Notes under the pieces: model-generated
Databases searched by the model: none
What the model was told of the DNA's origin: nothing
What the model saw: the letters and a program-made list of their open reading frames with translations, nothing else
NCBI RefSeq assembly: GCF_036967205.1
Contig: NZ_CP146022.1
Location: forward strand, 3,534,001-3,598,000
From: Streptomyces sp. Q6
Lineage (GTDB): Bacteria > Actinomycetota > Actinomycetes > Streptomycetales > Streptomycetaceae
DNA length: 64,000 bases
Direction: 5' to 3'
Program-made: the position numbers and the translations under genes
Shown here: in pieces, positions 1-64,000 of the stretch
Layout: the number at the start of each line of letters is the position of its first letter
Position numbering within the stretch: the stretch's first letter is position 1

Positions 1-173
1 GGGTCGTTGCCCGACTTCTCACGCAGACCCTCCATGGCGCCGTACACGATGCGCTCGGCGGTGGAGCGCTTGCCGTTCAGCAGCACCTTGTTGATGAGGG
101 AGGTCACCAGAGGAGAACCGTAGACCGGGTCGATGATGACCGGGCGCTTCGGGGCGGGGCCCTTACGAGGCAT
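1..173 (-). CDS. rpsG: 30S ribosomal protein S7 (partial, N-terminal part)
   Basis: The minus strand from the ATG at 173 reads [19 protein letters not shown] and continues through [20 protein letters not shown], which is the N-terminus of bacterial uS7. About 57 codons are inside the window and the rest lies beyond base 1. S7 nucleates the head of the small subunit on 16S rRNA. The gene follows rpsL with a 2-bp gap, so the two are co-transcribed in the usual str operon (rpsL-rpsG-fusA-tuf). The partial state is only due to the window edge. Confidence 0.97.
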
Positions 174-175
174 TC

Positions 176-547
176 TTACTTCTCCTTCTTGGCGCCGTAG
201 CGGCTGCGGGCCTGCTTGCGGTTCTTGACACCCTGGGTGTCGAGCGAGCCGCGGATGATCTTGTAACGAACACCAGGCAGGTCCTTCACACGGCCGCCAC
301 GCACGAGCACGATGGAGTGCTCCTGCAGGTTGTGTCCCTCACCCGGGATGTAGGCCGTGACCTCGATGCCGGAGGTCAGACGCACACGCGCGACCTTACG
401 GAGGGCCGAGTTCGGCTTCTTCGGGGTGGTCGTGAACACACGCGTGCAGACGCCACGGCGCTGGGGCGAACCCTCGAGCGCGGGCGTCTTGTTCTTCTCG
501 ACCTTGTCCTGCCGGCCCTTCCGGACCAGCTGCTGGATCGTAGGCAC
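176..547 (-). CDS. rpsL: 30S ribosomal protein S12
   Basis: A 123-residue uS12 with the full family signature ([19 protein letters not shown] at residues 39-57 and [14 protein letters not shown] near residue 85). S12 sits in the decoding centre. The start is a GTG at 547 preceded by GGAGAAGTA. The two lysines whose substitution gives streptomycin resistance and often activates antibiotic production in streptomycetes, K43 and K88, are both wild type here. The gene heads the str operon and a consensus-like promoter lies at 763-791. Confidence 0.98.
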
Positions 548-762
548 TACTTCTCCGGTTTCTGTGTGCCGATCGTGAAACTAACCTGGAACATCGCCGA
601 CCCACGCGGTCGGGTGTGTCGAATACTGCAGGCCCCCGCTCGAAGCGGGTGATCGGCAGATTGCGGTGGCCCTGATCGAAACCTTGACTGGCATCGATCG
701 GGGCTCGCCGTGCGGCTGAAGACACGCACACGAGCCCAGGCACACCCCAGGCACAAGGTCTG

Positions 763-791
763 AGCGTACCTATCTCATAGGCTGCGGTCAA
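763..791 (-). promoter_or_regulatory. Predicted promoter of the rpsL-rpsG operon
   Basis: On the minus strand TTGACC (791-786) and TACGCT (768-763) are separated by exactly 17 bp, which fits a HrdB-type vegetative promoter. It would give a leader of roughly 210 nt before the rpsL GTG at 547. The rest of the 292-bp gap (548-839) holds only a weak 6-bp hairpin at 635-649. No start site has been mapped; this is a sequence-based call. Confidence 0.6.
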
Positions 792-839
792 AACAAATGC
801 CCCGCAGCCAGGACACGCCGGGCGGAGCGTCACTGCCGG

Positions 840-1373
840 CTACGCGCCGCCACTCTGCGCCGCCGCCAGGATCATGATCAACAGGAACAGTGTCCACCCC
901 GCCACCGAGAGCCACCCCAGTACGAGCCCGCCGACGGCCAGCCCGTCGCCCTGCTCGCCGGTGCGCCGGATCTCGGCCCGCGCCATGTGCCCCAGGATCA
1001 CGGCCGGGATGCCGGTGACACCCGCCGTGAAGAACGTGGCCACCCCGCACGACAGCGCGCCGATCGCCTTGCCGTTGGTGGGCGGCGGCAGCGGAACCGG
1101 CATAAACGTCCGCGGCACCGGCGCCTGCGGGAAGGACTGCTGCGGTACGGGCCCCTGCGGCAGGTCCGCGACGAGCACACCCAACTCCCCGACCGTGCGC
1201 GCCTGGTAGGCCCGCTCGACCCGCCTCTCGTACTCGTCCTGCGGCAGCCGCCCCTCGGCGAAGCCGGCCCGCAGGACATCGACCGCGCGCTCCCGGTCGG
1301 CGTGCGCGGCCAGCATCGAGGGCTGGTGACTCTGCGGCGGCCACGGTGCCGGCTGCCACGACGGATTCGACAC
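840..1373 (-). CDS. DUF1707 / DUF4190 membrane protein
   Basis: A 177-residue protein. Residues about 20-70 form a DUF1707 (SHOCT-like) domain with the typical pattern ADRERAVDVLRAGFAEGRL followed by EYERRVERAYQARTVGEL. A proline-rich linker leads to a C-terminal DUF4190 segment from about residue 100 with two hydrophobic helices (IGALSCGVATFFTAGVTGIP and VGGLVLGWLSVAGWTLFLLI). Such proteins are common in actinobacteria and probably sit at the membrane; their function is unknown. The start is GTG at 1373 behind GGGGGAG. It lies alone between the rpoC terminator and the rpsL promoter, on the same strand as both. Confidence 0.85.
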   Translation of the reverse strand: MSNPSWQPAPWPPQSHQPSMLAAHADRERAVDVLRAGFAEGRLPQDEYERRVERAYQARTVGELGVLVADLPQGPVPQQSFPQAPVPRTFMPVPLPPPTNGKAIGALSCGVATFFTAGVTGIPAVILGHMARAEIRRTGEQGDGLAVGGLVLGWLSVAGWTLFLLIMILAAAQSGGA

Positions 1374-1427
1374 GAGACCACTCCCCCGGAGCCGGACATC
1401 TGCTGCCCTCCATCATGCGCCAACGCG

Positions 1428-1473
1428 CCGCAGGGCGGCCACCCCGAACTTTCTCGGGGTGACCGCCCTGCGG
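1428..1473 (-). terminator. Intrinsic terminator downstream of rpoC
   Basis: A very long stem: CCGCAGGGCGG pairs with CCGCCCTGCGG, and after one mismatch CACCCCGA pairs with TCGGGGTG around a small loop. It starts 18 bp after the rpoC stop and lacks a clear U-tract, as is usual for streptomycete terminators. It should end the rpoBC transcript before the DUF1707 gene. Confidence 0.85.
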
Positions 1474-1491
1474 GTCAAGCAACCTGCTCGC

Positions 1492-5391
<3,900 letters not shown>

Positions 5392-5450
5392 TATGCGTCA
5401 ATCCCTCTCAGGGTTGTAAGTCTGTGGTCTGAAACGGGGGTCTGGGGGCC

Positions 5451-5479
5451 GGCCGGGGGCTCATGAAGAGCCCCCGGCC
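5451..5479 (-). other. Perfect hairpin in the rpoB-rpoC spacer
   Basis: GGCCGGGGGCTC and GAGCCCCCGGCC form a 12-bp perfect stem around a 5-nt loop, 10 bp after the rpoB stop codon. It looks like a terminator but has no U-tract and lies between two genes that must be expressed together. It may be a processing site, a 3'-end-stabilising structure or a partial attenuator. The role is not decided by the sequence. Confidence 0.6.
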
Positions 5480-5488
5480 TGACTCCCG

Positions 5489-8400
5489 TCAGACCTCTTC
5501 GACGCTGCTCGGCTCGCGCCGGGACAGGTCGATGCCGAGCTCCTCCGCCGCGCGGAAGACGTCCTCGTCGGTGTCGCGCATCTCGATGGACATGCCGTCC
5601 GAGGACAGCACCTCCACGTTGAGGCACAGGGACTGCATTTCCTTGATGAGCACCTTGAAGGACTCAGGGATGCCCGGCTCGGGGATGTTCTCGCCCTTGA
5701 CGATGGCCTCGTAGACCTTCACGCGGCCGGTCACGTCATCGGACTTGATGGTCAGCAGCTCCTGGAGGGCGTAAGCGGCGCCGTACGCCTCCAGCGCCCA
5801 CACCTCCATCTCACCGAAGCGCTGGCCACCGAACTGGGCCTTACCACCCAGCGGCTGCTGGGTGATCATCGAGTACGGACCGGTCGAACGGGCGTGGAGC
5901 TTGTCGTCGACCAGGTGGTGCAGCTTGAGGATGTACATGTACCCGACCGAGATCGGGTCCGGGAACGGCTCGCCGGAGCGGCCGTCGAACAGCCGCGCCT
6001 TGCCGGACGGGAGGACCAGACGGTCACCGTCGCGGTTCGGCAGGGTGTGCTCGAAGAGACCCGCGAGCTCGTCCTCACGCGCACCGTCGAAGACGGGGGT
6101 GGCGACGTTGGTGCCCGGGGCGACCTGGTCGGCCTCGATGGCCTGGAGGCGCTGGGCCCACTCGTCCGCGAGCCCGGAGACGTCCCAGCCGCGGCTGGCG
6201 AGCCAGCCGAGGTGGATCTCCAGGACCTGTCCCGGGTTCATTCGGGACGGGACACCCAGCGGGTTGAGGATGATGTCGACCGGGGTGCCGTCCTCGAGGA
6301 ACGGCATGTCCTCGATCGGGTTGATCTTGGAGATGACACCCTTGTTGCCGTGGCGGCCGGCGAGCTTGTCACCGTCCGTGATCTTGCGCTTCTGCGCCAC
6401 GTAGACACGAACCAGCTGGTTCACGCCCGGCGGCAGCTCGTCGCCCTCTTCACGGTCGAAGACGCGGACGCCGATGACCTTGCCGATCTCACCGTGCGGC
6501 ACCTTCAGCGAGGTGTCGCGCACTTCGCGCGCCTTCTCGCCGAAGATCGCGCGGAGCAGGCGCTCCTCCGGCGTCAGCTCGGTCTCACCCTTGGGCGTGA
6601 CCTTGCCGACGAGGATGTCGCCGGCGACGACCTCGGCACCGATACGGATGATGCCGCGCTCGTCGAGGTCCGCGAGGACCTCCTCGGAGACGTTCGGGAT
6701 GTCCCGGGTGATCTCCTCCGGGCCGAGCTTGGTGTCACGGGCGTCGACCTCGTGCTCCTCGATGTGGATCGAGGAGAGGACGTCGTCCTGCACGAGGCGC
6801 TGCGACAGGATGATCGCGTCCTCGTAGTTGTGACCCTCCCACGGCATGAACGCGACGAGCAGGTTCTTGCCGAGCGCCATCTCGCCGTTCTCGGTGGCGG
6901 GACCGTCGGCCAGGACCTGGCCCTCGATCACGCGGGCGCCCTCGTCCACGACAACCTTCTGGTTGACGGAGGTGCCCTGGTTCGAGCGGGAGAACTTGTG
7001 CAGGCGGTACGTGGTGTACGTGCCGTCGTCGTTGGCGGTGGTGATGTAGTCCGCGGAGACCTCCTGGACCACACCGTCCTTCTCGGCCTTGAGCACGTCG
7101 CCGGCGTCGACGGCGCAGCGGTACTCCATGCCGGTGCCGACGAGCGGCGCCTCGGACTTAATCAGCGGCACGGCCTGACGCATCATGTTCGCGCCCATGA
7201 GGGCACGGTTGGCGTCGTCGTGCTCGAGGAACGGGATCATGGCGGTCGCGACCGACACCATCTGGCGCGGCGAGACGTCCATGTAGTCGACGTCGTCACC
7301 GGGGATGTAGTCGATCTCGCCGCCACGACGGCGGACCAGAACGCGGGCCTCGGTGAAGCGCATGTCGTCGGAGAGCGTCGCGTTCGCCTGGGCGATCACG
7401 AAGCGGTCTTCCTCGTCGGCCGTCAGGTAGTCGACGTCGTCGGTGACGACACCGTCGACGACCTTGCGGTACGGCGTCTCGATGAAACCGAACGGGTTGA
7501 TCCGTCCGTACGAGGCGAGCGAACCGATCAGGCCGATGTTCGGGCCTTCAGGGGTCTCGATGGGGCACATGCGGCCGTAGTGCGAGGGGTGCACGTCTCG
7601 CACCTCGAAGCCGGCCCGCTCACGGGAGAGACCACCCGGGCCGAGGGCGTTCAGACGACGCTTGTGCGTCAGCCCCGACAGCGGGTTGTTCTGGTCCATG
7701 AACTGGGACAGCTGCGACGTACCGAAGAACTCCTTGATCGACGCCACGACCGGGCGAATGTTGATCAGGGTCTGCGGCGTGATCGCCTCGACGTCCTGGG
7801 TCGTCATGCGCTCACGCACGACGCGCTCCATACGGGCGAGACCCGTACGGACCTGGTTCTGGATGAGCTCGCCGACGTTACGGATACGACGGTTGCCGAA
7901 GTGGTCGATGTCGTCGGTCTCGACGACGATCTCCCGGCCCGACTCGCCGACCGTCTCGGTCTCACCGGCGTGCAGCTTGACCAGGTACTTGATGGTCGCG
8001 ATGACGTCGTCGGTGGTGAGCACGCCGGCGTCCAGCGGCTCGTCCGCGCCGAGCTTCTTGTTCACCTTGTAGCGGCCGACCTTCGCGAGGTCGTAGCGCT
8101 TCGGGTTGAAGTAGAGGTTCTCGAGCAGCGTCTGAGCAGCCTCACGCGTGGGCGGCTCGCCCGGGCGGAGCTTGCGGTAGATGTCGAGCAGCGCGTCGTC
8201 CTGGCCCTGGGTGTGGTCCTTCTCCAGGGTGGCGCGCATGGACTCGTACTGGCCGAACTCCTCGAGGATCTGCTCGGTCGTCCAACCGAGAGCCTTGAGC
8301 AGGACGGTGACGGACTGCTTGCGCTTGCGGTCGATGCGCACACCGACCATGTCGCGCTTGTCGATCTCCATCTCCAGCCAGGCACCCCGGGACGGGATGA

Positions 8401-8974
8401 TCTTGGCGGAGAAGATGTCCTTGTCGGACGTCTTGTCGATGGAGGAGTCGAAGTAGACACCCGGCGAACGGACCAGCTGCGACACCACGACACGCTCGGT
8501 GCCGTTGATGACGAAGGTGCCCTTGTTCGTCATGAGCGGGAAATCGCCCATGAAGACCGTCTGGGACTTGATCTCGCCGGTCTCGTTGTTGGTGAACTCA
8601 GCGGTGACGAAGAGCGGGGCCGCGTACGTGAAGTCGCGGTCCTTGCACTCGTCGATCGAGTTCTTGGGGGGCTCGAAACGGTGGTCGCGGAACGTCAGCG
8701 ACATCGACCCGGAGAAGTCCTCGATCGGGGAGATCTCCTCGAAGATCTCCTCCAGACCGGACTTGGTGGGGACGTCCTGACCCGACTCCAGAGCCGCCTC
8801 GACCCGACTCTGCCAAGCCGTGTTGCCGAGCAGCCAGTCAAAGCTCTCGGTCTGCAGGGCGAGCAGGTTGGGAACCTCGAGGGGCTCCTTGATCTTTGCA
8901 AAGGAGATGCGCAGCGGGGCGGTGCTTGCGCCGTTGTTCGTATTCGCGGTCGAGGCGTTGCGCGAGGCGGCCAA
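5489..8974 (-). CDS. rpoB: DNA-directed RNA polymerase subunit beta
   Basis: A 1161-residue beta subunit. I choose the TTG at 8974 as start: TTGGCCGCCTCGCGC follows GGAAGGA at good spacing, and the resulting (M)[16 protein letters not shown] matches the usual streptomycete N-terminus. An in-frame ATG at 9091 would add 39 poorly coding residues. The rifampicin pocket ([20 protein letters not shown]) is intact with D427, H437 and R440. Residue 442 (E. coli position 531, codon 7651-7649) is Asn, where E. coli has Ser. The gene has its own promoter (9139-9167) and is followed by rpoC. Confidence 0.97.
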
Positions 8975-9138
8975 GAGGGGGTCCTTCCGAGGGCTCGGAC
9001 TCACTACGCGCGTACCGGTCCCAAGCCAGGCAGAGAGACGGAAAAGCCCAGGTGAGGGTCGATTCAGTCGGCTGTGCTCAAGCGAGGACATGCCCCTGGT
9101 GACGGGCAGGGAGCAGCTAACAGGCAGCGCAAAGGGAC

Positions 9139-9167
9139 AGTGTAGCCAGAAGGCCCACTGATGTCCA
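9139..9167 (-). promoter_or_regulatory. Predicted promoter of rpoBC
   Basis: On the minus strand TGGACA (9167-9162) and TACACT (9144-9139) are 17 bp apart, a good match to a vegetative streptomycete promoter. It predicts a leader of about 155 nt before the rpoB TTG. The stretch 9168-9440 further upstream has no gene; it contains one weaker candidate (TTGACG at 9336-9331, 17 bp, AATTCT at 9313-9308). Confidence 0.6.
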
Positions 9168-9440
9168 GTGCGGGTTCTTTGACACCCTCGTTGTTCTCAA
9201 CCATTCACTGTCTGCGGCATGCCCTGTGCGCTGAGCGCACATCCTTACTGCCCTCTTCGCCGTCGATCCATGCCTCGGAGCCCGGATCGTTGTGACGACG
9301 CGTCCTGAGAATTGCGCGCTGCGTGCGGTTCGTCAAGGCCCCCTCTTGACCGAACAGGGGTGGCGCCAGGCACAACGAAGATCACCATACTCTTCGCGAC
9401 CAGCAGTGCAAGGCACCCTCGGCATGCGAGCCAGACAACG

Positions 9441-9478
9441 CCGAAGGGCGACCACCCAGTTGGGTGATCGCCCTTCGG
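9441..9478 (-). terminator. Terminator downstream of rplJL
   Basis: CCGAAGGGCGA pairs with TCGCCCTTCGG and the stem continues, after one C/A mismatch, with CACCCA/TGGGTG. It lies 65 bp after the rplL stop and separates the rplJL unit from the rpoB promoter, so rpoBC is at least partly transcribed independently of rplJL. Confidence 0.85.
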
Positions 9479-9542
9479 TACCTCGGCGTTACAGCTCCCG
9501 AGGGAGCAGTTTCACCGGAGAGGAGTCAGCGGACTCGCGAGG

Positions 9543-9926
9543 TCACTTGACCTCGACGGAGGCGCCGGCGGCCTTGAGGGACTCGGCAGCCTTGTCAGCG
9601 GCCTCCTTGGCGACCTTCTCGAGGACCGGCTTCGGGGTGCCGTCGACGAGGTCCTTGGCCTCCTTGAGGCCCAGGGAGGTGAGCTCGCGCACGACCTTGA
9701 TGACCTGGATCTTCTTCTCGCCGGCACCCGTGAGGATGACGTCGAACTCGTCCTGCTCGGCCTCGGCCTCGGCCGGGGCGCCGGTGGCGGCCGGGCCGGC
9801 AACGGCGACGGCGGCAGCGGCGGTGACGTCGAACTTCTCCTCGAAGGCCTTCACGAACTCGGAGAGCTCGATGAGGGTCATCTCCTCGAACTGGGCGAGC
9901 AGGTCTTCCTGGCTGAGCTTCGCCAT
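9543..9926 (-). CDS. rplL: 50S ribosomal protein L7/L12
   Basis: A 127-residue bL12. The N-terminal dimerisation helix ([20 protein letters not shown]) is followed by an Ala/Gly/Pro hinge at about residues 35-55 and the C-terminal factor-binding domain ([33 protein letters not shown]). I start it at ATG 9926, behind AAGGATCGCCCATC; an in-frame ATG at 9986 would add 20 residues without homology. L7/L12 recruits translational GTPases to the ribosomal stalk. It lies 110 bp downstream of rplJ, and the spacer contains short G/C hairpins, consistent with the need for more L12 than L10. Confidence 0.97.
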
Positions 9927-10036
9927 GATGGGCGATCCTTCCACTAAATCGGCTGGTGCCGGTTGTCCATGTCGGCGGGCGTACATTCGGCCCGCGTCGA
10001 CCGTCGCCTCAGGCGGCGGTCAATGTGCGAGCCGAA

Positions 10037-10567
10037 TTACTCGGCACCGCCCTGCTCGGCCTGCTTGACCCGAAGCGCCTCCGCGGTGCGGACGAACTTC
10101 GACGGGAGCGCCTGGAAGAGCTGAGCAGCCTGGGACTGCTTGCCCTTGAACGCACCGGCCAGCTTGCTGAGCAGAACCTCGCGGGACTCGAGGTCCGCAA
10201 GCTTCTTGATCTCGTCGGCGGACAGCGCCTTGCCGTCAAGGACACCGCCCTTGATGACGAGGTTCGGGTTGTCCTTGGCGAAGTCACGAAGACCCTTCGC
10301 CGACTCCACCGGGTCACCGGTGACGAAGGCAACCGCCGTCGGACCGTTGAACAGGTCGTCGAGCGTAGTGATCCCGGCCTCGTTGGCCGCGATCTTGGTC
10401 AGCGTGTTCTTCACCACGGCGTACTCGGAGTTCTCACCGAGCGAACGGCGCAGCTGCTTGAGCTGGGCCACGGTGAGACCCCGGTACTCGGTCAGCACGG
10501 CGGCGTTCGAGCTGCGGAACTTGTCCGTGAGCTCGGCTACCGCGGCAGCCTTGTCGGGCGTCGGCAT
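10037..10567 (-). CDS. rplJ: 50S ribosomal protein L10
   Basis: A 176-residue uL10. The N-terminal rRNA-binding part contains [17 protein letters not shown] and [14 protein letters not shown]; the C-terminal helix that binds L7/L12 dimers is at about residues 140-165 ([20 protein letters not shown]). The start is ATG at 10567 behind GGAAGGAGG. The long leader with a terminator-like hairpin just before the gene (10624-10650) suggests L10(L12)4-mediated autoregulation, as known for rplJL operons in general. Confidence 0.97.
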
Positions 10568-10797
10568 AGAGCGTCGGCCTCCTTCCGGGTGATGAGGACC
10601 GCTCGCAAGGAGGCTGGGAAAACGAAAACGCCCCGGCGCAGGCGCACGGGGCGTGAGCTCTACCGAGGATTCTTGCGAACCCCGGGAGCACTTCCACGGT
10701 CACCTGCGCGGGTCGTCCGCAATTTCAGCGGATCCTTCGGCCACCGAACCCTCTTGCGAGTGCACGGCGACGACCAGCGGTCTTTGGCTTCTGTGGA
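10568..10797 (-). promoter_or_regulatory. rplJL leader (L10-leader region) with attenuator-like hairpin
   Basis: The region upstream of rplJ carries no coding frame. At 10631-10655 CGCCCCG and CGGGGCG form a hairpin which, on the minus strand, is followed by TTTTCGTTTTCC, so it looks like a Rho-independent attenuator about 50-60 nt before the rplJ start. Upstream sequence (10660-10790) can fold further. Regulation of rplJL by L10-L12 binding to such leaders is established in bacteria; its operation here is inferred. Confidence 0.55.
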
Positions 10798-10827
10798 AGG
10801 TTACGGGAAGGCGGGCTTATCAAGCAA
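10798..10827 (-). promoter_or_regulatory. Candidate rplJL promoter
   Basis: TTGCTT (10827-10822) and TAACCT (10803-10798) are 18 bp apart on the minus strand, giving a leader of about 225 nt. It abuts the stop codon of the upstream lipoprotein gene. The -35 is imperfect, so this is a moderate call. Confidence 0.4.
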
Positions 10828-10833
10828 ATCCGC

Positions 10834-11760
10834 TCAGACGCCGCTGCCGGCGCTGTCGCCGAGCTCCTTGAGCATGTCCATCAGGTCGAAGGTCTGGCTC
10901 GCCGGCGGTTCGTCGACCTTCACCGCGGCGCCGTAGTCCGAGAACTTCTCCGAGATGTCGACGGCGCCCTCGGAGCTGTCCATCGTGACGTCCAGGCGGA
11001 CCGGCAGATCGTCCTCGCTGACCCACAGCTCGGTGTCGTAGTCCTTGATGCCGGCCTTCTTGACGTTCTTCAGGAGTCGGCTGCGCTCCGACTCGCTGAG
11101 CACCTTCAGGGAGTCGTTCGACTTCATCATCTCGTCGACCGTGAGCTTGCCCTTGTAGTGCTGCGTCCGCACGCCGTCGACCGTGGCGGAACCGATGTGC
11201 TTCAGGTTCGGCGAGTCGAGCAGGACCGCGATCTGCTGGGCCGGGTCCTGGTTCATGCTGTCCAGGCTGCCGGTCATCTGCCGCGTGAGCTTCTCGTCCC
11301 CGGACTGCTTCGCCAGGGCGCCGAGGTCCATCTTCATCCAGCGCTTGCCGTCCATGTCCTTGGCCGCGGCCGCGCCCATGTCCATGTACATCACGCTGTC
11401 CTGCATGATCATGCGGATGTTCTCCGGCGCGTCCGGATCTCCGGCCGTGAGCGCGGAGCCCGTCATCGTCATATCCATGACGGTGGGGTCCCAGCCCATG
11501 GTCCCCGACATCTTCATGGTGCCGCCGCCACCGAGCGCCGAGGGCGTCTTCATCGTCATCTCGACCTTGGCGGACTTGGCCTCCGAGGTCTTCTCGTACG
11601 CGGCTGTGAGGGCCTGGGTCATCTGGGACCGGGACTGGGTCGTGGCGGCCGACTTCTCGCCGCTCCCCTTGTCCGAGCCCCCACCGCAGGCGACGGCTCC
11701 GGAACACAGCAGCGCGGTCGCGGCGGCAGCGCCCGCCACACGTCGTACGACAACAGTCAT
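10834..11760 (-). CDS. Putative LppX/LprAFG-like lipoprotein
   Basis: A 308-residue secreted lipoprotein starting at ATG 11760 (RBS GGTGGGA). The signal peptide (MTVVVRRVAGAAAATALLCS) ends in a lipobox with Cys at about residue 25 (SGAVAC-GGG). The mature part is rich in Met/Lys/Asp, with repeated patterns typical of streptomycete lipoproteins that resemble the mycobacterial LppX_LprAFG fold (MKMSGTMGWDPTVMDMTMTG; LWVSEDDLPVRLDVTMDSSE). Those mycobacterial proteins carry lipids; a similar role here is only an analogy. A second lipoprotein of the same kind lies directly upstream on the same strand, with a 75-bp gap. Confidence 0.75.
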   Translation of the reverse strand: MTVVVRRVAGAAAATALLCSGAVACGGGSDKGSGEKSAATTQSRSQMTQALTAAYEKTSEAKSAKVEMTMKTPSALGGGGTMKMSGTMGWDPTVMDMTMTGSALTAGDPDAPENIRMIMQDSVMYMDMGAAAAKDMDGKRWMKMDLGALAKQSGDEKLTRQMTGSLDSMNQDPAQQIAVLLDSPNLKHIGSATVDGVRTQHYKGKLTVDEMMKSNDSLKVLSESERSRLLKNVKKAGIKDYDTELWVSEDDLPVRLDVTMDSSEGAVDISEKFSDYGAAVKVDEPPASQTFDLMDMLKELGDSAGSGV

Positions 11761-11835
11761 CTCAATCCCACCCCTTGGAACACGCGTACTCATGGCACGG
11801 TATAGGACGCCTCCGACAGCGGGTCGGTTCGTCGG

Positions 11836-12528
11836 TCACCCGCCGCTCGTGATGTCCGAGAAGTCGACGGTGTCGTGCGCGGGCGGGCGCACGGCCGCGG
11901 CCTCGGCCCCGTAGTCGCTGTAGCGGATGGTGCTGGTGAAGTCGCCCGCGCGCTGGGTGCGCTGCACCAGGAGGTCGCGGAAGTCGATCCAGACGTCCAT
12001 CTGCTGTTCGCCGGAGGTGCCGCGGTAGTGGGTGGTCCAGGTCCCGCGCACGGTCTCCCGGCCCACCCGGCGCAGGTCCTTCGCCTCGCCGAGGGCCTTG
12101 AGGGAGTCGGCCGGGGTGAGGTCGCTGTGCGCGTCGTACGGGTGGCGGATCCAGTGCCGGCCGCCCTGGAGGGACGCGAAGGCGTCGGTCATCCGGGTGT
12201 AGTACGCGTCGGGCAGGAAGCGCGTCTGCGAGGGGTCGCCGCCCAACTTGCGGGTGGAGGCGGCCAGTTCGCCGCCGGTGATGCGGACCGTGAGGGTGCC
12301 CTCGACCCCGTCGGACCAGGCGAGCGTGCCCGCGCTGCGTGAGGTGAGGCCGCCGCCGGTGTCGGTCGTGGCGTCGACGCGGGCCGAGCCCGCCGCGGCG
12401 ACGTGCCGGCGGGCCGCCCGCAGCGCGTCGGCCGCCGCCGGGTCGGCGCTGCTCTCGCCGCTTCCGCAGGCCACGAGCAGGGCGCCCACGGCGGCCAGGA
12501 CCGCCGCCCCTCGTCGTACGTGCCTCAT
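11836..12528 (-). CDS. Putative lipoprotein, paralogue of the downstream gene
   Basis: A 230-residue lipoprotein with a short signal peptide MRHVRRGAAVLAAVGALLVA and lipobox Cys at residue 21 (VACGSG). The mature domain ends with YSDYGAEAAAVRPPAHDTVD, which parallels SDYGAAVKVDEPPASQTFD at the end of the neighbouring lipoprotein, so the two are probably paralogous. The start is ATG at 12528 behind GGGGAGC. Function is unknown; it is exported and anchored to the outer face of the membrane. It lies between rplJ and rplA and interrupts the classical ribosomal protein block. Confidence 0.75.
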   Translation of the reverse strand: MRHVRRGAAVLAAVGALLVACGSGESSADPAAADALRAARRHVAAAGSARVDATTDTGGGLTSRSAGTLAWSDGVEGTLTVRITGGELAASTRKLGGDPSQTRFLPDAYYTRMTDAFASLQGGRHWIRHPYDAHSDLTPADSLKALGEAKDLRRVGRETVRGTWTTHYRGTSGEQQMDVWIDFRDLLVQRTQRAGDFTSTIRYSDYGAEAAAVRPPAHDTVDFSDITSGG

Positions 12529-12596
12529 ACGCTCCCCCGGTCGGTCACGGCGACGCTAGCGCGTGCCGTACGGGGAGGGGCGGGAACGCCCAGGAA

Positions 12597-12649
12597 ACCT
12601 CGGGGAACGTCGGGGAACGTCCGGGAACGTCCGGGAGCTTCGGGAAAAG
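12597..12649 (+). repeat. Degenerate 10-bp tandem repeat
   Basis: Five near-copies of a 10-bp unit (CGGGGAACGT / CCGGGAACGT and decayed forms) lie between the lipoprotein promoter region and the rplA terminator. No coding or known regulatory function is visible. Confidence 0.6.
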
Positions 12650-12653
12650 AGGA

Positions 12654-12687
12654 ACGGGCCCCGCACCTCGGAGGGTGCGGGGCCCGT
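12654..12687 (-). terminator. Terminator downstream of rplKA
   Basis: ACGGGCCCCGCACC pairs with GGTGCGGGGCCCGT, a 14-bp perfect stem, 27 bp after the rplA stop. On the minus strand it runs into TCCTCTTTTCCC, a mildly U-rich tail. Confidence 0.88.
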
Positions 12688-12713
12688 CGCCGACTTCAGC
12701 GAGCCTGTGGGGC

Positions 12714-13445
12714 TCAGACCGCGGCCGGGTCCTCCTCGGTGAGGAGGTTGCGGGTGCGGTTCGGGTCGACCGGAATGCCGGGGCCGATCGTGGTGCTGAT
12801 CGCGGCCTTCTTGATGTAACGACCCTTGGCGGCGGACGGCTTCAGGCGGAGGATCTCCTCCAGGGCCGCGCCGTAGTTCTCCACCAGCTTGGTGTCGTCG
12901 AACGACGCCTTGCCGATGATGAAGTGCAGGTTCGAGTGCTTGTCGACGCGGAACTCGATCTTGCCGCCCTTGATCTCGTTCACGGCCTTGACCACGTCCG
13001 GGGTCACGGTGCCGGTCTTCGGGTTCGGCATGAGGCCACGCGGACCGAGCACGCGGCCGAGGCGGCCGACCTTGCCCATGAGGTCCGGGGTGGCGACAAC
13101 GGCGTCGAACTCGTTCAGGCGGTTGCCCTTGGAGATCTCGTCGATGAGCTCGTCGGAGCCGACGATGTCGGCGCCAGCGGCTTCCGCGGCCGCAGCACGG
13201 TCACCGGTCGCGAAGACCAGGACCCGGGCGGTCTTGCCGGTGCCGTGCGGGAGGTTCACGGTGCCACGGACCATCTGGTCGGCCTTGCGCGGGTCAACGC
13301 CCAGGCGGAAGGCGACCTCGACGGTGCCGTCGAACTTCGACGCGGAGGTCTCCTTGGCGAGACGGACGGCCTCGAGCGGGGCGTAGAGCTTGTCCCGGTC
13401 GATCTTGGCGTCCGCAGCGCGGAGAGTCTTGCTGCGCTTGCTCAC
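12714..13445 (-). CDS. rplA: 50S ribosomal protein L1
   Basis: A 243-residue uL1 with the family signature [20 protein letters not shown] followed by [21 protein letters not shown]1 forms the mobile stalk at the E site and represses its own mRNA in many bacteria. The start is GTG or ATG at 13445 ([20 protein letters not shown]) behind AGGAGCAGTA. It follows rplK by 77 bp, and the pair ends at the terminator at 12654-12687. Confidence 0.97.
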
Positions 13446-13522
13446 TACTGCTCCTGTGTGTTCTGAGGAGTCGTGGTCCGGACCGAGCAGGTCCTGCCAC
13501 GGATGTACCTACGAGGTGGGTG

Positions 13523-13957
13523 TCAGCCCTCGACCGTGATGCCCATGGAGCGGGCGGTGCCGGCGATGATCTTGGACGCGGCGTCCAGGTCATTGGCGTT
13601 GAGGTCGGGCATCTTGGTCGTGGCGATCTCGCGGACCTGCGCCTCGGTGATCTTGGCGACCTTGGTCTTGTGCGGCTCGCCCGAGCCCTTCTCGACACCA
13701 GCGGCCTTGAGGATCATCTTCGCGGCCGGCGGGGTCTTGGTGATGAAGGTGAAGGAGCGGTCCTCGTAGACCGTGATCTCCACCGGGATGACCCAACCGC
13801 GCTGCGACTCGGTCGCGGCGTTGTAGGCCTTGCAGAACTCCATGATGTTGACGCCGTGCTGGCCCAGCGCGGGGCCGACCGGCGGAGCCGGGTTGGCGGC
13901 GCCGGCCTGGATCTGGAGCTTGATGAGCCCCGTGACCTTCTTCTTCTTGGGAGGCAT
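13523..13957 (-). CDS. rplK: 50S ribosomal protein L11
   Basis: A 144-residue uL11. It starts [20 protein letters not shown] and contains the thiostrepton-pocket proline segment ([20 protein letters not shown]) and the C-terminal RNA-binding part ([19 protein letters not shown]). L11 is the binding platform for RelA and thiopeptides. In streptomycetes, loss or mutation of L11 (relC) blocks ppGpp synthesis. The sequence is normal. The start is ATG at 13957 with GGAGAGAGA upstream. The nusG terminator precedes it, so it needs its own promoter in 13960-14070. Confidence 0.97.
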
Positions 13958-14072
13958 GTGCTCTCTCTCCGGGTCTTAGTGAGAGTGTTCAGCCACCATC
14001 CACAGCGATGATCGTCCGGATCATCCGGATGGAGGCATACCGCACAACGATAACGGGTATCTATGCGGGGCT

Positions 14073-14122
14073 AAAAACCGAGCAGGTCAGAGCGGCTTTG
14101 ACAGCCGTTCTGACCTGCTCGG
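14073..14122 (-). terminator. Strong intrinsic terminator after secE-nusG
   Basis: CCGAGCAGGTCAGA pairs with TCTGACCTGCTCGG and the stem extends through GCGGCT/AGCCGT. On the minus strand it is followed by TTTTT, a true U-tract that is unusual in this G+C-rich genome. It separates secE-nusG from rplK-rplA. Confidence 0.92.
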
Positions 14123-14161
14123 AAGCGTTGTGTCCAGAAGGAGCTGGAAGCCCGGTGAGGG

Positions 14162-15049
14162 CTAGTTCTTCTGGATCTGGTCGAAGCTGAGCTCGACCGG
14201 GGTCTCACGACCGAAGATCTCGACGAGGCCCTTGACCTTCTTCGAGTCCGCGTTGATCTCGTTGATCGTGGCCTGGAGCGTCGCGAACGGGCCGTCGGTG
14301 ACGGTGACCGAGTCGCCGACCTCGAAGTCCAGGACCTCGACCGTGACCTTGCGGGCCGGAGCCGGCTTGCCCTCGGCCTCGGCGGCCTCGCGCGCGGCCT
14401 TCTCCTCGGCCTCCGGGGCGAGCATCTTGACGATCTCGTCCAGGGTCAGCGGGTACGGGTCGTAGGCGTTGCCCACGAAGCCGGTGACGCCAGGAGTGTT
14501 GCGGACGACGCCCCAGGACTCGTTCGTCAGATCCATGCGGACGAGAACGTAACCGGGCAGCTTGTTCTGCCGGACGTTCTTGCGCTCGCCGTTCTTGATC
14601 TGGACGATCTCTTCCTCGGGCACTTCGGCCTGGTAGATGAACTCCTCGACGTTCAGCGAGACGGCACGCTGCTCGAGGTTGGCCTTCACGCGCTTCTCGT
14701 AGCCCGCGTAGGTGTGGATGACGTACCACTCGCCCGGCAGGCCACGCAGCTCGTCGCGGAGAGCGGTGACGGGGTCGACCGGCTCCTGCTCCTCCGCGAG
14801 CTCCTCGACCTCGGCATCGGCCTCGGCCTCGACGGCCTCTTCCTCGGCGTCGTCGTCATCGACATCGACATCGGCGTCCGCTTCCGCGGTCTCGACCTCG
14901 AGGGCAGCCTCTTCGGCGGGCTCGCCGGCGGCGATGTCGGCAGCCTCGGCCTGGTCCGGGTCCTCGGCATCCGCCGCCTCGACGATGTCGAGCTGGTCCT
15001 CCACGGACTCCGCCGACTCGATGGCGTCGTTCAGGTTCGGGTCAGACAC
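14162..15049 (-). CDS. nusG: Transcription termination/antitermination protein NusG
   Basis: A 295-residue NusG. I use the GTG at 15049 ([20 protein letters not shown]) behind AGGAAGAAG. The longer frame up to 15169 would overlap secE. A highly acidic Glu/Asp/Ala N-terminal extension (residues about 1-120) is typical of streptomycete NusG. It is followed by the NGN domain ([20 protein letters not shown]) and the C-terminal KOW domain ([20 protein letters not shown]). NusG binds RNA polymerase and links it to Rho or S10. It lies 76 bp downstream of secE. Confidence 0.95.
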
Positions 15050-15125
15050 GGTGGCTGCTTCTTCCTGGATACATGGGGTGGAACGCGCGAAAGGGGCGCC
15101 GGTGACGGCGCCCTCCGCTTTCGGT

Positions 15126-15413
15126 TTAACCGAAGACGTACTTGATGAGATGGCTGAAGCCATAGTCAATCACGGTCACCAGACCGATCATGATGACGAC
15201 GAACACAATCACCACGGTTGTGTACGTCGAGAGCTGACTGCGAGTCGGCCAGACGACCTTGCGGAGCTCGGCGACAATCTGGCGGTAGAAGAGCGCGAGG
15301 CGACCGAAGGGTCCCTTCTTGCCGCGCTTGCCACCCTTGCGGGCCTTCTTCTTGGACTCCGACACGTCGTCCTGGGCATCAGGCATGTCGATGGAGCCCA
15401 CGGCGTCCGTCAC
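15126..15413 (-). CDS. secE: Preprotein translocase subunit SecE
   Basis: A 95-residue SecE. It has a Lys-rich cytoplasmic N-terminus ([20 protein letters not shown]), the conserved amphipathic segment ([19 protein letters not shown]) and one transmembrane helix ([20 protein letters not shown]). It is an essential part of the SecYEG channel. The gene lies between tRNA-Trp and nusG on the same strand, the common tRNA-Trp/secE/nusG arrangement. Confidence 0.95.
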
Positions 15414-15522
15414 TCGTCCTCACCTGAATTCCGGGTCGTGGCCGTGCCGCGCCCGGTTGAGCCGCACGGCGGTGCAATGCAGTACGTACATGCGCACACA
15501 TCCTGGCGTGAGGAGTGTGTAG

Positions 15523-15595
15523 CAGGGCCGGAGGGACTTGAACCCCCAACCGCTGGTTTTGGAGACCAGTGCTCTACCAATTGAGCTACGACCCT
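15523..15595 (-). tRNA. tRNA-Trp (anticodon CCA)
   Basis: A 73-nt cloverleaf on the minus strand. AGGGTCG pairs with CGGCCCT in the acceptor stem (one U/G pair). The D-arm reads AGCTCAATTGGTAGAGC, the anticodon loop is CTCCAAA, and the T-arm contains GGTTCAAGTCC. The CCA end is not encoded. Confidence 0.95.
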
Positions 15596-15677
15596 TTGTT
15601 TTCCCCAACGTACCGCATCCACCCGGGTGCACGGAGTGCGGTCGGAAGGAGCGGCCGGTGAAGGCCAACGAGCAGTG

Positions 15678-15706
15678 AGTGTACGTGGTCCGCGGCCCCT
15701 CGTCGA
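15678..15706 (-). promoter_or_regulatory. Candidate promoter of tRNA-Trp / secE
   Basis: TCGACG (15706-15701) and TACACT (15683-15678) are 17 bp apart on the minus strand, about 80 bp upstream of tRNA-Trp. The rest of 15596-15808 must also hold the divergent aspC promoter, which I cannot place with confidence. Confidence 0.45.
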
Positions 15707-15808
15707 ACGAATGGCGACGAGAAGTGGATCAACAACGAATCAGCAGTGGATCCGATGGTCTTGGAAACCCGTGTGCCGGGCGGGTTTCGGGTCTGGAACG
15801 ATGGGGTT

Positions 15809-17056
15809 ATGAGCGCTGCAACTCCTTCCCCGTCCGCTGGTTCGTCTCCTACTGAGCGCCGGGTCTCCGCCCGCGTCGGCTCCATCTCCGAGTCCGCGAC
15901 CCTCGCCGTCGACGCCAAGGCCAAGGCCCTCAAGGCCGCCGGGCGTCCGGTGATCGGCTTCGGCGCCGGTGAGCCCGACTTCCCGACGCCCGACTATGTG
16001 GTCGAGGCAGCCATCGAGGCCTGCAAGAACCCGAAGTTCCACCGCTACACGCCGGCCGGCGGTCTGCCCGAGCTGAAGGCCGCGATCGCCGCCAAGACGC
16101 TGCGCGACTCCGGCTACGAGGTCGACGCCTCGCAGGTTCTGGTGACCAACGGCGGCAAGCAGGCCATCTACGAGGCGTTCGCCGCGATCCTCGACCCGGG
16201 CGACGAGGTCATCGTCCCGGCGCCGTACTGGACCACCTACCCGGAGTCGATCCGCCTCGCGGGCGGTGTGCCGGTGGACGTGGTCGCCGACGAGACGACC
16301 GGGTACCGGGTCACCGTCGAGCAGTTGGAGGCCGCGCGCACGGAGCGTACGAAGGTCGTGCTCTTCGTCTCGCCGTCGAACCCGACGGGTGCCGTCTACA
16401 GCGAGGCCGAGGCCGAGGCGATCGGCCGCTGGGCCGTGGAGCACGGCCTGTGGGTCATGACGGACGAGATCTACGAGCACCTCGTCTACGGGGACGCGAA
16501 GTTCACGTCGCTGCCCGCGATCCTTCCGGAGCTGCGCGACAAGTGCATCGTGGTCAACGGTGTCGCGAAGACGTACGCGATGACCGGCTGGCGCGTGGGG
16601 TGGATCGTCGGCCCGAAGGACGTCGTGAAGGCCGCGACGAACCTTCAGTCGCACGCCACGTCGAACGTGTCGAACGTCGCGCAGGCGGCCGCGCTCGCCG
16701 CCGTGTCCGGCGATCTGACCGCCGTGGAGAAGATGCGCGAGGCCTTCGACCGTCGTCGCAAGACGATCGTGCGGATGCTCAACGAGATCGACGGCGTGCT
16801 GTGCCCGGAGCCCGAGGGCGCCTTCTACGCGTACCCGTCGGTGAAGGGGCTGCTCGGCAAGGAGATCCGCGGCAAGCGTCCGCAGGACTCCGTCGAGCTC
16901 GCCGCGCTCATCCTTGAAGAGGCCGAGGTCGCGGTGGTTCCCGGAGAGGCCTTCGGTACGCCGGGTTACCTGCGTCTGTCGTACGCGCTGGGCGACGAGG
17001 ACCTCGTCGAGGGTGTCTCGCGCATCCAGAAGCTGCTGGCCGAGGCGCAGGACTGA
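15809..17056 (+). CDS. aspC: Pyridoxal phosphate-dependent aminotransferase (aspartate type)
   Basis: A 415-residue class I aminotransferase (fold type I). The PLP-binding lysine is in [16 protein letters not shown]. Other landmarks are [13 protein letters not shown] near residue 50, the [11 protein letters not shown] Asn/Pro motif, and the C-terminal [11 protein letters not shown] arginine that holds the substrate carboxylate. It most likely transfers amino groups between aspartate and 2-oxoglutarate. I start it at ATG 15809; the frame continues upstream, but without homology. It is followed by a perfect terminator and stands alone as a transcription unit. Confidence 0.92.
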
Positions 17057-17084
17057 GTCGTACGCCCTCTGTAGCGGGCCACTG

Positions 17085-17119
17085 AAACGGGCCGCCTCCT
17101 TCACGGAGGCGGCCCGTTT
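17085..17119 (+). terminator. Terminator downstream of the aspC-type gene
   Basis: AAACGGGCCGCCTCC pairs with GGAGGCGGCCCGTTT, a 15-bp perfect stem with a 5-nt loop, followed by CTTCGTTCG. It lies 28 bp after the stop. Confidence 0.9.
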
Positions 17120-17191
17120 CTTCGTTCGGGCGGGACCCCGAAGGTGGAAAGGCGCTACCGGTACGCCAGGTGCGTACGGCAGGATCTTGGG

Positions 17192-18217
17192 ATGGAGCGC
17201 GTAGTAAAACGTGATGTACGGCAGTTGCCGAAGGCCCATCTGCACCTGCACTTCACCGGGTCGATGCGGCCCGAGACCCTGCTGGAACTCGCCGACAAGT
17301 ACGGCGTGCGGCTGCCCGAGGCGCTGACCGGGGCCGAACCGCCGAAATTGCGGGCCACGGACGAGCGGGGCTGGTTCCGGTTCCAGCGGCTCTACGACGC
17401 GGCGCGTTCCTGTCTGCGGGAGCCCGAGGACATCCAGCGCCTGGTGCGGGAGGCCGCCGAGGAGGACATCGCGGACGGGTCGGGGTGGCTGGAGATCCAG
17501 GTCGACCCGACGTCGTACGCGCCGAGGCTGGGCGGGCTGATCCCCGCGCTGGAGATCATTCTGGACGCGGTCGAGAGCGCTTCGCGCGAGACCGGGCTCG
17601 GGATGCGCGTGCTCGTCGCCGCGAACCGCATGAAGCACCCGCTGGACGCCCGGACGCTGGCGCGTCTCGCGGTGCGGTACGCGGACCGGGGCATCGTCGG
17701 GTTCGGGCTCTCCAACGACGAACGGCGGGGCATGGCCCGGGACTTCGACCGGGCCTTCGCCATCGCGCGGGAGGGCGGGCTGCTGGCCGCGCCGCACGGG
17801 GGCGAGCTGACCGGTCCGGCGTCCGTACGGGACTGTCTCGACGACCTGGACGCGCGGCGGATCGGGCACGGGGTGCGGGCCGCCGAGGACCCACGCCTCC
17901 TGAAGCGGCTCGCGGACCGGGGTGTGACGTGCGAGGTCTGCCCGGCCTCGAACGTGGCGCTCGGCGTCTACGAGAAGCCCGAGGACGTGCCGCTGCGCAC
18001 GCTGTTCGAGGCCGGGGTGCCGATGGCGCTCGGCGCCGACGACCCGCTCCTGTTCGGCTCGCGGCTCGCCGCCCAGTACGAGATCGCGCGGCGCCACCAC
18101 GACTTCTCCGACGCCGAACTGGCCGAGCTGGCGCGGCAGTCGGTGCGCGGCTCGGCGGCGCCCGAGGAGGTCAAGGAGAAGCTCCTGGGCGGCGTGGACG
18201 CGTGGCTGGCCGGCTGA
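17192..18217 (+). CDS. Adenosine deaminase family protein
   Basis: A 341-residue TIM-barrel deaminase starting at ATG 17192 (MERVVKRDVRQLPKAHLHLH). The metal and catalytic residues of the adenosine/adenine deaminase family are all visible: HLHLHFTGS (two His), PHGGELTG (His and catalytic Glu), RIGHGVRA (His), CPASNVALG, and LGADDPLLFGS (the paired Asp). It converts adenosine, or possibly adenine, to the 6-oxo product in purine salvage; the exact substrate is not settled by sequence. It is monocistronic and converges on the thioredoxin-fold lipoprotein with no gap. Confidence 0.88.
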   Translation: MERVVKRDVRQLPKAHLHLHFTGSMRPETLLELADKYGVRLPEALTGAEPPKLRATDERGWFRFQRLYDAARSCLREPEDIQRLVREAAEEDIADGSGWLEIQVDPTSYAPRLGGLIPALEIILDAVESASRETGLGMRVLVAANRMKHPLDARTLARLAVRYADRGIVGFGLSNDERRGMARDFDRAFAIAREGGLLAAPHGGELTGPASVRDCLDDLDARRIGHGVRAAEDPRLLKRLADRGVTCEVCPASNVALGVYEKPEDVPLRTLFEAGVPMALGADDPLLFGSRLAAQYEIARRHHDFSDAELAELARQSVRGSAAPEEVKEKLLGGVDAWLAG

Positions 18218-18985
18218 TCAGCCGACCTGGTCCGGCGGGGGTGTGACGCCGCCGGCCAGCATGCGCACCACCAGCGGGAGCAGCTCGGCGTCGAACATGC
18301 CCCCGCGCAGGTGTTCGGGGACCAGGTTTCCGTTGATCGCGAAGCCCGGGGTGCCGTCCGCGCCGTCGTCGTCGAACGCCTTCTGGGAGGCCTCGACGAA
18401 GTCGCCGTACTTCATGGTCCGCACCGCCGCGTCGAACTTCTTGCCGCGCAGGCCGTCGACCTGTGAGGCCGTTCGCAGCAGGAAGGCGTCGGTGTAGCCG
18501 TCGACGACCTCCTCCGGCTGGTGGAGGAAGAGCAGTTTGTGGAGCTCGGTGAACTTGCCCCGGTCGACGGCCGCGCGCAGCGCGTTGGCCGCCTTGCGCG
18601 AGCCGCTGCCGCCCAGATGGCTCTTGTCGGAGAGGAAGGAGGCGAAGGTGTATTCGAGCCGGACCTCGCCCGTCAGCGCCAGCTTCTGGAGCGCCTCACC
18701 GCCGCCTTCGCGCTCGAACTCCTGGCAGACCGGGCAGCGCATGTCCTCGTAGACGTGGACGACGGTCTCCGCGTCGGGCGAGCCGACGACGACGGTCGTG
18801 CCGTCGGCGGACATCCGCTCGGGCAGCGCGGCGACCTTGGTGTACGCGGTCGCGCCGTGCGCGCGGGCCGCGTCCTTGTCGTCGCCCCCGGTCAGGCCGG
18901 ACCGGCCGCATCCGGCCGTCGCGAGTACCCCCACCAGCACCGTGCTCGCCGCGGACACGGCGGCACGGCGTGCTCTTGCGCGCAT
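18218..18985 (-). CDS. DsbA/thioredoxin-fold lipoprotein
   Basis: A 255-residue exported protein. The signal peptide contains AVSAASTVLVGVLATAGC with lipobox Cys at about residue 26. A thioredoxin_4-type domain follows with the redox motif CPVC (YEDMRCPVCQEFEREGG) near residue 85 and the cis-proline loop GTPGFAINGNLVPE near residue 212. It probably acts on thiols or disulfides outside the membrane. The start ATG 18985 has GGAGGGATC upstream. The stop is directly adjacent to the convergent adenosine deaminase stop, with no terminator between them. Confidence 0.85.
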   Translation of the reverse strand: MRARARRAAVSAASTVLVGVLATAGCGRSGLTGGDDKDAARAHGATAYTKVAALPERMSADGTTVVVGSPDAETVVHVYEDMRCPVCQEFEREGGGEALQKLALTGEVRLEYTFASFLSDKSHLGGSGSRKAANALRAAVDRGKFTELHKLLFLHQPEEVVDGYTDAFLLRTASQVDGLRGKKFDAAVRTMKYGDFVEASQKAFDDDGADGTPGFAINGNLVPEHLRGGMFDAELLPLVVRMLAGGVTPPPDQVG

Positions 18986-19015
18986 GAATGATCCCTCCCC
19001 TGGAACGGGGAGACC

Positions 19016-19615
19016 TTATGCGATTCCTGTGAGCAGGGTGTGCGCGATATGCGCCGCGAACTCGTCCACCGGCGGTCTGCGGTCCGGGGACATCTCGTAG
19101 GCGAAGGCGCGCTGCGAGCACGCGCCCAGGAGGAGCGAAGCGGCCGCGTACGTGTCGGCCTCGGCGCTGATGCGGCCCGCCTTCTGTTCGGCCCGCAAGT
19201 AGGCGTCGAGTCCCTGGATCGGCCTGTGGGGGCCGGTGCCCATGCCGCGCATCACCTCTTCGTGGCGGCGCTTGAGCTGGGGCTCCGCATACAGGGACGC
19301 GGCCATCGGGAAGGTCTGCTCATAGAAGAGCGCCGCTTCGCGGGCGATGTCGGTGAGGTTCTCCTCGACCGTGCGGTCGGGGTTGCCCGCGCCGTCCGCG
19401 AGGAGGCGGCCCAGGAGGGAGCCGAGCTTCGGCAGGCGCTCGTCGAGCACCGTCACGAAGAGCTCCTCCTTGTTGGCGAAGTACTTGTAGAGCGCCGCTT
19501 CGGAGCAGTCGGCCGCCTTGGCGATGGCTTTGGTGGTGGTGCGGGCGAGGCCGATGCTCAGCATGAGCTCGTGGGCCGCGTCGACGATGCGGACGCGGGC
19601 CGGCTTCTGGTCCAT
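19016..19615 (-). CDS. TetR family transcriptional regulator
   Basis: A 199-residue regulator with an N-terminal TetR helix-turn-helix (ARTTTKAIAKAADCSEAALY-KYFANKEELF, residues about 24-53) and a variable ligand-binding C-terminal domain. The start ATG 19615 follows GGAGCCCGC. It is divergent from an NmrA/SDR-type reductase. The 120-bp gap contains two palindromes with the same GTGAGT half-site (19644-19655 and 19676-19693), so it very likely represses itself and the reductase. The inducer is unknown. Confidence 0.9.
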   Translation of the reverse strand: MDQKPARVRIVDAAHELMLSIGLARTTTKAIAKAADCSEAALYKYFANKEELFVTVLDERLPKLGSLLGRLLADGAGNPDRTVEENLTDIAREAALFYEQTFPMAASLYAEPQLKRRHEEVMRGMGTGPHRPIQGLDAYLRAEQKAGRISAEADTYAAASLLLGACSQRAFAYEMSPDRRPPVDEFAAHIAHTLLTGIA

Positions 19616-19643
19616 GCGGGCTCCAAGCGGGCTTGACGCGGGG

Positions 19644-19693
19644 GTGAGTACTCACTCACTCTAAGGGTGAACGGAGGTGAGTGAACACTCACC
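19644..19693. promoter_or_regulatory. Two palindromic operators for the divergent TetR/SDR pair
   Basis: GTGAGTACTCAC (19644-19655) is a perfect 12-bp palindrome. GGTGAGTG-AA-CACTCACC (19676-19693) is a perfect 8+2+8 palindrome. Both share GTGAGT/ACTCAC arms and their centres are 35 bp apart. They lie midway between the TetR start (19615) and the SDR start (19736), the normal place for TetR operators. Confidence 0.75.
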
Positions 19694-19735
19694 CACCTTC
19701 AGTCCTCTTCTGTCATGCGCACCTGGAGGTACGCC

Positions 19736-20368
19736 ATGAAGCTCACGGTTTTCGGTGCGACCGGCGGCATCGGTCAGGAGATCGTCCGGCAGGCCCTCGC
19801 GGCCGGGCACGAGGTCACGGCGGTGGTACGGGACCCGGCGCGGTTCACCGTCACCGGTGAGCGCCTGGAGGTGTTCCGCGGCGACCTCGCGGATCCCGGG
19901 TCGCTGCGCCCGGCGGTCGCGGGCCGGGACGCGGTGCTCTCCGGGCTCGGCGCCCGCAAGCGCGCGGACGCGGGGATCACGACGGAGCTGACGCGTTCGG
20001 TGCTCAAGGCGATGGAGGCGGAGGGTGTGCGCCGGCTGCTCGTGGTCAGCGCGATGCCGGTGGGACCGGAGCCCGCCGACTCGCCGCTCGCCGACCGCGT
20101 GATGGGGAAGCTGGTCAGCGCGATTCTGAAGCCCGTCTACGTCGATCTGACCGCGATGGAGGCCGAGTTGGCGCGCAGCGCGACCGACTGGACCTCGGTG
20201 CGGCCGCCCCGGCTCCAGGACAAGCCGGTCACCGGTTCGTACCGGACCGTCGTGGGCGGCTTCCCGCGCTCGGGCCGCTTCATCGGCCGCGCGGACGTGG
20301 CGCACGCGATGCTGGCGATGGTGGACGACCCGGGGACGGTGAAGCAGGGCGTCGGAGTGGCGTACTGA
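19736..20368 (+). CDS. NAD(P)-binding reductase (NmrA/atypical SDR)
   Basis: A 210-residue Rossmann protein. Its N-terminus MKLTVFGATGGIGQEIVRQA carries the dinucleotide loop GATGGIG of atypical SDRs, and TSVRPPRLQDKPVTG is the usual late motif. The start is ATG 19736 behind GGAGGTACGCC; an upstream ATG at 19715 is weaker. It is probably under control of the divergent TetR. Such proteins often reduce flavins, quinones or carbonyls; the substrate is not known. Its stop is 3 bp from the convergent membrane-protein stop. Confidence 0.85.
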   Translation: MKLTVFGATGGIGQEIVRQALAAGHEVTAVVRDPARFTVTGERLEVFRGDLADPGSLRPAVAGRDAVLSGLGARKRADAGITTELTRSVLKAMEAEGVRRLLVVSAMPVGPEPADSPLADRVMGKLVSAILKPVYVDLTAMEAELARSATDWTSVRPPRLQDKPVTGSYRTVVGGFPRSGRFIGRADVAHAMLAMVDDPGTVKQGVGVAY

Positions 20369-20371
20369 GGA

Positions 20372-21778
20372 TCACGCCTGCCCGGCGTGCCCCGGCGTCA
20401 GGGTCTGCCGGCGCAGTTCCCCGGCGATCCGCGCGATCTCGGCATGGCTCATGCCCTCGGCGCTGACCAGGACCGTGCCCAGGCTGCCGCGGTCCGCCCA
20501 GGTGCAGGCGCCCTGCGCCGCACCCCCGAGGCGCGATTCGAACGTCAGGCAGTCGACGCGACCGCCCAGGCGTCCCGACGCCGGGTGCCACGCGCCGGTC
20601 ACCTGCGCGCCGGTCATCTCGATGCCCTCGCGGAAAACGCCGGTGACGTCCCCGGGATCGACATCGTGCAGGTCGCCCGTGAATCCGAACAGCAGCACGG
20701 CTGGCTGTGCGGTCCCCTTCTCCCCGTAGGCGGCGAGCAGGCGGTCGACCTGCCGGGGCATCGCCCTGTCGGGCGTGATCGCGGCGTAGAGGTTCAGCAC
20801 GGGGCTGTCCGGGAGCCGCGGCAGACCGTGGAACGTCCGGGGCACCGCGGCCGCGTAGTGCGGATACGCCACGCTCCGCGCGTAGGCCCAGGTCGCCGAG
20901 GCGCCCGCCGACGCCACCAGGATCAGCGTCGCGCAGGCGGCCACCAGCTTCTGCCGGGGACTCACGGGCGGGATGTCGGGGGCGCTCGGCGCGGGCTCGC
21001 GGTGCTCGACCGGCAGCCCGGCCGCGGCCCGGCTGCGCGCCCGACGCAGCAGGGCCTGTTCCTGGCGCACGGGTGCGGTCAGCAGGAAGACGGCGAGCAG
21101 CAGCCAGGACGACAGTTCGAGCGCCGTCACGGTGAGGATCAGCGCGGAGGCGGCGACGGCCAGCAACAGCGCCGCCGGGTACGGGTGACGCAGTACCGCG
21201 CGCGCGGGTGCCGCGACCGGCCGGGCCAGCTCGGCCAGCGTCGCGGCGCGCACGGCCAGGCGCCGGTCGTGCGGCCATGCGGCGGCGGCCTGTGCGGCCT
21301 CTTCGGCGGCGGCTTGCGGGGCAACACCCGGGGCGAGCACGGTACGGGCGTCATGGCGCTGGATCCGGGCCTCGGAGGGCGGCTTGGGTCCGGGGGCGTG
21401 ACCGGCCTGGCGCGCCTGCGGGGAGCCCGGGGCCAGTTCCACCAGCCGCTCGGCCGCCGCGCGCCCGCGTGCCTGCCGTCCCGGGTGCTCCAGTCCGTCG
21501 CAGGCCAGCCCGAAGGAGGCGTACGCGGCGAGCAGGTCCAGATCGTCCGGGAAGGCGTCGAGCCCGGCGCGGTAGGCGCGCTCCGCGGCGGTGTCGTGGT
21601 CGTCCTCGTCCTCGGCCTCGTGGGCGCGCCCGAGGACTTCGTAGAGCCCCGCGTGCGGTCCGTGCTCGTCGAGGCCCGCCTGCGCCTCGGTCCGGGCCGC
21701 CTTCAACTCCCCCGCGCGCAGCAGTCGTTCGGCGCGCTCGTACGCGGGCAGCACGGGCTGCCCGTCGGTGTCCTGCAT
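20372..21778 (-). CDS. Membrane protein with N-terminal TPR-like helices
   Basis: A 468-residue protein, start ATG 21778 behind GGGTGGGGA. The N-terminal 140 residues are TPR-like (RAERLLRAGELKAARTEAQA; AAERAYRAGLDAFPDDLDLL). A Pro/Ala linker leads to a pair of hydrophobic helices around residues 220-260 (YPAALLLAVAASALILTVTA). Another follows near residue 305 (LVAACATLILVASAGASATW), with an extracytoplasmic C-terminal domain of about 130 residues (VLNLYAAITPDRAMPRQVDR). I do not recognise the family beyond the repeat-plus-membrane layout. It lies between the reductase and murB on the minus strand. Confidence 0.7.
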   Translation of the reverse strand: MQDTDGQPVLPAYERAERLLRAGELKAARTEAQAGLDEHGPHAGLYEVLGRAHEAEDEDDHDTAAERAYRAGLDAFPDDLDLLAAYASFGLACDGLEHPGRQARGRAAAERLVELAPGSPQARQAGHAPGPKPPSEARIQRHDARTVLAPGVAPQAAAEEAAQAAAAWPHDRRLAVRAATLAELARPVAAPARAVLRHPYPAALLLAVAASALILTVTALELSSWLLLAVFLLTAPVRQEQALLRRARSRAAAGLPVEHREPAPSAPDIPPVSPRQKLVAACATLILVASAGASATWAYARSVAYPHYAAAVPRTFHGLPRLPDSPVLNLYAAITPDRAMPRQVDRLLAAYGEKGTAQPAVLLFGFTGDLHDVDPGDVTGVFREGIEMTGAQVTGAWHPASGRLGGRVDCLTFESRLGGAAQGACTWADRGSLGTVLVSAEGMSHAEIARIAGELRRQTLTPGHAGQA

Positions 21779-21874
21779 CTGTGGTCCCCACCCTGATGTG
21801 CGTGTCGACCAGCTCGTCGACGCCGTCACTATCAGGGGCGGATCCTTAACACGTCAATGCGGAGTAGTCGCTGC

Positions 21875-22930
21875 TCAGAGCCGGACGCCGACCGTCACCG
21901 GCTCGTTGACGAGCGTCACGCCGAAGGCCTCGCGCACTCCGGCGACGACCTCGCGCGCGAGGTCGAGGAGGTCCTCCGTGGTGGCCGCGCCCCGGTTGGT
22001 GAGCGCCAGGGTGTGCTTCGTGGAGATGCGGGCCGGCCCCGTCCCGTAGCCCTTGGTGAAGCCCGCCTTGTCGATGAGCCAGGCCGCCGACGTCTTGGTG
22101 AGCCCTTCGCCCGCGGGGAAGGCGGGTGCCTTCATGTCGGGCCCAAGCCGCTCGGCCACGCGCGCGCGGAAGGCGGCGAACTCCGCCTCCGTGAGGATCG
22201 GGTTGGTGAAGAACGAACCGGCCGACCACGTGTCGTGGTCCTCCGCGTCGAGCACCATGCCCTTGCCCGCGCGCAGCTTCAGGACGGTCTCGCGCGCGGT
22301 GGCGGCCGGCACCCGGTCGCCCGCCTCGACACCGAGGGTGCGCGCGGTCTCCGGGTACTTGATGGGCGCGCTGAGACCGCCCGCGTCCTCCAGGTCGAAC
22401 CGCACCCGCAGCACTGCATAGCGCTCGGGTTCGGCCTTGAAACGGCTGTGGCGGTACGAGAAGGCGCACTCGGCGTTCGGGATCGTGACCGTCTCGCCAA
22501 TGGCGCGGTCGTAGGCGATCACCTCGGTGATCGTGGCAGAGACCTCCTGGCCGTACGCCCCCACGTTCTGGATGGGTGTCGCGCCCGCGGAGCCGGGGAT
22601 CCCGGCGAGGCACTCGATGCCCGCGAGACCGGCCTCGACGCTGCGCGCGACGGCGTCGGTCCACACCTCACCGGCCGCCAGTTCCAGCTGCGTACCGTCG
22701 AGTGCGAAGCCTTGGGTGGCGATGCGCAGGGCGGTGCCCGCGAAGCCCTTGTCGCCGATGACGAGGTTGCTGCCGCCGCCGATGATCAGCAGCGGGGTGC
22801 CTGCGGCGTCGGCCTCGCGCACCGCGTCGATCACCTCGGCGTCGGTCGTCGCGGTGATGAGCCGGGTGGCGGGCCCGCCGAGCCGGAAGGTGGTCAGGGG
22901 GGCGAGGGGGGCGTCGTGGAGTTCCTGCAC
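21875..22930 (-). CDS. murB: UDP-N-acetylmuramate dehydrogenase
   Basis: A 351-residue type I MurB. The FAD-binding motifs are IIGGGSNLVIGDKGF (near residue 50) and GSAGATPIQNVGAYGQE (near residue 120). The catalytic serine lies in AFSYRHSRFK, and the C-terminal Glu region is TNRGAATTEDLLDLAREV. It reduces UDP-GlcNAc-enolpyruvate with NADPH to UDP-MurNAc in peptidoglycan synthesis. I take the GTG at 22930 (VQELHDAPLAPLTTFRLGGP) as start; the ATG at 22990 would add 20 residues without homology. Its position beside aspC, hadAB and rpmG is conserved in actinobacteria. Confidence 0.92.
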   Translation of the reverse strand: MQELHDAPLAPLTTFRLGGPATRLITATTDAEVIDAVREADAAGTPLLIIGGGSNLVIGDKGFAGTALRIATQGFALDGTQLELAAGEVWTDAVARSVEAGLAGIECLAGIPGSAGATPIQNVGAYGQEVSATITEVIAYDRAIGETVTIPNAECAFSYRHSRFKAEPERYAVLRVRFDLEDAGGLSAPIKYPETARTLGVEAGDRVPAATARETVLKLRAGKGMVLDAEDHDTWSAGSFFTNPILTEAEFAAFRARVAERLGPDMKAPAFPAGEGLTKTSAAWLIDKAGFTKGYGTGPARISTKHTLALTNRGAATTEDLLDLAREVVAGVREAFGVTLVNEPVTVGVRL

Positions 22931-22991
22931 GCGGTCCAGAGTACGAGAACGGCCCCGCCGCTCGGACGGGGCCGCTCTGACGTGCCGCATC

Positions 22992-23372
22992 TCACGAGAA
23001 GCGCCGCAGGACGTCCTTCCAGTCCAGTGGCAGTTCGTCGGTGGTCGTCCGCCAGGTGCGGAAGGCGGAGTCCTTCATCTGTCCGCGCAGGCCCGCCGCG
23101 ATCGGGCCGTGCGGCGCCGAGGCCGCGAAGGCCTTGAGCGCCTCGGGCGACTCCCAGACGGACAGCGTCCAGAAGGTGCGCCGGAAGGGCGCCGCCTTCA
23201 AGGTGGCCCCGTAGGCGCCGGGTGCGCGTCCCACCTGGCGCCAGATGGTGGGCGTACGGAGGAGGAACTTCAGGGCGCCCCACAGGGTGCGGGTCTCGAA
23301 GCGGGAGGCGAAGACCGTGGCCTCCGCGCGCGCGGGCGGCGTGTTCGGAACGGTCCAGGGCAGTGTCGGCAC
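22992..23372 (-). CDS. Small DUF3291 / monooxygenase-like protein
   Basis: A 126-residue protein, start GTG 23372 behind AAGGGAACCC. It has the dimeric alpha-beta barrel look of antibiotic-biosynthesis-monooxygenase-like or DUF3291 proteins, with a conserved FWTLSVWESPEALKAFAAS core at about residues 65-85 and SAFRTWRTTTDELPLDWKDV at the end. Function is unknown; relatives are often annotated as heme-degrading or quinol monooxygenases without proof. It lies 61 bp upstream of murB on the same strand and 61 bp downstream of the MFS gene. Confidence 0.7.
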   Translation of the reverse strand: MPTLPWTVPNTPPARAEATVFASRFETRTLWGALKFLLRTPTIWRQVGRAPGAYGATLKAAPFRRTFWTLSVWESPEALKAFAASAPHGPIAAGLRGQMKDSAFRTWRTTTDELPLDWKDVLRRFS

Positions 23373-23433
23373 GACGGGTTCCCTTCCATGTACGGATGTA
23401 CGGGCACGGGTGACGGGCGGACGTGCGGGGGTG

Positions 23434-24864
23434 TCAGACGCTTTCCAGGACCGGGGCGGACTCGGCGTCGCGCACGACGGCCGTGGTGCGCCGGGCCCGC
23501 GGGATGAGCAGCGCGGCGACGCCCGCCACGGCCACCAGGGCGGAGCCGACCCACAGCGCGGGCTCGATGCCGTCCACGAAGTGCTGCGCGGAGTCGTAGC
23601 CGCCCCGCGCCGAGAAGATCGACGACATGATCGCGATGCCGAGCGCTCCGCCGACCTCGCGCAGCGCGTTGTTGGCGCCCGACGCGATGCCCTGCTCGTG
23701 TTCACGGACGCTGGACATGACCAGGTGGGAGGCGGGCGCGAAGTACAGGGACATGCCCACACCGCTGATGATCAGGGCCGGCAGTTGAGCGGCGTACGAG
23801 ACGTCGGCGGCGACCACGGAGGCGAACCAGCCGAGTCCGACGGCCTGGAGGAAGAGTCCCGCGGCCACGACCGGGCGGCCGCCGATCCGGTCGGCCAGGA
23901 TTCCGGCGATCGGCGCGACGAGCATCGGCATGCCGGTCCACGGCAGCATCCGCAGGCCCGCCTCGGTCGGCGAGTAGCCGAGCACGCCCTGCATGAACTG
24001 GCTGAGCAGGAAGATCGATCCGAACATCCCGAGGAACATCAGCAGGCTCGCGGTGTTGATCCCGGAGAAGGCGCGGGAGCGGAAGAGCCGCATGGGGAGC
24101 ATGGGGTTCTCGCTGCGGATGCCGTGGCGCACGAACCCGACGAGCAGGGCGGCGCCCGCGAACATGGCGGTCAGTACGAGGGTGTCGGTCCAGCCGACGA
24201 TGGGGGCGCGGACCAGCCCGTAGACGATCCCGAAGAGGCCACCGCTGGCCAGCACGGTGCCGGCGACGTCGAGCCGGGCACCGGAGCCGTAGGACTCCTT
24301 CAGGCGCAGCCGGGCGAGCGGGAGCAGGGCGAGGCCGAGCGGGACGTTCAGCCAGAAGATCCAGTGCCAGGAGACGTGCTCGGTCAGGCTGCCGCCGATG
24401 AGCGGCCCCGAGGCGACGGCGAGACCGTTGACGGCGCCCCAGATGCCGTAGGCCATCCCGCGCTTGGCGACCGGGACGGCCGCGGTCAGCAGGGTCAGGG
24501 TGAGCGGCATCATGATCGCGGCGCCGACACCCTGCACCGCGCGTGCGGCGATCAGCGAGTCGATGCCGGGCGCCATGGCCGCCGCGGCGGACGCCCCGGT
24601 GAAGACGGTGAGCCCGACGAGGAAGAGCCTCCTGCGGCCGAACCGGTCGCCGAGCGCCGCGCCGAACATGAGCAGGACGGCGAAGGTGAGCGTGTAGGCG
24701 CTGACCGTCCACTCCAGGTCGTCCAGAGCGCCGCCGAGGTCCTCGCGGATGGACGGCAGGGCGGTGGTGACGACGAGGTTGTCGAGAGCCGCCATGAATC
24801 CGGCGACGCTGGTGATGACGAGGGCCCAGACCGCTCCCCCGCGCTGTGTTGGCTGCTGTGACAT
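23434..24864 (-). CDS. MFS transporter, DHA2 (EmrB/QacA) family
   Basis: A 476-residue drug:proton antiporter with about 14 hydrophobic segments. Motif A is GDRFGRRRLFLVG after TM2, motif C-like glycines follow in TM5, and DNLVVTTALPSIREDLGG near the start is typical of the DHA2 family. It probably exports a hydrophobic toxic compound. It starts at ATG 24864 behind AAGGGGAAGCG and follows its likely regulator, a TetR gene, after 91 bp. A palindrome (24887-24906) in this gap is the likely operator. Confidence 0.9.
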   Translation of the reverse strand: MSQQPTQRGGAVWALVITSVAGFMAALDNLVVTTALPSIREDLGGALDDLEWTVSAYTLTFAVLLMFGAALGDRFGRRRLFLVGLTVFTGASAAAAMAPGIDSLIAARAVQGVGAAIMMPLTLTLLTAAVPVAKRGMAYGIWGAVNGLAVASGPLIGGSLTEHVSWHWIFWLNVPLGLALLPLARLRLKESYGSGARLDVAGTVLASGGLFGIVYGLVRAPIVGWTDTLVLTAMFAGAALLVGFVRHGIRSENPMLPMRLFRSRAFSGINTASLLMFLGMFGSIFLLSQFMQGVLGYSPTEAGLRMLPWTGMPMLVAPIAGILADRIGGRPVVAAGLFLQAVGLGWFASVVAADVSYAAQLPALIISGVGMSLYFAPASHLVMSSVREHEQGIASGANNALREVGGALGIAIMSSIFSARGGYDSAQHFVDGIEPALWVGSALVAVAGVAALLIPRARRTTAVVRDAESAPVLESV

Positions 24865-24886
24865 CGCTTCCCCTTGAGATCCCTGG

Positions 24887-24906
24887 GTTAGTTATTGATG
24901 ACTAAC
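24887..24906. promoter_or_regulatory. Palindromic TetR operator candidate upstream of the MFS gene
   Basis: GTTAGT-TATTGATG-ACTAAC has perfect 6-bp arms. The same GTTAGT half-site returns upstream of the TetR gene (25519-25538), which supports both as targets of the TetR encoded between them. Confidence 0.6.
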
Positions 24907-24955
24907 TTTCGCGGGCACAAAAGTGCGCGCCCCCGTGACACGTGCGCTGCGCCTG

Positions 24956-25510
24956 TTACTCGGACTGCGACGGCTGGAAGCAGCCGGCCCAGACCCGGTG
25001 GTCGGGCGGGAAGCCCATCGACACCAGGACATTGATCAACATCCCTTCGGCGAGGAAGTTGGTCGTCTCCTCGACGTCCGCCCCCATCGCCAGCAGGATC
25101 GTGTCGTACATCTCCATCCACAGGCGACGGATCTCGGCGCCGAACTCCGCTTCACCGGACGCTTCGGCGGCGGCCACCGCCACGTAGATCTGCATCTGCA
25201 TGAGCAGCATGTCGGGCTCGTCGGAGATGAGCGACAAGTAGGCACCGCCCAAGGCCTCTTCGACCTTGGCCCCCTCCAGCCCCTCGGCCGCCTTCCGGAA
25301 CACCTCGGTGGTGCTCTCGCAGCAATGCCGGGCCGCCGCGAGGAAGATGGCCTGCTTGCCCGGGAAGAGCCGGAAGAGGTACGGCTGCGAGACGCCCACG
25401 CGCTTGGCGATCGCCTCGGTGGACGTGCCCCTGTAGCCGCCGCGGGCGAACTCGATCATCGCCGCGCGAATGACGCTCTCGCGCCGCTCCTCCGCACTCA
25501 TCCTGACCAT
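24956..25510 (-). CDS. TetR family transcriptional regulator
   Basis: A 184-residue TetR. The helix-turn-helix is GYRGTSTEAIAKRVGVSQPY (residues about 26-45) followed by LFRLFPGKQAIF. It starts at ATG 25510 with no clear RBS; ATG 25501 is the alternative. It lies directly upstream of the DHA2 exporter on the same strand, with palindromes before both genes, so it most likely represses the exporter and itself and responds to a compound that the exporter removes. Confidence 0.9.
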   Translation of the reverse strand: MVRMSAEERRESVIRAAMIEFARGGYRGTSTEAIAKRVGVSQPYLFRLFPGKQAIFLAAARHCCESTTEVFRKAAEGLEGAKVEEALGGAYLSLISDEPDMLLMQMQIYVAVAAAEASGEAEFGAEIRRLWMEMYDTILLAMGADVEETTNFLAEGMLINVLVSMGFPPDHRVWAGCFQPSQSE

Positions 25511-25518
25511 GCGACAAA

Positions 25519-25538
25519 GTTAGTGGCCAATCACTATC
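25519..25538. promoter_or_regulatory. Operator candidate upstream of the TetR gene
   Basis: GTTAGTGGCCAATCACTATC contains TAGTG-GCCAAT-CACTA (5-bp arms) and shares GTTAGT with the site at 24887-24906. It starts 8 bp upstream of the TetR start codon. Confidence 0.5.
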
Positions 25539-25559
25539 TAAGTCAACCCCTGGATACGC

Positions 25560-25593
25560 GTAAGGGGCGCCGCTCCATGGAGGGCACCCCTTA
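25560..25593 (-). terminator. Terminator downstream of hadB
   Basis: GTAAGGGG-C-GCC pairs with GGC-A-CCCCTTAC (11 pairs and one mismatch) around a short loop, 30 bp after the hadB stop. It separates the had group from the TetR regulator. Confidence 0.65.
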
Positions 25594-25622
25594 CCTGCGT
25601 CTACGGGGAACGAAGACGGCGA

Positions 25623-26051
25623 TCAGACCAGCTGAACGACCGCCCGCGACATGCCGAGGACCTTCTGCCCCGCGCACAGGGCGACGAGGTCGACCCGCAC
25701 GCGGTTGTCGTCGAGCTTGGCCGCGACCTTGGCGCTGACCTCGATCTCGGCACCCTTGTCGTCGTTCGGGACGACGACGGGCTTCGTGAAGCGCACGCCG
25801 TACTCGACGACGGCGGCCGGATCCTGGACCCAGTCCGTGACGACGCGGATCGCCTCGGCCATGGTGAACATGCCGTGCGCGATCACGTCGGGCAGGCCGA
25901 CCTCGACCGCGAACTTCTCGTTCCAGTGGATCGGGTTGAAGTCACCGGAAGCGCCCGCGTACTGCACGAGCGTGGCGCGCGTCACGGAGAACGTCTGCGC
26001 CGGCAGCTCGGTGCCGACCTCGACGTCCGCGTACTTGATGGTCGTCGCCAT
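25623..26051 (-). CDS. MaoC-family (R)-specific hydratase, HadB-like
   Basis: A 142-residue hot-dog-fold protein with the hydratase-2 signature YAGASGDFNPIHWNEKFA (catalytic Asp and His, residues about 32-50) and GMFTMAEAIRVVTDW. It starts at ATG 26051 and follows the HadA-like partner with a 2-bp gap. In mycobacteria HadA and HadB form a (3R)-hydroxyacyl-ACP dehydratase of the mycolic-acid FAS-II; streptomycetes make no mycolic acids, so the substrate here is not known. The pair is likely one heterodimeric enzyme. Confidence 0.85.
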   Translation of the reverse strand: MATTIKYADVEVGTELPAQTFSVTRATLVQYAGASGDFNPIHWNEKFAVEVGLPDVIAHGMFTMAEAIRVVTDWVQDPAAVVEYGVRFTKPVVVPNDDKGAEIEVSAKVAAKLDDNRVRVDLVALCAGQKVLGMSRAVVQLV

Positions 26052-26053
26052 GA

Positions 26054-26506
26054 TCAGGCCTCCTCTGCGGCGCGCGAGACGAGCTTGGTCCAGGCGGTCA
26101 CGACGTGCTCGCCGGCTTCGTCGTGGACCTCGCCGCGGACGTCGATGATGTCGTTGCCCGCGAGCGACTTGATGGCCTCGATGGTCGAGGTCACGGAGAG
26201 TCGATCGCCGGCCCGCACCGGACGCGTGTACGCGAACTTCTGGTCACCGTGCACGACCCGGCTGTAGTCGAGCCCGAGCTCCGGGTCGTGGACGACGTCG
26301 CCCGCGGCCTTGAAGGTGATCGCGAACACAAAAGTGGGCGGGGCGATCACGTCGGAGTGACCGAGCTGACGCGCGGCCTCACGGTCGACGTAGGCGGGGT
26401 TGGCGTCCCCCACCGCCTCGGCGAACTCGCGGATCTTCTCCCGGCCGACCTCGTACGGGGCGGTGGGCGGGTAGGTCCGCCCCACGAAGGACTGGTCGAG
26501 CGCCAT
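26054..26506 (-). CDS. UPF0336 / HadA-like MaoC dehydratase subunit
   Basis: A 150-residue N-terminal MaoC-type (FAS1_DH) hot-dog protein. It has the family segments MALDQSFVGRTYPPTAPYEV, VGDANPAYVDREAARQLGHS and VIAPPTFVFAITFKA. The usual catalytic Asp-His pair is not complete here, so catalysis would lie in the HadB-like partner. The start ATG 26506 follows GGAGGTACC; the frame continues upstream but lacks coding character and includes the rpmG terminator. Confidence 0.85.
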   Translation of the reverse strand: MALDQSFVGRTYPPTAPYEVGREKIREFAEAVGDANPAYVDREAARQLGHSDVIAPPTFVFAITFKAAGDVVHDPELGLDYSRVVHGDQKFAYTRPVRAGDRLSVTSTIEAIKSLAGNDIIDVRGEVHDEAGEHVVTAWTKLVSRAAEEA

Positions 26507-26550
26507 GGACTCGGTACCTCCTGGGTGTGAGAACAGGGTGGATGAACGAC

Positions 26551-26582
26551 GCGAGGCCGCCCCCCAAAGGGGACGGCCTCGC
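26551..26582 (-). terminator. Terminator downstream of rpmG
   Basis: GCGAGGCCG pairs with CGGCCTCGC and the stem tip is CCCC-AAA-GGGG. It lies 14 bp after the rpmG stop and 45 bp before the HadA-like start, so expression of the dehydratase pair depends on read-through or on its own start site. Confidence 0.8.
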
Positions 26583-26595
26583 ATACGAGCCTTAT

Positions 26596-26760
26596 TTATC
26601 GCGTTTCACGATGCGCGGTGTGCGCATTGCAACGCGGGCAGTGCTTCTTCATCTCCAGTCGATCCGGGTCGTTACGCCGGTTCTTCTTGGTGATGTAGTT
26701 CCGCTCCTTGCACTCCACGCAGGCCAGCGTGATCTTCGGGCGGACGTCGGTGGCAGCCAC
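26596..26760 (-). CDS. rpmG: 50S ribosomal protein L33
   Basis: A 54-residue bL33, zinc-containing type, with two CxxC pairs ([10 protein letters not shown] and [13 protein letters not shown]). The start is GTG 26760 behind AAGGAGCACTCAC. Zinc-containing (C+) and zinc-free (C-) L33 paralogues are exchanged under Zur control in streptomycetes; this copy is C+. It is the constitutive one by position, next to tRNA-Met and tRNA-Thr. Confidence 0.95.
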
Positions 26761-26851
26761 GTGAGTGCTCCTTGACGAACGGATGGGACAGGGTTGTACG
26801 CATAAAAGAGTAGCCGATCGAAGGACCGACCCCACAATCGGCTACTGTCAG

Positions 26852-26924
26852 TAGCGGTGACCGGACTTGAACCGGTGACACAGCGATTATGAGCCGCTTG
26901 CTCTACCGACTGAGCTACACCGCT
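26852..26924 (-). tRNA. tRNA-Met (anticodon CAT, elongator)
   Basis: A 73-nt cloverleaf. The acceptor AGCGGTG/CACCGCT is perfect, the D-arm is AGCTCAGTCGGTAGAGC, the anticodon loop is CTCATAA and the T-arm contains GGTTCAAGTCC. The A1-U72 pair and the full acceptor pairing point to elongator Met rather than initiator. Confidence 0.93.
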
Positions 26925-26958
26925 GTGATGCTCACGCTGCGAACGACGTGTGCACCAG

Positions 26959-27031
26959 AGCCCCAATGCGGAATCGAACCGCAGACCTTCTCCTTACCAT
27001 GGAGACGCTCTACCGACTGAGCTATTGGGGC
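26959..27031 (-). tRNA. tRNA-Thr (anticodon GGT)
   Basis: A 73-nt cloverleaf. The acceptor GCCCCAA/TTGGGGC is perfect, the anticodon stem TCTCC/GGAGA encloses ATGGTAA with anticodon GGT, and the T-arm contains GGTTCGATTCC. It lies 34 bp upstream of tRNA-Met, and the two are probably one transcript. Confidence 0.95.
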
Positions 27032-27042
27032 GAGCGAGGAAG

Positions 27043-27072
27043 ACATTACACGGTTGCGCGCCGATCGCCCAA
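27043..27072 (-). promoter_or_regulatory. Candidate promoter of tRNA-Thr/tRNA-Met/rpmG
   Basis: TTGGGC (27072-27067) and TAATGT (27048-27043) are 18 bp apart, ending 12 bp before tRNA-Thr. The remaining bases to 27259 contain nothing recognisable and must hold the amidohydrolase promoter. Confidence 0.5.
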
Positions 27073-27259
27073 ATCCGTTTCGCGCGCCCGGCACCAGGGC
27101 AGGGCAGCGCCTTTGCCCGCACGGCACTTGAGCCCCTCGGACCCCATCAGTACGACTATTGCGCCCTTCCGCGAAGCTCCCCCGCCGCCGTCCTAGGCTC
27201 GTCCCACTCTGCGTGATCTTGCACGCGCCACGAGTCTTCGACGAGCCCTCTGGAGCGCG

Positions 27260-28546
27260 ATGGCCGACAGCCCGCCGCAGCAGCCCCCTCCCTCCGGGTC
27301 CGCGGGCCCGTCGGGCCCGTCCGGCGACGACGCGGGGCCGGACGGCTCCGGCCTGCTGCTGTGCGGGGCGCGGCTCACCGACGGCAGGACCGTGGACGTA
27401 CGGCTCGGCGGTGGACGCATCGAGGCGGTCGGCACCGCCGGCAGCCTCACCGCCTCCGTGCCGCGCGTGGACCTCTCCGGCCACCTCCTGCTGCCCGCAC
27501 CCGTCGAACCGCACGCACACGGCGACACAGCTCTGTCGGCGGACGGCGAGGGCCCGGTCTCGTACGCCGCCGAGGACGTCCAACGGCGGGCCACCGAGGC
27601 TTCCTTGTTGCAGCTCGGGCACGGGGCCACCGCGCTGCGCTCCCATGTGCGGATCGGTGACATGGAGGGGCTCGGTTCGATGGAGGCCGTGCTTCAGGCG
27701 CGGCGTTCGCTGGTGGGGCTCGCGGATCTGCGGGCGGTGGCGATGCCGCGGCTGCTGACCGGGCTCGCCGGGGCGGACGGACTCGCCATGTTGCGGGACG
27801 CCGTGAAGATGGGCGCTTCTGTAGTGGGCGGGTGTCCCGATCTGGACCCCGACCCAACGGGCTACGTGGAGGCGGTGCTTGAGGTCGCCGCCGAGCACGG
27901 CTGCCCGGTCGACCTGCACACGGACGGCGCGGATCCGGCCCGGCTCGGGCGGCTCGCGGCGGCCGCGGGCGGGCTGCACACCGGCGTCGCCGTCGGGCCG
28001 CTCGGAGCGCTCGCGCGCCAGCCCGGTGAGGCGGCGCGGCGGGTCGTCGACCGGCTCGCGACAGCCGGGGTGACGGTGGTCTGCCTGCCGCAGGGCGGGT
28101 GCGCGGGCGTCGACGTGCGGGGCATCGCGCCGGTGCGGTTGTTGCGGGCGGCCGGGGTGCGCGTGGCCGCGGGCAGCGGGGCGCTGCGGGACGTGTCGAA
28201 CCCGGTGGGCCGGGGCGATCCGCTGGAGGCCGCCTACTTGCTGGCGTCGCAGTACGGGATGCGGGCCGAGGACGCGTACGCGGCGGTGAGTTCGTCGGCG
28301 AGGGCGGCCCTCGGGCTGCCCGAGGTGCGCGTGGAGGCCGGGTTCCCGGCCGAGCTGCTCGCGGTGCGCGGCGATCGGCTGTCGGGGGCGCTCTCGCTCG
28401 CGTACAGCCGGATCGTGGTGCATCGGGGGCGGGTCGTGGCACGGACGAGTGCGGTACGGGAGTACTGCGACTCGGCGGTGGCCGTGGCGCTCGATCTGCC
28501 GCGGCAGGGGCGGGCCGCCAAGTACGGGGGCGGCGGGCAGGCTTGA
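27260..28546 (+). CDS. Cytosine-deaminase-like amidohydrolase (metal site incomplete)
   Basis: A 428-residue amidohydrolase-superfamily protein, start ATG 27260 behind GGAGCGCG. The first metal motif is kept as VEPHAHGDT (the CodA family has HxH there), and VDLHTDGADP keeps the next His. The late motif where CodA has GHDDVFDP reads GSGALRDVSNPVG, so the metal/catalytic Asp is not in place. The protein may have another substrate or be non-catalytic. It is the first gene of the accessory stretch after tRNA-Thr and is followed by a 12-bp bidirectional terminator. Confidence 0.75.
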   Translation: MADSPPQQPPPSGSAGPSGPSGDDAGPDGSGLLLCGARLTDGRTVDVRLGGGRIEAVGTAGSLTASVPRVDLSGHLLLPAPVEPHAHGDTALSADGEGPVSYAAEDVQRRATEASLLQLGHGATALRSHVRIGDMEGLGSMEAVLQARRSLVGLADLRAVAMPRLLTGLAGADGLAMLRDAVKMGASVVGGCPDLDPDPTGYVEAVLEVAAEHGCPVDLHTDGADPARLGRLAAAAGGLHTGVAVGPLGALARQPGEAARRVVDRLATAGVTVVCLPQGGCAGVDVRGIAPVRLLRAAGVRVAAGSGALRDVSNPVGRGDPLEAAYLLASQYGMRAEDAYAAVSSSARAALGLPEVRVEAGFPAELLAVRGDRLSGALSLAYSRIVVHRGRVVARTSAVREYCDSAVAVALDLPRQGRAAKYGGGGQA

Positions 28547-28598
28547 GCGGGCCCGCGTGGGGCCCGCTCGGGCGGCCATGGTCGGACCGGGTGGCTCG

Positions 28599-28628
28599 GC
28601 CGGCTCAGGCGCCTTGGCCTGAGCCGGC
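28599..28628. terminator. Bidirectional terminator
   Basis: GCCGGCTCAGGC and GCCTGAGCCGGC form a 12-bp perfect stem with a 6-nt loop between the convergent amidohydrolase and lipoprotein genes. Confidence 0.85.
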
Positions 28629-28632
28629 GCAC

Positions 28633-28756
28633 GGCCGGACCAGGTGCTTGGCCGGACCAGGTGCTTGGCCGGATCTAGAGGGCCTTTTGCAGTCCTCTAT
28701 AGGCGTCCGAAAGTCCTCCTGGGCCTCTGGAAGTCCTCTGGAAGTCTGGAAGTCCT
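28633..28756. repeat. Short tandem repeats between convergent genes
   Basis: A 17-bp unit (GGCCGGACCAGGTGCTT) occurs twice in a row plus 7 bp (28633-28673). It is followed by several degenerate copies of GGAAGTCCTCT (about 28685-28756) that run up to the lipoprotein stop. They are probably slippage-born and lie after the terminator. Confidence 0.7.
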
Positions 28757-29893
28757 CTAGAAGTCCTCGTCGAGCGAGTCGAAGCCCTCGGCGTCCGCGG
28801 AGCCGCCGCCGGACAGGAGGCCCGACAGAAGCTCGTCGGCGGGCATTTCGGTGGCGCCGGCCGGGGCCTTGATGACGCTCGCCTCGCCGAACTTCACGTA
28901 GAGCGGGACCTTCACGCCCCGGGCGTCGTCCGCGAGCGTCGCGACATCCAGGGAGACGCGGGTCAGAGCGCCGTCCTTGATGGCGAAGTCGACGGCGACC
29001 TTCTTGTTCGGCGCGTCCTTCAGGTCCTTGGCGGTGGGCAGTTCGGCGCCTTCGGGCAGGTCGTCGACCACAGGGCGCAGTCGGTCGAAGAGGTCGGTCA
29101 GGAGGGTGCGGAAGGGCGCCTTGGCGACGACGTGGTCGGTGCCGTCCTTACTGCCCATGTCCTTGAAGGTGACGTTGCGTTGCAGGGCACCGCGCACCGC
29201 CTTCATGATTTTCTTCTGGGTGGCGGCGTCCAGGGACTCCGAGGACTCCTTCTTGCTGCTCGCGGCGGCGCCGCTCTCCTTCAGGCCTTCGGCGAGGTCC
29301 TCCGTCTTGAACTTGACCCACTTGCCCTCGATCACCTCCTTGAGGGCGCCCGCCTCGTCCGGCAGTTCGTCGGCGGTGGGCGCGGGGAAGTCCGCGAGCT
29401 TCGAGAAGACCTTCACGTTCATGCGGTAGTACGCGTAGTCACCGACGAGCCGGTATTCGGCCAGCACCCCGTCGGGCACCGTCACCTTCATGCCCGCGCT
29501 GACGAGGTCCTTCGCGCCGGAATCCTCCAGCGGCTTCTTCGACCGTACGGAGAAGCTGATGCGGGACTTCGTGAGCGCCTTCGCGACCTTCGGCGGGAGC
29601 GGCTCGTCATCGGTCTGGCCCGCGAGTTTCGTGAGCGCGGCGGGCGAGGCGTCGAGGCCCAACTCCAGCGACAGGGAGTTGCGTTCGCCCAGCTTGTCGG
29701 CCGCGCGGTCGATCTTCTGAGCCGCCGTGAGGTTCTCGACGGTGCCGCAGGCCGCGGTCGTCGCGAGCAGCAGGGCGGCGCAGCCCGCCGCGGTGAGGGT
29801 GGTGGTACGTATGACGTTGATGACAGGCTCCCCGTGTGCGGCCGCGGGGCCTGGTTGGCACCACGGTGCCTGTTCGACCTGTGAGTCGCCCAT
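28757..29893 (-). CDS. Putative LppX-like lipoprotein with unclear start codon
   Basis: The signal peptide is visible from residue INVIRTTTLTAAGCAALLLA to the lipobox TTAACG. The mature part of about 330 residues resembles other streptomycete LppX_LprAFG-like lipoproteins (YRLVGDYAYYRMNVKVFSKL; DDARGVKVPLYVKFGEASVI) and ends in an acidic tail. There is no ATG, GTG, TTG or CTG at the expected place. A good SD (GGGGAG) stands 6 nt before an ATC at 29821. The nearest proper start is ATG 29893, used here, which lacks an SD and adds a 24-residue lead. It is divergent from the SDR gene at 29939. Confidence 0.7.
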   Translation of the reverse strand: MGDSQVEQAPWCQPGPAAAHGEPVINVIRTTTLTAAGCAALLLATTAACGTVENLTAAQKIDRAADKLGERNSLSLELGLDASPAALTKLAGQTDDEPLPPKVAKALTKSRISFSVRSKKPLEDSGAKDLVSAGMKVTVPDGVLAEYRLVGDYAYYRMNVKVFSKLADFPAPTADELPDEAGALKEVIEGKWVKFKTEDLAEGLKESGAAASSKKESSESLDAATQKKIMKAVRGALQRNVTFKDMGSKDGTDHVVAKAPFRTLLTDLFDRLRPVVDDLPEGAELPTAKDLKDAPNKKVAVDFAIKDGALTRVSLDVATLADDARGVKVPLYVKFGEASVIKAPAGATEMPADELLSGLLSGGGSADAEGFDSLDEDF

Positions 29894-29938
29894 ATGGTTG
29901 CGCGGTGAACCGCCCGTACCGGGCGTACCGTCGGAAGC

Positions 29939-30595
29939 ATGCGCATTGTCATCGCTGGTGGTCATGGTCAGATCGCGCTGCGGCTCGAGCGTCTGCTCTC
30001 CGCGCGCGGGGACGAGGTGTCGGGCATCATCCGCAAGGCCGAGCAGGGCGACGACCTTCGGGCGGCCGGTGCGGAGCCGGTCCTGTGCGATCTCGAGTCG
30101 GCGTCCGTCGAGGAGGTCGCGGCCCATCTCCAGGGCGCGGACGCGGCCGTCTTCGCGGCGGGCGCGGGTCCGGGCAGCGGGGCCGACCGCAAGGACACCG
30201 TGGACCGGGACGCCGCCGTGCTCTTCGCGGACGCGGCGGAGCGGGCCGGGGTGCGGCGGTACGTCGTGGTGTCGTCGATGGGCGCGGACGCCGCGCATCA
30301 GGGCGACGACATCTTCGACGTGTACCTGCGGGCCAAGGGCGCCGCGGACGACGACGTGCGCCGTCGCAGCGGCCTGGACTGGACGATCCTGCGGCCCGGT
30401 CAGCTGACGAACGACGCCGGCAAGGGGCTCGTCCGTCTGGAGGCGTCGACCGGGCGCGGTCCTGTGCCGCGCGACGACGTGGCCGCGGTCCTGGCGGAGC
30501 TGGTGGACTCGACCGCCACGGCCGGCCTGACCCTGGAGCTCATCTCCGGGTCGACGCCGGTGACCGTGGCGGTGAAGTCGGTCGCCGGGAACTGA
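29939..30595 (+). CDS. NAD(P)-binding SDR-type protein
   Basis: A 218-residue atypical SDR. The N-terminal MRIVIAGGHGQIALRLERLL carries the glycine-rich loop GGHGQIA of the SDR_a5 group. VRRYVVVSSMGAD marks the Ser strand, and DWTILRPGQLTNDAGKG is the usual motif after the active site. No Tyr-x-x-x-Lys pair is evident, as often in this group. Substrate and partners are unknown. It is divergent from the lipoprotein gene (45 bp to its ATG) and converges on the RiPP-type operon. Confidence 0.85.
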   Translation: MRIVIAGGHGQIALRLERLLSARGDEVSGIIRKAEQGDDLRAAGAEPVLCDLESASVEEVAAHLQGADAAVFAAGAGPGSGADRKDTVDRDAAVLFADAAERAGVRRYVVVSSMGADAAHQGDDIFDVYLRAKGAADDDVRRRSGLDWTILRPGQLTNDAGKGLVRLEASTGRGPVPRDDVAAVLAELVDSTATAGLTLELISGSTPVTVAVKSVAGN

Positions 30596-30648
30596 TCCCC
30601 GTACCGAGCGATGCGGGAGCCCCGCGATCCACGTCCCGCGAGGCAAGG

Positions 30649-30867
30649 TCAGAACAGCGGCATCTGGCCCGGGACGTGCGGGACCACGTATCCGTCGAGG
30701 GCGTCCTGCACGGCCCCCAGCTGGGCCTGTCGGCGGGAGCCGGGGCAGGAGACGAGTTCGCCCGCCGCGCGGGCGCCGGGTGGGTCGTGGCGGGCGAAGC
30801 GGCCTGCGACGACGGCGATCTCGCGACGGCACTCGGGGCAGTTTCGGCGGCGGGACGTGGTCGACAT
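30649..30867 (-). CDS. Small zinc-ribbon-like protein, last gene of the RiPP-type operon
   Basis: A 72-residue basic protein starting at ATG 30867 (MSTTSRRRNCPECRREIAVV). It has one CxxC knuckle and GRFARHDPPGARAAGELVSC with a further His and Cys, so a small zinc-binding fold is likely. It starts 4 bp after the MFS stop and is therefore translated in the same unit. Similar short proteins are common in streptomycetes without known function, so membership in the peptide pathway is only positional. Confidence 0.6.
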   Translation of the reverse strand: MSTTSRRRNCPECRREIAVVAGRFARHDPPGARAAGELVSCPGSRRQAQLGAVQDALDGYVVPHVPGQMPLF

Positions 30868-30871
30868 GGGT

Positions 30872-32170
30872 TCAGTCTGCGTCGTGATCGGCACGGGCAC
30901 ACGGTGAAACCCCCTCAGGAACGGTCCCGAGGGGGTTCCTTGTGACCTGGTCGCCGGTCCGCGTCGGCGACCAGAGCGTGGCCGCCGACAGAAGTGCGAT
31001 CGACGCGGCGCCGAGCAGGACGGGGACGCTCCCGAGGCAGGCGGCCAGCGCGCCGCCGACGAGCGCGCCGACCGGCACCGTCGCCAAGAGCACGGACTGC
31101 ACGAGCCCGGCGACGCGTCCCTGGAGGTCCTCCGGGGTGACCAGTTGCTGCGTGGTCGTCATGGAGACCATCCACACGGTGCCGGTCAGGCCGTACGCGA
31201 CCTGATAGGCGAGCAACAGCGCGAAGCCGGTCCCTACGGAGGCGGCCGGGATCAGGAACACCGTGGCGCCCGCCGCGACGCCGCAGACCTGGGTGGCCCG
31301 CCACAGGCCCGCGGTGCGCGCGAACCGCCCGGCGAGCAGCGCGCCCGCGATCGTGGCCGCGCTGTAGGCCGCATATGTAGTGCCCAACTGCCACGCGGGA
31401 AGCGACAGTTCCTCGGTCGCGTAGAAGACGTAGAGCGCGGCGGCGGCGCCGCTGCCGAGGTTGAGGCCGGCGCCGGACAGGATCATGCGGCGCAGCTGCG
31501 GGTGGGACCTGACGACGGCGAGGCCCGAGCGCAGGGCGTCCAGGGGGGCGCGCACGCCCGCTGGTATGCGGACGTTCAGAGTGGCCGGCAGGGCGAGGAC
31601 GAACAGCGCCTCCACGGCGTACGCGGCGCTGCCCGCGAGCAGGGCCGGAGCGGGTCCGACGAGCCCTACCAGGACGCCGCCGAGCGCGGGGCCGCCGATC
31701 TGCCCGCTGGTACGGGCGGCGGTCAGCGCGGAGTTGGCGCCCAGGAGGCGGTCGGGTGCGACGACGCGGGGCAGTGCCGCCTGGAGGGCGACCGAGAGCG
31801 TGAAGGTGAGGGCGCCGGACACACCGGCGACGGCGTACAGGTGCGGCCGCGCGAGATGCCCGGCCGCGTACGCGAGCGGTACGGAGCCGACGACCAGGGC
31901 CTGCGCGGCCGTGACCGTGACGAGCAGCGCGCGCAGCCGCACCCGGTCGACGAGGACGCCGGCCAGCGGGCTGAGCACCGCGCCGGGCAGATAGGTCAGG
32001 CCGAGCAGCGCGGCCGCCCCGAACGGTCCAGCGCCGAGCCCGGTGACGGCGAGGAGCGCGAGCGCCAGGGTGGTGATCTGGCGCCCCAGGGAGCTGGCGG
32101 TCTGCTCGCCGCAGAGCAGCACGAACGGGCGGTGCCGCCACAAGGGAGCGGCGGCCGCGGCCGAGGTCAC
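30872..32170 (-). CDS. MFS transporter, probable exporter of the RiPP-type operon
   Basis: A 432-residue 12-TM protein of the EntS/MFS_3 type. It has PLAGVLVDRVRLRALLVTVT (motif A) after TM2, RTSGQIGGPALGGVLVGLVG in TM5-6, and a short hydrophilic C-terminus. The ATG 32170 begins 3 bp after the stop of the DUF5825-type gene, which ties the transporter to the peptide-modification genes; export of the modified peptide is the natural reading. A 9-bp hairpin (30908-30937, AACCCCCTC/GAGGGGGTT) lies inside its last codons and could reduce expression of the downstream small gene. Confidence 0.85.
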   Translation of the reverse strand: MTSAAAAAPLWRHRPFVLLCGEQTASSLGRQITTLALALLAVTGLGAGPFGAAALLGLTYLPGAVLSPLAGVLVDRVRLRALLVTVTAAQALVVGSVPLAYAAGHLARPHLYAVAGVSGALTFTLSVALQAALPRVVAPDRLLGANSALTAARTSGQIGGPALGGVLVGLVGPAPALLAGSAAYAVEALFVLALPATLNVRIPAGVRAPLDALRSGLAVVRSHPQLRRMILSGAGLNLGSGAAAALYVFYATEELSLPAWQLGTTYAAYSAATIAGALLAGRFARTAGLWRATQVCGVAAGATVFLIPAASVGTGFALLLAYQVAYGLTGTVWMVSMTTTQQLVTPEDLQGRVAGLVQSVLLATVPVGALVGGALAACLGSVPVLLGAASIALLSAATLWSPTRTGDQVTRNPLGTVPEGVSPCARADHDAD

Positions 32171-32173
32171 CCG

Positions 32174-32845
32174 TCAGATCCCCGTGCAGGGGACGGGCCA
32201 GCGGCGCAGGCGCGGCGGCAGCGCCACCGTCCAGCCGTCGACGGCCAGCGCGAGCCGTTCCTCGGCGAGCAGCCCGGCGGCCTCCCGGTGCACCGGGCTG
32301 AGCGCGTCGAGCGGCGTGGCCTCCTGGAGCACGTCGAACGCGGCGAGCAGGTCGGGGTGGTCGAGCGTGAACCGGGCCGAGGCGGGGCGTTCCCTGCGGT
32401 CCATGACGGTGACGAAGCCGGGGCCGCGGCGGTGGTAGAGCATCCCGTAGACGTGATCGGCACGCCAGGTGCTCAGCTCGGCCGGTTCCTCCGGGCGTTC
32501 GGTCGGCGGGGGCAGATGGCGCAGGATGCGGAGGTCATACGTAACACGCGTATCACGCACGTCGGCCGGAGGCTGGGCCTGCGACTGCGACTGCGACTGC
32601 GACTGCGACTGCGACTGCGACTGGACGTCATACGTGACACGCAGTCCGTGGCCCAGGCACTCGCGCAGGAACTGGACCGCCTGGGTGATGGCGCGCCCGT
32701 CCCCGCTTCCGTCCCCGTCCCCGTACAGGGGCAGGGGTTCGGTCACCTGGACCTCTCCGCCGACGAGGCGATGGGCGACGGCGGTCGGTCTGCCGGCCGA
32801 ACCGAACGGGAGGCTCGGCAGGTTCGGAAGGGTTGAGGCGGTCAT
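32174..32845 (-). CDS. DUF5825-like partner of the radical SAM enzyme
   Basis: A 223-residue soluble protein, start ATG 32845 behind GAGGTGGTG; its ATGA overlaps the radical SAM stop, so translation is coupled. I recognise it as the DUF5825 type that accompanies RiPP-maturation radical SAM enzymes in streptomycetes. Visible landmarks are LPLYGDGDGSGDGRAITQAV, LRILRHLPPPTERPEEPAEL and HVYGMLYHRRGPGFVTVMDR. The middle carries a Gln-Ser repeat of seven CTGCGA units (32579-32620), flanked by near-identical copies of RVTYD. The role is unknown; it may bind the precursor peptide. Confidence 0.75.
   Translation of the reverse strand: MTASTLPNLPSLPFGSAGRPTAVAHRLVGGEVQVTEPLPLYGDGDGSGDGRAITQAVQFLRECLGHGLRVTYDVQSQSQSQSQSQSQSQAQPPADVRDTRVTYDLRILRHLPPPTERPEEPAELSTWRADHVYGMLYHRRGPGFVTVMDRRERPASARFTLDHPDLLAAFDVLQEATPLDALSPVHREAAGLLAEERLALAVDGWTVALPPRLRRWPVPCTGI
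32534..32641. repeat. Hexanucleotide repeat flanked by 15-bp direct repeats
   Basis: CTGCGA is repeated seven times without error at 32579-32620, encoding (Gln-Ser)n on the minus strand. It is bracketed by GTCATACGTAACACG (32534-32548) and GTCATACGTGACACG (32627-32641). The 93-bp spacing is a multiple of three, so the reading frame is kept. Confidence 0.85.
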
Positions 32846-34725
32846 CCGGACACCACCTCGCGGTCGATACGGAGGGGGGCGGTCCGGGTCGGCAGGGAGA
32901 CATAGGTGCGGCCGTCGCGGAACAGCAGACCCAGGGCGACGGCGTCGGTGAGCCACTCCCCCAGATCCTCGGCATTCAGGTCGTGTGCCTCGGCGGTGAG
33001 CCGCTTATGAAGAGCGGGGAGTGTTCGCCCCTCCTCCAAGTGGCGCAGAGCCGCCGCCTGCCAGCCGCTGAACCAGTAGGTGCGCTGCGGCCAGCCGTGC
33101 CGCTGGTCGTGGACCAGGAGGGTGTCGCCGTCGTCGCCGGGTGTCTCCATGAGGAGCGTCGAGTTCGCGTGCCCGGCCCGCCAGTCGGCGACGGCCTGGA
33201 GGAGCCGCTTCTCCGCGTCGCCCGCGATGCCGGCGTCCTCGGTGTCGAACAGGTAGACCATGTCGGCCAGTTCGTCCTCGGGGAGCTCGTAGACGTGCTG
33301 GTACATCTCTGCGGCCCGCCGCTTGCCGAAGCCGAAGCCCGGGTCCGTGAAGTGCGGACTGAACCGCTCCAGTTGGATGCGGTGGGCGCCGCCGGGCGGC
33401 TGGAGGTGGACGAGCGCGGGGAGCTGGTCGAGCACCGGCGCGTAGTCCTCGGCGGTCTCGCCCGGGAAGCCGTACAGGTAGTTCCAGGTACAGGTGATCG
33501 CGTGGTTGTCGAACTCGCGCAGCGTACGGACGTTGCGGGCGCCGCTGACTCCCTTGTCCATGAGGTCGAGGACGCGGTTGCTGAGGCTCTCGATGCCGGG
33601 CTGGATCAGGACGGCGCCGGCCTCGCCGAGCAGGGCGATCTGCTCACGGTTGAGGTTGGACTTCACCTCGTAGTGCATGCGCAGGTCCCAGCCGCTCTCG
33701 ACGGCGCGCGGCAGGAAGTCCTTGAAGTACGCCATGTCGATGATGTTGTCGACGGTGACGATGTCGAGGATGCGGTGGCGGCGCACGAGCCGGTCGATCT
33801 CCTCCCACAGCCGCTCGCCGGGCTTGGCGCGGAAGGCCATGGTGGTGCCGTTGAGCCCGCAGAAGGTGCAGTGGTGCTTCTCGCCCCACCAGCAGCCGCG
33901 CGCACCCTCGACGACCAGCTTCGGGTACACGTACTCGATGACCGGGGAGGCCTCGATCTCCGCCTGCCACTGGTCGTAGTCGGGTGACGGGATGTCGGCG
34001 GGCGCCACGATGCGATGCGCTTCGGCGTTGGCGCGCGACACCTGCGGTGTCGTGGAGGTGTCCCACCAGCACACGCCCGGTACGTCGTCGGGCGGGGTGC
34101 CCGCGTCGAGGTGGGCGAGGAGGGCCGGGAAGGCGTACTCGCCCTCGCCGCGCACGACGTGGTCGACGTAGGGGTGGTTGCGGTGCAGGGCGTGACCCAT
34201 GGGGCCGTCGCAGTTGCTGCCGCCGAAGACGACGGTCAGCCGCGGGCGGCGGCGCTTGAGTTCGCGGGCCAGGGCGAGGGAGGGCACGTTCTGCATGAAC
34301 GTGCTGGTGAAGCCGACAACGTCCGGGTCATGGGCGAGCACCTCGTCGGCGCAGCGCACGATGTACTCGGCGGCGTGGCGGCGCATCTCGAAGACGGTGG
34401 CGAGGGTGTCGGGACACAGGTCATGGGAGCGCGCGTACTCCCTGAGCCGGGCGGCGCCCCACTCCTCGTCCTCGTAGAGCACGCCGGAGAAGACCCAGTC
34501 GCCGAGCCCGTGGAAGATCGAGTCGCTGCCGATGGACTCGTAGTCGCCTGGCCGCAGTCGGCCGCCGGAGCGCTCCAGGAGGAACTCCGCCCAGCGCAGC
34601 GAGCCGTGGAACTCGCGCACCTCGTCGTCCGGGCGGACCTGCCGCAGAAGCTGGTGCAACAGGCCCACCTGGAGGGAGGGCAGATCGATCGGGTGCCAGG
34701 GCATGGTCACCAGCTGAACGCGCAT
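32842..34725 (-). CDS. RiPP-maturation B12-binding radical SAM enzyme
   Basis: A 627-residue protein. The N-terminal third has a B12-binding-like Rossmann fold (DPDVVGFTSTFMQNVPSLAL; LTVVFGGSNCDGPMGHALHR). The radical SAM core follows, with the cluster motif CWWGEKHHCTFCGLNG (C-x7-C-x2-C) near residue 285. VTVDNIIDMAYFKDFLP and WNYLYGFPGETAEDYAPVL are further core strands. A winged-helix-like C-terminal region (DLNAEDLGEWLTDAVALGLL) could read the leader peptide. This matches the ribosomal-peptide maturation radical SAM protein 1 (C-methyltransferase-like) family. The start ATG 34725 follows GAGGG. It is preceded by a 27-codon peptide gene (20-bp gap) and overlaps the DUF5825-type gene. Confidence 0.88.
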   Translation of the reverse strand: MRVQLVTMPWHPIDLPSLQVGLLHQLLRQVRPDDEVREFHGSLRWAEFLLERSGGRLRPGDYESIGSDSIFHGLGDWVFSGVLYEDEEWGAARLREYARSHDLCPDTLATVFEMRRHAAEYIVRCADEVLAHDPDVVGFTSTFMQNVPSLALARELKRRRPRLTVVFGGSNCDGPMGHALHRNHPYVDHVVRGEGEYAFPALLAHLDAGTPPDDVPGVCWWDTSTTPQVSRANAEAHRIVAPADIPSPDYDQWQAEIEASPVIEYVYPKLVVEGARGCWWGEKHHCTFCGLNGTTMAFRAKPGERLWEEIDRLVRRHRILDIVTVDNIIDMAYFKDFLPRAVESGWDLRMHYEVKSNLNREQIALLGEAGAVLIQPGIESLSNRVLDLMDKGVSGARNVRTLREFDNHAITCTWNYLYGFPGETAEDYAPVLDQLPALVHLQPPGGAHRIQLERFSPHFTDPGFGFGKRRAAEMYQHVYELPEDELADMVYLFDTEDAGIAGDAEKRLLQAVADWRAGHANSTLLMETPGDDGDTLLVHDQRHGWPQRTYWFSGWQAAALRHLEEGRTLPALHKRLTAEAHDLNAEDLGEWLTDAVALGLLFRDGRTYVSLPTRTAPLRIDREVVSG

Positions 34726-34745
34726 GCCGCCCTCTTCGTGGTCGT

Positions 34746-34829
34746 TCAGCGGGTGGGCCGCTTCTCCATGACGGCGGGCCTGCGATTCGTGCGTTCTTCC
34801 TCACGGATCACGGTCTTCTTGATCTCCAT
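34746..34829 (-). CDS. Candidate RiPP precursor peptide (27 aa)
   Basis: A short ORF too small for usual gene finders. It runs from ATG 34829 to TGA 34746 and begins MEIKKTVIREEERTNR, followed by RPAVMEKRPTR. The SD is strong (GAGGGGG, 4 nt before ATG), and third-position G+C of about 85 percent fits real coding. It lies 20 bp upstream of the radical SAM gene and about 60 bp below a promoter-like element. It contains 6 Arg, 3 Lys and 5 Glu and has no Cys, Ser, Trp or Phe, so lanthipeptide, sactipeptide or thiazole chemistry is excluded. Methylation or another C-H modification of the Arg/Pro/Val/Met-rich C-terminus is more likely. I know no homologue. Confidence 0.65.
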   Translation of the reverse strand: MEIKKTVIREEERTNRRPAVMEKRPTR

Positions 34830-34885
34830 GACGCCCCCTCAGGCCGCCCCTCGGGCTCGAACACCCGTATGCAATAAGGCGGTTC

Positions 34886-34915
34886 ACCCTAGGCCGAGCC
34901 TCAGGAATCGCACAA
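34886..34915 (-). promoter_or_regulatory. Predicted promoter of the RiPP-type operon
   Basis: TTGTGC (34915-34910) and TAGGGT (34891-34886) are 18 bp apart on the minus strand. The -10 box fits the streptomycete TAGRRT consensus exactly. The leader to the peptide ATG would be about 50 nt. Confidence 0.55.
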
Positions 34916-34995
34916 GGGTGCCCACGACGCGTGGGCCGCACAGCCCCCGGAACCCCCTGGACGCGATCACCGGCCCCCAGGTAGACCCGTACGAC

Positions 34996-35804
34996 ATGAA
35001 CGCGCCTCCGGACACCACGCCCGAGACCGCCGCCCTGCTCGCCCAGGCCCGCCGCCTCCTCGCCGAGCGCCATCCTGACGCCCTCGGTGCCGTGCTCGGC
35101 GGCTCGGCGGCTCGGCGGCACGGGGGCGGGCGACGGCGACCAGCGACCTGGATCTGGCGGTCCTGCTGCCGGACACCGACGTGAGCAGGCGCGAACTGGT
35201 CCGCCACGAGGGCCGGCCCGCAGAACTGTTCCTGCACACGCTCGCCGACCTCCCCGGCTTCTTCGACCGGGACCGTCTTCTGCGCCGCGGCACGCTCCTG
35301 TTCCTCTACGGCGAGGGCGTCCCGCTCCTCGACCCGCACGGCGACCTGGCCCACGCCCGCACCCGGGCCGGCGAAATCCTCGCCGCGGGGCCGCCGCCGC
35401 TGAGCCCGCCGGAACGCGAGCGCGCCCGCTACGTCCTGACCTGCTTCATGGACGACCTGATCGACACCGCGCCCACCACCCGCTCCGACCGCTACGAGCA
35501 ACTCTCCCTGGCCGACTTCACGCTCCGCGCGGCGTCGGACCTGCTGACGGCGCACCACGGCGCTTGGACGGGCATCGGCAGATGGCTGCCCCGCCGCCTC
35601 CTGTCCGCGGACCCCGCCCTGGGCGACGCCCTGCTGGCGGGTCACCTGAAGGTGGCGGAACACGGCGACACGGCCGAACTGACCGCCGCCGCGCGGCAGG
35701 TCCTCGATCTGGTCGGGGGACCGCTGCGCGAGGGCTACGTGCAGCGGCGGGCGCCAGGTGGCCAGGGTGCCTATGAAGAGGCGCGTGGGAAGGCTGGGGC
35801 GTGA
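34996..35804 (+). pseudogene. Nucleotidyltransferase-like gene, frameshifted by an 8-bp tandem duplication
   Basis: From ATG 34996 (MNAPPDTTPETAALLAQARR) the frame runs to LGAVLGGSAARRHGGG and then leaves the family reading, ending at 35184. The correct reading resumes in another frame as RATATSDLDLAVLLPDTDVS and continues to 35804. At about 35098-35113 the 8-bp unit GGCGGCTC occurs twice in tandem. Removing one copy restores GGSAARGRATATSDLDLAV, the full GS-x-DxD motif of the pol-beta-like nucleotidyltransferase fold, in one 266-residue frame. So the gene was broken recently, or it is a reversible slippage switch. It overlaps the APH-type kinase start by 4 bp. Confidence 0.85.
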
Positions 35805-36958
35805 GTGAGGATCGCCAGGCGGGCATGGGCAGTCGGGACGATGGGGAGAGTGTGGCTCGTACAGTGAACGCGGACGGTTCCGATAGTCGTGAGGGTCGAC
35901 AAATACTGGACGGTCAGGGAACTCGTGCCGATCCGCTGCCCGTGGTGGATCCGGCCGTCGCTCGGGCCCTGACCGCCGTGCGAGACGCGTCACCCCTGTC
36001 CGGCACGCCCGGCCTGTCCCTGCGGGACGTCATGGAATGCGAGCCCCTGAGCGGCGGCACGTACAACACGCTGTTCCGCGTGGTGCTGCGCGACGGGCGT
36101 CGGTGGGTGATCAAGCTGCCGCCGTCCGACGGGGCGGGGACGACGATGGCGTACGAGTACGACCTGCTGCACGGGGAGGCCGTCTTCTACGCCGCTGCCG
36201 CGCCCCTCGGCCTGCCGATTCCCGTGGTGCTGCACGCCGAGGTCGAGGGCGACCCCGGCATCGTGTCCTGCCTCGTCATGACGGAGCGCCCCGGGACGCC
36301 CTGGCACCTGGTCGACGGGGATCTGCGGGCCGACGAGCGGCGCGCGCTGCGCGAGGAGCTGGGCGGCATCGCGGCCCGGCTGCACGGGGTGTCGGGGGAC
36401 GCGTTCGGGTACCCGGCGCAGCCGTTCGGGGCGCCCTCGCACAGCTGGCGGGAGGCGTTCACGGGGATGCTGGAGGGCGCGCTGGACGACGCGGTGCGCT
36501 ACGGGGCGCGGTTGCCGCGCAGCGTGGAGACGGTCCGCGCGGCGCTCGCCTCGGCCGCGTACGCGCTCGACGAGGTCGACCGCCCGGCGCTGGTGCACTT
36601 CGACCTCTGGCAGGGAAACGTGCTGCTCACGGGCGAGCCGGGAGCCCGGCGGATCGGGGGTGTGATCGACGGGGAGCGGATGTTCTGGGGAGATCCGCTC
36701 GCGGAATTCGTGTCCCTCGCGCTCTTCGGGGACATCGAACAGGACCGCGACTTCCTGGCCGGGTACGCGGCGGCGGGCGGCGAGGCCCGCTTCACCGGGC
36801 CCGCCCGGCTGCGCCTGGCGCTCTACCGCTGCTACCTGTACCTGATCATGCTGGTCGAGGCGGTACCGCGCCGGTACGGGCCGGCGGAACTCGACCGGAC
36901 ATGGCGGACCGCGGGGAAGCACTTCGCTGCCGCGGTGGACGAGGCGGGCCGCGGCTGA
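35801..36958 (+). CDS. APH-family phosphotransferase
   Basis: A 385-residue kinase-fold protein. The Brenner motif VHFDLWQGNVLL (catalytic Asp, metal-binding Asn) lies near residue 268 and GVIDGERMFWGDP (the DFG-like Asp) near residue 288. The N-lobe Lys is in RRWVIKLPPSD. It belongs to the aminoglycoside/choline/fructosamine kinase superfamily; the substrate cannot be inferred. GTG 35801 overlaps the stop of the frameshifted nucleotidyltransferase (GTGA), so the two were translationally coupled. The first 60 residues are poorly conserved in look, and a later start is possible. Confidence 0.82.
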   Translation: MSEDRQAGMGSRDDGESVARTVNADGSDSREGRQILDGQGTRADPLPVVDPAVARALTAVRDASPLSGTPGLSLRDVMECEPLSGGTYNTLFRVVLRDGRRWVIKLPPSDGAGTTMAYEYDLLHGEAVFYAAAAPLGLPIPVVLHAEVEGDPGIVSCLVMTERPGTPWHLVDGDLRADERRALREELGGIAARLHGVSGDAFGYPAQPFGAPSHSWREAFTGMLEGALDDAVRYGARLPRSVETVRAALASAAYALDEVDRPALVHFDLWQGNVLLTGEPGARRIGGVIDGERMFWGDPLAEFVSLALFGDIEQDRDFLAGYAAAGGEARFTGPARLRLALYRCYLYLIMLVEAVPRRYGPAELDRTWRTAGKHFAAAVDEAGRG

Positions 36959-36987
36959 GACGGCGGCCCCAGGCGCCTGAACATGAC

Positions 36988-37018
36988 GAAGCCCCCTCCG
37001 GAATCCGGAGGGGGCTTC
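36988..37018. terminator. Bidirectional terminator between the APH-type gene and tRNA-Tyr
   Basis: GAAGCCCCCTCCGG and CCGGAGGGGGCTTC form a 14-bp perfect stem with a 3-nt loop. It ends the kinase transcript from the left and the tRNA-Tyr transcript from the right. Confidence 0.9.
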
Positions 37019-37027
37019 CCCCAAGTG

Positions 37028-37109
37028 TGGCGGCGCCAGGATTCGAACCTGGGAAGGCTGAGCCGGCAGATTTACAGTCTGCTCCCTTTGGCCGCTCGGG
37101 CACACCGCC
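37028..37109 (-). tRNA. tRNA-Tyr (anticodon GTA)
   Basis: An 82-nt class II tRNA. The acceptor is GGCGGTG/CGCCGCC with one U/G pair, the anticodon region is CAGACTGTAAATCTG, there is a long variable arm, and the T-arm contains GGTTCGAATCC. In S. coelicolor the integrative plasmid SLP1 uses a tRNA-Tyr gene as attachment site; here the gene is whole and has no integrase beside it. Confidence 0.95.
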
Positions 37110-37333
37110 TTGGGTTTTGTCGCCCCGGGCCCCGCTTGCGCGGTGCTCGCTGGCAACGACGTAAACAATACCCGATGGACAGGGGTGCTTCGCCACCCGA
37201 TTGATCGACGGTGCAGCCCGGGGCGGTGGCTAGGCTTTGTACGCGGCGCGACGCCCTCGCAAACCCGGGCAGCCCGCATATGTAGTGCCGAGCAGGACCG
37301 ATACGCAGTCCCCGATACAAGGAGCCACAGGAC

Positions 37334-37822
37334 ATGGCCGACTCCAGTTTCGACATCGTCTCGAAGGTCGAGCGGCAGGAGGTCGACAACGCCCTCAACC
37401 AGGCCGCCAAGGAGATCTCCCAGCGCTACGACTTCAAGAACGTCGGCGCCTCCATCTCCTGGTCCGGCGAGAAGATCCTGATGGAGGCCAACTCCGAGGA
37501 GCGGGTCAAGGCCATCCTCGACGTCTTCCAGTCCAAGCTGGTCAAGCGCGGCATCTCGCTGAAGGCGCTGGACGCCGGTGAGCCGCAGCTGTCCGGCAAG
37601 GAGTACAAGATCTTCTCCTCGATCGAGGAGGGCATCTCCCAGGAGAACGCCAAGAAGGTCGCGAAGATCATCCGCGACGAGGGTCCGAAGGGCGTCAAGG
37701 CACAGGTCCAGGGCGACGAGCTGCGGGTCAGCTCCAAGAGCCGTGACGACCTTCAGGCCGTGCAGGCCCTGCTGAAGGGCCAGGACTTCGACTTCGCGCT
37801 TCAGTTCGTGAACTACCGGTAG
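37334..37822 (+). CDS. YajQ-family nucleotide-binding protein (UPF0234)
   Basis: A 162-residue protein with the family start [20 protein letters not shown] and core motifs [38 protein letters not shown] and [20 protein letters not shown]. YajQ proteins bind nucleotides, and some bind cyclic di-GMP as transcription cofactors; the role in streptomycetes is not settled. The start ATG 37334 follows AAGGAGCCACAGGAC. A very long terminator follows. The upstream gap (37110-37333) holds the tRNA-Tyr promoter and the yajQ promoter, neither clearly recognisable. Confidence 0.95.
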
Positions 37823-37870
37823 TCGCGCGGACGTTGAAGCAACACATGTGACGGATGACGCATGTGACGC

Positions 37871-37909
37871 ATGAAGGGGCGGCACCCCGGTCGGGTGCCG
37901 CCCCTTCAT
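37871..37909. terminator. Bidirectional terminator, 17-bp perfect stem
   Basis: ATGAAGGGGCGGCACCC and GGGTGCCGCCCCTTCAT form 17 perfect pairs with a 5-nt loop between convergent yajQ and the GlsB-type gene. Direct copies of CATGTGACG-like sequence precede it. Confidence 0.95.
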
Positions 37910-37927
37910 GGTGCTGCTGGCTGCGGT

Positions 37928-38200
37928 CTAGCGGCGACTTCGGGAGTCTCCGAAGAAGATGCGGTACACGATCAGGAGGACCAGGGCGCCACCGATCGCG
38001 GCGACCCAGGTGGCCGTGTCGTAGAAGTCGGTGCTGATCGGGCGGTCTAGCCAACGGGCCGATATCCAGCCGCCGATGAAGGAGCCCGCGACACCGATGA
38101 GGATGGTGCCGATCACGCCGCCCGGGTCACGGCCCGGGAGCAGGAACTTGGCGATGGCACCGGCGAGCAGGCCAAGAATGATCCAGCTGATGATGCCCAT
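37928..38200 (-). CDS. GlsB/YeaQ/YmgE family membrane protein
   Basis: A 90-residue protein with three hydrophobic helices (MGIISWIILGLLAGAIAKFL; GGVIGTILIGVAGSFIGGWI; VAAIGGALVLLIVYRIFFGD). It has the glycine-rich family pattern LLPGRDPGGVIGT. The family is called transglycosylase-associated or stress-response membrane protein; molecular function is unknown. The start ATG 38200 gives the typical N-terminus. The 140 bp upstream are shared with the divergent permease and contain GCTG-rich degenerate repeats. Confidence 0.9.
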   Translation of the reverse strand: MGIISWIILGLLAGAIAKFLLPGRDPGGVIGTILIGVAGSFIGGWISARWLDRPISTDFYDTATWVAAIGGALVLLIVYRIFFGDSRSRR

Positions 38201-38341
38201 GCCACGAACTGCCCTTCTGTCGTGCTGCGCTGTGGAACGGTCGCGCTGCTTCTGTAGTGCTGTGTTGCCTTGGTGCGCTGTTGCCCATAAGGACGACAAG
38301 TAGGCACGGCGCGGTTGCGGTGACGTTCTAGGGTGCGGCCC

Positions 38342-39586
38342 ATGACATCTTCGGTTCCCTCCCTGCGCAGGGCGTTGGGCGTGCGTGACGCCGTCGTGGT
38401 GGGGCTCGGGGCGATGGTGGGGGCGGGTGTGTTCGCGGCGCTGGGGCCTGCGGCGCGGGCGGCCGGTTCGGGGCTGCTGTACGCGCTCGCCGCGGCGGCC
38501 GTGGTGGCGTACTGCAACGCGATGGCGTCGGCGCGCCTGGCCGCCCGGTATCCCGTCTCCGGGGGCACCTACGTGTACGGAAGGGAGCGGCTCGGGCCGT
38601 TCTGGGGGTATCTGGCGGGCTGGGCGTTCGTCGTCGGCAAGACGGCGTCGTGCGCGGCGATGGCGCTGACCGTGGGGACGTACGTGTGGCCGGGGCAGGC
38701 GCACGCGGTGGCGGTGGCGGCCGTGGTGGCGCTGACCGCCGTGAAGTGCCTGGGGGTCGAGAAGTCGGCGTGGCTCACGCGGGTGGTCGTCGCCGTCGTC
38801 CTCGGGGTGCTCGCGGCCGTCGTGGTGGCCTGTGCGGGGTCGGGGAGCGCGTCGGGCGGGCGGCTCGCGACCGGGCTCTCCGGGGGCGTCGGCGGCGTTC
38901 TGAGCGGCGCGGGGCTGCTCTTCTTCGCCTTCGCCGGGTACGCGCGCGTGGCGACGCTCGGCGAGGAGGTGCGGGATCCGGCGCGGACGATTCCGCGGGC
39001 CGTTCCCCTCGCGCTCGGGATCACCCTCGTCGTGTACGCGGCCGTGGCGGCGGCCACCGTCGCCGTGCTCGGCGTGGACGGGCTCGCGGACGCCACGGCC
39101 CCGCTGGCGGACGCCGTGCGGGCGGCCGGGGTCGACGGTCTGGTGCCTGTGGTGCGGGTGGGGGCTGCCGTGGCCGCACTGGGGTCACTGCTGTCGCTGA
39201 TCCTCGGGGTGTCCCGGACGACGCTGGCGATGTCACGGGACCGGCACCTGCCGGCCGCGCTGGCAGCCGTGCATCCACGCTTCCAGGTGCCGCAACGGGC
39301 GGAGATCGCCGTGGGCGCGGTGGTGGCCGTCGTGGCCGCCTTCGGGGACGCGCGCGGGGCGATCGGCTTCTCGTCGTTCGGTGTGCTCGTCTACTACGCG
39401 ATCGCCAACGCCTCGGCATGGACGCTGAGTTCCGCCCCGCGCGCGCGTGCGCTGCCGGTGCTCGGGGCCGTGGGGTGCGTGGCCCTCGCGTGCGCGCTGC
39501 CCGTGACCTCCGTGGGGGCGGGGATCGGCGTGCTCGCCCTGGGGGCGGTCGCGTACGCGGTGCGGCTCCGCGCGCGGAGCTCGTGA
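38342..39586 (+). CDS. APC-superfamily amino acid permease
   Basis: A 414-residue transporter with about 12 hydrophobic segments. The first helix carries VVVGLGAMVGAGVFAALGPA, the GAGVFA substrate-binding loop of APC permeases. YPVSGGTYVYGRERLGPFWG is the next family motif, and LLFFAFAGYARVATLGEEVR is TM6. It probably imports amino acids or amines; the substrate is not known. ATG 38342 or an in-frame GTG at 38333 may be the start. It converges on yccF with a 9-bp gap and no clear terminator. Confidence 0.88.
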   Translation: MTSSVPSLRRALGVRDAVVVGLGAMVGAGVFAALGPAARAAGSGLLYALAAAAVVAYCNAMASARLAARYPVSGGTYVYGRERLGPFWGYLAGWAFVVGKTASCAAMALTVGTYVWPGQAHAVAVAAVVALTAVKCLGVEKSAWLTRVVVAVVLGVLAAVVVACAGSGSASGGRLATGLSGGVGGVLSGAGLLFFAFAGYARVATLGEEVRDPARTIPRAVPLALGITLVVYAAVAAATVAVLGVDGLADATAPLADAVRAAGVDGLVPVVRVGAAVAALGSLLSLILGVSRTTLAMSRDRHLPAALAAVHPRFQVPQRAEIAVGAVVAVVAAFGDARGAIGFSSFGVLVYYAIANASAWTLSSAPRARALPVLGAVGCVALACALPVTSVGAGIGVLALGAVAYAVRLRARSS

Positions 39587-39595
39587 CAGCAGGCG

Positions 39596-39988
39596 TCAGC
39601 GCGCCGCGAACGGCTGGTCGGTGCGGACGATCTCGCGGCCCAGCGGCAGCAGCGAGATCGGGATCATCTTGAAGTTGGCGATACCGAACGGGATGCCGAT
39701 GATCGTCACGCACAGCGCGATGCCCGTGAAGATGTGCGCCAGGGCCAGCCACCAGCCCGCGAGGATCAGCCACAGCACGTTGCCGACGCAGGAGGGGGCT
39801 CCCGCGTCCCTGCGCTCGACCGCCGTGTACCCGAAGGGCCACAGGGCGTAGATGCCGATCCTGAAGGCCGCGATGCCGAACGGGATGCCGATGATGGTGA
39901 TGCAGAGCAGCAGGCCCGCGAGCAGGTAGCCGAGGAACAGCCAGAAGCCGCTCAGGACCAGCCAGATGACGTTCAGGATTGTCTTCAC
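39596..39988 (-). CDS. YccF-domain inner-membrane protein
   Basis: A 130-residue protein made of two YccF repeats. Each repeat has a hydrophobic helix pair and ends in the family signature [14 protein letters not shown] or [14 protein letters not shown] (residues about 30-45 and 95-110). The GTG 39988 overlaps the htpX stop (GTGA), so it is translated with htpX. Function is unknown. Confidence 0.9.
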
Positions 39989-40848
39989 TGTTGGCGACCT
40001 GCCATCTGCTCGAGACGGGCGATGCGCTCCGCCATGGGCGGATGCGTGGAGAACATCTTCGACATCCCCTGGCCGGGGCGGAAGGGGTTGGCGATCATCA
40101 TGTGGCTCGCCGTCTCGATACGCGGCTCGGGCGGCAGCGGCAGCTGCTTCGTACCGGCGTCGAGCTTGCGCAGCGCGCTGGCCAGCGCCAGCGGGTCGCC
40201 CGTCAGCTGAGCGCCCGAGGCGTCGGCCTCGTACTCGCGGGAGCGGCTGATGGCGAGCTGGATCAGGGATGCGGCGAGCGGGCCCAGGATCATGATCAGG
40301 AGCATCCCGAAGATGCCGGGGCCGTCGTCGTCGTTGGAGCGGCCGATCGGGATCAGCCACGCGAAGTTGACCAGGAACATGATCACGGAGGCGAGGGCGC
40401 CGGCGACCGAGGAGATCAGGATGTCGCGGTTGTAGACGTGGCTCAGCTCGTGCCCGATGACACCGCGCAGCTCGCGCTCGTCCAGGATGCGCAGGATTCC
40501 CTCGGTGCAGCACACCGCCGCGTTGCGCGGGTTGCGGCCCGTCGCGAACGCGTTCGGCGCCTCGGTCGGGGAGATGTACAGGCGCGGCATCGGCTGCCTG
40601 GCCTGCGTGGAGAGCTCGCGCACCATCCGGTAGAGCGCGGGCGCCTCGAACTCGCTCACGGGACGGGCGCGCATCGCGCGCAGGGCCAGCTTGTCGCTGT
40701 TCCAGTACGCGTACGCGTTCGTCCCGATCGCGATGACGAGGCCGATGACGAGGCCCGTACGGCCGAAGAAACTGCCGATGACAAGGATGAGGGCGGAAAG
40801 TCCCCCGAGGAGTACGGCGGTCTTCAGCCCGTTGTGCCGGCGGTGCAC
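39985..40848 (-). CDS. htpX: Membrane zinc metalloprotease HtpX
   Basis: A 287-residue M48 protease. Zinc ligands are in [19 protein letters not shown] (HExxH) and [15 protein letters not shown] (third ligand Glu). Two N-terminal helices ([40 protein letters not shown]) and two after the HExxH anchor it in the membrane. It takes part in quality control of membrane proteins. I start it at GTG 40848, behind GGAGGGCGTACC; the frame to 40965 adds 39 residues without homology. Confidence 0.93.
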
Positions 40849-41034
40849 GGTACGCCCTCCTGATGGTGCGGCAGGGGAACCCACTGCTTGCTGTCTTGCT
40901 GTGTCCACTGGGTGTGCAGGTCTCTGCGTGTCTCCACGTCCAGTGGACCCTCCCGTACTGGTCAACGCCAGGCGAGGGGGACTAGTTCCCTTGTGCGCGC
41001 CTGGGGAGCGGGCCGCGCGTGTAGGCCGTCCGGG

Positions 41035-41490
41035 TCAGCGCTGCTGGGGCAGGCCGGCCATTTCCAGGGCCTGCGGGTCCGGCTTGACCTCGCTCGTGCA
41101 GTGGGAGCAGCGGGTGGCGATGCCGGGGATCTGGCTGAAGCAGCGCGGGCAGTCGCGCAGGGCGGCCTTGATGTCGACGGGCTTGCCGCGGTCCAGGCGC
41201 ATCTGGAGCTTCATCATCGGGACGACGACCACGAAGTAGAGCACCGCCGCGGTGATCACGAAGGCGATGGCCGCGCTGACGAACTTTCCGTACGGGAAGT
41301 CGGTGCCCTCGACCGTGAAGTGCGCCTTGCTGAAGTCGCCGGTCGAGCGGGTGGCCAGGCCGATGAGCGGGGCGATGAACGCCGTGCTGAACCCGGTGAC
41401 GACCGCGGTGAAGGCGGAACCGACGGCCAGGCCGATGGCCATCGTGATGATGTTCCCGCGAAGTATGAAGTCCTTGAACCCGCTCAGCAC
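41035..41490 (-). CDS. mscL: Large-conductance mechanosensitive channel with zinc-ribbon tail
   Basis: A 151-residue MscL. The N-terminus MLSGFKDFILRGNIITMAIG and the first pore helix (VGSAFTAVVTGFSTAFIAPL) are typical, and TM2 is VSAAIAFVITAAVLYFVVVV. Instead of the short charged helix of E. coli MscL, the C-terminus has a zinc-ribbon-like knuckle CPRCFSQIPGIATRCSHC. The pentameric channel releases solutes under hypo-osmotic shock. It is probably monocistronic, between htpX and nuoN. Confidence 0.92.
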   Translation of the reverse strand: MLSGFKDFILRGNIITMAIGLAVGSAFTAVVTGFSTAFIAPLIGLATRSTGDFSKAHFTVEGTDFPYGKFVSAAIAFVITAAVLYFVVVVPMMKLQMRLDRGKPVDIKAALRDCPRCFSQIPGIATRCSHCTSEVKPDPQALEMAGLPQQR

Positions 41491-41540
41491 GGCGTGAGTC
41501 TCCTTGAAGGTGTGCGTTGTCCGGTGCCGTACGAGGGTGC

Positions 41541-43076
41541 CTAGAAGAGGCCCGTCGAAGCAAAACGCAGAACCAGCTGAGGTGCTCCGGACAGGGCCAC
41601 TCCGATGACGGCCGTGAGGGCGATCGCGGCGGTGAGCGGCATGGAGGCGCGGTAGGCGGACGGCTCTCCTTCAGGGGCGCGGAAGAGCGTCGTGGTCCAC
41701 TGGAGGTAGTAGAAGAGCGCGATCACGACGTTCACGGCCATGACGACGGCGAGCCAGCCGAGCCCCGCGTCGACGGCCGCCGAGAAGACGGTGACCTTCG
41801 CGAACAGGCCGATGATGCCCGGCGGCAGTCCCGCGAGGCAGAGCAGGAAGAAGCCCAGGACGAGCGCGGCGAGCGGACGCGAGGCGTAGAGGCCGCGGTA
41901 GTCGCTCAGGCGGTTGAGCGGCTTCGTACGGGCGACGAGGGCGGCCACCGCGAAGGCGCCGAGGTTCACGGCGGCGTACATGAGGGCGTACGCGAGCGTG
42001 GAGCCGATCGCCTTCTGGGGGTCGTCGGCGTACGCGGCCGAGGCGATCGGCACCAGGAGGTAGCCGGCCTGCCCGACGGAGGACCAGGCGAGCAGGCGGA
42101 CGGCGCTGTACGCGCGCGTGGCCTGCTGGCGCAGGGCGCCGACGTTGCCGATGGTCATGGTCAGCGCGGCGAGGGCGGCGAGGGCCGGACCCCAGACATC
42201 GGCGTACGAGGGGAACGCGACGACGGTGACGAGGATGAGGCCGGTGAAGCCGACGGCCTTGCCGATGACCGACAAGTAGGCGGCGATCGGCAGCGGCGCG
42301 CCTACGTAGGTGTCGGGCACCCAGAAGTGGAACGGTACGGCGGCCGTCTTGAAGGCGAACCCCACGAGGGTGAGGGCCACGCCTGCCTGGGCGAGGGTGT
42401 GGAACTGGGCGTCCACATCGGTGAGTTCCGTGGCCACGCGGGTGAGGTGCAGGGTCCCCGTGGTCGCGTACACGAAGCTCACACCGAGCAGGGTGATGGC
42501 GGTCGCGGTGACGGAGGAGAGGAAGAACTTCAGGGCCGCGTCGGAGGAGCGCCTGTCGCCCTGCTTGAGGCCCACGAGAGCGAAGGCGGGCAGGGAGGCG
42601 ACTTCCAGGGCGACGACGAGGGTGGCGAGGTCGCGGGAGGCGGGAAGCAGCGCGGCGCCCGCGGCCGACGACAGGAGAAGGAACCAGAACTCGCCTTCGG
42701 GAAGCGGCTTGTTCGCGTTCTTGGCGTCCTTCAGAGTGCTGATCGAGAGCAGCGCGGTGAGCAGGGCACCCGCGAGGACCAGGAACTGGATGACGAGCGT
42801 GAAGCGGTCCGCGGTGTAGCTACAGGCTTGGTAGGGGGCGTCCTGGAGGCAGAAGGTGGAGCGTTCGTCGCCGATCAGCGGGATCAGCGCGAGCGCGGCG
42901 GCGGCGAGGCCCGCGACGGAGATCCAGCCGAGGAGGGGCTTGCGCCGCTCCCCCACGAACAGGTCGGCGACCAGCACGCCGAGGGCGACGACCGCCGCGA
43001 TGGTGGGCGGCGCGATCGCGACCCAGTCGACGGACTGGACGAGGGACGCCACGGATGGCGCGGCGACGGCGATCAC
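41541..43076 (-). CDS. nuoN: NADH-quinone oxidoreductase subunit N (second cluster)
   Basis: A 511-residue antiporter-like subunit with about 14 membrane helices. The broken-helix lysine region is VGFAFKTAAVPFHFWVPDTY and the TM5 Glu region is DLATLVVALEVASLPAFALV. The GTG 43076 overlaps the nuoM stop (GTGA), and GGAGGCC serves as RBS. It is the last gene of nuoABCHIJKLMN. It belongs to the proton-pumping membrane arm. Confidence 0.93.
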   Translation of the reverse strand: MIAVAAPSVASLVQSVDWVAIAPPTIAAVVALGVLVADLFVGERRKPLLGWISVAGLAAAALALIPLIGDERSTFCLQDAPYQACSYTADRFTLVIQFLVLAGALLTALLSISTLKDAKNANKPLPEGEFWFLLLSSAAGAALLPASRDLATLVVALEVASLPAFALVGLKQGDRRSSDAALKFFLSSVTATAITLLGVSFVYATTGTLHLTRVATELTDVDAQFHTLAQAGVALTLVGFAFKTAAVPFHFWVPDTYVGAPLPIAAYLSVIGKAVGFTGLILVTVVAFPSYADVWGPALAALAALTMTIGNVGALRQQATRAYSAVRLLAWSSVGQAGYLLVPIASAAYADDPQKAIGSTLAYALMYAAVNLGAFAVAALVARTKPLNRLSDYRGLYASRPLAALVLGFFLLCLAGLPPGIIGLFAKVTVFSAAVDAGLGWLAVVMAVNVVIALFYYLQWTTTLFRAPEGEPSAYRASMPLTAAIALTAVIGVALSGAPQLVLRFASTGLF

Positions 43077-44650
43077 TGGAGGCCTCCTGCGAGGAGCTTC
43101 TGCACGGCCGGGTTCGTGAGGCCGAGCAGCGCGGCGGGCCACAGGCCCGCGAGGACGGTGAGGGCGACGAGCGGGGTCCAGGCGGCGAACTCGTAGCCCT
43201 GGACGTCGGCGACGGCCGGGGCCGTCTCCGTCGGCCGCGGGCCCATGCAGACGCGGCGGACCACGAGGAGCATGTACGCGGCGGTGAGCAGGGTGCCGAA
43301 GGCGGCGATCGCCATGAACACGAGAAACGCCGGGCGGCTGAGGTCGTCGGCCGGGTCGAACGCTCCGAACAGGGCGAGCATCTCGCCCCAGAACCCGGCC
43401 AGGCCCGGCAGGCCGAGCGAGGCGACGGCGCCGAAGGCCATGAGGCCGCCGAGGCGCGGGGCCCTGCCGTACAGGGCCATACCGCCCTGCTCGGCGAGGG
43501 TGTCGAGGTCGCTGGTGCCGGTCCGGTCCTTGAGCGCGCCGACGAGGAAGAAGAGGAGGCCGGTGATGAGGCCGTGCGCGATGTTCGCGAACAGCGCGCC
43601 GTTCACGCCGGTCGGGGACATCGTCGCGATACCGAGCAGGACGAAGCCCATGTGGCCGACGGAGGAGTACGCGATGAGGCGCTTGAGATCGCCCTTCGCG
43701 CCCTGCTTCGCCAGGTTCAGGCAGGCCAGGGACCCGTAGATGATCCCGATGACGGCGAACGCGGCGAGGTACGGCGCGAAGGTCCGCATCCCGTCGGGGG
43801 TGATGGGGAGCAGGATCCGGACGAATCCGTACGTACCCATCTTCAACAGGACGCCGGCGAGGAGGACCGAGCCGACGGTCGGCGCGGCGGTGTGCGCGTC
43901 CGGCAGCCAGCTGTGGAACGGCCACATCGGGGTCTTCACTGCGAGCCCGATCCCGATCGCCAGAACGGCGATGACCTGCACCGATGCGGTCAGGTTCCGG
44001 CCGTTGTCAGTGGCGAGTGCCATCATGTCGAACGTGCCCGACTTAACACCGATAAGGAGGATGCCGAGCAGCATCACGACCGAGCCGAGCAGGGTGAACA
44101 GGATGAACTTCCAGGCCGCCGCGGTCCGTTCGGCACCGCCCCAGCGGGCGATGAGGAAGTACATCGGGATGAGGACCATCTCGAACGCGAGGAAGAAGAG
44201 GAGGAGGTCCAGGACGGCGAAGGTGGCGAGCGTGCCCGATTCCAGGACGAGGATCAGGGCCACGAACGCCTTGGGCGAAGGCCCGGCCGGCATTTTGAAG
44301 TAGGAGTACAGCGCGCAGAGGAACGTCAGCAGCGCCGTGAGCACCAGGAGGGGGAGGGAGATGCCGTCGATGCCCAGGTGGATACGCACGTCGAGCGCCG
44401 GGATCCAGCTGATGTCCGTCGTGGCCTGCATCCTCGACGGATGGTCGTGGTCGAAGCCGAGCGCGAGGACGATCGCGGCGATCAGGATCACGCCGGTCAC
44501 GGTCACACCGTGGCGGAGCACGGCCTGGTCGGGAGAGTTTCCCTTCAGCCCGGGCGGGGCCGGGAGGAGGGCGAGGACCGCGCCGATGAGCGGGCCGACG
44601 ACGATCAATGCGAGAAGGAACTGCATCACGGATTCGCTGATATCGATCAC
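43073..44650 (-). CDS. nuoM: NADH-quinone oxidoreductase subunit M (second cluster)
   Basis: A 525-residue antiporter-like subunit. Family motifs are LLFFLAFEMVLIPMYFLIARWGG (the essential TM5 Glu), VKTPMWPFHSWLPDAHTAAP with the pump Lys, and HMGFVLLGIATMSPTG. The start GTG 44650 is 6 bp after the nuoL stop; ATG 44626 (MQFLLALIVVGPLIG) is an alternative. Confidence 0.93.
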   Translation of the reverse strand: MIDISESVMQFLLALIVVGPLIGAVLALLPAPPGLKGNSPDQAVLRHGVTVTGVILIAAIVLALGFDHDHPSRMQATTDISWIPALDVRIHLGIDGISLPLLVLTALLTFLCALYSYFKMPAGPSPKAFVALILVLESGTLATFAVLDLLLFFLAFEMVLIPMYFLIARWGGAERTAAAWKFILFTLLGSVVMLLGILLIGVKSGTFDMMALATDNGRNLTASVQVIAVLAIGIGLAVKTPMWPFHSWLPDAHTAAPTVGSVLLAGVLLKMGTYGFVRILLPITPDGMRTFAPYLAAFAVIGIIYGSLACLNLAKQGAKGDLKRLIAYSSVGHMGFVLLGIATMSPTGVNGALFANIAHGLITGLLFFLVGALKDRTGTSDLDTLAEQGGMALYGRAPRLGGLMAFGAVASLGLPGLAGFWGEMLALFGAFDPADDLSRPAFLVFMAIAAFGTLLTAAYMLLVVRRVCMGPRPTETAPAVADVQGYEFAAWTPLVALTVLAGLWPAALLGLTNPAVQKLLAGGLQ

Positions 44651-44656
44651 GGCTGC

Positions 44657-46687
44657 TCACGCTCCGGCGGTGGCGACGAGGACGACGGCGACCACCAGGA
44701 CGACGGTGCCTGCGAGCAGTGCGCTGAGGTAGGTCTGCACGTTTCCGGTCTGGGCGCGGCGCACGGCCCAGCCCAGCGCCTTGGGGGTCTCGGCCGCCGC
44801 GCGTACGTAGGTGTCGACGACCGCGCGGTCCAGGAAACGGACCAGTGAGGCGCCGGCCTGGACGGGGCGGACGAAGAGCGTCGCGTAGACGGCGTCGAGG
44901 TGGAAGCCGACGGCCGCGTGGCGGTGCAGCGGGCCGAGCAGCAGACGGCCCGGATCTGCCGGGTCGTGGGCGCTCGCGATGTCGCCGTACGCGGGAGTGT
45001 GCGTCGCGATCGCCTCGGCCTCGACCAGACCGCCGTCACCGGACTCGCTGTCGACCGCGACCGCTCCGATGGGGACGGTGGCGCGGACAGCCATCGCGGT
45101 GGTGTGCCGCCAGGCCGCGTACGTGACCAGGCCGCCGACGAGCGCGAAGCCGGTGCCGAGGACGGAGGTGGTCAGGGTCGGGGTGAGCGAGCGGCCGTCG
45201 AACCAGTCGGGCAGCACGCCCGTGATCAGGCCGAAGGTGAGGGAGGGGATCGCCAGGACCCACAGGACGATGTTCATCACGGCCGGCTGCCTGCCGTGGT
45301 CGGGGGCTTCGGTGCCGCGGCCGTTGAAGGCGAGGAGCCACAGGCGGGTCGCGTAGGCGGCGGTGAGCAGGGCCGTGACCAGGCCCGCGATCAGGACGAT
45401 CCAGCCGGACGCGGCCGGGGCGGCCAGGGCGCCGTGCTCCTGGCCGGTGGCGGTGTGCTCGGCGGCGCCGAGGACGGCCTCCTTGGAGAAGAAGCCGCTG
45501 AAGGGCGGGATCGCGGCGAGCGCGAGGAGCGCCACGGTCATCGTCCAGAAGGCGTCGGGCACGCGGGCGCGCAGGTTGCCCATGCGCGACATCGCGGCCA
45601 GCGAGTTGGTGCCGGCGGCGTGGATGATCGCGCCCGCCGCGAGGAACAGCAGCGCCTTGAAGGCGCCGTGGGACAGGAGGTGGAAGACGGCGGCGTCGCG
45701 GTCGCCGACGGCGAGGGCGCCGGTCATGTAGCCGAGCTGGCCGATCGTCGAGTACGCGAGGACGCGCTTGATGTCGTCCTGGGCGAGCGCGGCGAGCGCC
45801 GAACCGGCCATGGTCACCGCGGCCATGACGGCGAGCACGATCAGCGCGGCCCGGGAGGCGGCGAAGACCGGGAGGAGGCGGGCGACGAAGTAGACACCTG
45901 CGGCGACCATCGTCGCGGCGTGGATCAGCGCGGAGACGGGCGTGGGGCCCGCCATCGCGTCGGGCAGCCAGGTGTGCAGCGGGAACTGCGCGGACTTGCC
46001 CGCCACGCCGGCGAGGAGCAGCAGGGCGATCAGGGTCGGGTGGTCGAGGCCGCCCTCGCTGGTGACCTTGCCCAGGATCGTCGTGATGCGGAACGAGCCC
46101 GCATCGGTGGCGAGCGCGAACAGGCCGATGAGGAAGGGGACGTCGCCGAGCTTCGTGACGAGGAAGGCCTTGAGGGAGGCAGCCCGCGCCTCGGGGGTCT
46201 CCCAGTAGTGGCCGACGAGGAAGTACGAGCAGATGCCCATGACTTCCCAGCCGACGAGGAGAACCATCAGGTCGCCCGAGTAGACGACCAGGAGCATCGC
46301 GGAGGTGAAGAGCGAGACGAGGGCGGCGTACGAGGGGTAGCGCGGGTCGTCGCGCAGGTAGCCCGTCGAGTAGAGCTGGACGCAGGTCGCGACCAGACCG
46401 ACGAGGAGGGCGACGAGGGCGGCGAAGCCGTCGATGTGCAGGGCGAGTTCGATCGGCACGGAGCCGGTCGGGGTGAGCTCGGTGTGCGCGTCGAGGGCGG
46501 CGGTGCCGTTGCCCGAGCCGCCGCCCTGCCGGACGGCGACCGTCGCGGCCAGGGCCAGCGCGGCGAGCGTCGGCAGCACGGCCAGCGGGCGGACGAAGCC
46601 GGGGGCGGTGCGGCCCAGGAGCAGGCCGGCGACGGCGCCGAGGAACGGCAGGAGGGGGACGAGTACGGCGAGGGTCGTCGTGGTCAC
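44657..46687 (-). CDS. nuoL: NADH-quinone oxidoreductase subunit L (second cluster)
   Basis: A 676-residue subunit, the distal antiporter-like pump. It has [40 protein letters not shown] (pump Lys and Asp) and [18 protein letters not shown]. The C-terminal lateral helix and last TM are present ([20 protein letters not shown]). The GTG 46687 overlaps the nuoK stop by 4 bp. Length is slightly above the family mean because of a hydrophilic loop at about residues 545-600. Confidence 0.93.
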
Positions 46688-47088
46688 GCGGTGGCCTCGG
46701 CCTTCTCGTCCGTCGCGCCGGCCGGGGTGTCGGCCGCCGCGGTGGCGTCGGACGGGTCGTGCGGGTCGTCGTCCGGGTCGTGGGGCTCGGCGGAGTCGCG
46801 GAGCTTGTCGATGTCCGACGTGCCGCGGTTGCGGTACACGGCCAGCACGATCGCCAGGCCGATGCCGATCTCGGCGGCGGCGATGGCGATGGTGAACAGG
46901 GTCAGGGCCTGGCCGGAGTGCAGGGCGTCGCGGAGCCAGACGTCGAAGGCGACGAGGTTGAGGTTGACGGCGTTGAGCATCAGCTCGACGGACATCAGGA
47001 CCAGGATCGCGTTGCGGCGGGCCAGCACTCCGTACAGGCCCGTGCAGAAGAGAAGGGAGGACAGGACAGCGGGATAGGCGAGGTGCAT
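46684..47088 (-). CDS. nuoK: NADH-quinone oxidoreductase subunit K (second cluster)
   Basis: A 134-residue protein. The core has three helices with the two conserved membrane Glu ([20 protein letters not shown] and [20 protein letters not shown]). The usual NuoK is about 100 residues; this one carries a 35-residue Asp/Ala/Thr-rich hydrophilic tail. The ATG 47088 overlaps the nuoJ stop (ATGA). Confidence 0.92.
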
Positions 47089-47723
47089 CAGCGGTTGCCC
47101 TCCCGGGTGCCCTGCGGAGCGGCTTCGGCTTCGGCGGCGTTCTTCTTGCGGGACAGGACGATCGCGCCGACCAGAGCGGCGAGCAGCAGGACCGAGAGCG
47201 CCTCGAACGGCAGGACCCAGTGCCGGAAGAGGACCGACCCGGTCACCTCCGTGTTGCTCTGGGCCGCGCCGGTGTCGAGGTCGATCCAGGTCGTGCGGAA
47301 CGCGTCGACGACGACCCAGACCAGGGCCGCCGCGGAGACGACGGCCACGGCCAGGGCGGCCCAGCGGTTGGGGCTGTCCGCGTCCGGCGAGCGGCCGATG
47401 GGCGCCCGCGTCAGCATCAGCCCGAACAGGAGGAGGACCACGACGGAACCGACGTAGATGAGGACCTGTACCCAGGCGATGAACTCGGCCGTGAGCAGGA
47501 GGTACTCGACGGCGAGGCCACCGAGGGCGACGACCAGCCACAGGGCGGCGTGCACCAGCTGCTTCGTGGTGACGGTGACGATCGCGGCGCCGAAGGTGAC
47601 CAGACCGACGAGGAGGAACGCGATCTCGACGCCCGTCGGGGAGAGGAACCCGTGGCTCTCGGCGGCCGAGGCCGCGAGGGCGGTGGGGAGACCGGGGCCA
47701 GGAGGAACGGCGAGGACTGTCAT
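47088..47723 (-). CDS. nuoJ: NADH-quinone oxidoreductase subunit J (second cluster)
   Basis: A 211-residue, five-helix subunit with the conserved Glu/Tyr stretch [20 protein letters not shown] and [18 protein letters not shown] long loop between TM4 and TM5 and a charged tail exceed the E. coli form. The ATG 47723 overlaps the nuoI stop (ATGA). Confidence 0.92.
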
Positions 47724-48508
47724 CCGGCGGACTCCTCTCCGGGCTGATCTCCGGGCCGCTTTCCGGGCTGGTCGGTGGGCTGGTCGGGGGTGGCGCCCGG
47801 GGCGGGCTCGGGCTTCGGCGCGGTGGGCTTCGGCTCCGTGTGCTTCGGCTCGGCGGCCGCCGGTCCCGCGGGGCGCTGGGCGGGCTTCGCTTCCACGGGC
47901 TTCGGTTCAGCCGAGCTCGGGGCGGCAGCCGTCGGGTTCGTGGGGCTCGGGGCGGCAGCCGTCGGGTTCGTGGGGCTCGGGGCGGCGGCCGCGGCGAGTT
48001 TGTCGGCTGCCTTGCGGGCCGCGGCCAGTTCCTTGGGTTCCTCGGCCGCCGGGTCGAGGGCGGGCGGGGACGGAACCGTCCACATCCACTCGCGGAGCTT
48101 GTCGCGCTCGTGGGTGAGTTCGTGGATGTCGGTCTCCGCGTACTCGAACTCCGGGGACCAGAACAGCGCGTCGAAGGGGCACACCTCGATGCAGATACCG
48201 CAGTACATGCAGAGGGAGAAGTCGATGGCGAAGCGGTCGAGGACGTTGCGGGAGCGTTCGCGTCCACCGGGCGCGGCGGGCGGCACCGTCTCCTTGTGGG
48301 AGTCGATGTAGATGCACCAGTCAGGGCACTCGCGGGCGCACAGCATGCAGACCGTGCAGTTCTCCTCGAACAGGCCGATCACACCGCGCGTGCGGGGTGG
48401 GAGTTCGGGCTGGACGTCCGGGTACTGCGCGGTGACGGTCTTCTTCGTCATCGTGCGGAGAGTGACGGCGAGGCCCTTGGCGAGGCCGGAGCCAGGGATC
48501 GGGGGCAT
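47720..48508 (-). CDS. nuoI: NADH-quinone oxidoreductase subunit I (second cluster)
   Basis: A 262-residue 2x[4Fe-4S] ferredoxin-like subunit. The cluster motifs are [12 protein letters not shown] (near residue 52) and [12 protein letters not shown] (near residue 95). The rest from residue 140 is a disordered Ala/Pro/Lys tail with an exact repeat of [10 protein letters not shown] (30-bp DNA units at 47916-47975). In normal complex I it passes electrons from NuoG towards NuoB; here NuoG is not encoded nearby, so another donor is possible. The start ATG 48508 directly abuts the nuoH stop. Confidence 0.93.
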
Positions 48509-49477
48509 TTAGTTGATCGCCACCTTCACGATTCCGGTGAGCGCGATCTGCGCGAGGGCGAGGGGGACGAGCGTGGTCCAGGCCAGTTTCTGGAGCTGGT
48601 CCTCGCGCAGGCGGGGGTACGTCACCCGCAGCCAGATCACGACGAAGGCGAGGACCGCCGTCTTCAGCAGGGTCCAGAGCCAGCCGAGGCCGTCGGCGCC
48701 CCACGGGCCGTGCCAGCCGCCCAGGAACAGGACGGTCGTCAGACCGCAGAGCACCACGATGCCCGCGTATTCGGCGAGCAGGAACAGAGCGAAGCGCAGG
48801 CCCGTGTACTCGGTGTACGCGCCGAAGATGATCTCGGAGTCGGCAACGGGCATGTCGAAGGGCGGGCGTTGCAGCTCGGCGAGGCCGGCCACGAAGAAGA
48901 CGATCGCGCCGACGATCTGCCAGGGCAGCCACCACCACTCGAAGGCGCCGAGGATGCCGGGCAGGGAGACCGTGCCGGCGGCCATCGCGACCGAGGCCGC
49001 CGCGAGCAGCATCGGGAGTTCGTACGCGAGGAGCTGTGCCGCCGTGCGCAGACCGCCCAGGAGGGAGAACTTGTTGGCGCTCGCCCAGCCCGCCATCAGC
49101 GAGCCGAGGACGCCGATGCCCATCACCGCGAGCACGAAGAAGACGCCCGCGTCGACGACCACGCCGACCGCGCCGTCGCCGGGGCCGACCGGGATGGCGA
49201 GGAGCACGAGGAGGTACGGCAGCAGGGCCACGGCGGGGGCGAGTTGGAAGACGCGGCGGTCGGCGTCGGCCGGGACCACGTCCTCCTTCTGCGCGAACTT
49301 GACGCCGTCGGCGACGAGTTGGGCCCAGCCGTGGAATCCGCCCGCGTACATCGGGCCGAGCCGGCCCTGCATGTGGGCCATGACCTTGTGCTCGGTCTGG
49401 CCGACGACCAGGGGCAGCACCAGGAAGGCGACGAAGACGAGGACGAGGCGCAGGGCGACGTCGAGCGCGTCGTTCAC
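48509..49477 (-). CDS. nuoH: NADH-quinone oxidoreductase subunit H (second cluster)
   Basis: A 322-residue, eight-helix subunit that forms part of the quinone chamber. Family motifs are GRLGPMYAGGFHGWAQLVAD, AYELPMLLAAASVAMAAGTV and the acidic loop GLAELQRPPFDMPVADSEII with EYTGLRFALFLLAEYA. The GTG 49477 overlaps the nuoC stop. It ends with TAA, rare in this genome. Confidence 0.94.
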   Translation of the reverse strand: MNDALDVALRLVLVFVAFLVLPLVVGQTEHKVMAHMQGRLGPMYAGGFHGWAQLVADGVKFAQKEDVVPADADRRVFQLAPAVALLPYLLVLLAIPVGPGDGAVGVVVDAGVFFVLAVMGIGVLGSLMAGWASANKFSLLGGLRTAAQLLAYELPMLLAAASVAMAAGTVSLPGILGAFEWWWLPWQIVGAIVFFVAGLAELQRPPFDMPVADSEIIFGAYTEYTGLRFALFLLAEYAGIVVLCGLTTVLFLGGWHGPWGADGLGWLWTLLKTAVLAFVVIWLRVTYPRLREDQLQKLAWTTLVPLALAQIALTGIVKVAIN

Positions 49478-50868
49478 TGCGTGCCTCCGTCGGTCGTGTC
49501 GGGGTCGTTCGTCGTATCGGGTTTGCCCGTTGCGTTGGGTTTGCCCGTTGCGTTGGGTTCGTCCGTCGTGGCGGGTTCGCCCGTTGCGTTGGGTTCGTCC
49601 GTCGTGGCGGGTTCGCCCGTTGCGTTGGGTTCGTCCGTCGTGGCGGGTTCGCCCGTCGCGTTGGGTTCGTCCGTCGTGGCGGGTTCGCCCGTCGCGTTGG
49701 GTTCGTCCCTCGCGTGGGGTTCGTCCGTCGTGGCGGGTTCGCTCGTCGGGTCGCGGTCGTCGGGCGCGGGCGCGGGTGCCGGGGCCGGGGCTGGAGCTGG
49801 GGCCGGTTGCGGCGTCGGCTCCGTTTTCCGCTCAGGTTCAGGCTCCGGCTCGGGCGTCTGCGCGGATCCCGGCGTCTGCGCGGATGCGGGTTCCGGCTTC
49901 GCGTTCTCGTCGAACGCCGGCGTGGCGTGGTGCCAAGGGGCGTCACCGGCCCGGCGTTTCGGAGCGGATTCCACGGATCCCACGGATTCCTTCGCCGCTT
50001 CCGCTTCCGGTTCCGGCTGGACCGGCTGCTGGCTGGCCGAGCCCTGCGAGGCGCTGCGCGTGCGCCGCGCCGGTCGCACCGGCCGCTCCCCGCGGGCGCT
50101 TCCGCGGAGGCCCCCGTCGAGCCCGCTTCCGGCACAGCCGGAGCCGAGGCAGCCTGGCTGGCCGACCCCTCGCTCACGGACCGCGTCCGCCGAGCCGGCC
50201 GCTCCCCGTCGCACGACCCGCCGCACCGGCACCGGCGGCACCGGCACCGGCGGCACCAGCCCGTGCCCCCGCGCCGGACGTGCCGGGGCGGGCGGGAGTT
50301 GGCCCTTCAGCGGGCCCCAGTCGTTCGGGTCGGGGACGCCGGGCGGCAGCATCTGACGCCGCTTGGGTCCGCCGTGCTCGGACTCGCCCGGCTCCTTCGC
50401 ACCCGGCCACGCCTTCGCGACGCGCGCCGCGAGTACGAAGTCCTTGCGCAGCGGGTGGCCCTCGAAGCCGTCGGGCAGCAGCAGGGGATCGAGGCCGGGG
50501 TGGTCCGTGAAGTCCACGCCGAACATCTCGTGCGTCTCGCGCTCGTGCCAGGCCGCGCCCGCGTACACGCCGACCGCCGACGCGAGGACCGGCGCCTCGT
50601 GCGGCACCGTCGTGCGCAGCAGCAGCCGGCGTACCGTGCCCGGACCCACGACCGCGACGTGCGCGCACACGCGGAACCCGGTCCCCGGCTCGTCGACGGC
50701 GCTCAGCCAGTCGAAGTACGTGCAGCCCAGCGTCGTACGGGCCGTCTCCAGAGCCGCGGTCCACGAGGCGGCGGGGACGTCGACCGTCAGCAGGTCGTAC
50801 GCCTCCTCGGTCGTGGCGTCGGCGCCGAAGAGTTCCGTCACCGGGCTCGGCAGCCAGGAGCCGCTCAT
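49474..50868 (-). CDS. nuoC: NADH-quinone oxidoreductase subunit C with long repetitive tail
   Basis: A 464-residue protein. Residues about 25-165 are a NuoC (30 kDa) domain with [20 protein letters not shown] and [22 protein letters not shown]. The remaining 300 residues are disordered Pro/Ala/Glu/Thr-rich sequence ending in four 36-bp units that encode [12 protein letters not shown] (49550-49693). In part of the tail (about 50110-50205) another frame reads a second [16 protein letters not shown] segment, which suggests compensating indels. NuoC is not fused to NuoD. The start ATG 50868 follows GGGAGGTACGGC. Confidence 0.85.
49550..49693 (-). repeat. Four 36-bp tandem repeats in the nuoC tail
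   Basis: Four almost identical 36-bp units encode [12 protein letters not shown] on the minus strand. They differ from each other only at single bases (for example CCCGTT or CCCGTC). Shortened versions continue on both sides. Confidence 0.9.
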
Positions 50869-51485
50869 GCCGTACCTCCCGGCGTGGGCGGCTGCACGAG
50901 CCCGCTGCTCAGCGCCGCCGCCGAGGGCCGGCCCGCCGCCGCGTCGGCGGAGGCGTACCGCTCGCCGAGCGACTCGCGCGCGATCTTCTCCTGGAGCTTG
51001 AGGATGCCCTGGAGCAGCGCCTCGGGCCGGGGCGGGCAGCCGGGTACGTACACGTCGACGGGGATGATCTGGTCGACGCCCTTGGTCACCGAGTACGAGT
51101 CCCAGTACGGGCCGCCGCAGTTGGAGCAGGCGCCGAACGAGATCACGTACTTGGGCTCGGGCATCTGCTCGTACAGGCGCTTCACGGCGGGGGCCATCTT
51201 GTCGGTGACCGTGCCGGAGACGACCATCAGGTCGGCCTGGCGCGGGCCCGGGGCGAAGGGGATGACGCCGAGGCGGATGAAGTCGTGGCGGGCCATGGAC
51301 GCCGCGATGAACTCGATGGCGCAGCAGGCGAGGCCGAAGTTGAAGACCCACAGGCTGTACCGGCGGCCCCAGTTGAGGACCACCTTCATCGGTTCGGGGG
51401 CGAGGCGCGAGAGCACGCCGAGCCGCTTGGGCTCGGGGAGCAGCACGGGTACGGATTCCGAGGAGGTCACGTCACTCACGCCCAT
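50865..51485 (-). CDS. nuoB: NADH-quinone oxidoreductase subunit B (second cluster)
   Basis: A 206-residue subunit that binds the terminal [4Fe-4S] cluster N2. All four cysteines are present: [10 protein letters not shown] (two), [12 protein letters not shown] and [13 protein letters not shown]. The C-terminus has a 30-residue Ala/Pro-rich extension. The start ATG 51485 lies inside nuoA (10-bp overlap); its stop overlaps the nuoC start by 4 bp. Confidence 0.95.
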
Positions 51486-51859
51486 GTAAGGACGCCCTTC
51501 TTGTATGCGTACAGCAGGCCCACGGCGAGGAAGCCGAGGAAGATGAACATCTCGACGAGGGTCGCCGCGCCGTATCCCGGCGCGGCGAAGACCGTGGCCC
51601 AGGGGAAGAGGAAGATCGAGTCGACCGCGAAGATCACGTAGAGGAAGGCGTACACGTAGTAGCGGACCTGCGTGTGGGCCCAGCCCTCGCCGACGGGGTC
51701 GACGCCGCACTCGTACGTGAGGAGTTTCTCGGGGGTGGGGACCACCGGGCGCAGCAGCTTCCCCGCGCCGAAGGCGACGGCGACGAAGAGCACGCCGACG
51801 ACGGCGAGCAGGCCGACCACCGAGTACGACCGAAAGTAGTCCGCCGCGATGACGGTCAC
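51476..51859 (-). CDS. nuoA: NADH-quinone oxidoreductase subunit A (second cluster)
   Basis: A 127-residue, three-helix subunit with the family loop [21 protein letters not shown] and the acidic TM2 segment [20 protein letters not shown]. The start is GTG 51859. It is the first gene of a ten-gene operon nuoABCHIJKLMN, with overlapping starts and stops almost throughout. No nuoD, nuoE, nuoF or nuoG occurs anywhere in the window. Confidence 0.94.
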
Positions 51860-51918
51860 GTCTTAGCGCCCCTCGCGTGTTCGTTGATGATTCGTGTTCG
51901 ACGATCTGTACGCACGGG

Positions 51919-51946
51919 AGTCTAGGGCCTGTTAAAGGGACGGTAA
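51919..51946 (-). promoter_or_regulatory. Predicted promoter of the nuoABCHIJKLMN operon
   Basis: TTACCG (51946-51941) and TAGACT (51924-51919) are 16 bp apart on the minus strand, about 55 bp before the nuoA GTG. The other part of the 225-bp divergent gap must hold the kinase promoter. Confidence 0.5.
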
Positions 51947-52084
51947 GCAGCCCGGTACCGCCCGGGTTCGCGGCCGCCGCCCGCGGGTGGCCCTGGTGCC
52001 CCCGGCGGGGTGGGGTTATCCCCCGTTCGTCCCCGGCAGTCCGCCTCATGGCGCCGCGCGGCGCGCGCAGGGCACCCTTTCGAT

Positions 52085-53275
52085 ATGACCGAGCCTCTCG
52101 ACGTCTCCGACGCGCAGCCCGTACTGCCCCGGGCGCGTTTCGCCTATGACGCCCACACCTGGAAGGAGATCGCGTATCTCCTGACCAGCTTCCCGCTCGC
52201 CGTCCTCGGCTTCGTCTACGCGGTGACGGCGCTGTCCCTCGGGGCGGGTCTGACCGTCACCGTGATCGGCCTGCCGCTGATCGCGGTCGCGCTGATGGGC
52301 GCGCGGCTGCTCGGCCGGCTCGAACGGGGGCGGGCGAGGGCGCTGCTCGGGGTGCGGATCGACGAGCCGAGCCCGTTGCCGGTGCGGCGCGGGGACGGTT
52401 TCTTCGGCCGGCTGTGGAACGCGCTGAAGGACCCGGTGGGCTGGCGGGCCATGCTCTACGCGGTGATGCGGCTGCCCTGGGGCATTCTCACCTTCGTCGT
52501 GACGCTGGTCGGGCTCTTCGTGCTGTGGCCGGTGCTGCCGTTCGTGGTGCGCGGGCTGAGCAACGCGGACCGGGCGATGGCACGGGCGCTGCTCTCACCG
52601 TCCGACGAGCTGGAGCGGCGGATCGAGGAACTGGAGTCGGACCGGGGTGTCGTGGTCGACACGGCGGCCGCCGATCTGCGCCGGATCGAGCGGGACCTGC
52701 ACGACGGCGCGCAGGCCCGTCTGGTCAATCTGGCGATGGGGCTCGGCCTCGCGAAGGAGAAGCTTCTGGAGGGCCAGGCCGACGACACGGTCGCGGCGAT
52801 GGTCGACGAGGCGCACGGTGAGGTGAAGCTCGCATTGCAGGAGCTGCGCGATCTGGCCCGCGGCATCCACCCCGCGGTCCTCACCGACCGGGGTCTCGAC
52901 GCGGCGCTCTCCTCGGTGGCCTCGCGCTGCACGGTGCCGGTGAAGGTGACGGCCGATCTGCCCGCGCGGCCCGCCGAGGCGATAGAGGGCATCGCATACT
53001 TCACGGTCTCCGAACTGCTCCAGAACGTCAGCAAGCACAGCGGCGCGCGCTCGGCCTCGGTCGAGGTGTGGCGTTCGGGCGACCGGCTTCTGATCCAGGT
53101 CCAGGACGACGGGCGCGGCGGCGCGAGCCTCGACAAGGGCACCGGTATGGCCGGTCTCGCGGAGCGGCTCGGCGCGGTCGACGGCCTGTTCGTCGTGGAC
53201 TCACCGGAGGGCGGCGGGACGACGGTCACGGCCGAACTGCCCTGGCGCGACCGCACAGCCCAGCGGACCCCTTAG
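52085..53275 (+). CDS. Sensor histidine kinase (NarX/LytS-type) A
   Basis: A 396-residue kinase. The N-terminal half is a sensor region with four membrane helices ([60 protein letters not shown]). The HisKA_3 box is [20 protein letters not shown] with the phosphorylated His near residue 208. The HATPase part has [13 protein letters not shown] (N box) and DDGRGG (G1). It starts at ATG 52085 with a weak RBS. It is a close paralogue of the kinase at 54108; both probably signal to the single response regulator at 55736. Confidence 0.9.
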
Positions 53276-54107
53276 GCCGGGGAGGCGTGCCGGACATCCC
53301 GGACCCGGCGATCGCGACGGCCCCGACAGCACCGGCCACTCCGGCGACCCCGCAGGCCCGGCAGCCCCGGCAGCCCCGGCAGCCCCGGCAGCCCCGGCAG
53401 CCCCGGCAGCCCCGGCAGCCCCGGCAGCCCCGGCGATCCTGACAGCTCCGGAGGGCCCGGCAGCTCCGGCAGCCTTGGGGGTCCTGACAGCTCCGGAGGG
53501 CCCGGCGACCCCGTAAAGGCGGCTGCTCCGGCAATCCCGGCGATCCCGTGAAGCCGGCTGCTCCGGCAGTCCCGACGATCCCTGGACCCGGCAGTCCTGC
53601 CAGCTGCGGCGATCCTGATCCGGCAGCTCCGGCGACCCCGCAGACCTGACAGCCCCAGCCACTCCGGCAGATCCGGCGACCCCGCAGACCCGACAACCCC
53701 GGCCACTCCAGCGACCCCGCAGACCCGGCAACCCCGACAGCCCCGACGATCCCGCAGCCCCGGAAGCCCCTACCGCCCAGGCCCCCCACCCACCCCGCTC
53801 GCCCCACCGACCCTGTTCGCCCCACCCATCCCCTTCGCCCCACCCCACCCCATACACCTCACCCACCCCGTACACCCAGCAGCCCCCGACAAGCCCGGCC
53901 GGGCCCAGGGGTAGGGAAAACCCCCGGTCGAAGACGCCGACCCGCCGCATGGCCCGTGCGCCCGCCGCCGAGGACGCTGGAACCAGAACACGGAGACACC
54001 CCGAGGGACCCCGAGCCACCACCCCGAAGCCCCGGAAGCACCCGGAAGCACTCGCAAGCAGCCGCAAGCACCCGCAAGCAGCCCCTGAGCAGAAACGGAC
54101 GACGCCG
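53276..54107. repeat. Collagen-like G/C repeat region between the two kinases
   Basis: An 832-bp stretch without a recognisable gene. The core is seven perfect copies of CCCCGGCAG (53365-53427) surrounded by hundreds of bases of degenerate 9- to 12-bp C/G-rich units. The minus strand is open in two frames that read Gly-Leu-Pro or Gly-Ala-Ala triplets like collagen, and the plus strand reads Gln-Pro-Arg. None has an SD-supported start, and repeat-driven open frames are expected here. A second small repeat (AAGCA-type, 54030-54085) precedes the next kinase. Confidence 0.8.
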
Positions 54108-55460
54108 ATGGCCACGCAGCAGTACGGATACCGCAGCGAGTACTCGTACGACGACGAGCCGCGCCCGAAGCGTGGCCTCGGCCGGTTGCCGGCCGGACTG
54201 CGGGCGCCGGTCGAGGGACGGGCCTGGCGGGAGTTCGGCTATCTCCTGCTGAGCTTCCCGATCGCCGTCATCGGGTTCGTCTGGACCGTGACGATGATGT
54301 CGCTCGGCGCCGGACTGCTCGTCACCTTCATCGGGGTGCCGGTGCTCGCGGCGGGCCTGGCCGGCGCGCGGGGGCTCGGCGCGCTGGAGCGGGCGCGGGC
54401 GCGGACGCTGCTCAAGCTGGACGTCGACGCGCCGCAGCCGCTGCGGCCGCGCGGGAACGGCCCGCTGTCGTGGATGGGCGCGACGCTCAAGAGCGGCGCC
54501 TCCTGGCGGCACCTCGTCTACACGGTGCTGCACTTCCCGTGGGCGACGTTCGCGTTCTCGGTGGCGATCGCCTTCTGGACGACGGGCTGGACCCTGTTCA
54601 CGTATCCGCTGTGGCAGTGGGTCTTCCCGATGTACGCCGGTCAGGCCGGCCTCCAGCTCTACGGCGACGAGGCGCACTCCGTCTACCTGAACAACCCGTT
54701 CGAGATCGCGCTGACCTCGGCGGTCGGCCTGCTGTTCGTGCTGGCGACGCCGTGGGTGCTGCGGGCGCTGACGACGGTGGACCGGGTGATGGTCACCGGG
54801 CTGCTCGGTCCCTCGCGGCTCGACTCGCGTGTGGTGGAGCTGGAGTCGGACCGGGGTGTCGTGGTCGACACGGCCGCCGCCGACCTGCGCCGCATCGAGC
54901 GCGACCTGCACGACGGCGCGCAGGCCCGCCTGGTCAACCTGGCCATGGACCTGGGTCTCGCCAAGGAGAAGCTGACCGAGGACCCGGAGTCGGCGGCGCG
55001 CATGGTGGGCGAGGCGCACGGCGAGGTGAAGACGGCGTTGCAGGAGCTGCGCGACCTGGCCCGCGGCATCCACCCCGCGGTCCTCACCGACCGCGGCCTC
55101 GACGCGGCGCTCTCCTCGGTGGCCTCGCGCTGCACGGTGCCGGTGACGGTCGAGGTCGACCTCACGGAACGCCCGGCCCCCGCCATCGAGGGCATCGCCT
55201 ACTTCACGGTCTCCGAGCTGCTCCAGAACGTGAGCAAGCACAGCCGGGCGACGCGGGCCACCGTCGACGTGTGGCGCACCAAGGACCGTCTGATGCTCCA
55301 GGTGTACGACAACGGGGCGGGCGGCGCGGACGCCTCCGCGGGCAGCGGTCTCGCGGGCCTGGCCGAGCGCCTGGACGCGGTCGACGGCATCCTCCTGGTC
55401 GACTCCCCGGCGGCGGGCCCGACCCGGGTGACGGCGGAACTGCCCTGGCGTCGGGCATGA
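54108..55460 (+). CDS. Sensor histidine kinase (NarX/LytS-type) B
   Basis: A 450-residue kinase starting at ATG 54108 (MATQQYGYRSEYSYDDEPRP). The four-helix sensor module (FGYLLLSFPIAVIGFVWTVT; VLHFPWATFAFSVAIAFWTT) contains an extra extracytoplasmic loop of about 50 residues compared with kinase A. The catalytic part ([56 protein letters not shown]) is nearly identical to kinase A, in places at the DNA level. The two are therefore a tandem duplication with a diverged sensor, followed by the response regulator. Confidence 0.9.
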   Translation: MATQQYGYRSEYSYDDEPRPKRGLGRLPAGLRAPVEGRAWREFGYLLLSFPIAVIGFVWTVTMMSLGAGLLVTFIGVPVLAAGLAGARGLGALERARARTLLKLDVDAPQPLRPRGNGPLSWMGATLKSGASWRHLVYTVLHFPWATFAFSVAIAFWTTGWTLFTYPLWQWVFPMYAGQAGLQLYGDEAHSVYLNNPFEIALTSAVGLLFVLATPWVLRALTTVDRVMVTGLLGPSRLDSRVVELESDRGVVVDTAAADLRRIERDLHDGAQARLVNLAMDLGLAKEKLTEDPESAARMVGEAHGEVKTALQELRDLARGIHPAVLTDRGLDAALSSVASRCTVPVTVEVDLTERPAPAIEGIAYFTVSELLQNVSKHSRATRATVDVWRTKDRLMLQVYDNGAGGADASAGSGLAGLAERLDAVDGILLVDSPAAGPTRVTAELPWRRA

Positions 55461-55735
55461 CCGGACGCTGAACGCCACCAGGCCATTGCCGGCCTCCAGG
55501 GCGTGGACGACGAAGACGCAGGGCGGGGCTGCCGGGGACGGCGGCCCCGCCCCTCCGTGCGCGGGGGCGTGTTCCGGCCAGAAACACGATGTCCGGCCAG
55601 GCATCGGCCCCGTACCGGATGGATCCACCACGATTACCGTCGCGCGGGGGCACCCCGGACGCGATGCTGGAATGCTGGCCCTGTCAGAACCGACCTCCGC
55701 GCCAGGTGCGCGGGGGCGCTGGGGGGCCGAAAAAC

Positions 55736-56407
55736 ATGGAGGACAGGGTGCGGGTGGTCATCGCCGAGGATTCAGTGCTGCTCAGGGAGGGGCTGACCCG
55801 GCTGCTGACCGACCGCGGGCACGAGGTCGTCGCGGGCGTCGGAGACGGGGACGCGCTGGTCAAGACGATCACCGATCTGGGGGCGCAGGACCAGCTCCCC
55901 GACGTGGTCGTCGCGGACGTACGGATGCCGCCCACGCACACGGACGAGGGCGTGCGCGCGGCGGTGCAGCTGCGCGGCCGGTTCCCCGGGCTCGGGGTCC
56001 TGGTCCTTTCGCAGTACGTGGAGGAGCAGTACGCCACCGAGCTGCTCGCGGGGTCCAGCCACGGCGTGGGCTACCTGTTGAAGGACCGGGTCGCCGAGGT
56101 CCGGGAGTTCGTGGACGCGGTGGTGCGGGTCGCGGAGGGCGGCACGGCGCTCGACCCGGAGGTCGTCGCGCAGCTCCTCGGCCGCAGCCGCAAGCAGGAC
56201 GTCCTCGCGAACCTCACCCCGCGCGAGCGCGAGGTGCTCGGCCTGATGGCGGAGGGCCGGACGAACTCGGCGATCGCCCGTCAACTGGTGGTCAGCGACG
56301 GCGCGGTGGAGAAGCACGTGAGCAACATCTTCCTCAAGCTGGGCCTGTCGCCGAGTGACGGGGATCACCGCCGCGTCCTGGCGGTCCTGACCTACCTGAA
56401 CTCCTGA
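55736..56407 (+). CDS. NarL/LuxR-family response regulator
   Basis: A 223-residue regulator. The receiver domain has the acidic pair EDS near residue 12, the phospho-Asp in PDVVVADVRMPPTHTDEG (near residue 60), and LLKDRV with the conserved Lys. The C-terminal LuxR helix-turn-helix is LTPREREVLGLMAEGRTNSA followed by VSDGAVEKHVSNIFLKLGL. The start is ATG 55736 or GTG 55748; neither has an ideal SD. It is the only regulator beside the two kinases. The 275 bp between kinase B and this gene (55461-55735) hold no gene. Confidence 0.92.
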   Translation: MEDRVRVVIAEDSVLLREGLTRLLTDRGHEVVAGVGDGDALVKTITDLGAQDQLPDVVVADVRMPPTHTDEGVRAAVQLRGRFPGLGVLVLSQYVEEQYATELLAGSSHGVGYLLKDRVAEVREFVDAVVRVAEGGTALDPEVVAQLLGRSRKQDVLANLTPREREVLGLMAEGRTNSAIARQLVVSDGAVEKHVSNIFLKLGLSPSDGDHRRVLAVLTYLNS

Positions 56408-56782
56408 AGAACTGACACCCTGTCAGATAATCAGGAGTGACGGACCGGACGGAAGCGGACGCCGGACCTGGCGCCGGCCACTGGACCTGGAACCGCGACC
56501 CGGACCCAGCCGTGGAACCGGAACCGGACCCGGACCCGATGGAGCCAGGACCCAGAAGCACGGGAGCCAGGACCTAGAACTGAGGGACGACTCGGAGCGT
56601 CTTCAAGGAGAAGCCCAGGGGGGCGAGCAAAACATGGCAAAGCGGGACGACAGACCGTCTCATTTCCGCACCCATCATGTGAATGCTCAGAGGAAGGCGA
56701 CCCTTACAGACGTAGGGTGGGCCATGGGAAGGCCGGTGGGACGGGCCCGCCCGAACAGCCGCCTCGAGGGAGGTCCAGTTCA
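56408..56782 (+). other. Intergenic region upstream of korA
   Basis: A 375-bp gap. The first half consists of degenerate GGACCCGGA-like units (56440-56580). The second half holds the korA leader, with a TAGGGT box at 56713-56718 and the SD GGGAGG at 56768-56773. A 50-codon ORF (56634-56786) overlaps the korA start but has poor codon bias and is not called. Confidence 0.5.
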
Positions 56783-58729
56783 GTGACCAGCCAGGTCAGT
56801 AGTCCAGCCGAGCAGGCCGACGGGGCCGACGGGATCGTTGTGGGAGAACAGCGCACAGCCGCGGGTGGATCGGGCAAGGACGTGCGGCGTCTGGACCGGG
56901 TCATCATCCGGTTCGCGGGCGACTCCGGTGACGGTATGCAGCTCACGGGTGACCGCTTCACGTCGGAGACGGCGTCCTTCGGGAACGACCTCTCCACGCT
57001 GCCGAACTTCCCGGCCGAGATCCGCGCCCCCGCCGGCACCCTGCCCGGTGTCTCCTCCTTCCAGCTCCACTTCGCCGACCACGACATCCTCACGCCGGGC
57101 GACGCGCCGAACGTCCTGGTGGCGATGAACCCGGCCGCCCTGAAGGCGAACCTCGGAGACGTGCCGCGCGGCGCCGAAGTCATCGTCAACACGGACGAGT
57201 TCACCAAACGGGCGATGTCCAAGGTCGGCTACGAGTCGTCGCCGTTGGAGGACGGCTCGCTCGACGCCTACCACGTGCACCCCGTCCCGCTGACGACGTT
57301 GACGGTGGAGGCGCTGAAGGAGTTCGCGCTCTCCCGCAAGGAGGCCGAGCGCAGCAAGAACATGTTCGCGCTCGGGCTGCTGTCGTGGATGTACCACCGG
57401 CCGACCGAGGGCACCGAGAAGTTCCTCAAGCAGAAGTTCGCCCGCAAGCCCGAGATCATGAAGGCCAACCTGGCCGCGTTCCACGCGGGTTGGAACTTCG
57501 GCGAGACCACCGAGGACTTCGCCGTCTCCTACGAGGTCGCGCCCGCGGCCACGGCCTTCCCGACGGGCACGTACCGCAACATCTCGGGGAACCTGGCCCT
57601 CTCGTACGGCCTGATCGCGGCGTCCCGGCAGGCGGACCTGCCGCTGTACCTGGGCTCGTACCCGATCACCCCGGCCTCGGACATCCTGCACGAACTGAGC
57701 AAGCACAAGAACTTCGGCGTCCGGACCTTCCAGGCGGAGGACGAGATCGCCGGGATCGGCGCGGCGCTCGGCGCGGCCTTCGGCGGTTCGCTCGCGGTGA
57801 CGACGACGTCGGGCCCGGGTGTCGCCCTGAAGTCGGAGACGATCGGCCTGGCCGTCTCCCTCGAACTGCCGCTGCTGGTCGTCGACATCCAGCGCGGCGG
57901 CCCCTCGACGGGCCTGCCGACCAAGACCGAACAGGCCGACCTGTTGCAGGCGATGTACGGGCGCAACGGCGAGGCGCCGGTGCCGATCGTCGCGCCGTGC
58001 ACCCCGGCGGACTGCTTCGACGCGGCGATGGAAGCGGCCCGTATCGCGGTCACGTACCGCACCCCGGTGCTGTTGCTGTCGGACGGCTACCTGGCCAACG
58101 GCAGCGAACCCTGGCGCATCCCGGAGGTCGACGAACTCCCGGACCTGCGCACCCAGTTCGCCCAGGGGCCGAACCACACGCTCGACGACGGCACCGAGGT
58201 GTTCTGGCCGTACAAGCGCGACCCGCAGACCCTCGCCCGGCCGTGGGCGATCCCGGGCACGCCGGGGCTTGAGCACCGGATCGGCGGGATCGAGAAGCAG
58301 GACGGCACGGGCAACATCTCGTACGACCCGGCCAACCACGACTTCATGGTCCGCACCCGGCAGGCCAAGATCGACGGCATCGAGGTCCCGGACCTCGCCG
58401 TCGACGACCCGGACGGTCTCGCCCACACCCTGGTCCTGGGCTGGGGTTCGACGTACGGGCCGATCACCGCGGCCGTCCGCCGACTGCGGGCCGCGGGTGA
58501 GTCGATCGCGCAGGCCCATCTGCGCCACCTCAACCCGTTCCCGCGGAATCTGGGCGAGGTCCTGAAGCGTTACGACAAGGTGGTGATCCCCGAGATGAAC
58601 CTCGGCCAGCTCGCCACTCTCATCCGGGCCACGTACCTGGTGGACGCCCACAGCTACAACCAGGTCAACGGAATGCCGTTCAAGGCTGAGCAGCTCGCCA
58701 CGGCCCTCAAGGAGGCCATCGATGGCTGA
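56783..58729 (+). CDS. korA: 2-oxoacid:ferredoxin oxidoreductase subunit alpha
   Basis: A 648-residue fused gamma-alpha subunit. The N-terminal gamma domain has RVIIRFAGDSGDGMQLTGDR and the alpha domain starts near residue 270 with GLIAASRQADLPLYLGSYPI. TTTSGPGVALKSETIGLAVS and DIQRGGPSTGLPTKTEQADL are the diagnostic OFOR motifs. The enzyme oxidises 2-oxoglutarate (or pyruvate) with CoA and reduces ferredoxin. The two-subunit form resembles mycobacterial KorAB. The start GTG 56783 follows GGGAGG. It overlaps korB by 8 bp. Confidence 0.94.
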   Translation: MTSQVSSPAEQADGADGIVVGEQRTAAGGSGKDVRRLDRVIIRFAGDSGDGMQLTGDRFTSETASFGNDLSTLPNFPAEIRAPAGTLPGVSSFQLHFADHDILTPGDAPNVLVAMNPAALKANLGDVPRGAEVIVNTDEFTKRAMSKVGYESSPLEDGSLDAYHVHPVPLTTLTVEALKEFALSRKEAERSKNMFALGLLSWMYHRPTEGTEKFLKQKFARKPEIMKANLAAFHAGWNFGETTEDFAVSYEVAPAATAFPTGTYRNISGNLALSYGLIAASRQADLPLYLGSYPITPASDILHELSKHKNFGVRTFQAEDEIAGIGAALGAAFGGSLAVTTTSGPGVALKSETIGLAVSLELPLLVVDIQRGGPSTGLPTKTEQADLLQAMYGRNGEAPVPIVAPCTPADCFDAAMEAARIAVTYRTPVLLLSDGYLANGSEPWRIPEVDELPDLRTQFAQGPNHTLDDGTEVFWPYKRDPQTLARPWAIPGTPGLEHRIGGIEKQDGTGNISYDPANHDFMVRTRQAKIDGIEVPDLAVDDPDGLAHTLVLGWGSTYGPITAAVRRLRAAGESIAQAHLRHLNPFPRNLGEVLKRYDKVVIPEMNLGQLATLIRATYLVDAHSYNQVNGMPFKAEQLATALKEAIDG

Positions 58730-59822
58730 AACGCAGACCAGGGAGTCCACGGACGGAAGCGGGGGCGGCGGCGCGGAGGCGCTTCTCTCGCTCGTCCCCA
58801 AGGCCGAGGCCAAGCAGTCCATGAAGGACTTCAAGTCCGATCAGGAAGTGCGCTGGTGCCCCGGCTGCGGTGACTACGCGATCCTCGCCGCCGTGCAGGG
58901 CTTCATGCCCGAACTCGGCCTGGCGAAGGAGAACATCGTCTTCGTCTCCGGCATCGGCTGCTCCTCACGCTTCCCGTACTACATGAACACATACGGGATG
59001 CACTCCATCCACGGCCGCGCCCCCGCCATCGCCACCGGCCTCGCCTCCTCGCGACGCGACCTGAGCGTCTGGGTCGTCACCGGCGACGGCGACGCCCTCT
59101 CCATCGGCGGCAACCACCTGATCCACGCCCTGCGCCGCAACGTCAACCTGAAGATCCTGCTCTTCAACAACCGGATCTACGGTCTGACGAAGGGGCAGTA
59201 CTCCCCGACCTCCGAGGTCGGCAAGATCACCAAGTCCACGCCCATGGGCTCGCTCGACGCGCCCTTCAACCCGGTGTCGCTCGCCATCGGCGCGGAGGCG
59301 TCCTTCGTGGCCCGCACGGTCGACTCGGACCGCAAGCACCTCACGTCGGTGCTGCGCGCGGCCGCCGACCACCCCGGCACGGCGCTCGTCGAGATCTACC
59401 AGAACTGCAACATCTTCAACGACGGCGCCTTCGAGGTCCTCAAGGACAAGCAGCAGGCGGAGGAAGCGGTCATCCGGCTGGAGCACGGGCAACCGATCAC
59501 GTTCGGCGCGGAGGCCTCGAAGGGCGTCGTCCGCGACCCGGCGACCGGTGACCTGAAGGTCGTCGCCGTCACGGACGCGAACCGGGCCGACATCCTCGTC
59601 CACGACGCCCACGCGACGTCACCGACGACGGCGTTCGCCCTCTCCCGCCTCGCCGACCCCGACACCCTGCACCACACGCCCATCGGCGTCTTCCGCAGCG
59701 TCGAACGACCCGTCTACGACGTCCAGATGACCGACCAACTGGACGCGGCGATCGAACAGAACGGCAAGGGAGACCTGGCGGCCCTGCTGGCCGGCGGCGA
59801 CACCTGGACCGTGGTGGGCTGA
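58722..59822 (+). CDS. korB: 2-oxoacid:ferredoxin oxidoreductase subunit beta
   Basis: A 366-residue TPP-binding subunit. TPP motif residues are in VVTGDGDALSIGGNHLIHAL and NNRIYGLTKGQYSPTSEVG. Cluster cysteines are in RWCPGCGDYAIL, SGIGCSSRFPYY and EIYQNCNIFNDG, enough for one [4Fe-4S]. It forms the active enzyme with KorA. The 21-bp-stem terminator after it closes the operon. The product, reduced ferredoxin, could serve nitrogen or cytochrome P450 pathways or the neighbouring complex-I-like arm. Confidence 0.94.
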   Translation: MAETQTRESTDGSGGGGAEALLSLVPKAEAKQSMKDFKSDQEVRWCPGCGDYAILAAVQGFMPELGLAKENIVFVSGIGCSSRFPYYMNTYGMHSIHGRAPAIATGLASSRRDLSVWVVTGDGDALSIGGNHLIHALRRNVNLKILLFNNRIYGLTKGQYSPTSEVGKITKSTPMGSLDAPFNPVSLAIGAEASFVARTVDSDRKHLTSVLRAAADHPGTALVEIYQNCNIFNDGAFEVLKDKQQAEEAVIRLEHGQPITFGAEASKGVVRDPATGDLKVVAVTDANRADILVHDAHATSPTTAFALSRLADPDTLHHTPIGVFRSVERPVYDVQMTDQLDAAIEQNGKGDLAALLAGGDTWTVVG

Positions 59823-59830
59823 CCCGCCCG

Positions 59831-59876
59831 CATGACGGAGGGCCGGAACCCGCGAGGGTTCCGGCCCTCCGTCATG
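59831..59876. terminator. Bidirectional terminator with 21-bp perfect stem
   Basis: The arms 59831-59851 and 59856-59876 are perfectly complementary (the left arm begins CATGACGGAGGGCC) with a GCGA loop. It separates convergent korB and the small gene at 59886. Confidence 0.95.
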
Positions 59877-59885
59877 TCCCGGCGA

Positions 59886-60122
59886 TCAGACGTCGGGGAG
59901 GTCGCGCTTGGCCCGGATCAAGGTCTTGCGGGTGATGACGACGAGGCGCTCATCGGGGCCGAGCGTGACACCAGGGGGGAGTTCGCCGCGGAGCGCCTCG
60001 GTGGCCTCCGTGCCCACGACCGCGAAATTGCTGTCGCTCAACTCGAAGATGTCAGGACAGGTCTCGCCCGTTCCGCAGCCTCTCAGTCGAGGGGCGTCTC
60101 CCATGCGACGGACGATCTTCAC
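59886..60122 (-). CDS. Small conserved streptomycete protein of unknown function
   Basis: A 78-residue protein. It starts (M)KIVRRMGDAPRLRGCGTGET and ends VVITRKTLIRAKRDLPDV. The middle CPDIFELSDSNFAVVGTEA makes a compact alpha-beta protein with two Cys. I take GTG 60122 with GAGGGG 9 nt upstream; ATG 60170 would add 16 residues. I have seen such short proteins in streptomycetes beside regulators, but no function is known. Its promoter region holds a 10-bp inverted repeat (60201-60246). Confidence 0.65.
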   Translation of the reverse strand: MKIVRRMGDAPRLRGCGTGETCPDIFELSDSNFAVVGTEATEALRGELPPGVTLGPDERLVVITRKTLIRAKRDLPDV

Positions 60123-60200
60123 TGTCTGGTACCCCTCGACGTGTTCCACCCTGCCGCGGACGCGGCACATTTCAGACGGAATCGCAACATGAACAGCCGA

Positions 60201-60246
60201 ATTCGCATGGATTGCGTCAACGACACACGGCTTGGACCATGCGAAT
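60201..60246. promoter_or_regulatory. Inverted repeat around a -35-like box
   Basis: ATTCGCATGG (60201-60210) and CCATGCGAAT (60237-60246) are perfect 10-bp arms with a 26-nt spacer. On the minus strand the spacer carries TTGACG (60220-60215), so the repeat flanks a probable -35 of the small gene. The gap 60247-60427 shows nothing else. Confidence 0.5.
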
Positions 60247-60427
60247 GGCCCCTGTAAAGTCCCCGCCCTTGGCGGCGAGGGTTCCAGGAATCACCCTCGG
60301 AATCGGGCCTTTGACCGGCGCTTTACCCTCTACGCGAGTTGCGGCCGGAGCGGATCGTCAACACGGCCGCGGACCGGCACTCCCCCCGTACGAACGCCGC
60401 GCCTTCCCCTCTCACGCAACCGTTCGG

Positions 60428-60961
60428 TCAACAGGGCGCCTCCCCGTCGCGCGGGTCGCCCTCCGGCTCCAGGTCGCGTCCCACGACCCACCACTCGTCC
60501 GGATCGGACTCCAGTTCCTCCATCATGCCGTCCATGACCGCGCACGCTCTGGCGTCCAGCGATCCGTCGGGGAGGCTGCGCCGGTGCTCCACGGTCCGGC
60601 GCCAGTAGTCCTTGAAGACCTCGTTCGTGCACAGCACCCGCAGATGCCCGATCAGCTCGTCCCAGCAGAACGTCCCCACCCGGTGCGCCAGCAGCAGCAC
60701 CGCGTACTCGCGGTTGGCCCAGAGCATCAGTCTGCGTTCGCGGACGCTCAGGTCCGGGAGGGTGCTGAGGGCCGCCGCGAGGTCCGGGTCGGCGATGGCG
60801 CGGTCCAGCTGGTCGAGGAACAGGGTGTGCTGGCGGAGGGTGTTCGCGCGACGCATCTCCTCCACCAGCCTTTCGAGCAGCTCGTCTCGGTGGCGACGGC
60901 GGTCGAGCCCGGCCTTCAGCCAGGTCCCGACCCCTCGCAGGGGTGATGTCAGTGTGGCCAT
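60428..60961 (-). CDS. DUF6082-type protein
   Basis: A 177-residue mostly helical protein. It has LFLDQLDRAIADPDLAAALS, ERRLMLWANREYAVLLLAHR and GHLRVLCTNEVFKDYWRRTV, which fits the DUF6082 family of streptomycetes. DUF6082 genes often appear in large numbers, and their function is unknown. I start it at ATG 60961 (MATLTSPLRGVGTWLKAGLD); the frame stays open to 61126 without clear coding sense. Confidence 0.7.
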   Translation of the reverse strand: MATLTSPLRGVGTWLKAGLDRRRHRDELLERLVEEMRRANTLRQHTLFLDQLDRAIADPDLAAALSTLPDLSVRERRLMLWANREYAVLLLAHRVGTFCWDELIGHLRVLCTNEVFKDYWRRTVEHRRSLPDGSLDARACAVMDGMMEELESDPDEWWVVGRDLEPEGDPRDGEAPC

Positions 60962-61181
60962 GTCAAGGAGACCCCCCGGTCGGCGCAACGGGCGGAACGT
61001 TCCACCCCCAGAGTGCCGAGCGGGTCCGGGCGGCGTGGGAGGCGGACAGGGGGCGCACAGATGGATGGCGGGTTTGGTGTAGACCGGCGCCCTATCGGGT
61101 GTGTGCCCGTTATGTGCCGGGCGCATGCGGGGCCGAACGGCACCTCGTGCCCCAACTGCCGGGCCACAAGGGCCAGTTACG

Positions 61182-61586
61182 TCAGGATGACGACCCCGAC
61201 GCCCGGACCTCGTCGTATCTCTGTCGCGCCGCGGCGACCTCGGCCGTGCGCCGCTCGGTCCATTCCGCGAGCTCCCGCACCCGCCCCGCGGCCTCCCGGC
61301 CGAGGCCGGTCAGGGTGTAGTCGACCCGCGGCGGGATGACCGGCTTGGCGTCGCGGTGGACGAAGCCGTCGCGTTCCAGGGTCTGGAGGGTCTGCGTCAG
61401 CATCTTCTCGCTGACGCCGCCGATCTCGCGGCGCAGCTCACCGAAGCGGAACGAGCGCTCGTCCAGGGCCAGCAGGACCAGGACGCCCCAGCGGCTCGTG
61501 ACGTGCTCCAGGATCAGGCGCTGCGGGCACATGCCCCCGCCCGCGGCCGACGACTCCGCCCACTGCCTCACCTTGCTTACCGTCAT
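61182..61586 (-). CDS. HxlR-family transcriptional regulator
   Basis: A 134-residue winged-helix regulator with the family pattern MCPQRLILEHVTSRWGVLVL, RSFRFGELRREIGGVSEKML and TQTLQTLERDGFVHRDAKPV. Cys20 in MCPQR is placed like the redox-sensing Cys of YodB/QorR-type HxlR proteins, so control by quinone or electrophile stress is plausible. It is divergent from a QorB-like reductase; a palindrome (61590-61614) lies immediately upstream of its ATG. Confidence 0.9.
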   Translation of the reverse strand: MTVSKVRQWAESSAAGGGMCPQRLILEHVTSRWGVLVLLALDERSFRFGELRREIGGVSEKMLTQTLQTLERDGFVHRDAKPVIPPRVDYTLTGLGREAAGRVRELAEWTERRTAEVAAARQRYDEVRASGSSS

Positions 61587-61589
61587 GCC

Positions 61590-61614
61590 AGTACCTTACT
61601 TCAAAGTGGGTACT
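61590..61614. promoter_or_regulatory. Probable HxlR operator
   Basis: AGTACC and GGTACT form 6-bp arms around 13 nt that contain ACTT-CA-AAGT, so the whole site is roughly symmetric. It begins 4 bp from the HxlR start codon and overlaps the -35 of the divergent reductase promoter. Confidence 0.6.
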
Positions 61615-61642
61615 TACGAATCCACAGTGCAGGTTTTAGGGT
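61614..61642 (+). promoter_or_regulatory. Candidate promoter of the QorB-like reductase
   Basis: TTACGA (61614-61619) and TAGGGT (61637-61642) are 17 bp apart. The palindrome at 61590-61614 touches the -35 box, which fits repression by HxlR. Confidence 0.5.
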
Positions 61643-61677
61643 GAGGGAGAACCGCACCACTTAAGGAGTTTTCGGAC

Positions 61678-62535
61678 ATGAGCCTCGTCGTCACCGGAGC
61701 CACCGGACATCTCGGCCGTCTCGTCGTCGAGGGGCTGCTCGCCCAGGGCGTCCCCGCCGAGCAGGTCGTCGCCGTCGTACGCGACAAGGACAAGGCCGCC
61801 GATCTCGCCGCGCGCGGCGTCGTCGTACGGGTCGCCGACTACGACGCCCCCGAGACCCTGAAGGACGCCTTCCGCGCCGGCGACCGCGTGCTGCTCGTCT
61901 CCGGCAACGCCGTCGGGCAGCGCCTCCCCCAGCACCGGGCCGTGATCGACGCCGCGAAGGCCGCGGGCGTGGCGCTGCTCGCGTACACCGGCGTGCTCGG
62001 CGGGCCCGCCGCCGACTTCACGCTCGCCGAGGAGCACAAGGGCACCGAGCGGGCGATCCTCGACTCCGGGCTGCCGTACACGTTCCTGCGCAACGGCTGG
62101 TACCACGAGAACTACACGCAGAACCTCGCTCCGGTCCTCGCCCACGGCGCCGTCGTCGCGAACGCCGGCGAGGGCCGTGTCGCCTCCGCCGCGCGCGCCG
62201 ACTACGCCGCGGCCGCCGTCGCCGTCCTGACCGGCGAGGGCCACGAGGGCCGGGCGTACGAGCTGAGCGGCGACGACGCCTGGTCGCTCGCCGAGTACGC
62301 CGCCGAGGTCGCCCGGCAGTCCGGCAAGGACGTCGTCTACCGCGCCGTCACGCCCGAGGAGAACCGCGAGGTGCTGATCGGCGCCGGACTGCCCGCCCCC
62401 TTCGCCGACATCCTCGTCGGCGTCGACACCGCCATCGAGCAGGGCCTCCTCGCCCACCGCGACGGCGAACTGGCCCGGCTCATCGGCCGGCCGACCACCC
62501 CGCTCGCGGACGCGATCGCCGAAGCGCTGAAGTAG
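61678..62535 (+). CDS. QorB-like NAD(P)H-dependent quinone reductase (NmrA/SDR)
   Basis: A 285-residue Rossmann protein with MSLVVTGATGHLGRLVVEGL (dinucleotide loop GATGHLG), LLAYTGVLGGPAADFTLAEE and LPYTFLRNGWYHENYTQNLA. The last two are the signature of the QorB/YtfG quinone oxidoreductase group. It probably detoxifies quinones by reduction. The RBS is AAGGAG, 10 nt before ATG 61678. It is paired with the divergent HxlR regulator, the same arrangement known for redox-sensing HxlR/quinone reductase pairs. Confidence 0.88.
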   Translation: MSLVVTGATGHLGRLVVEGLLAQGVPAEQVVAVVRDKDKAADLAARGVVVRVADYDAPETLKDAFRAGDRVLLVSGNAVGQRLPQHRAVIDAAKAAGVALLAYTGVLGGPAADFTLAEEHKGTERAILDSGLPYTFLRNGWYHENYTQNLAPVLAHGAVVANAGEGRVASAARADYAAAAVAVLTGEGHEGRAYELSGDDAWSLAEYAAEVARQSGKDVVYRAVTPEENREVLIGAGLPAPFADILVGVDTAIEQGLLAHRDGELARLIGRPTTPLADAIAEALK

Positions 62536-62546
62536 GCCGAAAGCCG

Positions 62547-62564
62547 CCCGGGAGCAGTCCCGGG
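62547..62564 (+). terminator. Probable terminator after the QorB-like gene
   Basis: CCCGGGA-GCAG-TCCCGGG is a 7-bp perfect hairpin 12 bp after the stop. CCTGGG-type direct repeats follow. Confidence 0.5.
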
Positions 62565-62702
62565 GCGATCCTGGGGCGGTCCTGGGACAGGGCTCCTTCG
62601 GCGTCAGGACCGTATGTCGATACGGGCATGACACGCACCGCCCCGCGGCGCTACCTTCGTCTGTGGCCGCCGCGGGGCTGCCGTGTGTCAGGAGGAGGGT
62701 CC

Positions 62703-63704
62703 GTGCGGGACGCCGGGGCGGCAGAGGAAACAGCGGCGCAGAAGGCCAAGGACGGGCGGGTCGGACTCTTCAACGGGTTCGCCGCCTACGGCATGTGGGG
62801 GCTCGTGCCCCTGTTCTGGCCGCTGCTCAGGCCCGCGGGATCCGTGGAGATCCTGGCCCACCGCATGGTGTGGTCGCTGGTCGTCGTGGGCGTCGCGCTG
62901 CTCTTCGTACGCAAGTGGGGATGGGCGCGTGACCTGCTGCGCCAGCCCAGGCGGCTCGGGCTCGTGGCCGTCGCCGCCACCGTGATCACCGTCAACTGGG
63001 GCTTCTACATCTGGTCCGTGAACGCGGGCCATGTGGTCGAGGCGTCGCTCGGGTACTTCATCAATCCGCTCGTCTCCATCGCGCTCGGCGTGCTGCTGCT
63101 CGGGGAGCGGCTGCGGCCCGCGCAGTGGGTGGCCGTCGGGGTCGGGCTGCTCGCGGTGCTCGTGCTCGCCATCGGCTACGGGCAGCCGCCGTGGATCTCG
63201 CTGATCCTCGCCTTCTCCTTCGGCACGTACGGGCTCGTGAAGAAGAAGGTCAATCTGAGCGGCGTGGAGTCCCTCGCGGCCGAGACCGCCGTGCAGTTCC
63301 TGCCCGCGCTCGGGTACCTGGTGTGGCTGACCGTCCAGGGCAGTTCGACGTTCGCGACGGAGGGCGCCGGGCACGCGGCGCTGCTCGCGTCGACCGGGCT
63401 CGTCACGGCGATCCCGCTGGTGTGCTTCGGGGCGGCCGCGATCCGGGTGCCGCTGTCGACGCTGGGGCTGTTGCAGTACCTGGCGCCGGTGTTCCAGTTC
63501 GTGCTCGGGATCGTGTACTTCCACGAGGAGATGCCGGCCGAGCGGTGGGCCGGGTTCGGGCTCGTGTGGGTGGCGTTGGTGGTTCTCACGTGGGACGCCC
63601 TGCGCTCCTCCCGGGCCGGGCGGATCGCGCTGGCCCGCGCCGCCGCGGACGCGGCCGCGCAGGGCGAGGGCGACGTCTCGCCGCGGCCGACCACCGCCGT
63701 GTGA
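62703..63704 (+). CDS. rarD: EamA-family transporter RarD
   Basis: A 333-residue, ten-helix DMT-superfamily protein. Typical RarD segments are GLFNGFAAYGMWGLVPLFWP, ILAHRMVWSLVVVGVALLFV, NWGFYIWSVNAGHVVEASLG-YFINPLVSI and LGLLQYLAPVFQFVLGIVYF. The start GTG 62703 follows GGAGGAGGG; ATG 62628 would add 25 residues. Its substrate is unknown (the E. coli name refers to chloramphenicol sensitivity). It appears to be a single transcription unit. Confidence 0.92.
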   Translation: MRDAGAAEETAAQKAKDGRVGLFNGFAAYGMWGLVPLFWPLLRPAGSVEILAHRMVWSLVVVGVALLFVRKWGWARDLLRQPRRLGLVAVAATVITVNWGFYIWSVNAGHVVEASLGYFINPLVSIALGVLLLGERLRPAQWVAVGVGLLAVLVLAIGYGQPPWISLILAFSFGTYGLVKKKVNLSGVESLAAETAVQFLPALGYLVWLTVQGSSTFATEGAGHAALLASTGLVTAIPLVCFGAAAIRVPLSTLGLLQYLAPVFQFVLGIVYFHEEMPAERWAGFGLVWVALVVLTWDALRSSRAGRIALARAAADAAAQGEGDVSPRPTTAV

Positions 63705-63812
63705 CCCTCCGGGCGCGCCGTCGACGCCCGAAGGTCCCGCGGCCGGGGGCCTGGCGCACCGGAGCGGGGAGCGTGCGGGGCGATTGTCAGTGGTGTCCGG
63801 TTCACTGAACGC

Positions 63813-64000
63813 ATGACCTTTCATTGGAAGCTCGTGGTGGACAGTGCCGATCCGCACGCGCAGGCCGAGTTCTGGTCCGCCGCCCTCGAGTACGAGGTGG
63901 AGGACAACGCCGCGCTGATCGAGCGGCTGCTGGGATTCGGGGCGCTGAGCGAGGACGAGACCGTGGAGTTCCGGGGGCGTAGGGCCTTCCGGGACCTCAT
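63813..64000 (+). CDS. VOC-family protein (partial, N-terminal part)
   Basis: From ATG 63813 the frame reads MTFHWKLVVDSADPHAQAEF and WSAALEYEVEDNAALIERLL, the start of a glyoxalase/bleomycin-resistance-like (VOC) protein of the DUF/glyoxalase_6 type seen widely in streptomycetes. The gene runs past the end of the window. The 108-bp gap before it shows only a weak G/C hairpin (63708-63735). Confidence 0.8.
   Translation, partial: MTFHWKLVVDSADPHAQAEFWSAALEYEVEDNAALIERLLGFGALSEDETVEFRGRRAFRDL

Follow-up and report, generated by a model that had tools for sequence, protein, structure and literature searches.

A putative 27-residue precursor peptide with a B12-binding radical SAM/DUF5825 pair in Streptomyces sp. 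Q6, compared with clavusporin-type pathways

B12-dependent radical SAM methylases of unactivated peptide carbons are hard to study. Polytheonamide derives from a long proteusin precursor whose leader is nitrile-hydratase-like. The motif Cx7Cx2C is reported for PoyC, a C-beta methylase of Ile and Val (PMC11285071). The clavusporin pathway is reported to comprise a B12 radical SAM enzyme and a DUF5825 protein (Zhang, Li, Overton, Seyedsayamdost, Nat Chem Biol 2025, 10.1038/s41589-025-01882-8), and C-methylation of amino acids in clavusporins has been reported for such a pair (PMC12257519). The latter article also describes a second B12 radical SAM gene, together with a DUF5825 gene, in biphenomycin-like MNIO clusters that have YHxYxY precursors. 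An initial annotation of the locus analyzed here had stated that it matched no RiPP class; this cannot be upheld, because its radical SAM/DUF5825 pair is that reported for the clavusporins (PMC12257519), and this kind of pathway was thus already known. The clade described here differs in its precursor type and in having a cassette without a prolyl oligopeptidase.

The cassette is located on the minus strand of the window, that is, the whole 64,000-nt stretch of Streptomyces sp. Q6 (NZ_CP146022.1, 3,534,001–3,598,000), in which all coordinates are given (Table 1). The peptide gene of 27 codons, the radical SAM gene, the DUF5825 gene overlapping it via ATGA and the MFS gene were all confirmed in the window, and the MFS ORF begins at GTG (32170), 3 bp past DUF5825. 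The promoter-like element proposed earlier was conserved in ten aligned sequences (the window and nine close loci), and it persisted in the loci L034 and L035 despite their peptide loss. However, a simple consensus scan did not call it at 34915–34886; the only promoter-like site it returned fell within the radical SAM gene, and it called no terminator.

Table 1. Features of the cassette and of its downstream boundary, as positions in the window.
Feature	Position	Strand	Remarks
Promoter-like element TTGTGC-18-TAGGGT	34886..34915	(-)	Upstream of peptide gene; conserved in ten aligned sequences
Putative precursor peptide gene, 27 codons, MEIKKTVIREEERTNRRPAVMEKRPTR	34746..34829	(-)	Kept in 34/37 orthologous loci; purifying selection
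B12-binding radical SAM C-methyltransferase gene (by family), CWWGEKHHCTFC, Cx7Cx2C	32842..34725	(-)	TIGR03975, PF02310, PF04055
DUF5825 partner gene	32174..32845	(-)	PF19142
MFS transporter ORF, putative exporter	30872..32170	(-)	PF07690
Conserved hairpin, boundary between cassette and CxxC gene, outside pathway	30906..30939	(-)	Folding and locus comparison
Small CxxC protein gene, common Streptomyces neighbour, outside pathway	30649..30867	(-)	In 189/295 genomes

Two samples were surveyed: 37 orthologous loci and a draw of 295 Streptomyces genomes, 15 of which contained the radical SAM orthologue. The small CxxC gene had been counted as the fifth gene of a RiPP operon, and its ORF does begin 4 bp past the MFS stop. 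This spacing is misleading, because the last codons of the MFS reading frame in the window run through the hairpin (folding of 51 nt gave −29.9 kcal/mol and z −3.5, with 3 of 200 shuffles equally good). In loci L032 and L033, the MFS gene stopped before the hairpin, which was followed by the CxxC gene; in L034 and L035, the hairpin lay between the DUF5825 stop and the CxxC gene. The CxxC gene was found in 189 of the 295 genomes, against 15 for the radical SAM orthologue, and was retained where the cassette was absent. It was therefore rejected as a pathway gene, and what stands of the operon is a cassette of four genes rather than five: the conserved peptide, the B12 radical SAM enzyme, DUF5825 and the MFS protein. 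The last had orthologues in 20 of the 37 loci and was missing in 17. It matched PF07690, with TIGR00900 under its cut-off, and it scored 26.2 bits against the Ryptide export MFS (NF041056; cut-off 575).

The peptide gene is real and under purifying selection at the protein level. At 34 of the 37 loci it was found ahead of the radical SAM gene, so that the expected co-occurrence with the radical SAM/DUF5825 pair was seen and the refuting condition named earlier, homologous loci without a related peptide, did not hold there; L034 and L035 are among the exceptions. EIKK-type peptides were present in 14 of the 15 genomes carrying the orthologue in the 295-genome draw; tblastn gave 11 peptide matches there (E up to 0.1), all adjoining a radical SAM gene (full-length in 10, truncated in one), and the peptide was never found in these genomes without the enzyme gene or its remnant. 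The window peptide differed from its nearest relative by six synonymous and no nonsynonymous changes. The pN/pS was 0.185 in a close group of seven and 0.63 when pooled over 41 distinct sequences, for which the two alternative frames gave 1.10 and 1.26. The peptide set of 43 sequences (31 distinct proteins) was conserved at the amino-acid level; some relatives carried an added N-terminal extension, and the L055 and L056 subgroups lacked the Pro of NR(K/R)P. The 27-residue peptide had no Pfam or NCBIfam match up to E 1, and no description of EIKK-type peptides was found in the literature searched, though the original clavusporin paper may still mention them. At another locus (L121), a putative coding sequence started with MELKK and continued with AVRVASSP-like repeats, resembling a multi-core precursor.

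The enzyme matched TIGR03975 ("RiPP maturation radical SAM C-methyltransferase") with 559.5 bits over positions 1–605 of 606 (curated cut-off 281.85 bits), and both the B12 domain (PF02310) and the radical SAM domain (PF04055) were present. Cx7Cx2C, which we take to be the cluster motif of this family, was invariant in all 46 aligned enzymes. A PDB profile search with the whole enzyme matched five sequences, including TokK, OxsB, CysS, and TsrM (E 1e-15 to 0.005); with its C-terminus, the search gave marginal, unrelated-looking chains only (best E 0.0055). The C-terminal domain, compared over residues 470–612, appears to be PqqD-like, a fold assignment made from profiles (hhalign score 34.9, compared with at most 15.3 in 40 shuffles). 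Phage records contained no match to the enzyme at E 1e-20.

The partner matched PF19142 with 85.9 bits (gathering cut-off 25 bits), over profile positions 61–176 of 179 only, and it contains a Ser-Gln run. A mixed radical SAM/DUF5825 alignment, in which DUF5825 rows apparently overlaid the enzyme, was discarded, and the extension of an iterated DUF5825 profile to the middle of the enzyme (roughly residues 343–448) was taken as drift and left unused; both prompted a test of homology between DUF5825 and the C-terminus of the enzyme. The C-terminal half of DUF5825 matched the radical SAM C-terminal domain (hhalign 96.1%, E 3.4e-9), and the reversed and eight column-shuffled controls were all negative. 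Judged from these profiles, this half is homologous to the enzyme's own C-terminal domain. A direct hhalign comparison of DUF5825 with PqqD was not significant, so the two are linked only via the radical SAM C-terminus; a PDB profile search with DUF5825 gave marginal, unrelated-looking chains only (best E 0.0086). Fusions of the radical SAM and DUF5825 genes occur naturally. The homology suggests a testable role for the partner, namely peptide binding.

We consider it probable that the cassette (34915–30872) represents a RiPP pathway of the following kind. The 27-residue peptide would be the precursor. Its N-terminal half, which is conserved (EIKKxVxRE), would act as a leader recognized by the radical SAM enzyme through its PqqD-like domain and probably also by DUF5825, and the core would lie in the C-terminal part, around AVMEKRPTR. 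Methyl groups from methylcobalamin would be transferred by the enzyme to unactivated carbons, C-beta of Val/Ile being the likeliest position. A protease encoded outside the cassette would then free the core, and the MFS protein would export it. The pathway had earlier been called self-contained, which is not supported, given the absence of a protease among the cassette genes and the 17 loci lacking the MFS gene.

Three other explanations were weighed. The first is a plain clavusporin-type pathway: the same chemistry on a diverged precursor, with a trans-acting oligopeptidase and a surface-active developmental peptide as product. The reference was locus L172 of S. clavuligerus, which, by its name and gene content, would be the clavusporin locus. 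In both loci, a short ORF immediately precedes a gene of the same radical SAM family, DUF5825 and MFS genes are present as well, and the two clades adjoin in the tree. Outside the cassette, the window genome also encodes an S9-type protein homologous to the hydrolase of S. clavuligerus (36% identity), and the window peptide has NRRP ahead of AVM, which resembles NRKP ahead of SVGITITV in S. clavuligerus. However, the core presumed here, AVMEKRPTR, is a strongly charged sequence, unlike the hydrophobic GITITVPF; the clades are separate (FastTree support 100 and 99); the cassette has no oligopeptidase; and in the one pair compared, the MFS proteins share 29% identity across roughly half of their length. 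A common ancestry of the EIKK and MQKD precursors was rejected, as column shuffles outscored the real pair (hhalign score 7.3, best of 60 shuffles 11.5), and the NR(K/R)P|core border is therefore a weak hint only. We regard this explanation as rather unlikely.

The second is that the enzyme performs another reaction on the peptide, such as a C-C cross-link or methylation of Arg/Lys carbons. Cross-linking of ortho-Tyr by a B12 radical SAM enzyme is reported for biphenomycin-like peptides (PMC12257519), and the invariant residues K-R-P (columns 24–26) and R17 in the 41 distinct peptide sequences counted would suit such a target. However, the window precursor has no aromatic residue for an ortho-Tyr-type cross-link, and the family name and the Cx7Cx2C motif indicate C-methylation, which makes this improbable. 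The third gives the short ORF a regulatory function, as leader peptide or attenuator, and the enzyme another target. It would fit the retention of enzyme and DUF5825 without the peptide in L034 and L035, but it is very unlikely given the amino-acid-level conservation that includes N-terminally extended forms, the distance to the enzyme gene, which varies from 2 to 135 bp unlike that of an attenuator, and the restriction of the peptide, among the 295 genomes, to those with the enzyme gene or its remnant.

Loci L034 and L035, which form one clade, lost the peptide and the MFS gene and kept DUF5825 and a full-length enzyme, and their genomes had no EIKK peptide elsewhere (best E 5.96). Between the two, dN/dS was 0.196 for radical SAM and 0.342 for DUF5825. 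Both genes are thus still constrained without the peptide, which speaks against the proposed pathway, and the pair may act on another substrate there.

Returning to the proposed precursor pathway with C-methylation, we tentatively speculate that it could define a distinct Streptomyces RiPP family, whose product would be very short, Arg/Lys/Glu-rich and AVMEKRPTR-like, with C-beta-methylated Val/Ile and a non-surfactant role (a signal or an intracellular target), in which DUF5825 might be a copy of the enzyme's peptide-binding domain and the pair might have been redirected in trans in some lineages. The clade offers a 27-residue putative substrate, 31 distinct natural peptides, natural enzyme-partner fusions and natural losses, and such variants are good material on how leader, partner and core are read.

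Compared with known systems, the window enzyme is a B12 radical SAM protein like the polytheonamide C-methylases PoyC and PoyB and has the Cx7Cx2C reported for PoyC; the window precursor, of 27 residues and without family match, has no nitrile-hydratase-like leader of the polytheonamide type. The B12 radical SAM/DUF5825 pair is common to the window and the reported biphenomycin-like MNIO clusters, whereas the window cassette has no MNIO gene and its peptide no aromatic motif. With clavusporin-type loci, the window shares a B12 radical SAM/DUF5825 pair adjoining a short putative precursor and an MFS gene. However, the MFS gene lies behind DUF5825 in the window and in front in the clavusporin-type locus; a prolyl oligopeptidase gene, which L133 has, was found neither in the cassette nor among the seven flanking window ORFs scanned (two without family match); the enzyme is 44% identical to that of S. 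clavuligerus; and the precursor is of the EIKK...KRP type, not of the MQKD..NDP...GITITVPF type with a hydrophobic core seen in L172. By these sequence comparisons, the cassette appears to form its own clade next to the clavusporin-type pathway and to have another precursor.

The four-gene cassette of the window is a real RiPP-type unit. The core operon proposed in the initial annotation (peptide, B12 radical SAM, DUF5825 and MFS genes) was borne out, as the genes were present and the peptide was both conserved and under selection. The DUF5825 match was the only one in the window's genome. A nucleotidyltransferase-like ORF, named by eye, lay at about 35000-35804 with an apparent frame change near 35115, and its downstream part had no Pfam match.

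Coordinates of the cassette features in the window
Feature	Position	Strand	Remark
Promoter-like element	34915-34886	minus	Upstream of the peptide gene
Peptide gene, 27 codons	34829-34746	minus	
B12 radical SAM gene, 627 residues	34725-32842	minus	
DUF5825 gene	32845-32174	minus	ATGA overlap with the radical SAM gene
MFS gene	32170-30872	minus	3 bp past DUF5825

The search for related loci retained 80 of 514 candidates. The orthologous set comprised 37 loci (L032-L068), all from Streptomyces, with best-segment identities of 61-86%, and the next loci dropped to about 50%. Homologous loci without a peptide ORF, named in the initial annotation as evidence against it, were sought; the window-type peptide (EIKK type, a presumed precursor) was found ahead of the enzyme gene in 34 of the 37. 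It was not found at L034, L035 and L067, the last having an enzyme match to residues 22-526 only. Seven of eight additional loci from the genus draw also carried it. In L065 (5126-5839) and in Micromonospora loci with an MKIKK peptide (e.g., L070:5117-5821), the peptide was preceded by a protein of 234-237 residues that matched no Pfam family. One EIKK cassette (L173, NZ_CP108366.1) was carried by a linear Streptomyces plasmid of 1.7 Mb.

The peptide set contained 43 sequences representing 31 distinct proteins. Among 41 distinct DNA sequences (L065 left out), I3, K5, R17 and K-R-P were invariant, and E2, K4 and R9 were nearly so. The window and L032 peptide genes differed by six synonymous and no nonsynonymous changes. 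The pN/pS was 0.185 in a close group of seven, and the pooled value was 0.63 vs. 1.10 and 1.26 in the other two frames. The peptide is thus a real gene under protein-level selection.

Among 295 Streptomyces genomes, 15 had a radical SAM orthologue (at least 57% identity, the window's own genome counted). Peptide matches by tblastn (E up to 0.1) were obtained in 11 of the 295; ten adjoined an orthologous enzyme, and the eleventh (genome G237, locus L152) adjoined an enzyme remnant matching residues 1-135. A diverged PEIKK form was present in four further enzyme-bearing genomes. In the fifteenth (G163), an ORF (L121:3702-3959) lay ahead of a 57%-identical radical SAM gene; after a MELKK start it had three perfect copies of an AVRVASSP unit plus roughly three imperfect ones, and it resembled a multi-core precursor. 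In a second draw of 394 genomes of the class, 11 gave a match to the enzyme of L121 (E 1e-150). Eight of these loci were inspected: two had EIKK/ELKK peptides (L160, L162), five had MQKD- or MRKR-type peptides, and the type in L170 could not be placed.

The radical SAM enzyme scored 559.5 bits against TIGR03975 in a full-length match (cut-off 281.85). Its cluster motif CWWGEKHHCTFC, Cx7Cx2C, was conserved without exception in the 46 relatives aligned and is shared with PoyC, for which it is described as a unique motif; PoyC is the C-beta-methylase of Ile3 and Val5, 10 and 21 in polytheonamide (review, PMC11285071). By analogy with PoyC, Val/Ile would be the likeliest methylation sites, with V7/I8 and V20 (together with M21) of the window peptide as candidates.

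The enzyme itself has a C-terminal domain homologous to the C-terminal half of DUF5825, as profile comparison shows (hhalign, 96.1%, E 3.4e-9, 93 columns), the controls (a reversed profile and eight column shuffles) giving E 0.09 or worse. Among 30 enzyme C-termini, the Pfam DUF5825 model matched four (best E 1.6e-5) and the Pfam PqqD model also four (best E 0.023). Against a PqqD alignment built from 19 of 23 PqqD places, three of the rest being excluded for odd locus lengths and the fourth left out of the input, the enzyme C-terminus matched over 62 columns (85.7%, score 34.9), and 40 shuffles gave at most 15.3; DUF5825 alone gave no significant match to it. On these profile matches, a RiPP recognition element is probably part of the enzyme; DUF5825 resembles an additional, divergent copy of this element that has gained an N-terminal portion. 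A single-ORF enzyme with a shortened DUF5825 existed in five loci (L043, L044, L049, L059, and L131), L056 encoded a full enzyme-DUF5825 fusion, and the ORF in L062 was frameshifted; L066 and L067 had no DUF5825 match apart from those inside the enzyme. A Ser-Gln run occurred in the window DUF5825 (about 32570-32640), with other repeats at about the same place in relatives (e.g., VTYDV-like in L033).

The CxxC gene, counted as a fifth member in the initial annotation, does start 4 bp after the MFS stop, and it is outside the pathway. Among L001-L131, many of them short, it was seen only in the window and L032-L035, where a conserved hairpin preceded it. The gene ahead of the hairpin was MFS in L032 and L033 and DUF5825 in L034 and L035. 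Because the window MFS frame extends across the hairpin, its close spacing to the CxxC gene is accidental. Of the 295 genomes, 189 carried the CxxC gene (E up to 1e-6). Genome G059 had matches to both sides of the cassette region, the CxxC-side match (to window position 30924) and the far-side match (from 35549, 75% identity) lying 98 bases apart; window 30925-35548, including the cassette, was therefore absent at that site.

Flanks were compared for 45 loci, among them L039 and L040-L054. In about 20 of these, hen1-pnkp RNA-repair genes came first, and 12 stood ahead of genes for an arginine deiminase and a carbamoyltransferase-like protein, with the flank families tested on L039 only. These surroundings are a recurrent cassette site in the genus.

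Some observations stood against the simple story. The sister loci L034 and L035 had lost the peptide and MFS genes and kept the promoter-like element; a search elsewhere for an EIKK peptide came up empty (best E 5.96), and no replacement precursor was found for them. Both remaining genes nevertheless stay under purifying selection: between the two loci the enzymes had a dN/dS of 0.196, the lowest of 36 pairs (0.196-0.287), and the DUF5825 genes 0.342 (28 pairs, 0.300-0.642, some rows including a few upstream codons). Here, two explanations were proposed: either the enzyme pair acts on another peptide, or the peptide loss is too recent to register. The MFS gene was present in 20 of the 37 orthologous loci, and thus MFS-based export is no fixed part.

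The conserved, selected peptide was linked to a B12 radical SAM enzyme with a PqqD-like domain and to its related partner. The PqqD-like domains may bind the EIKKxVxRE part of the peptide, and the enzyme would then methylate Val/Ile using methylcobalamin and the 5'-deoxyadenosyl radical. A protease from outside the cassette might release a core of roughly AVMEKRPTR, which the MFS protein would export; the genome encodes a homologue of the Streptomyces clavuligerus hydrolase (36% identity). The product's charge speaks against its being simply another version of a hydrophobic surfactant.

The initial annotation had found no known relative, which did not hold: a homologous B12-rSAM/DUF5825 pair is reported (PMC12257519) to carry out the C-methylations in clavusporins. 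The clavusporin leader is removed by the prolyl oligopeptidase MpcP, and such enzymes generally cleave after Pro (PMC12951456). The S. clavuligerus locus was ordered MFS, alpha/beta fold hydrolase, unannotated MQKDVIHNDPLAGDEENRKPSVGITITVPFRNAEDADED ORF, radical SAM, and DUF5825; L133 had the same layout, with a Peptidase_S9 hydrolase. A pattern search over 64 loci not in the EIKK set picked out MQKD/NDP-type ORFs in 42. In a FastTree phylogeny of 114 enzymes, 42 EIKK rows and three peptide-less kin formed one clade (support 100), and a separate 54-row clade (support 99) held one other row and 53 clavusporin-like rows, labeled by locus number rather than by a row-by-row precursor/hydrolase check. 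The window cassette shares the enzyme, the DUF5825 partner and an MFS gene with the clavusporin pathway, whereas its precursor is different, it has no oligopeptidase and its MFS gene lies at the opposite end. The cassette appears to work like the clavusporin pathway, yet it departs from it in two tested membership features.
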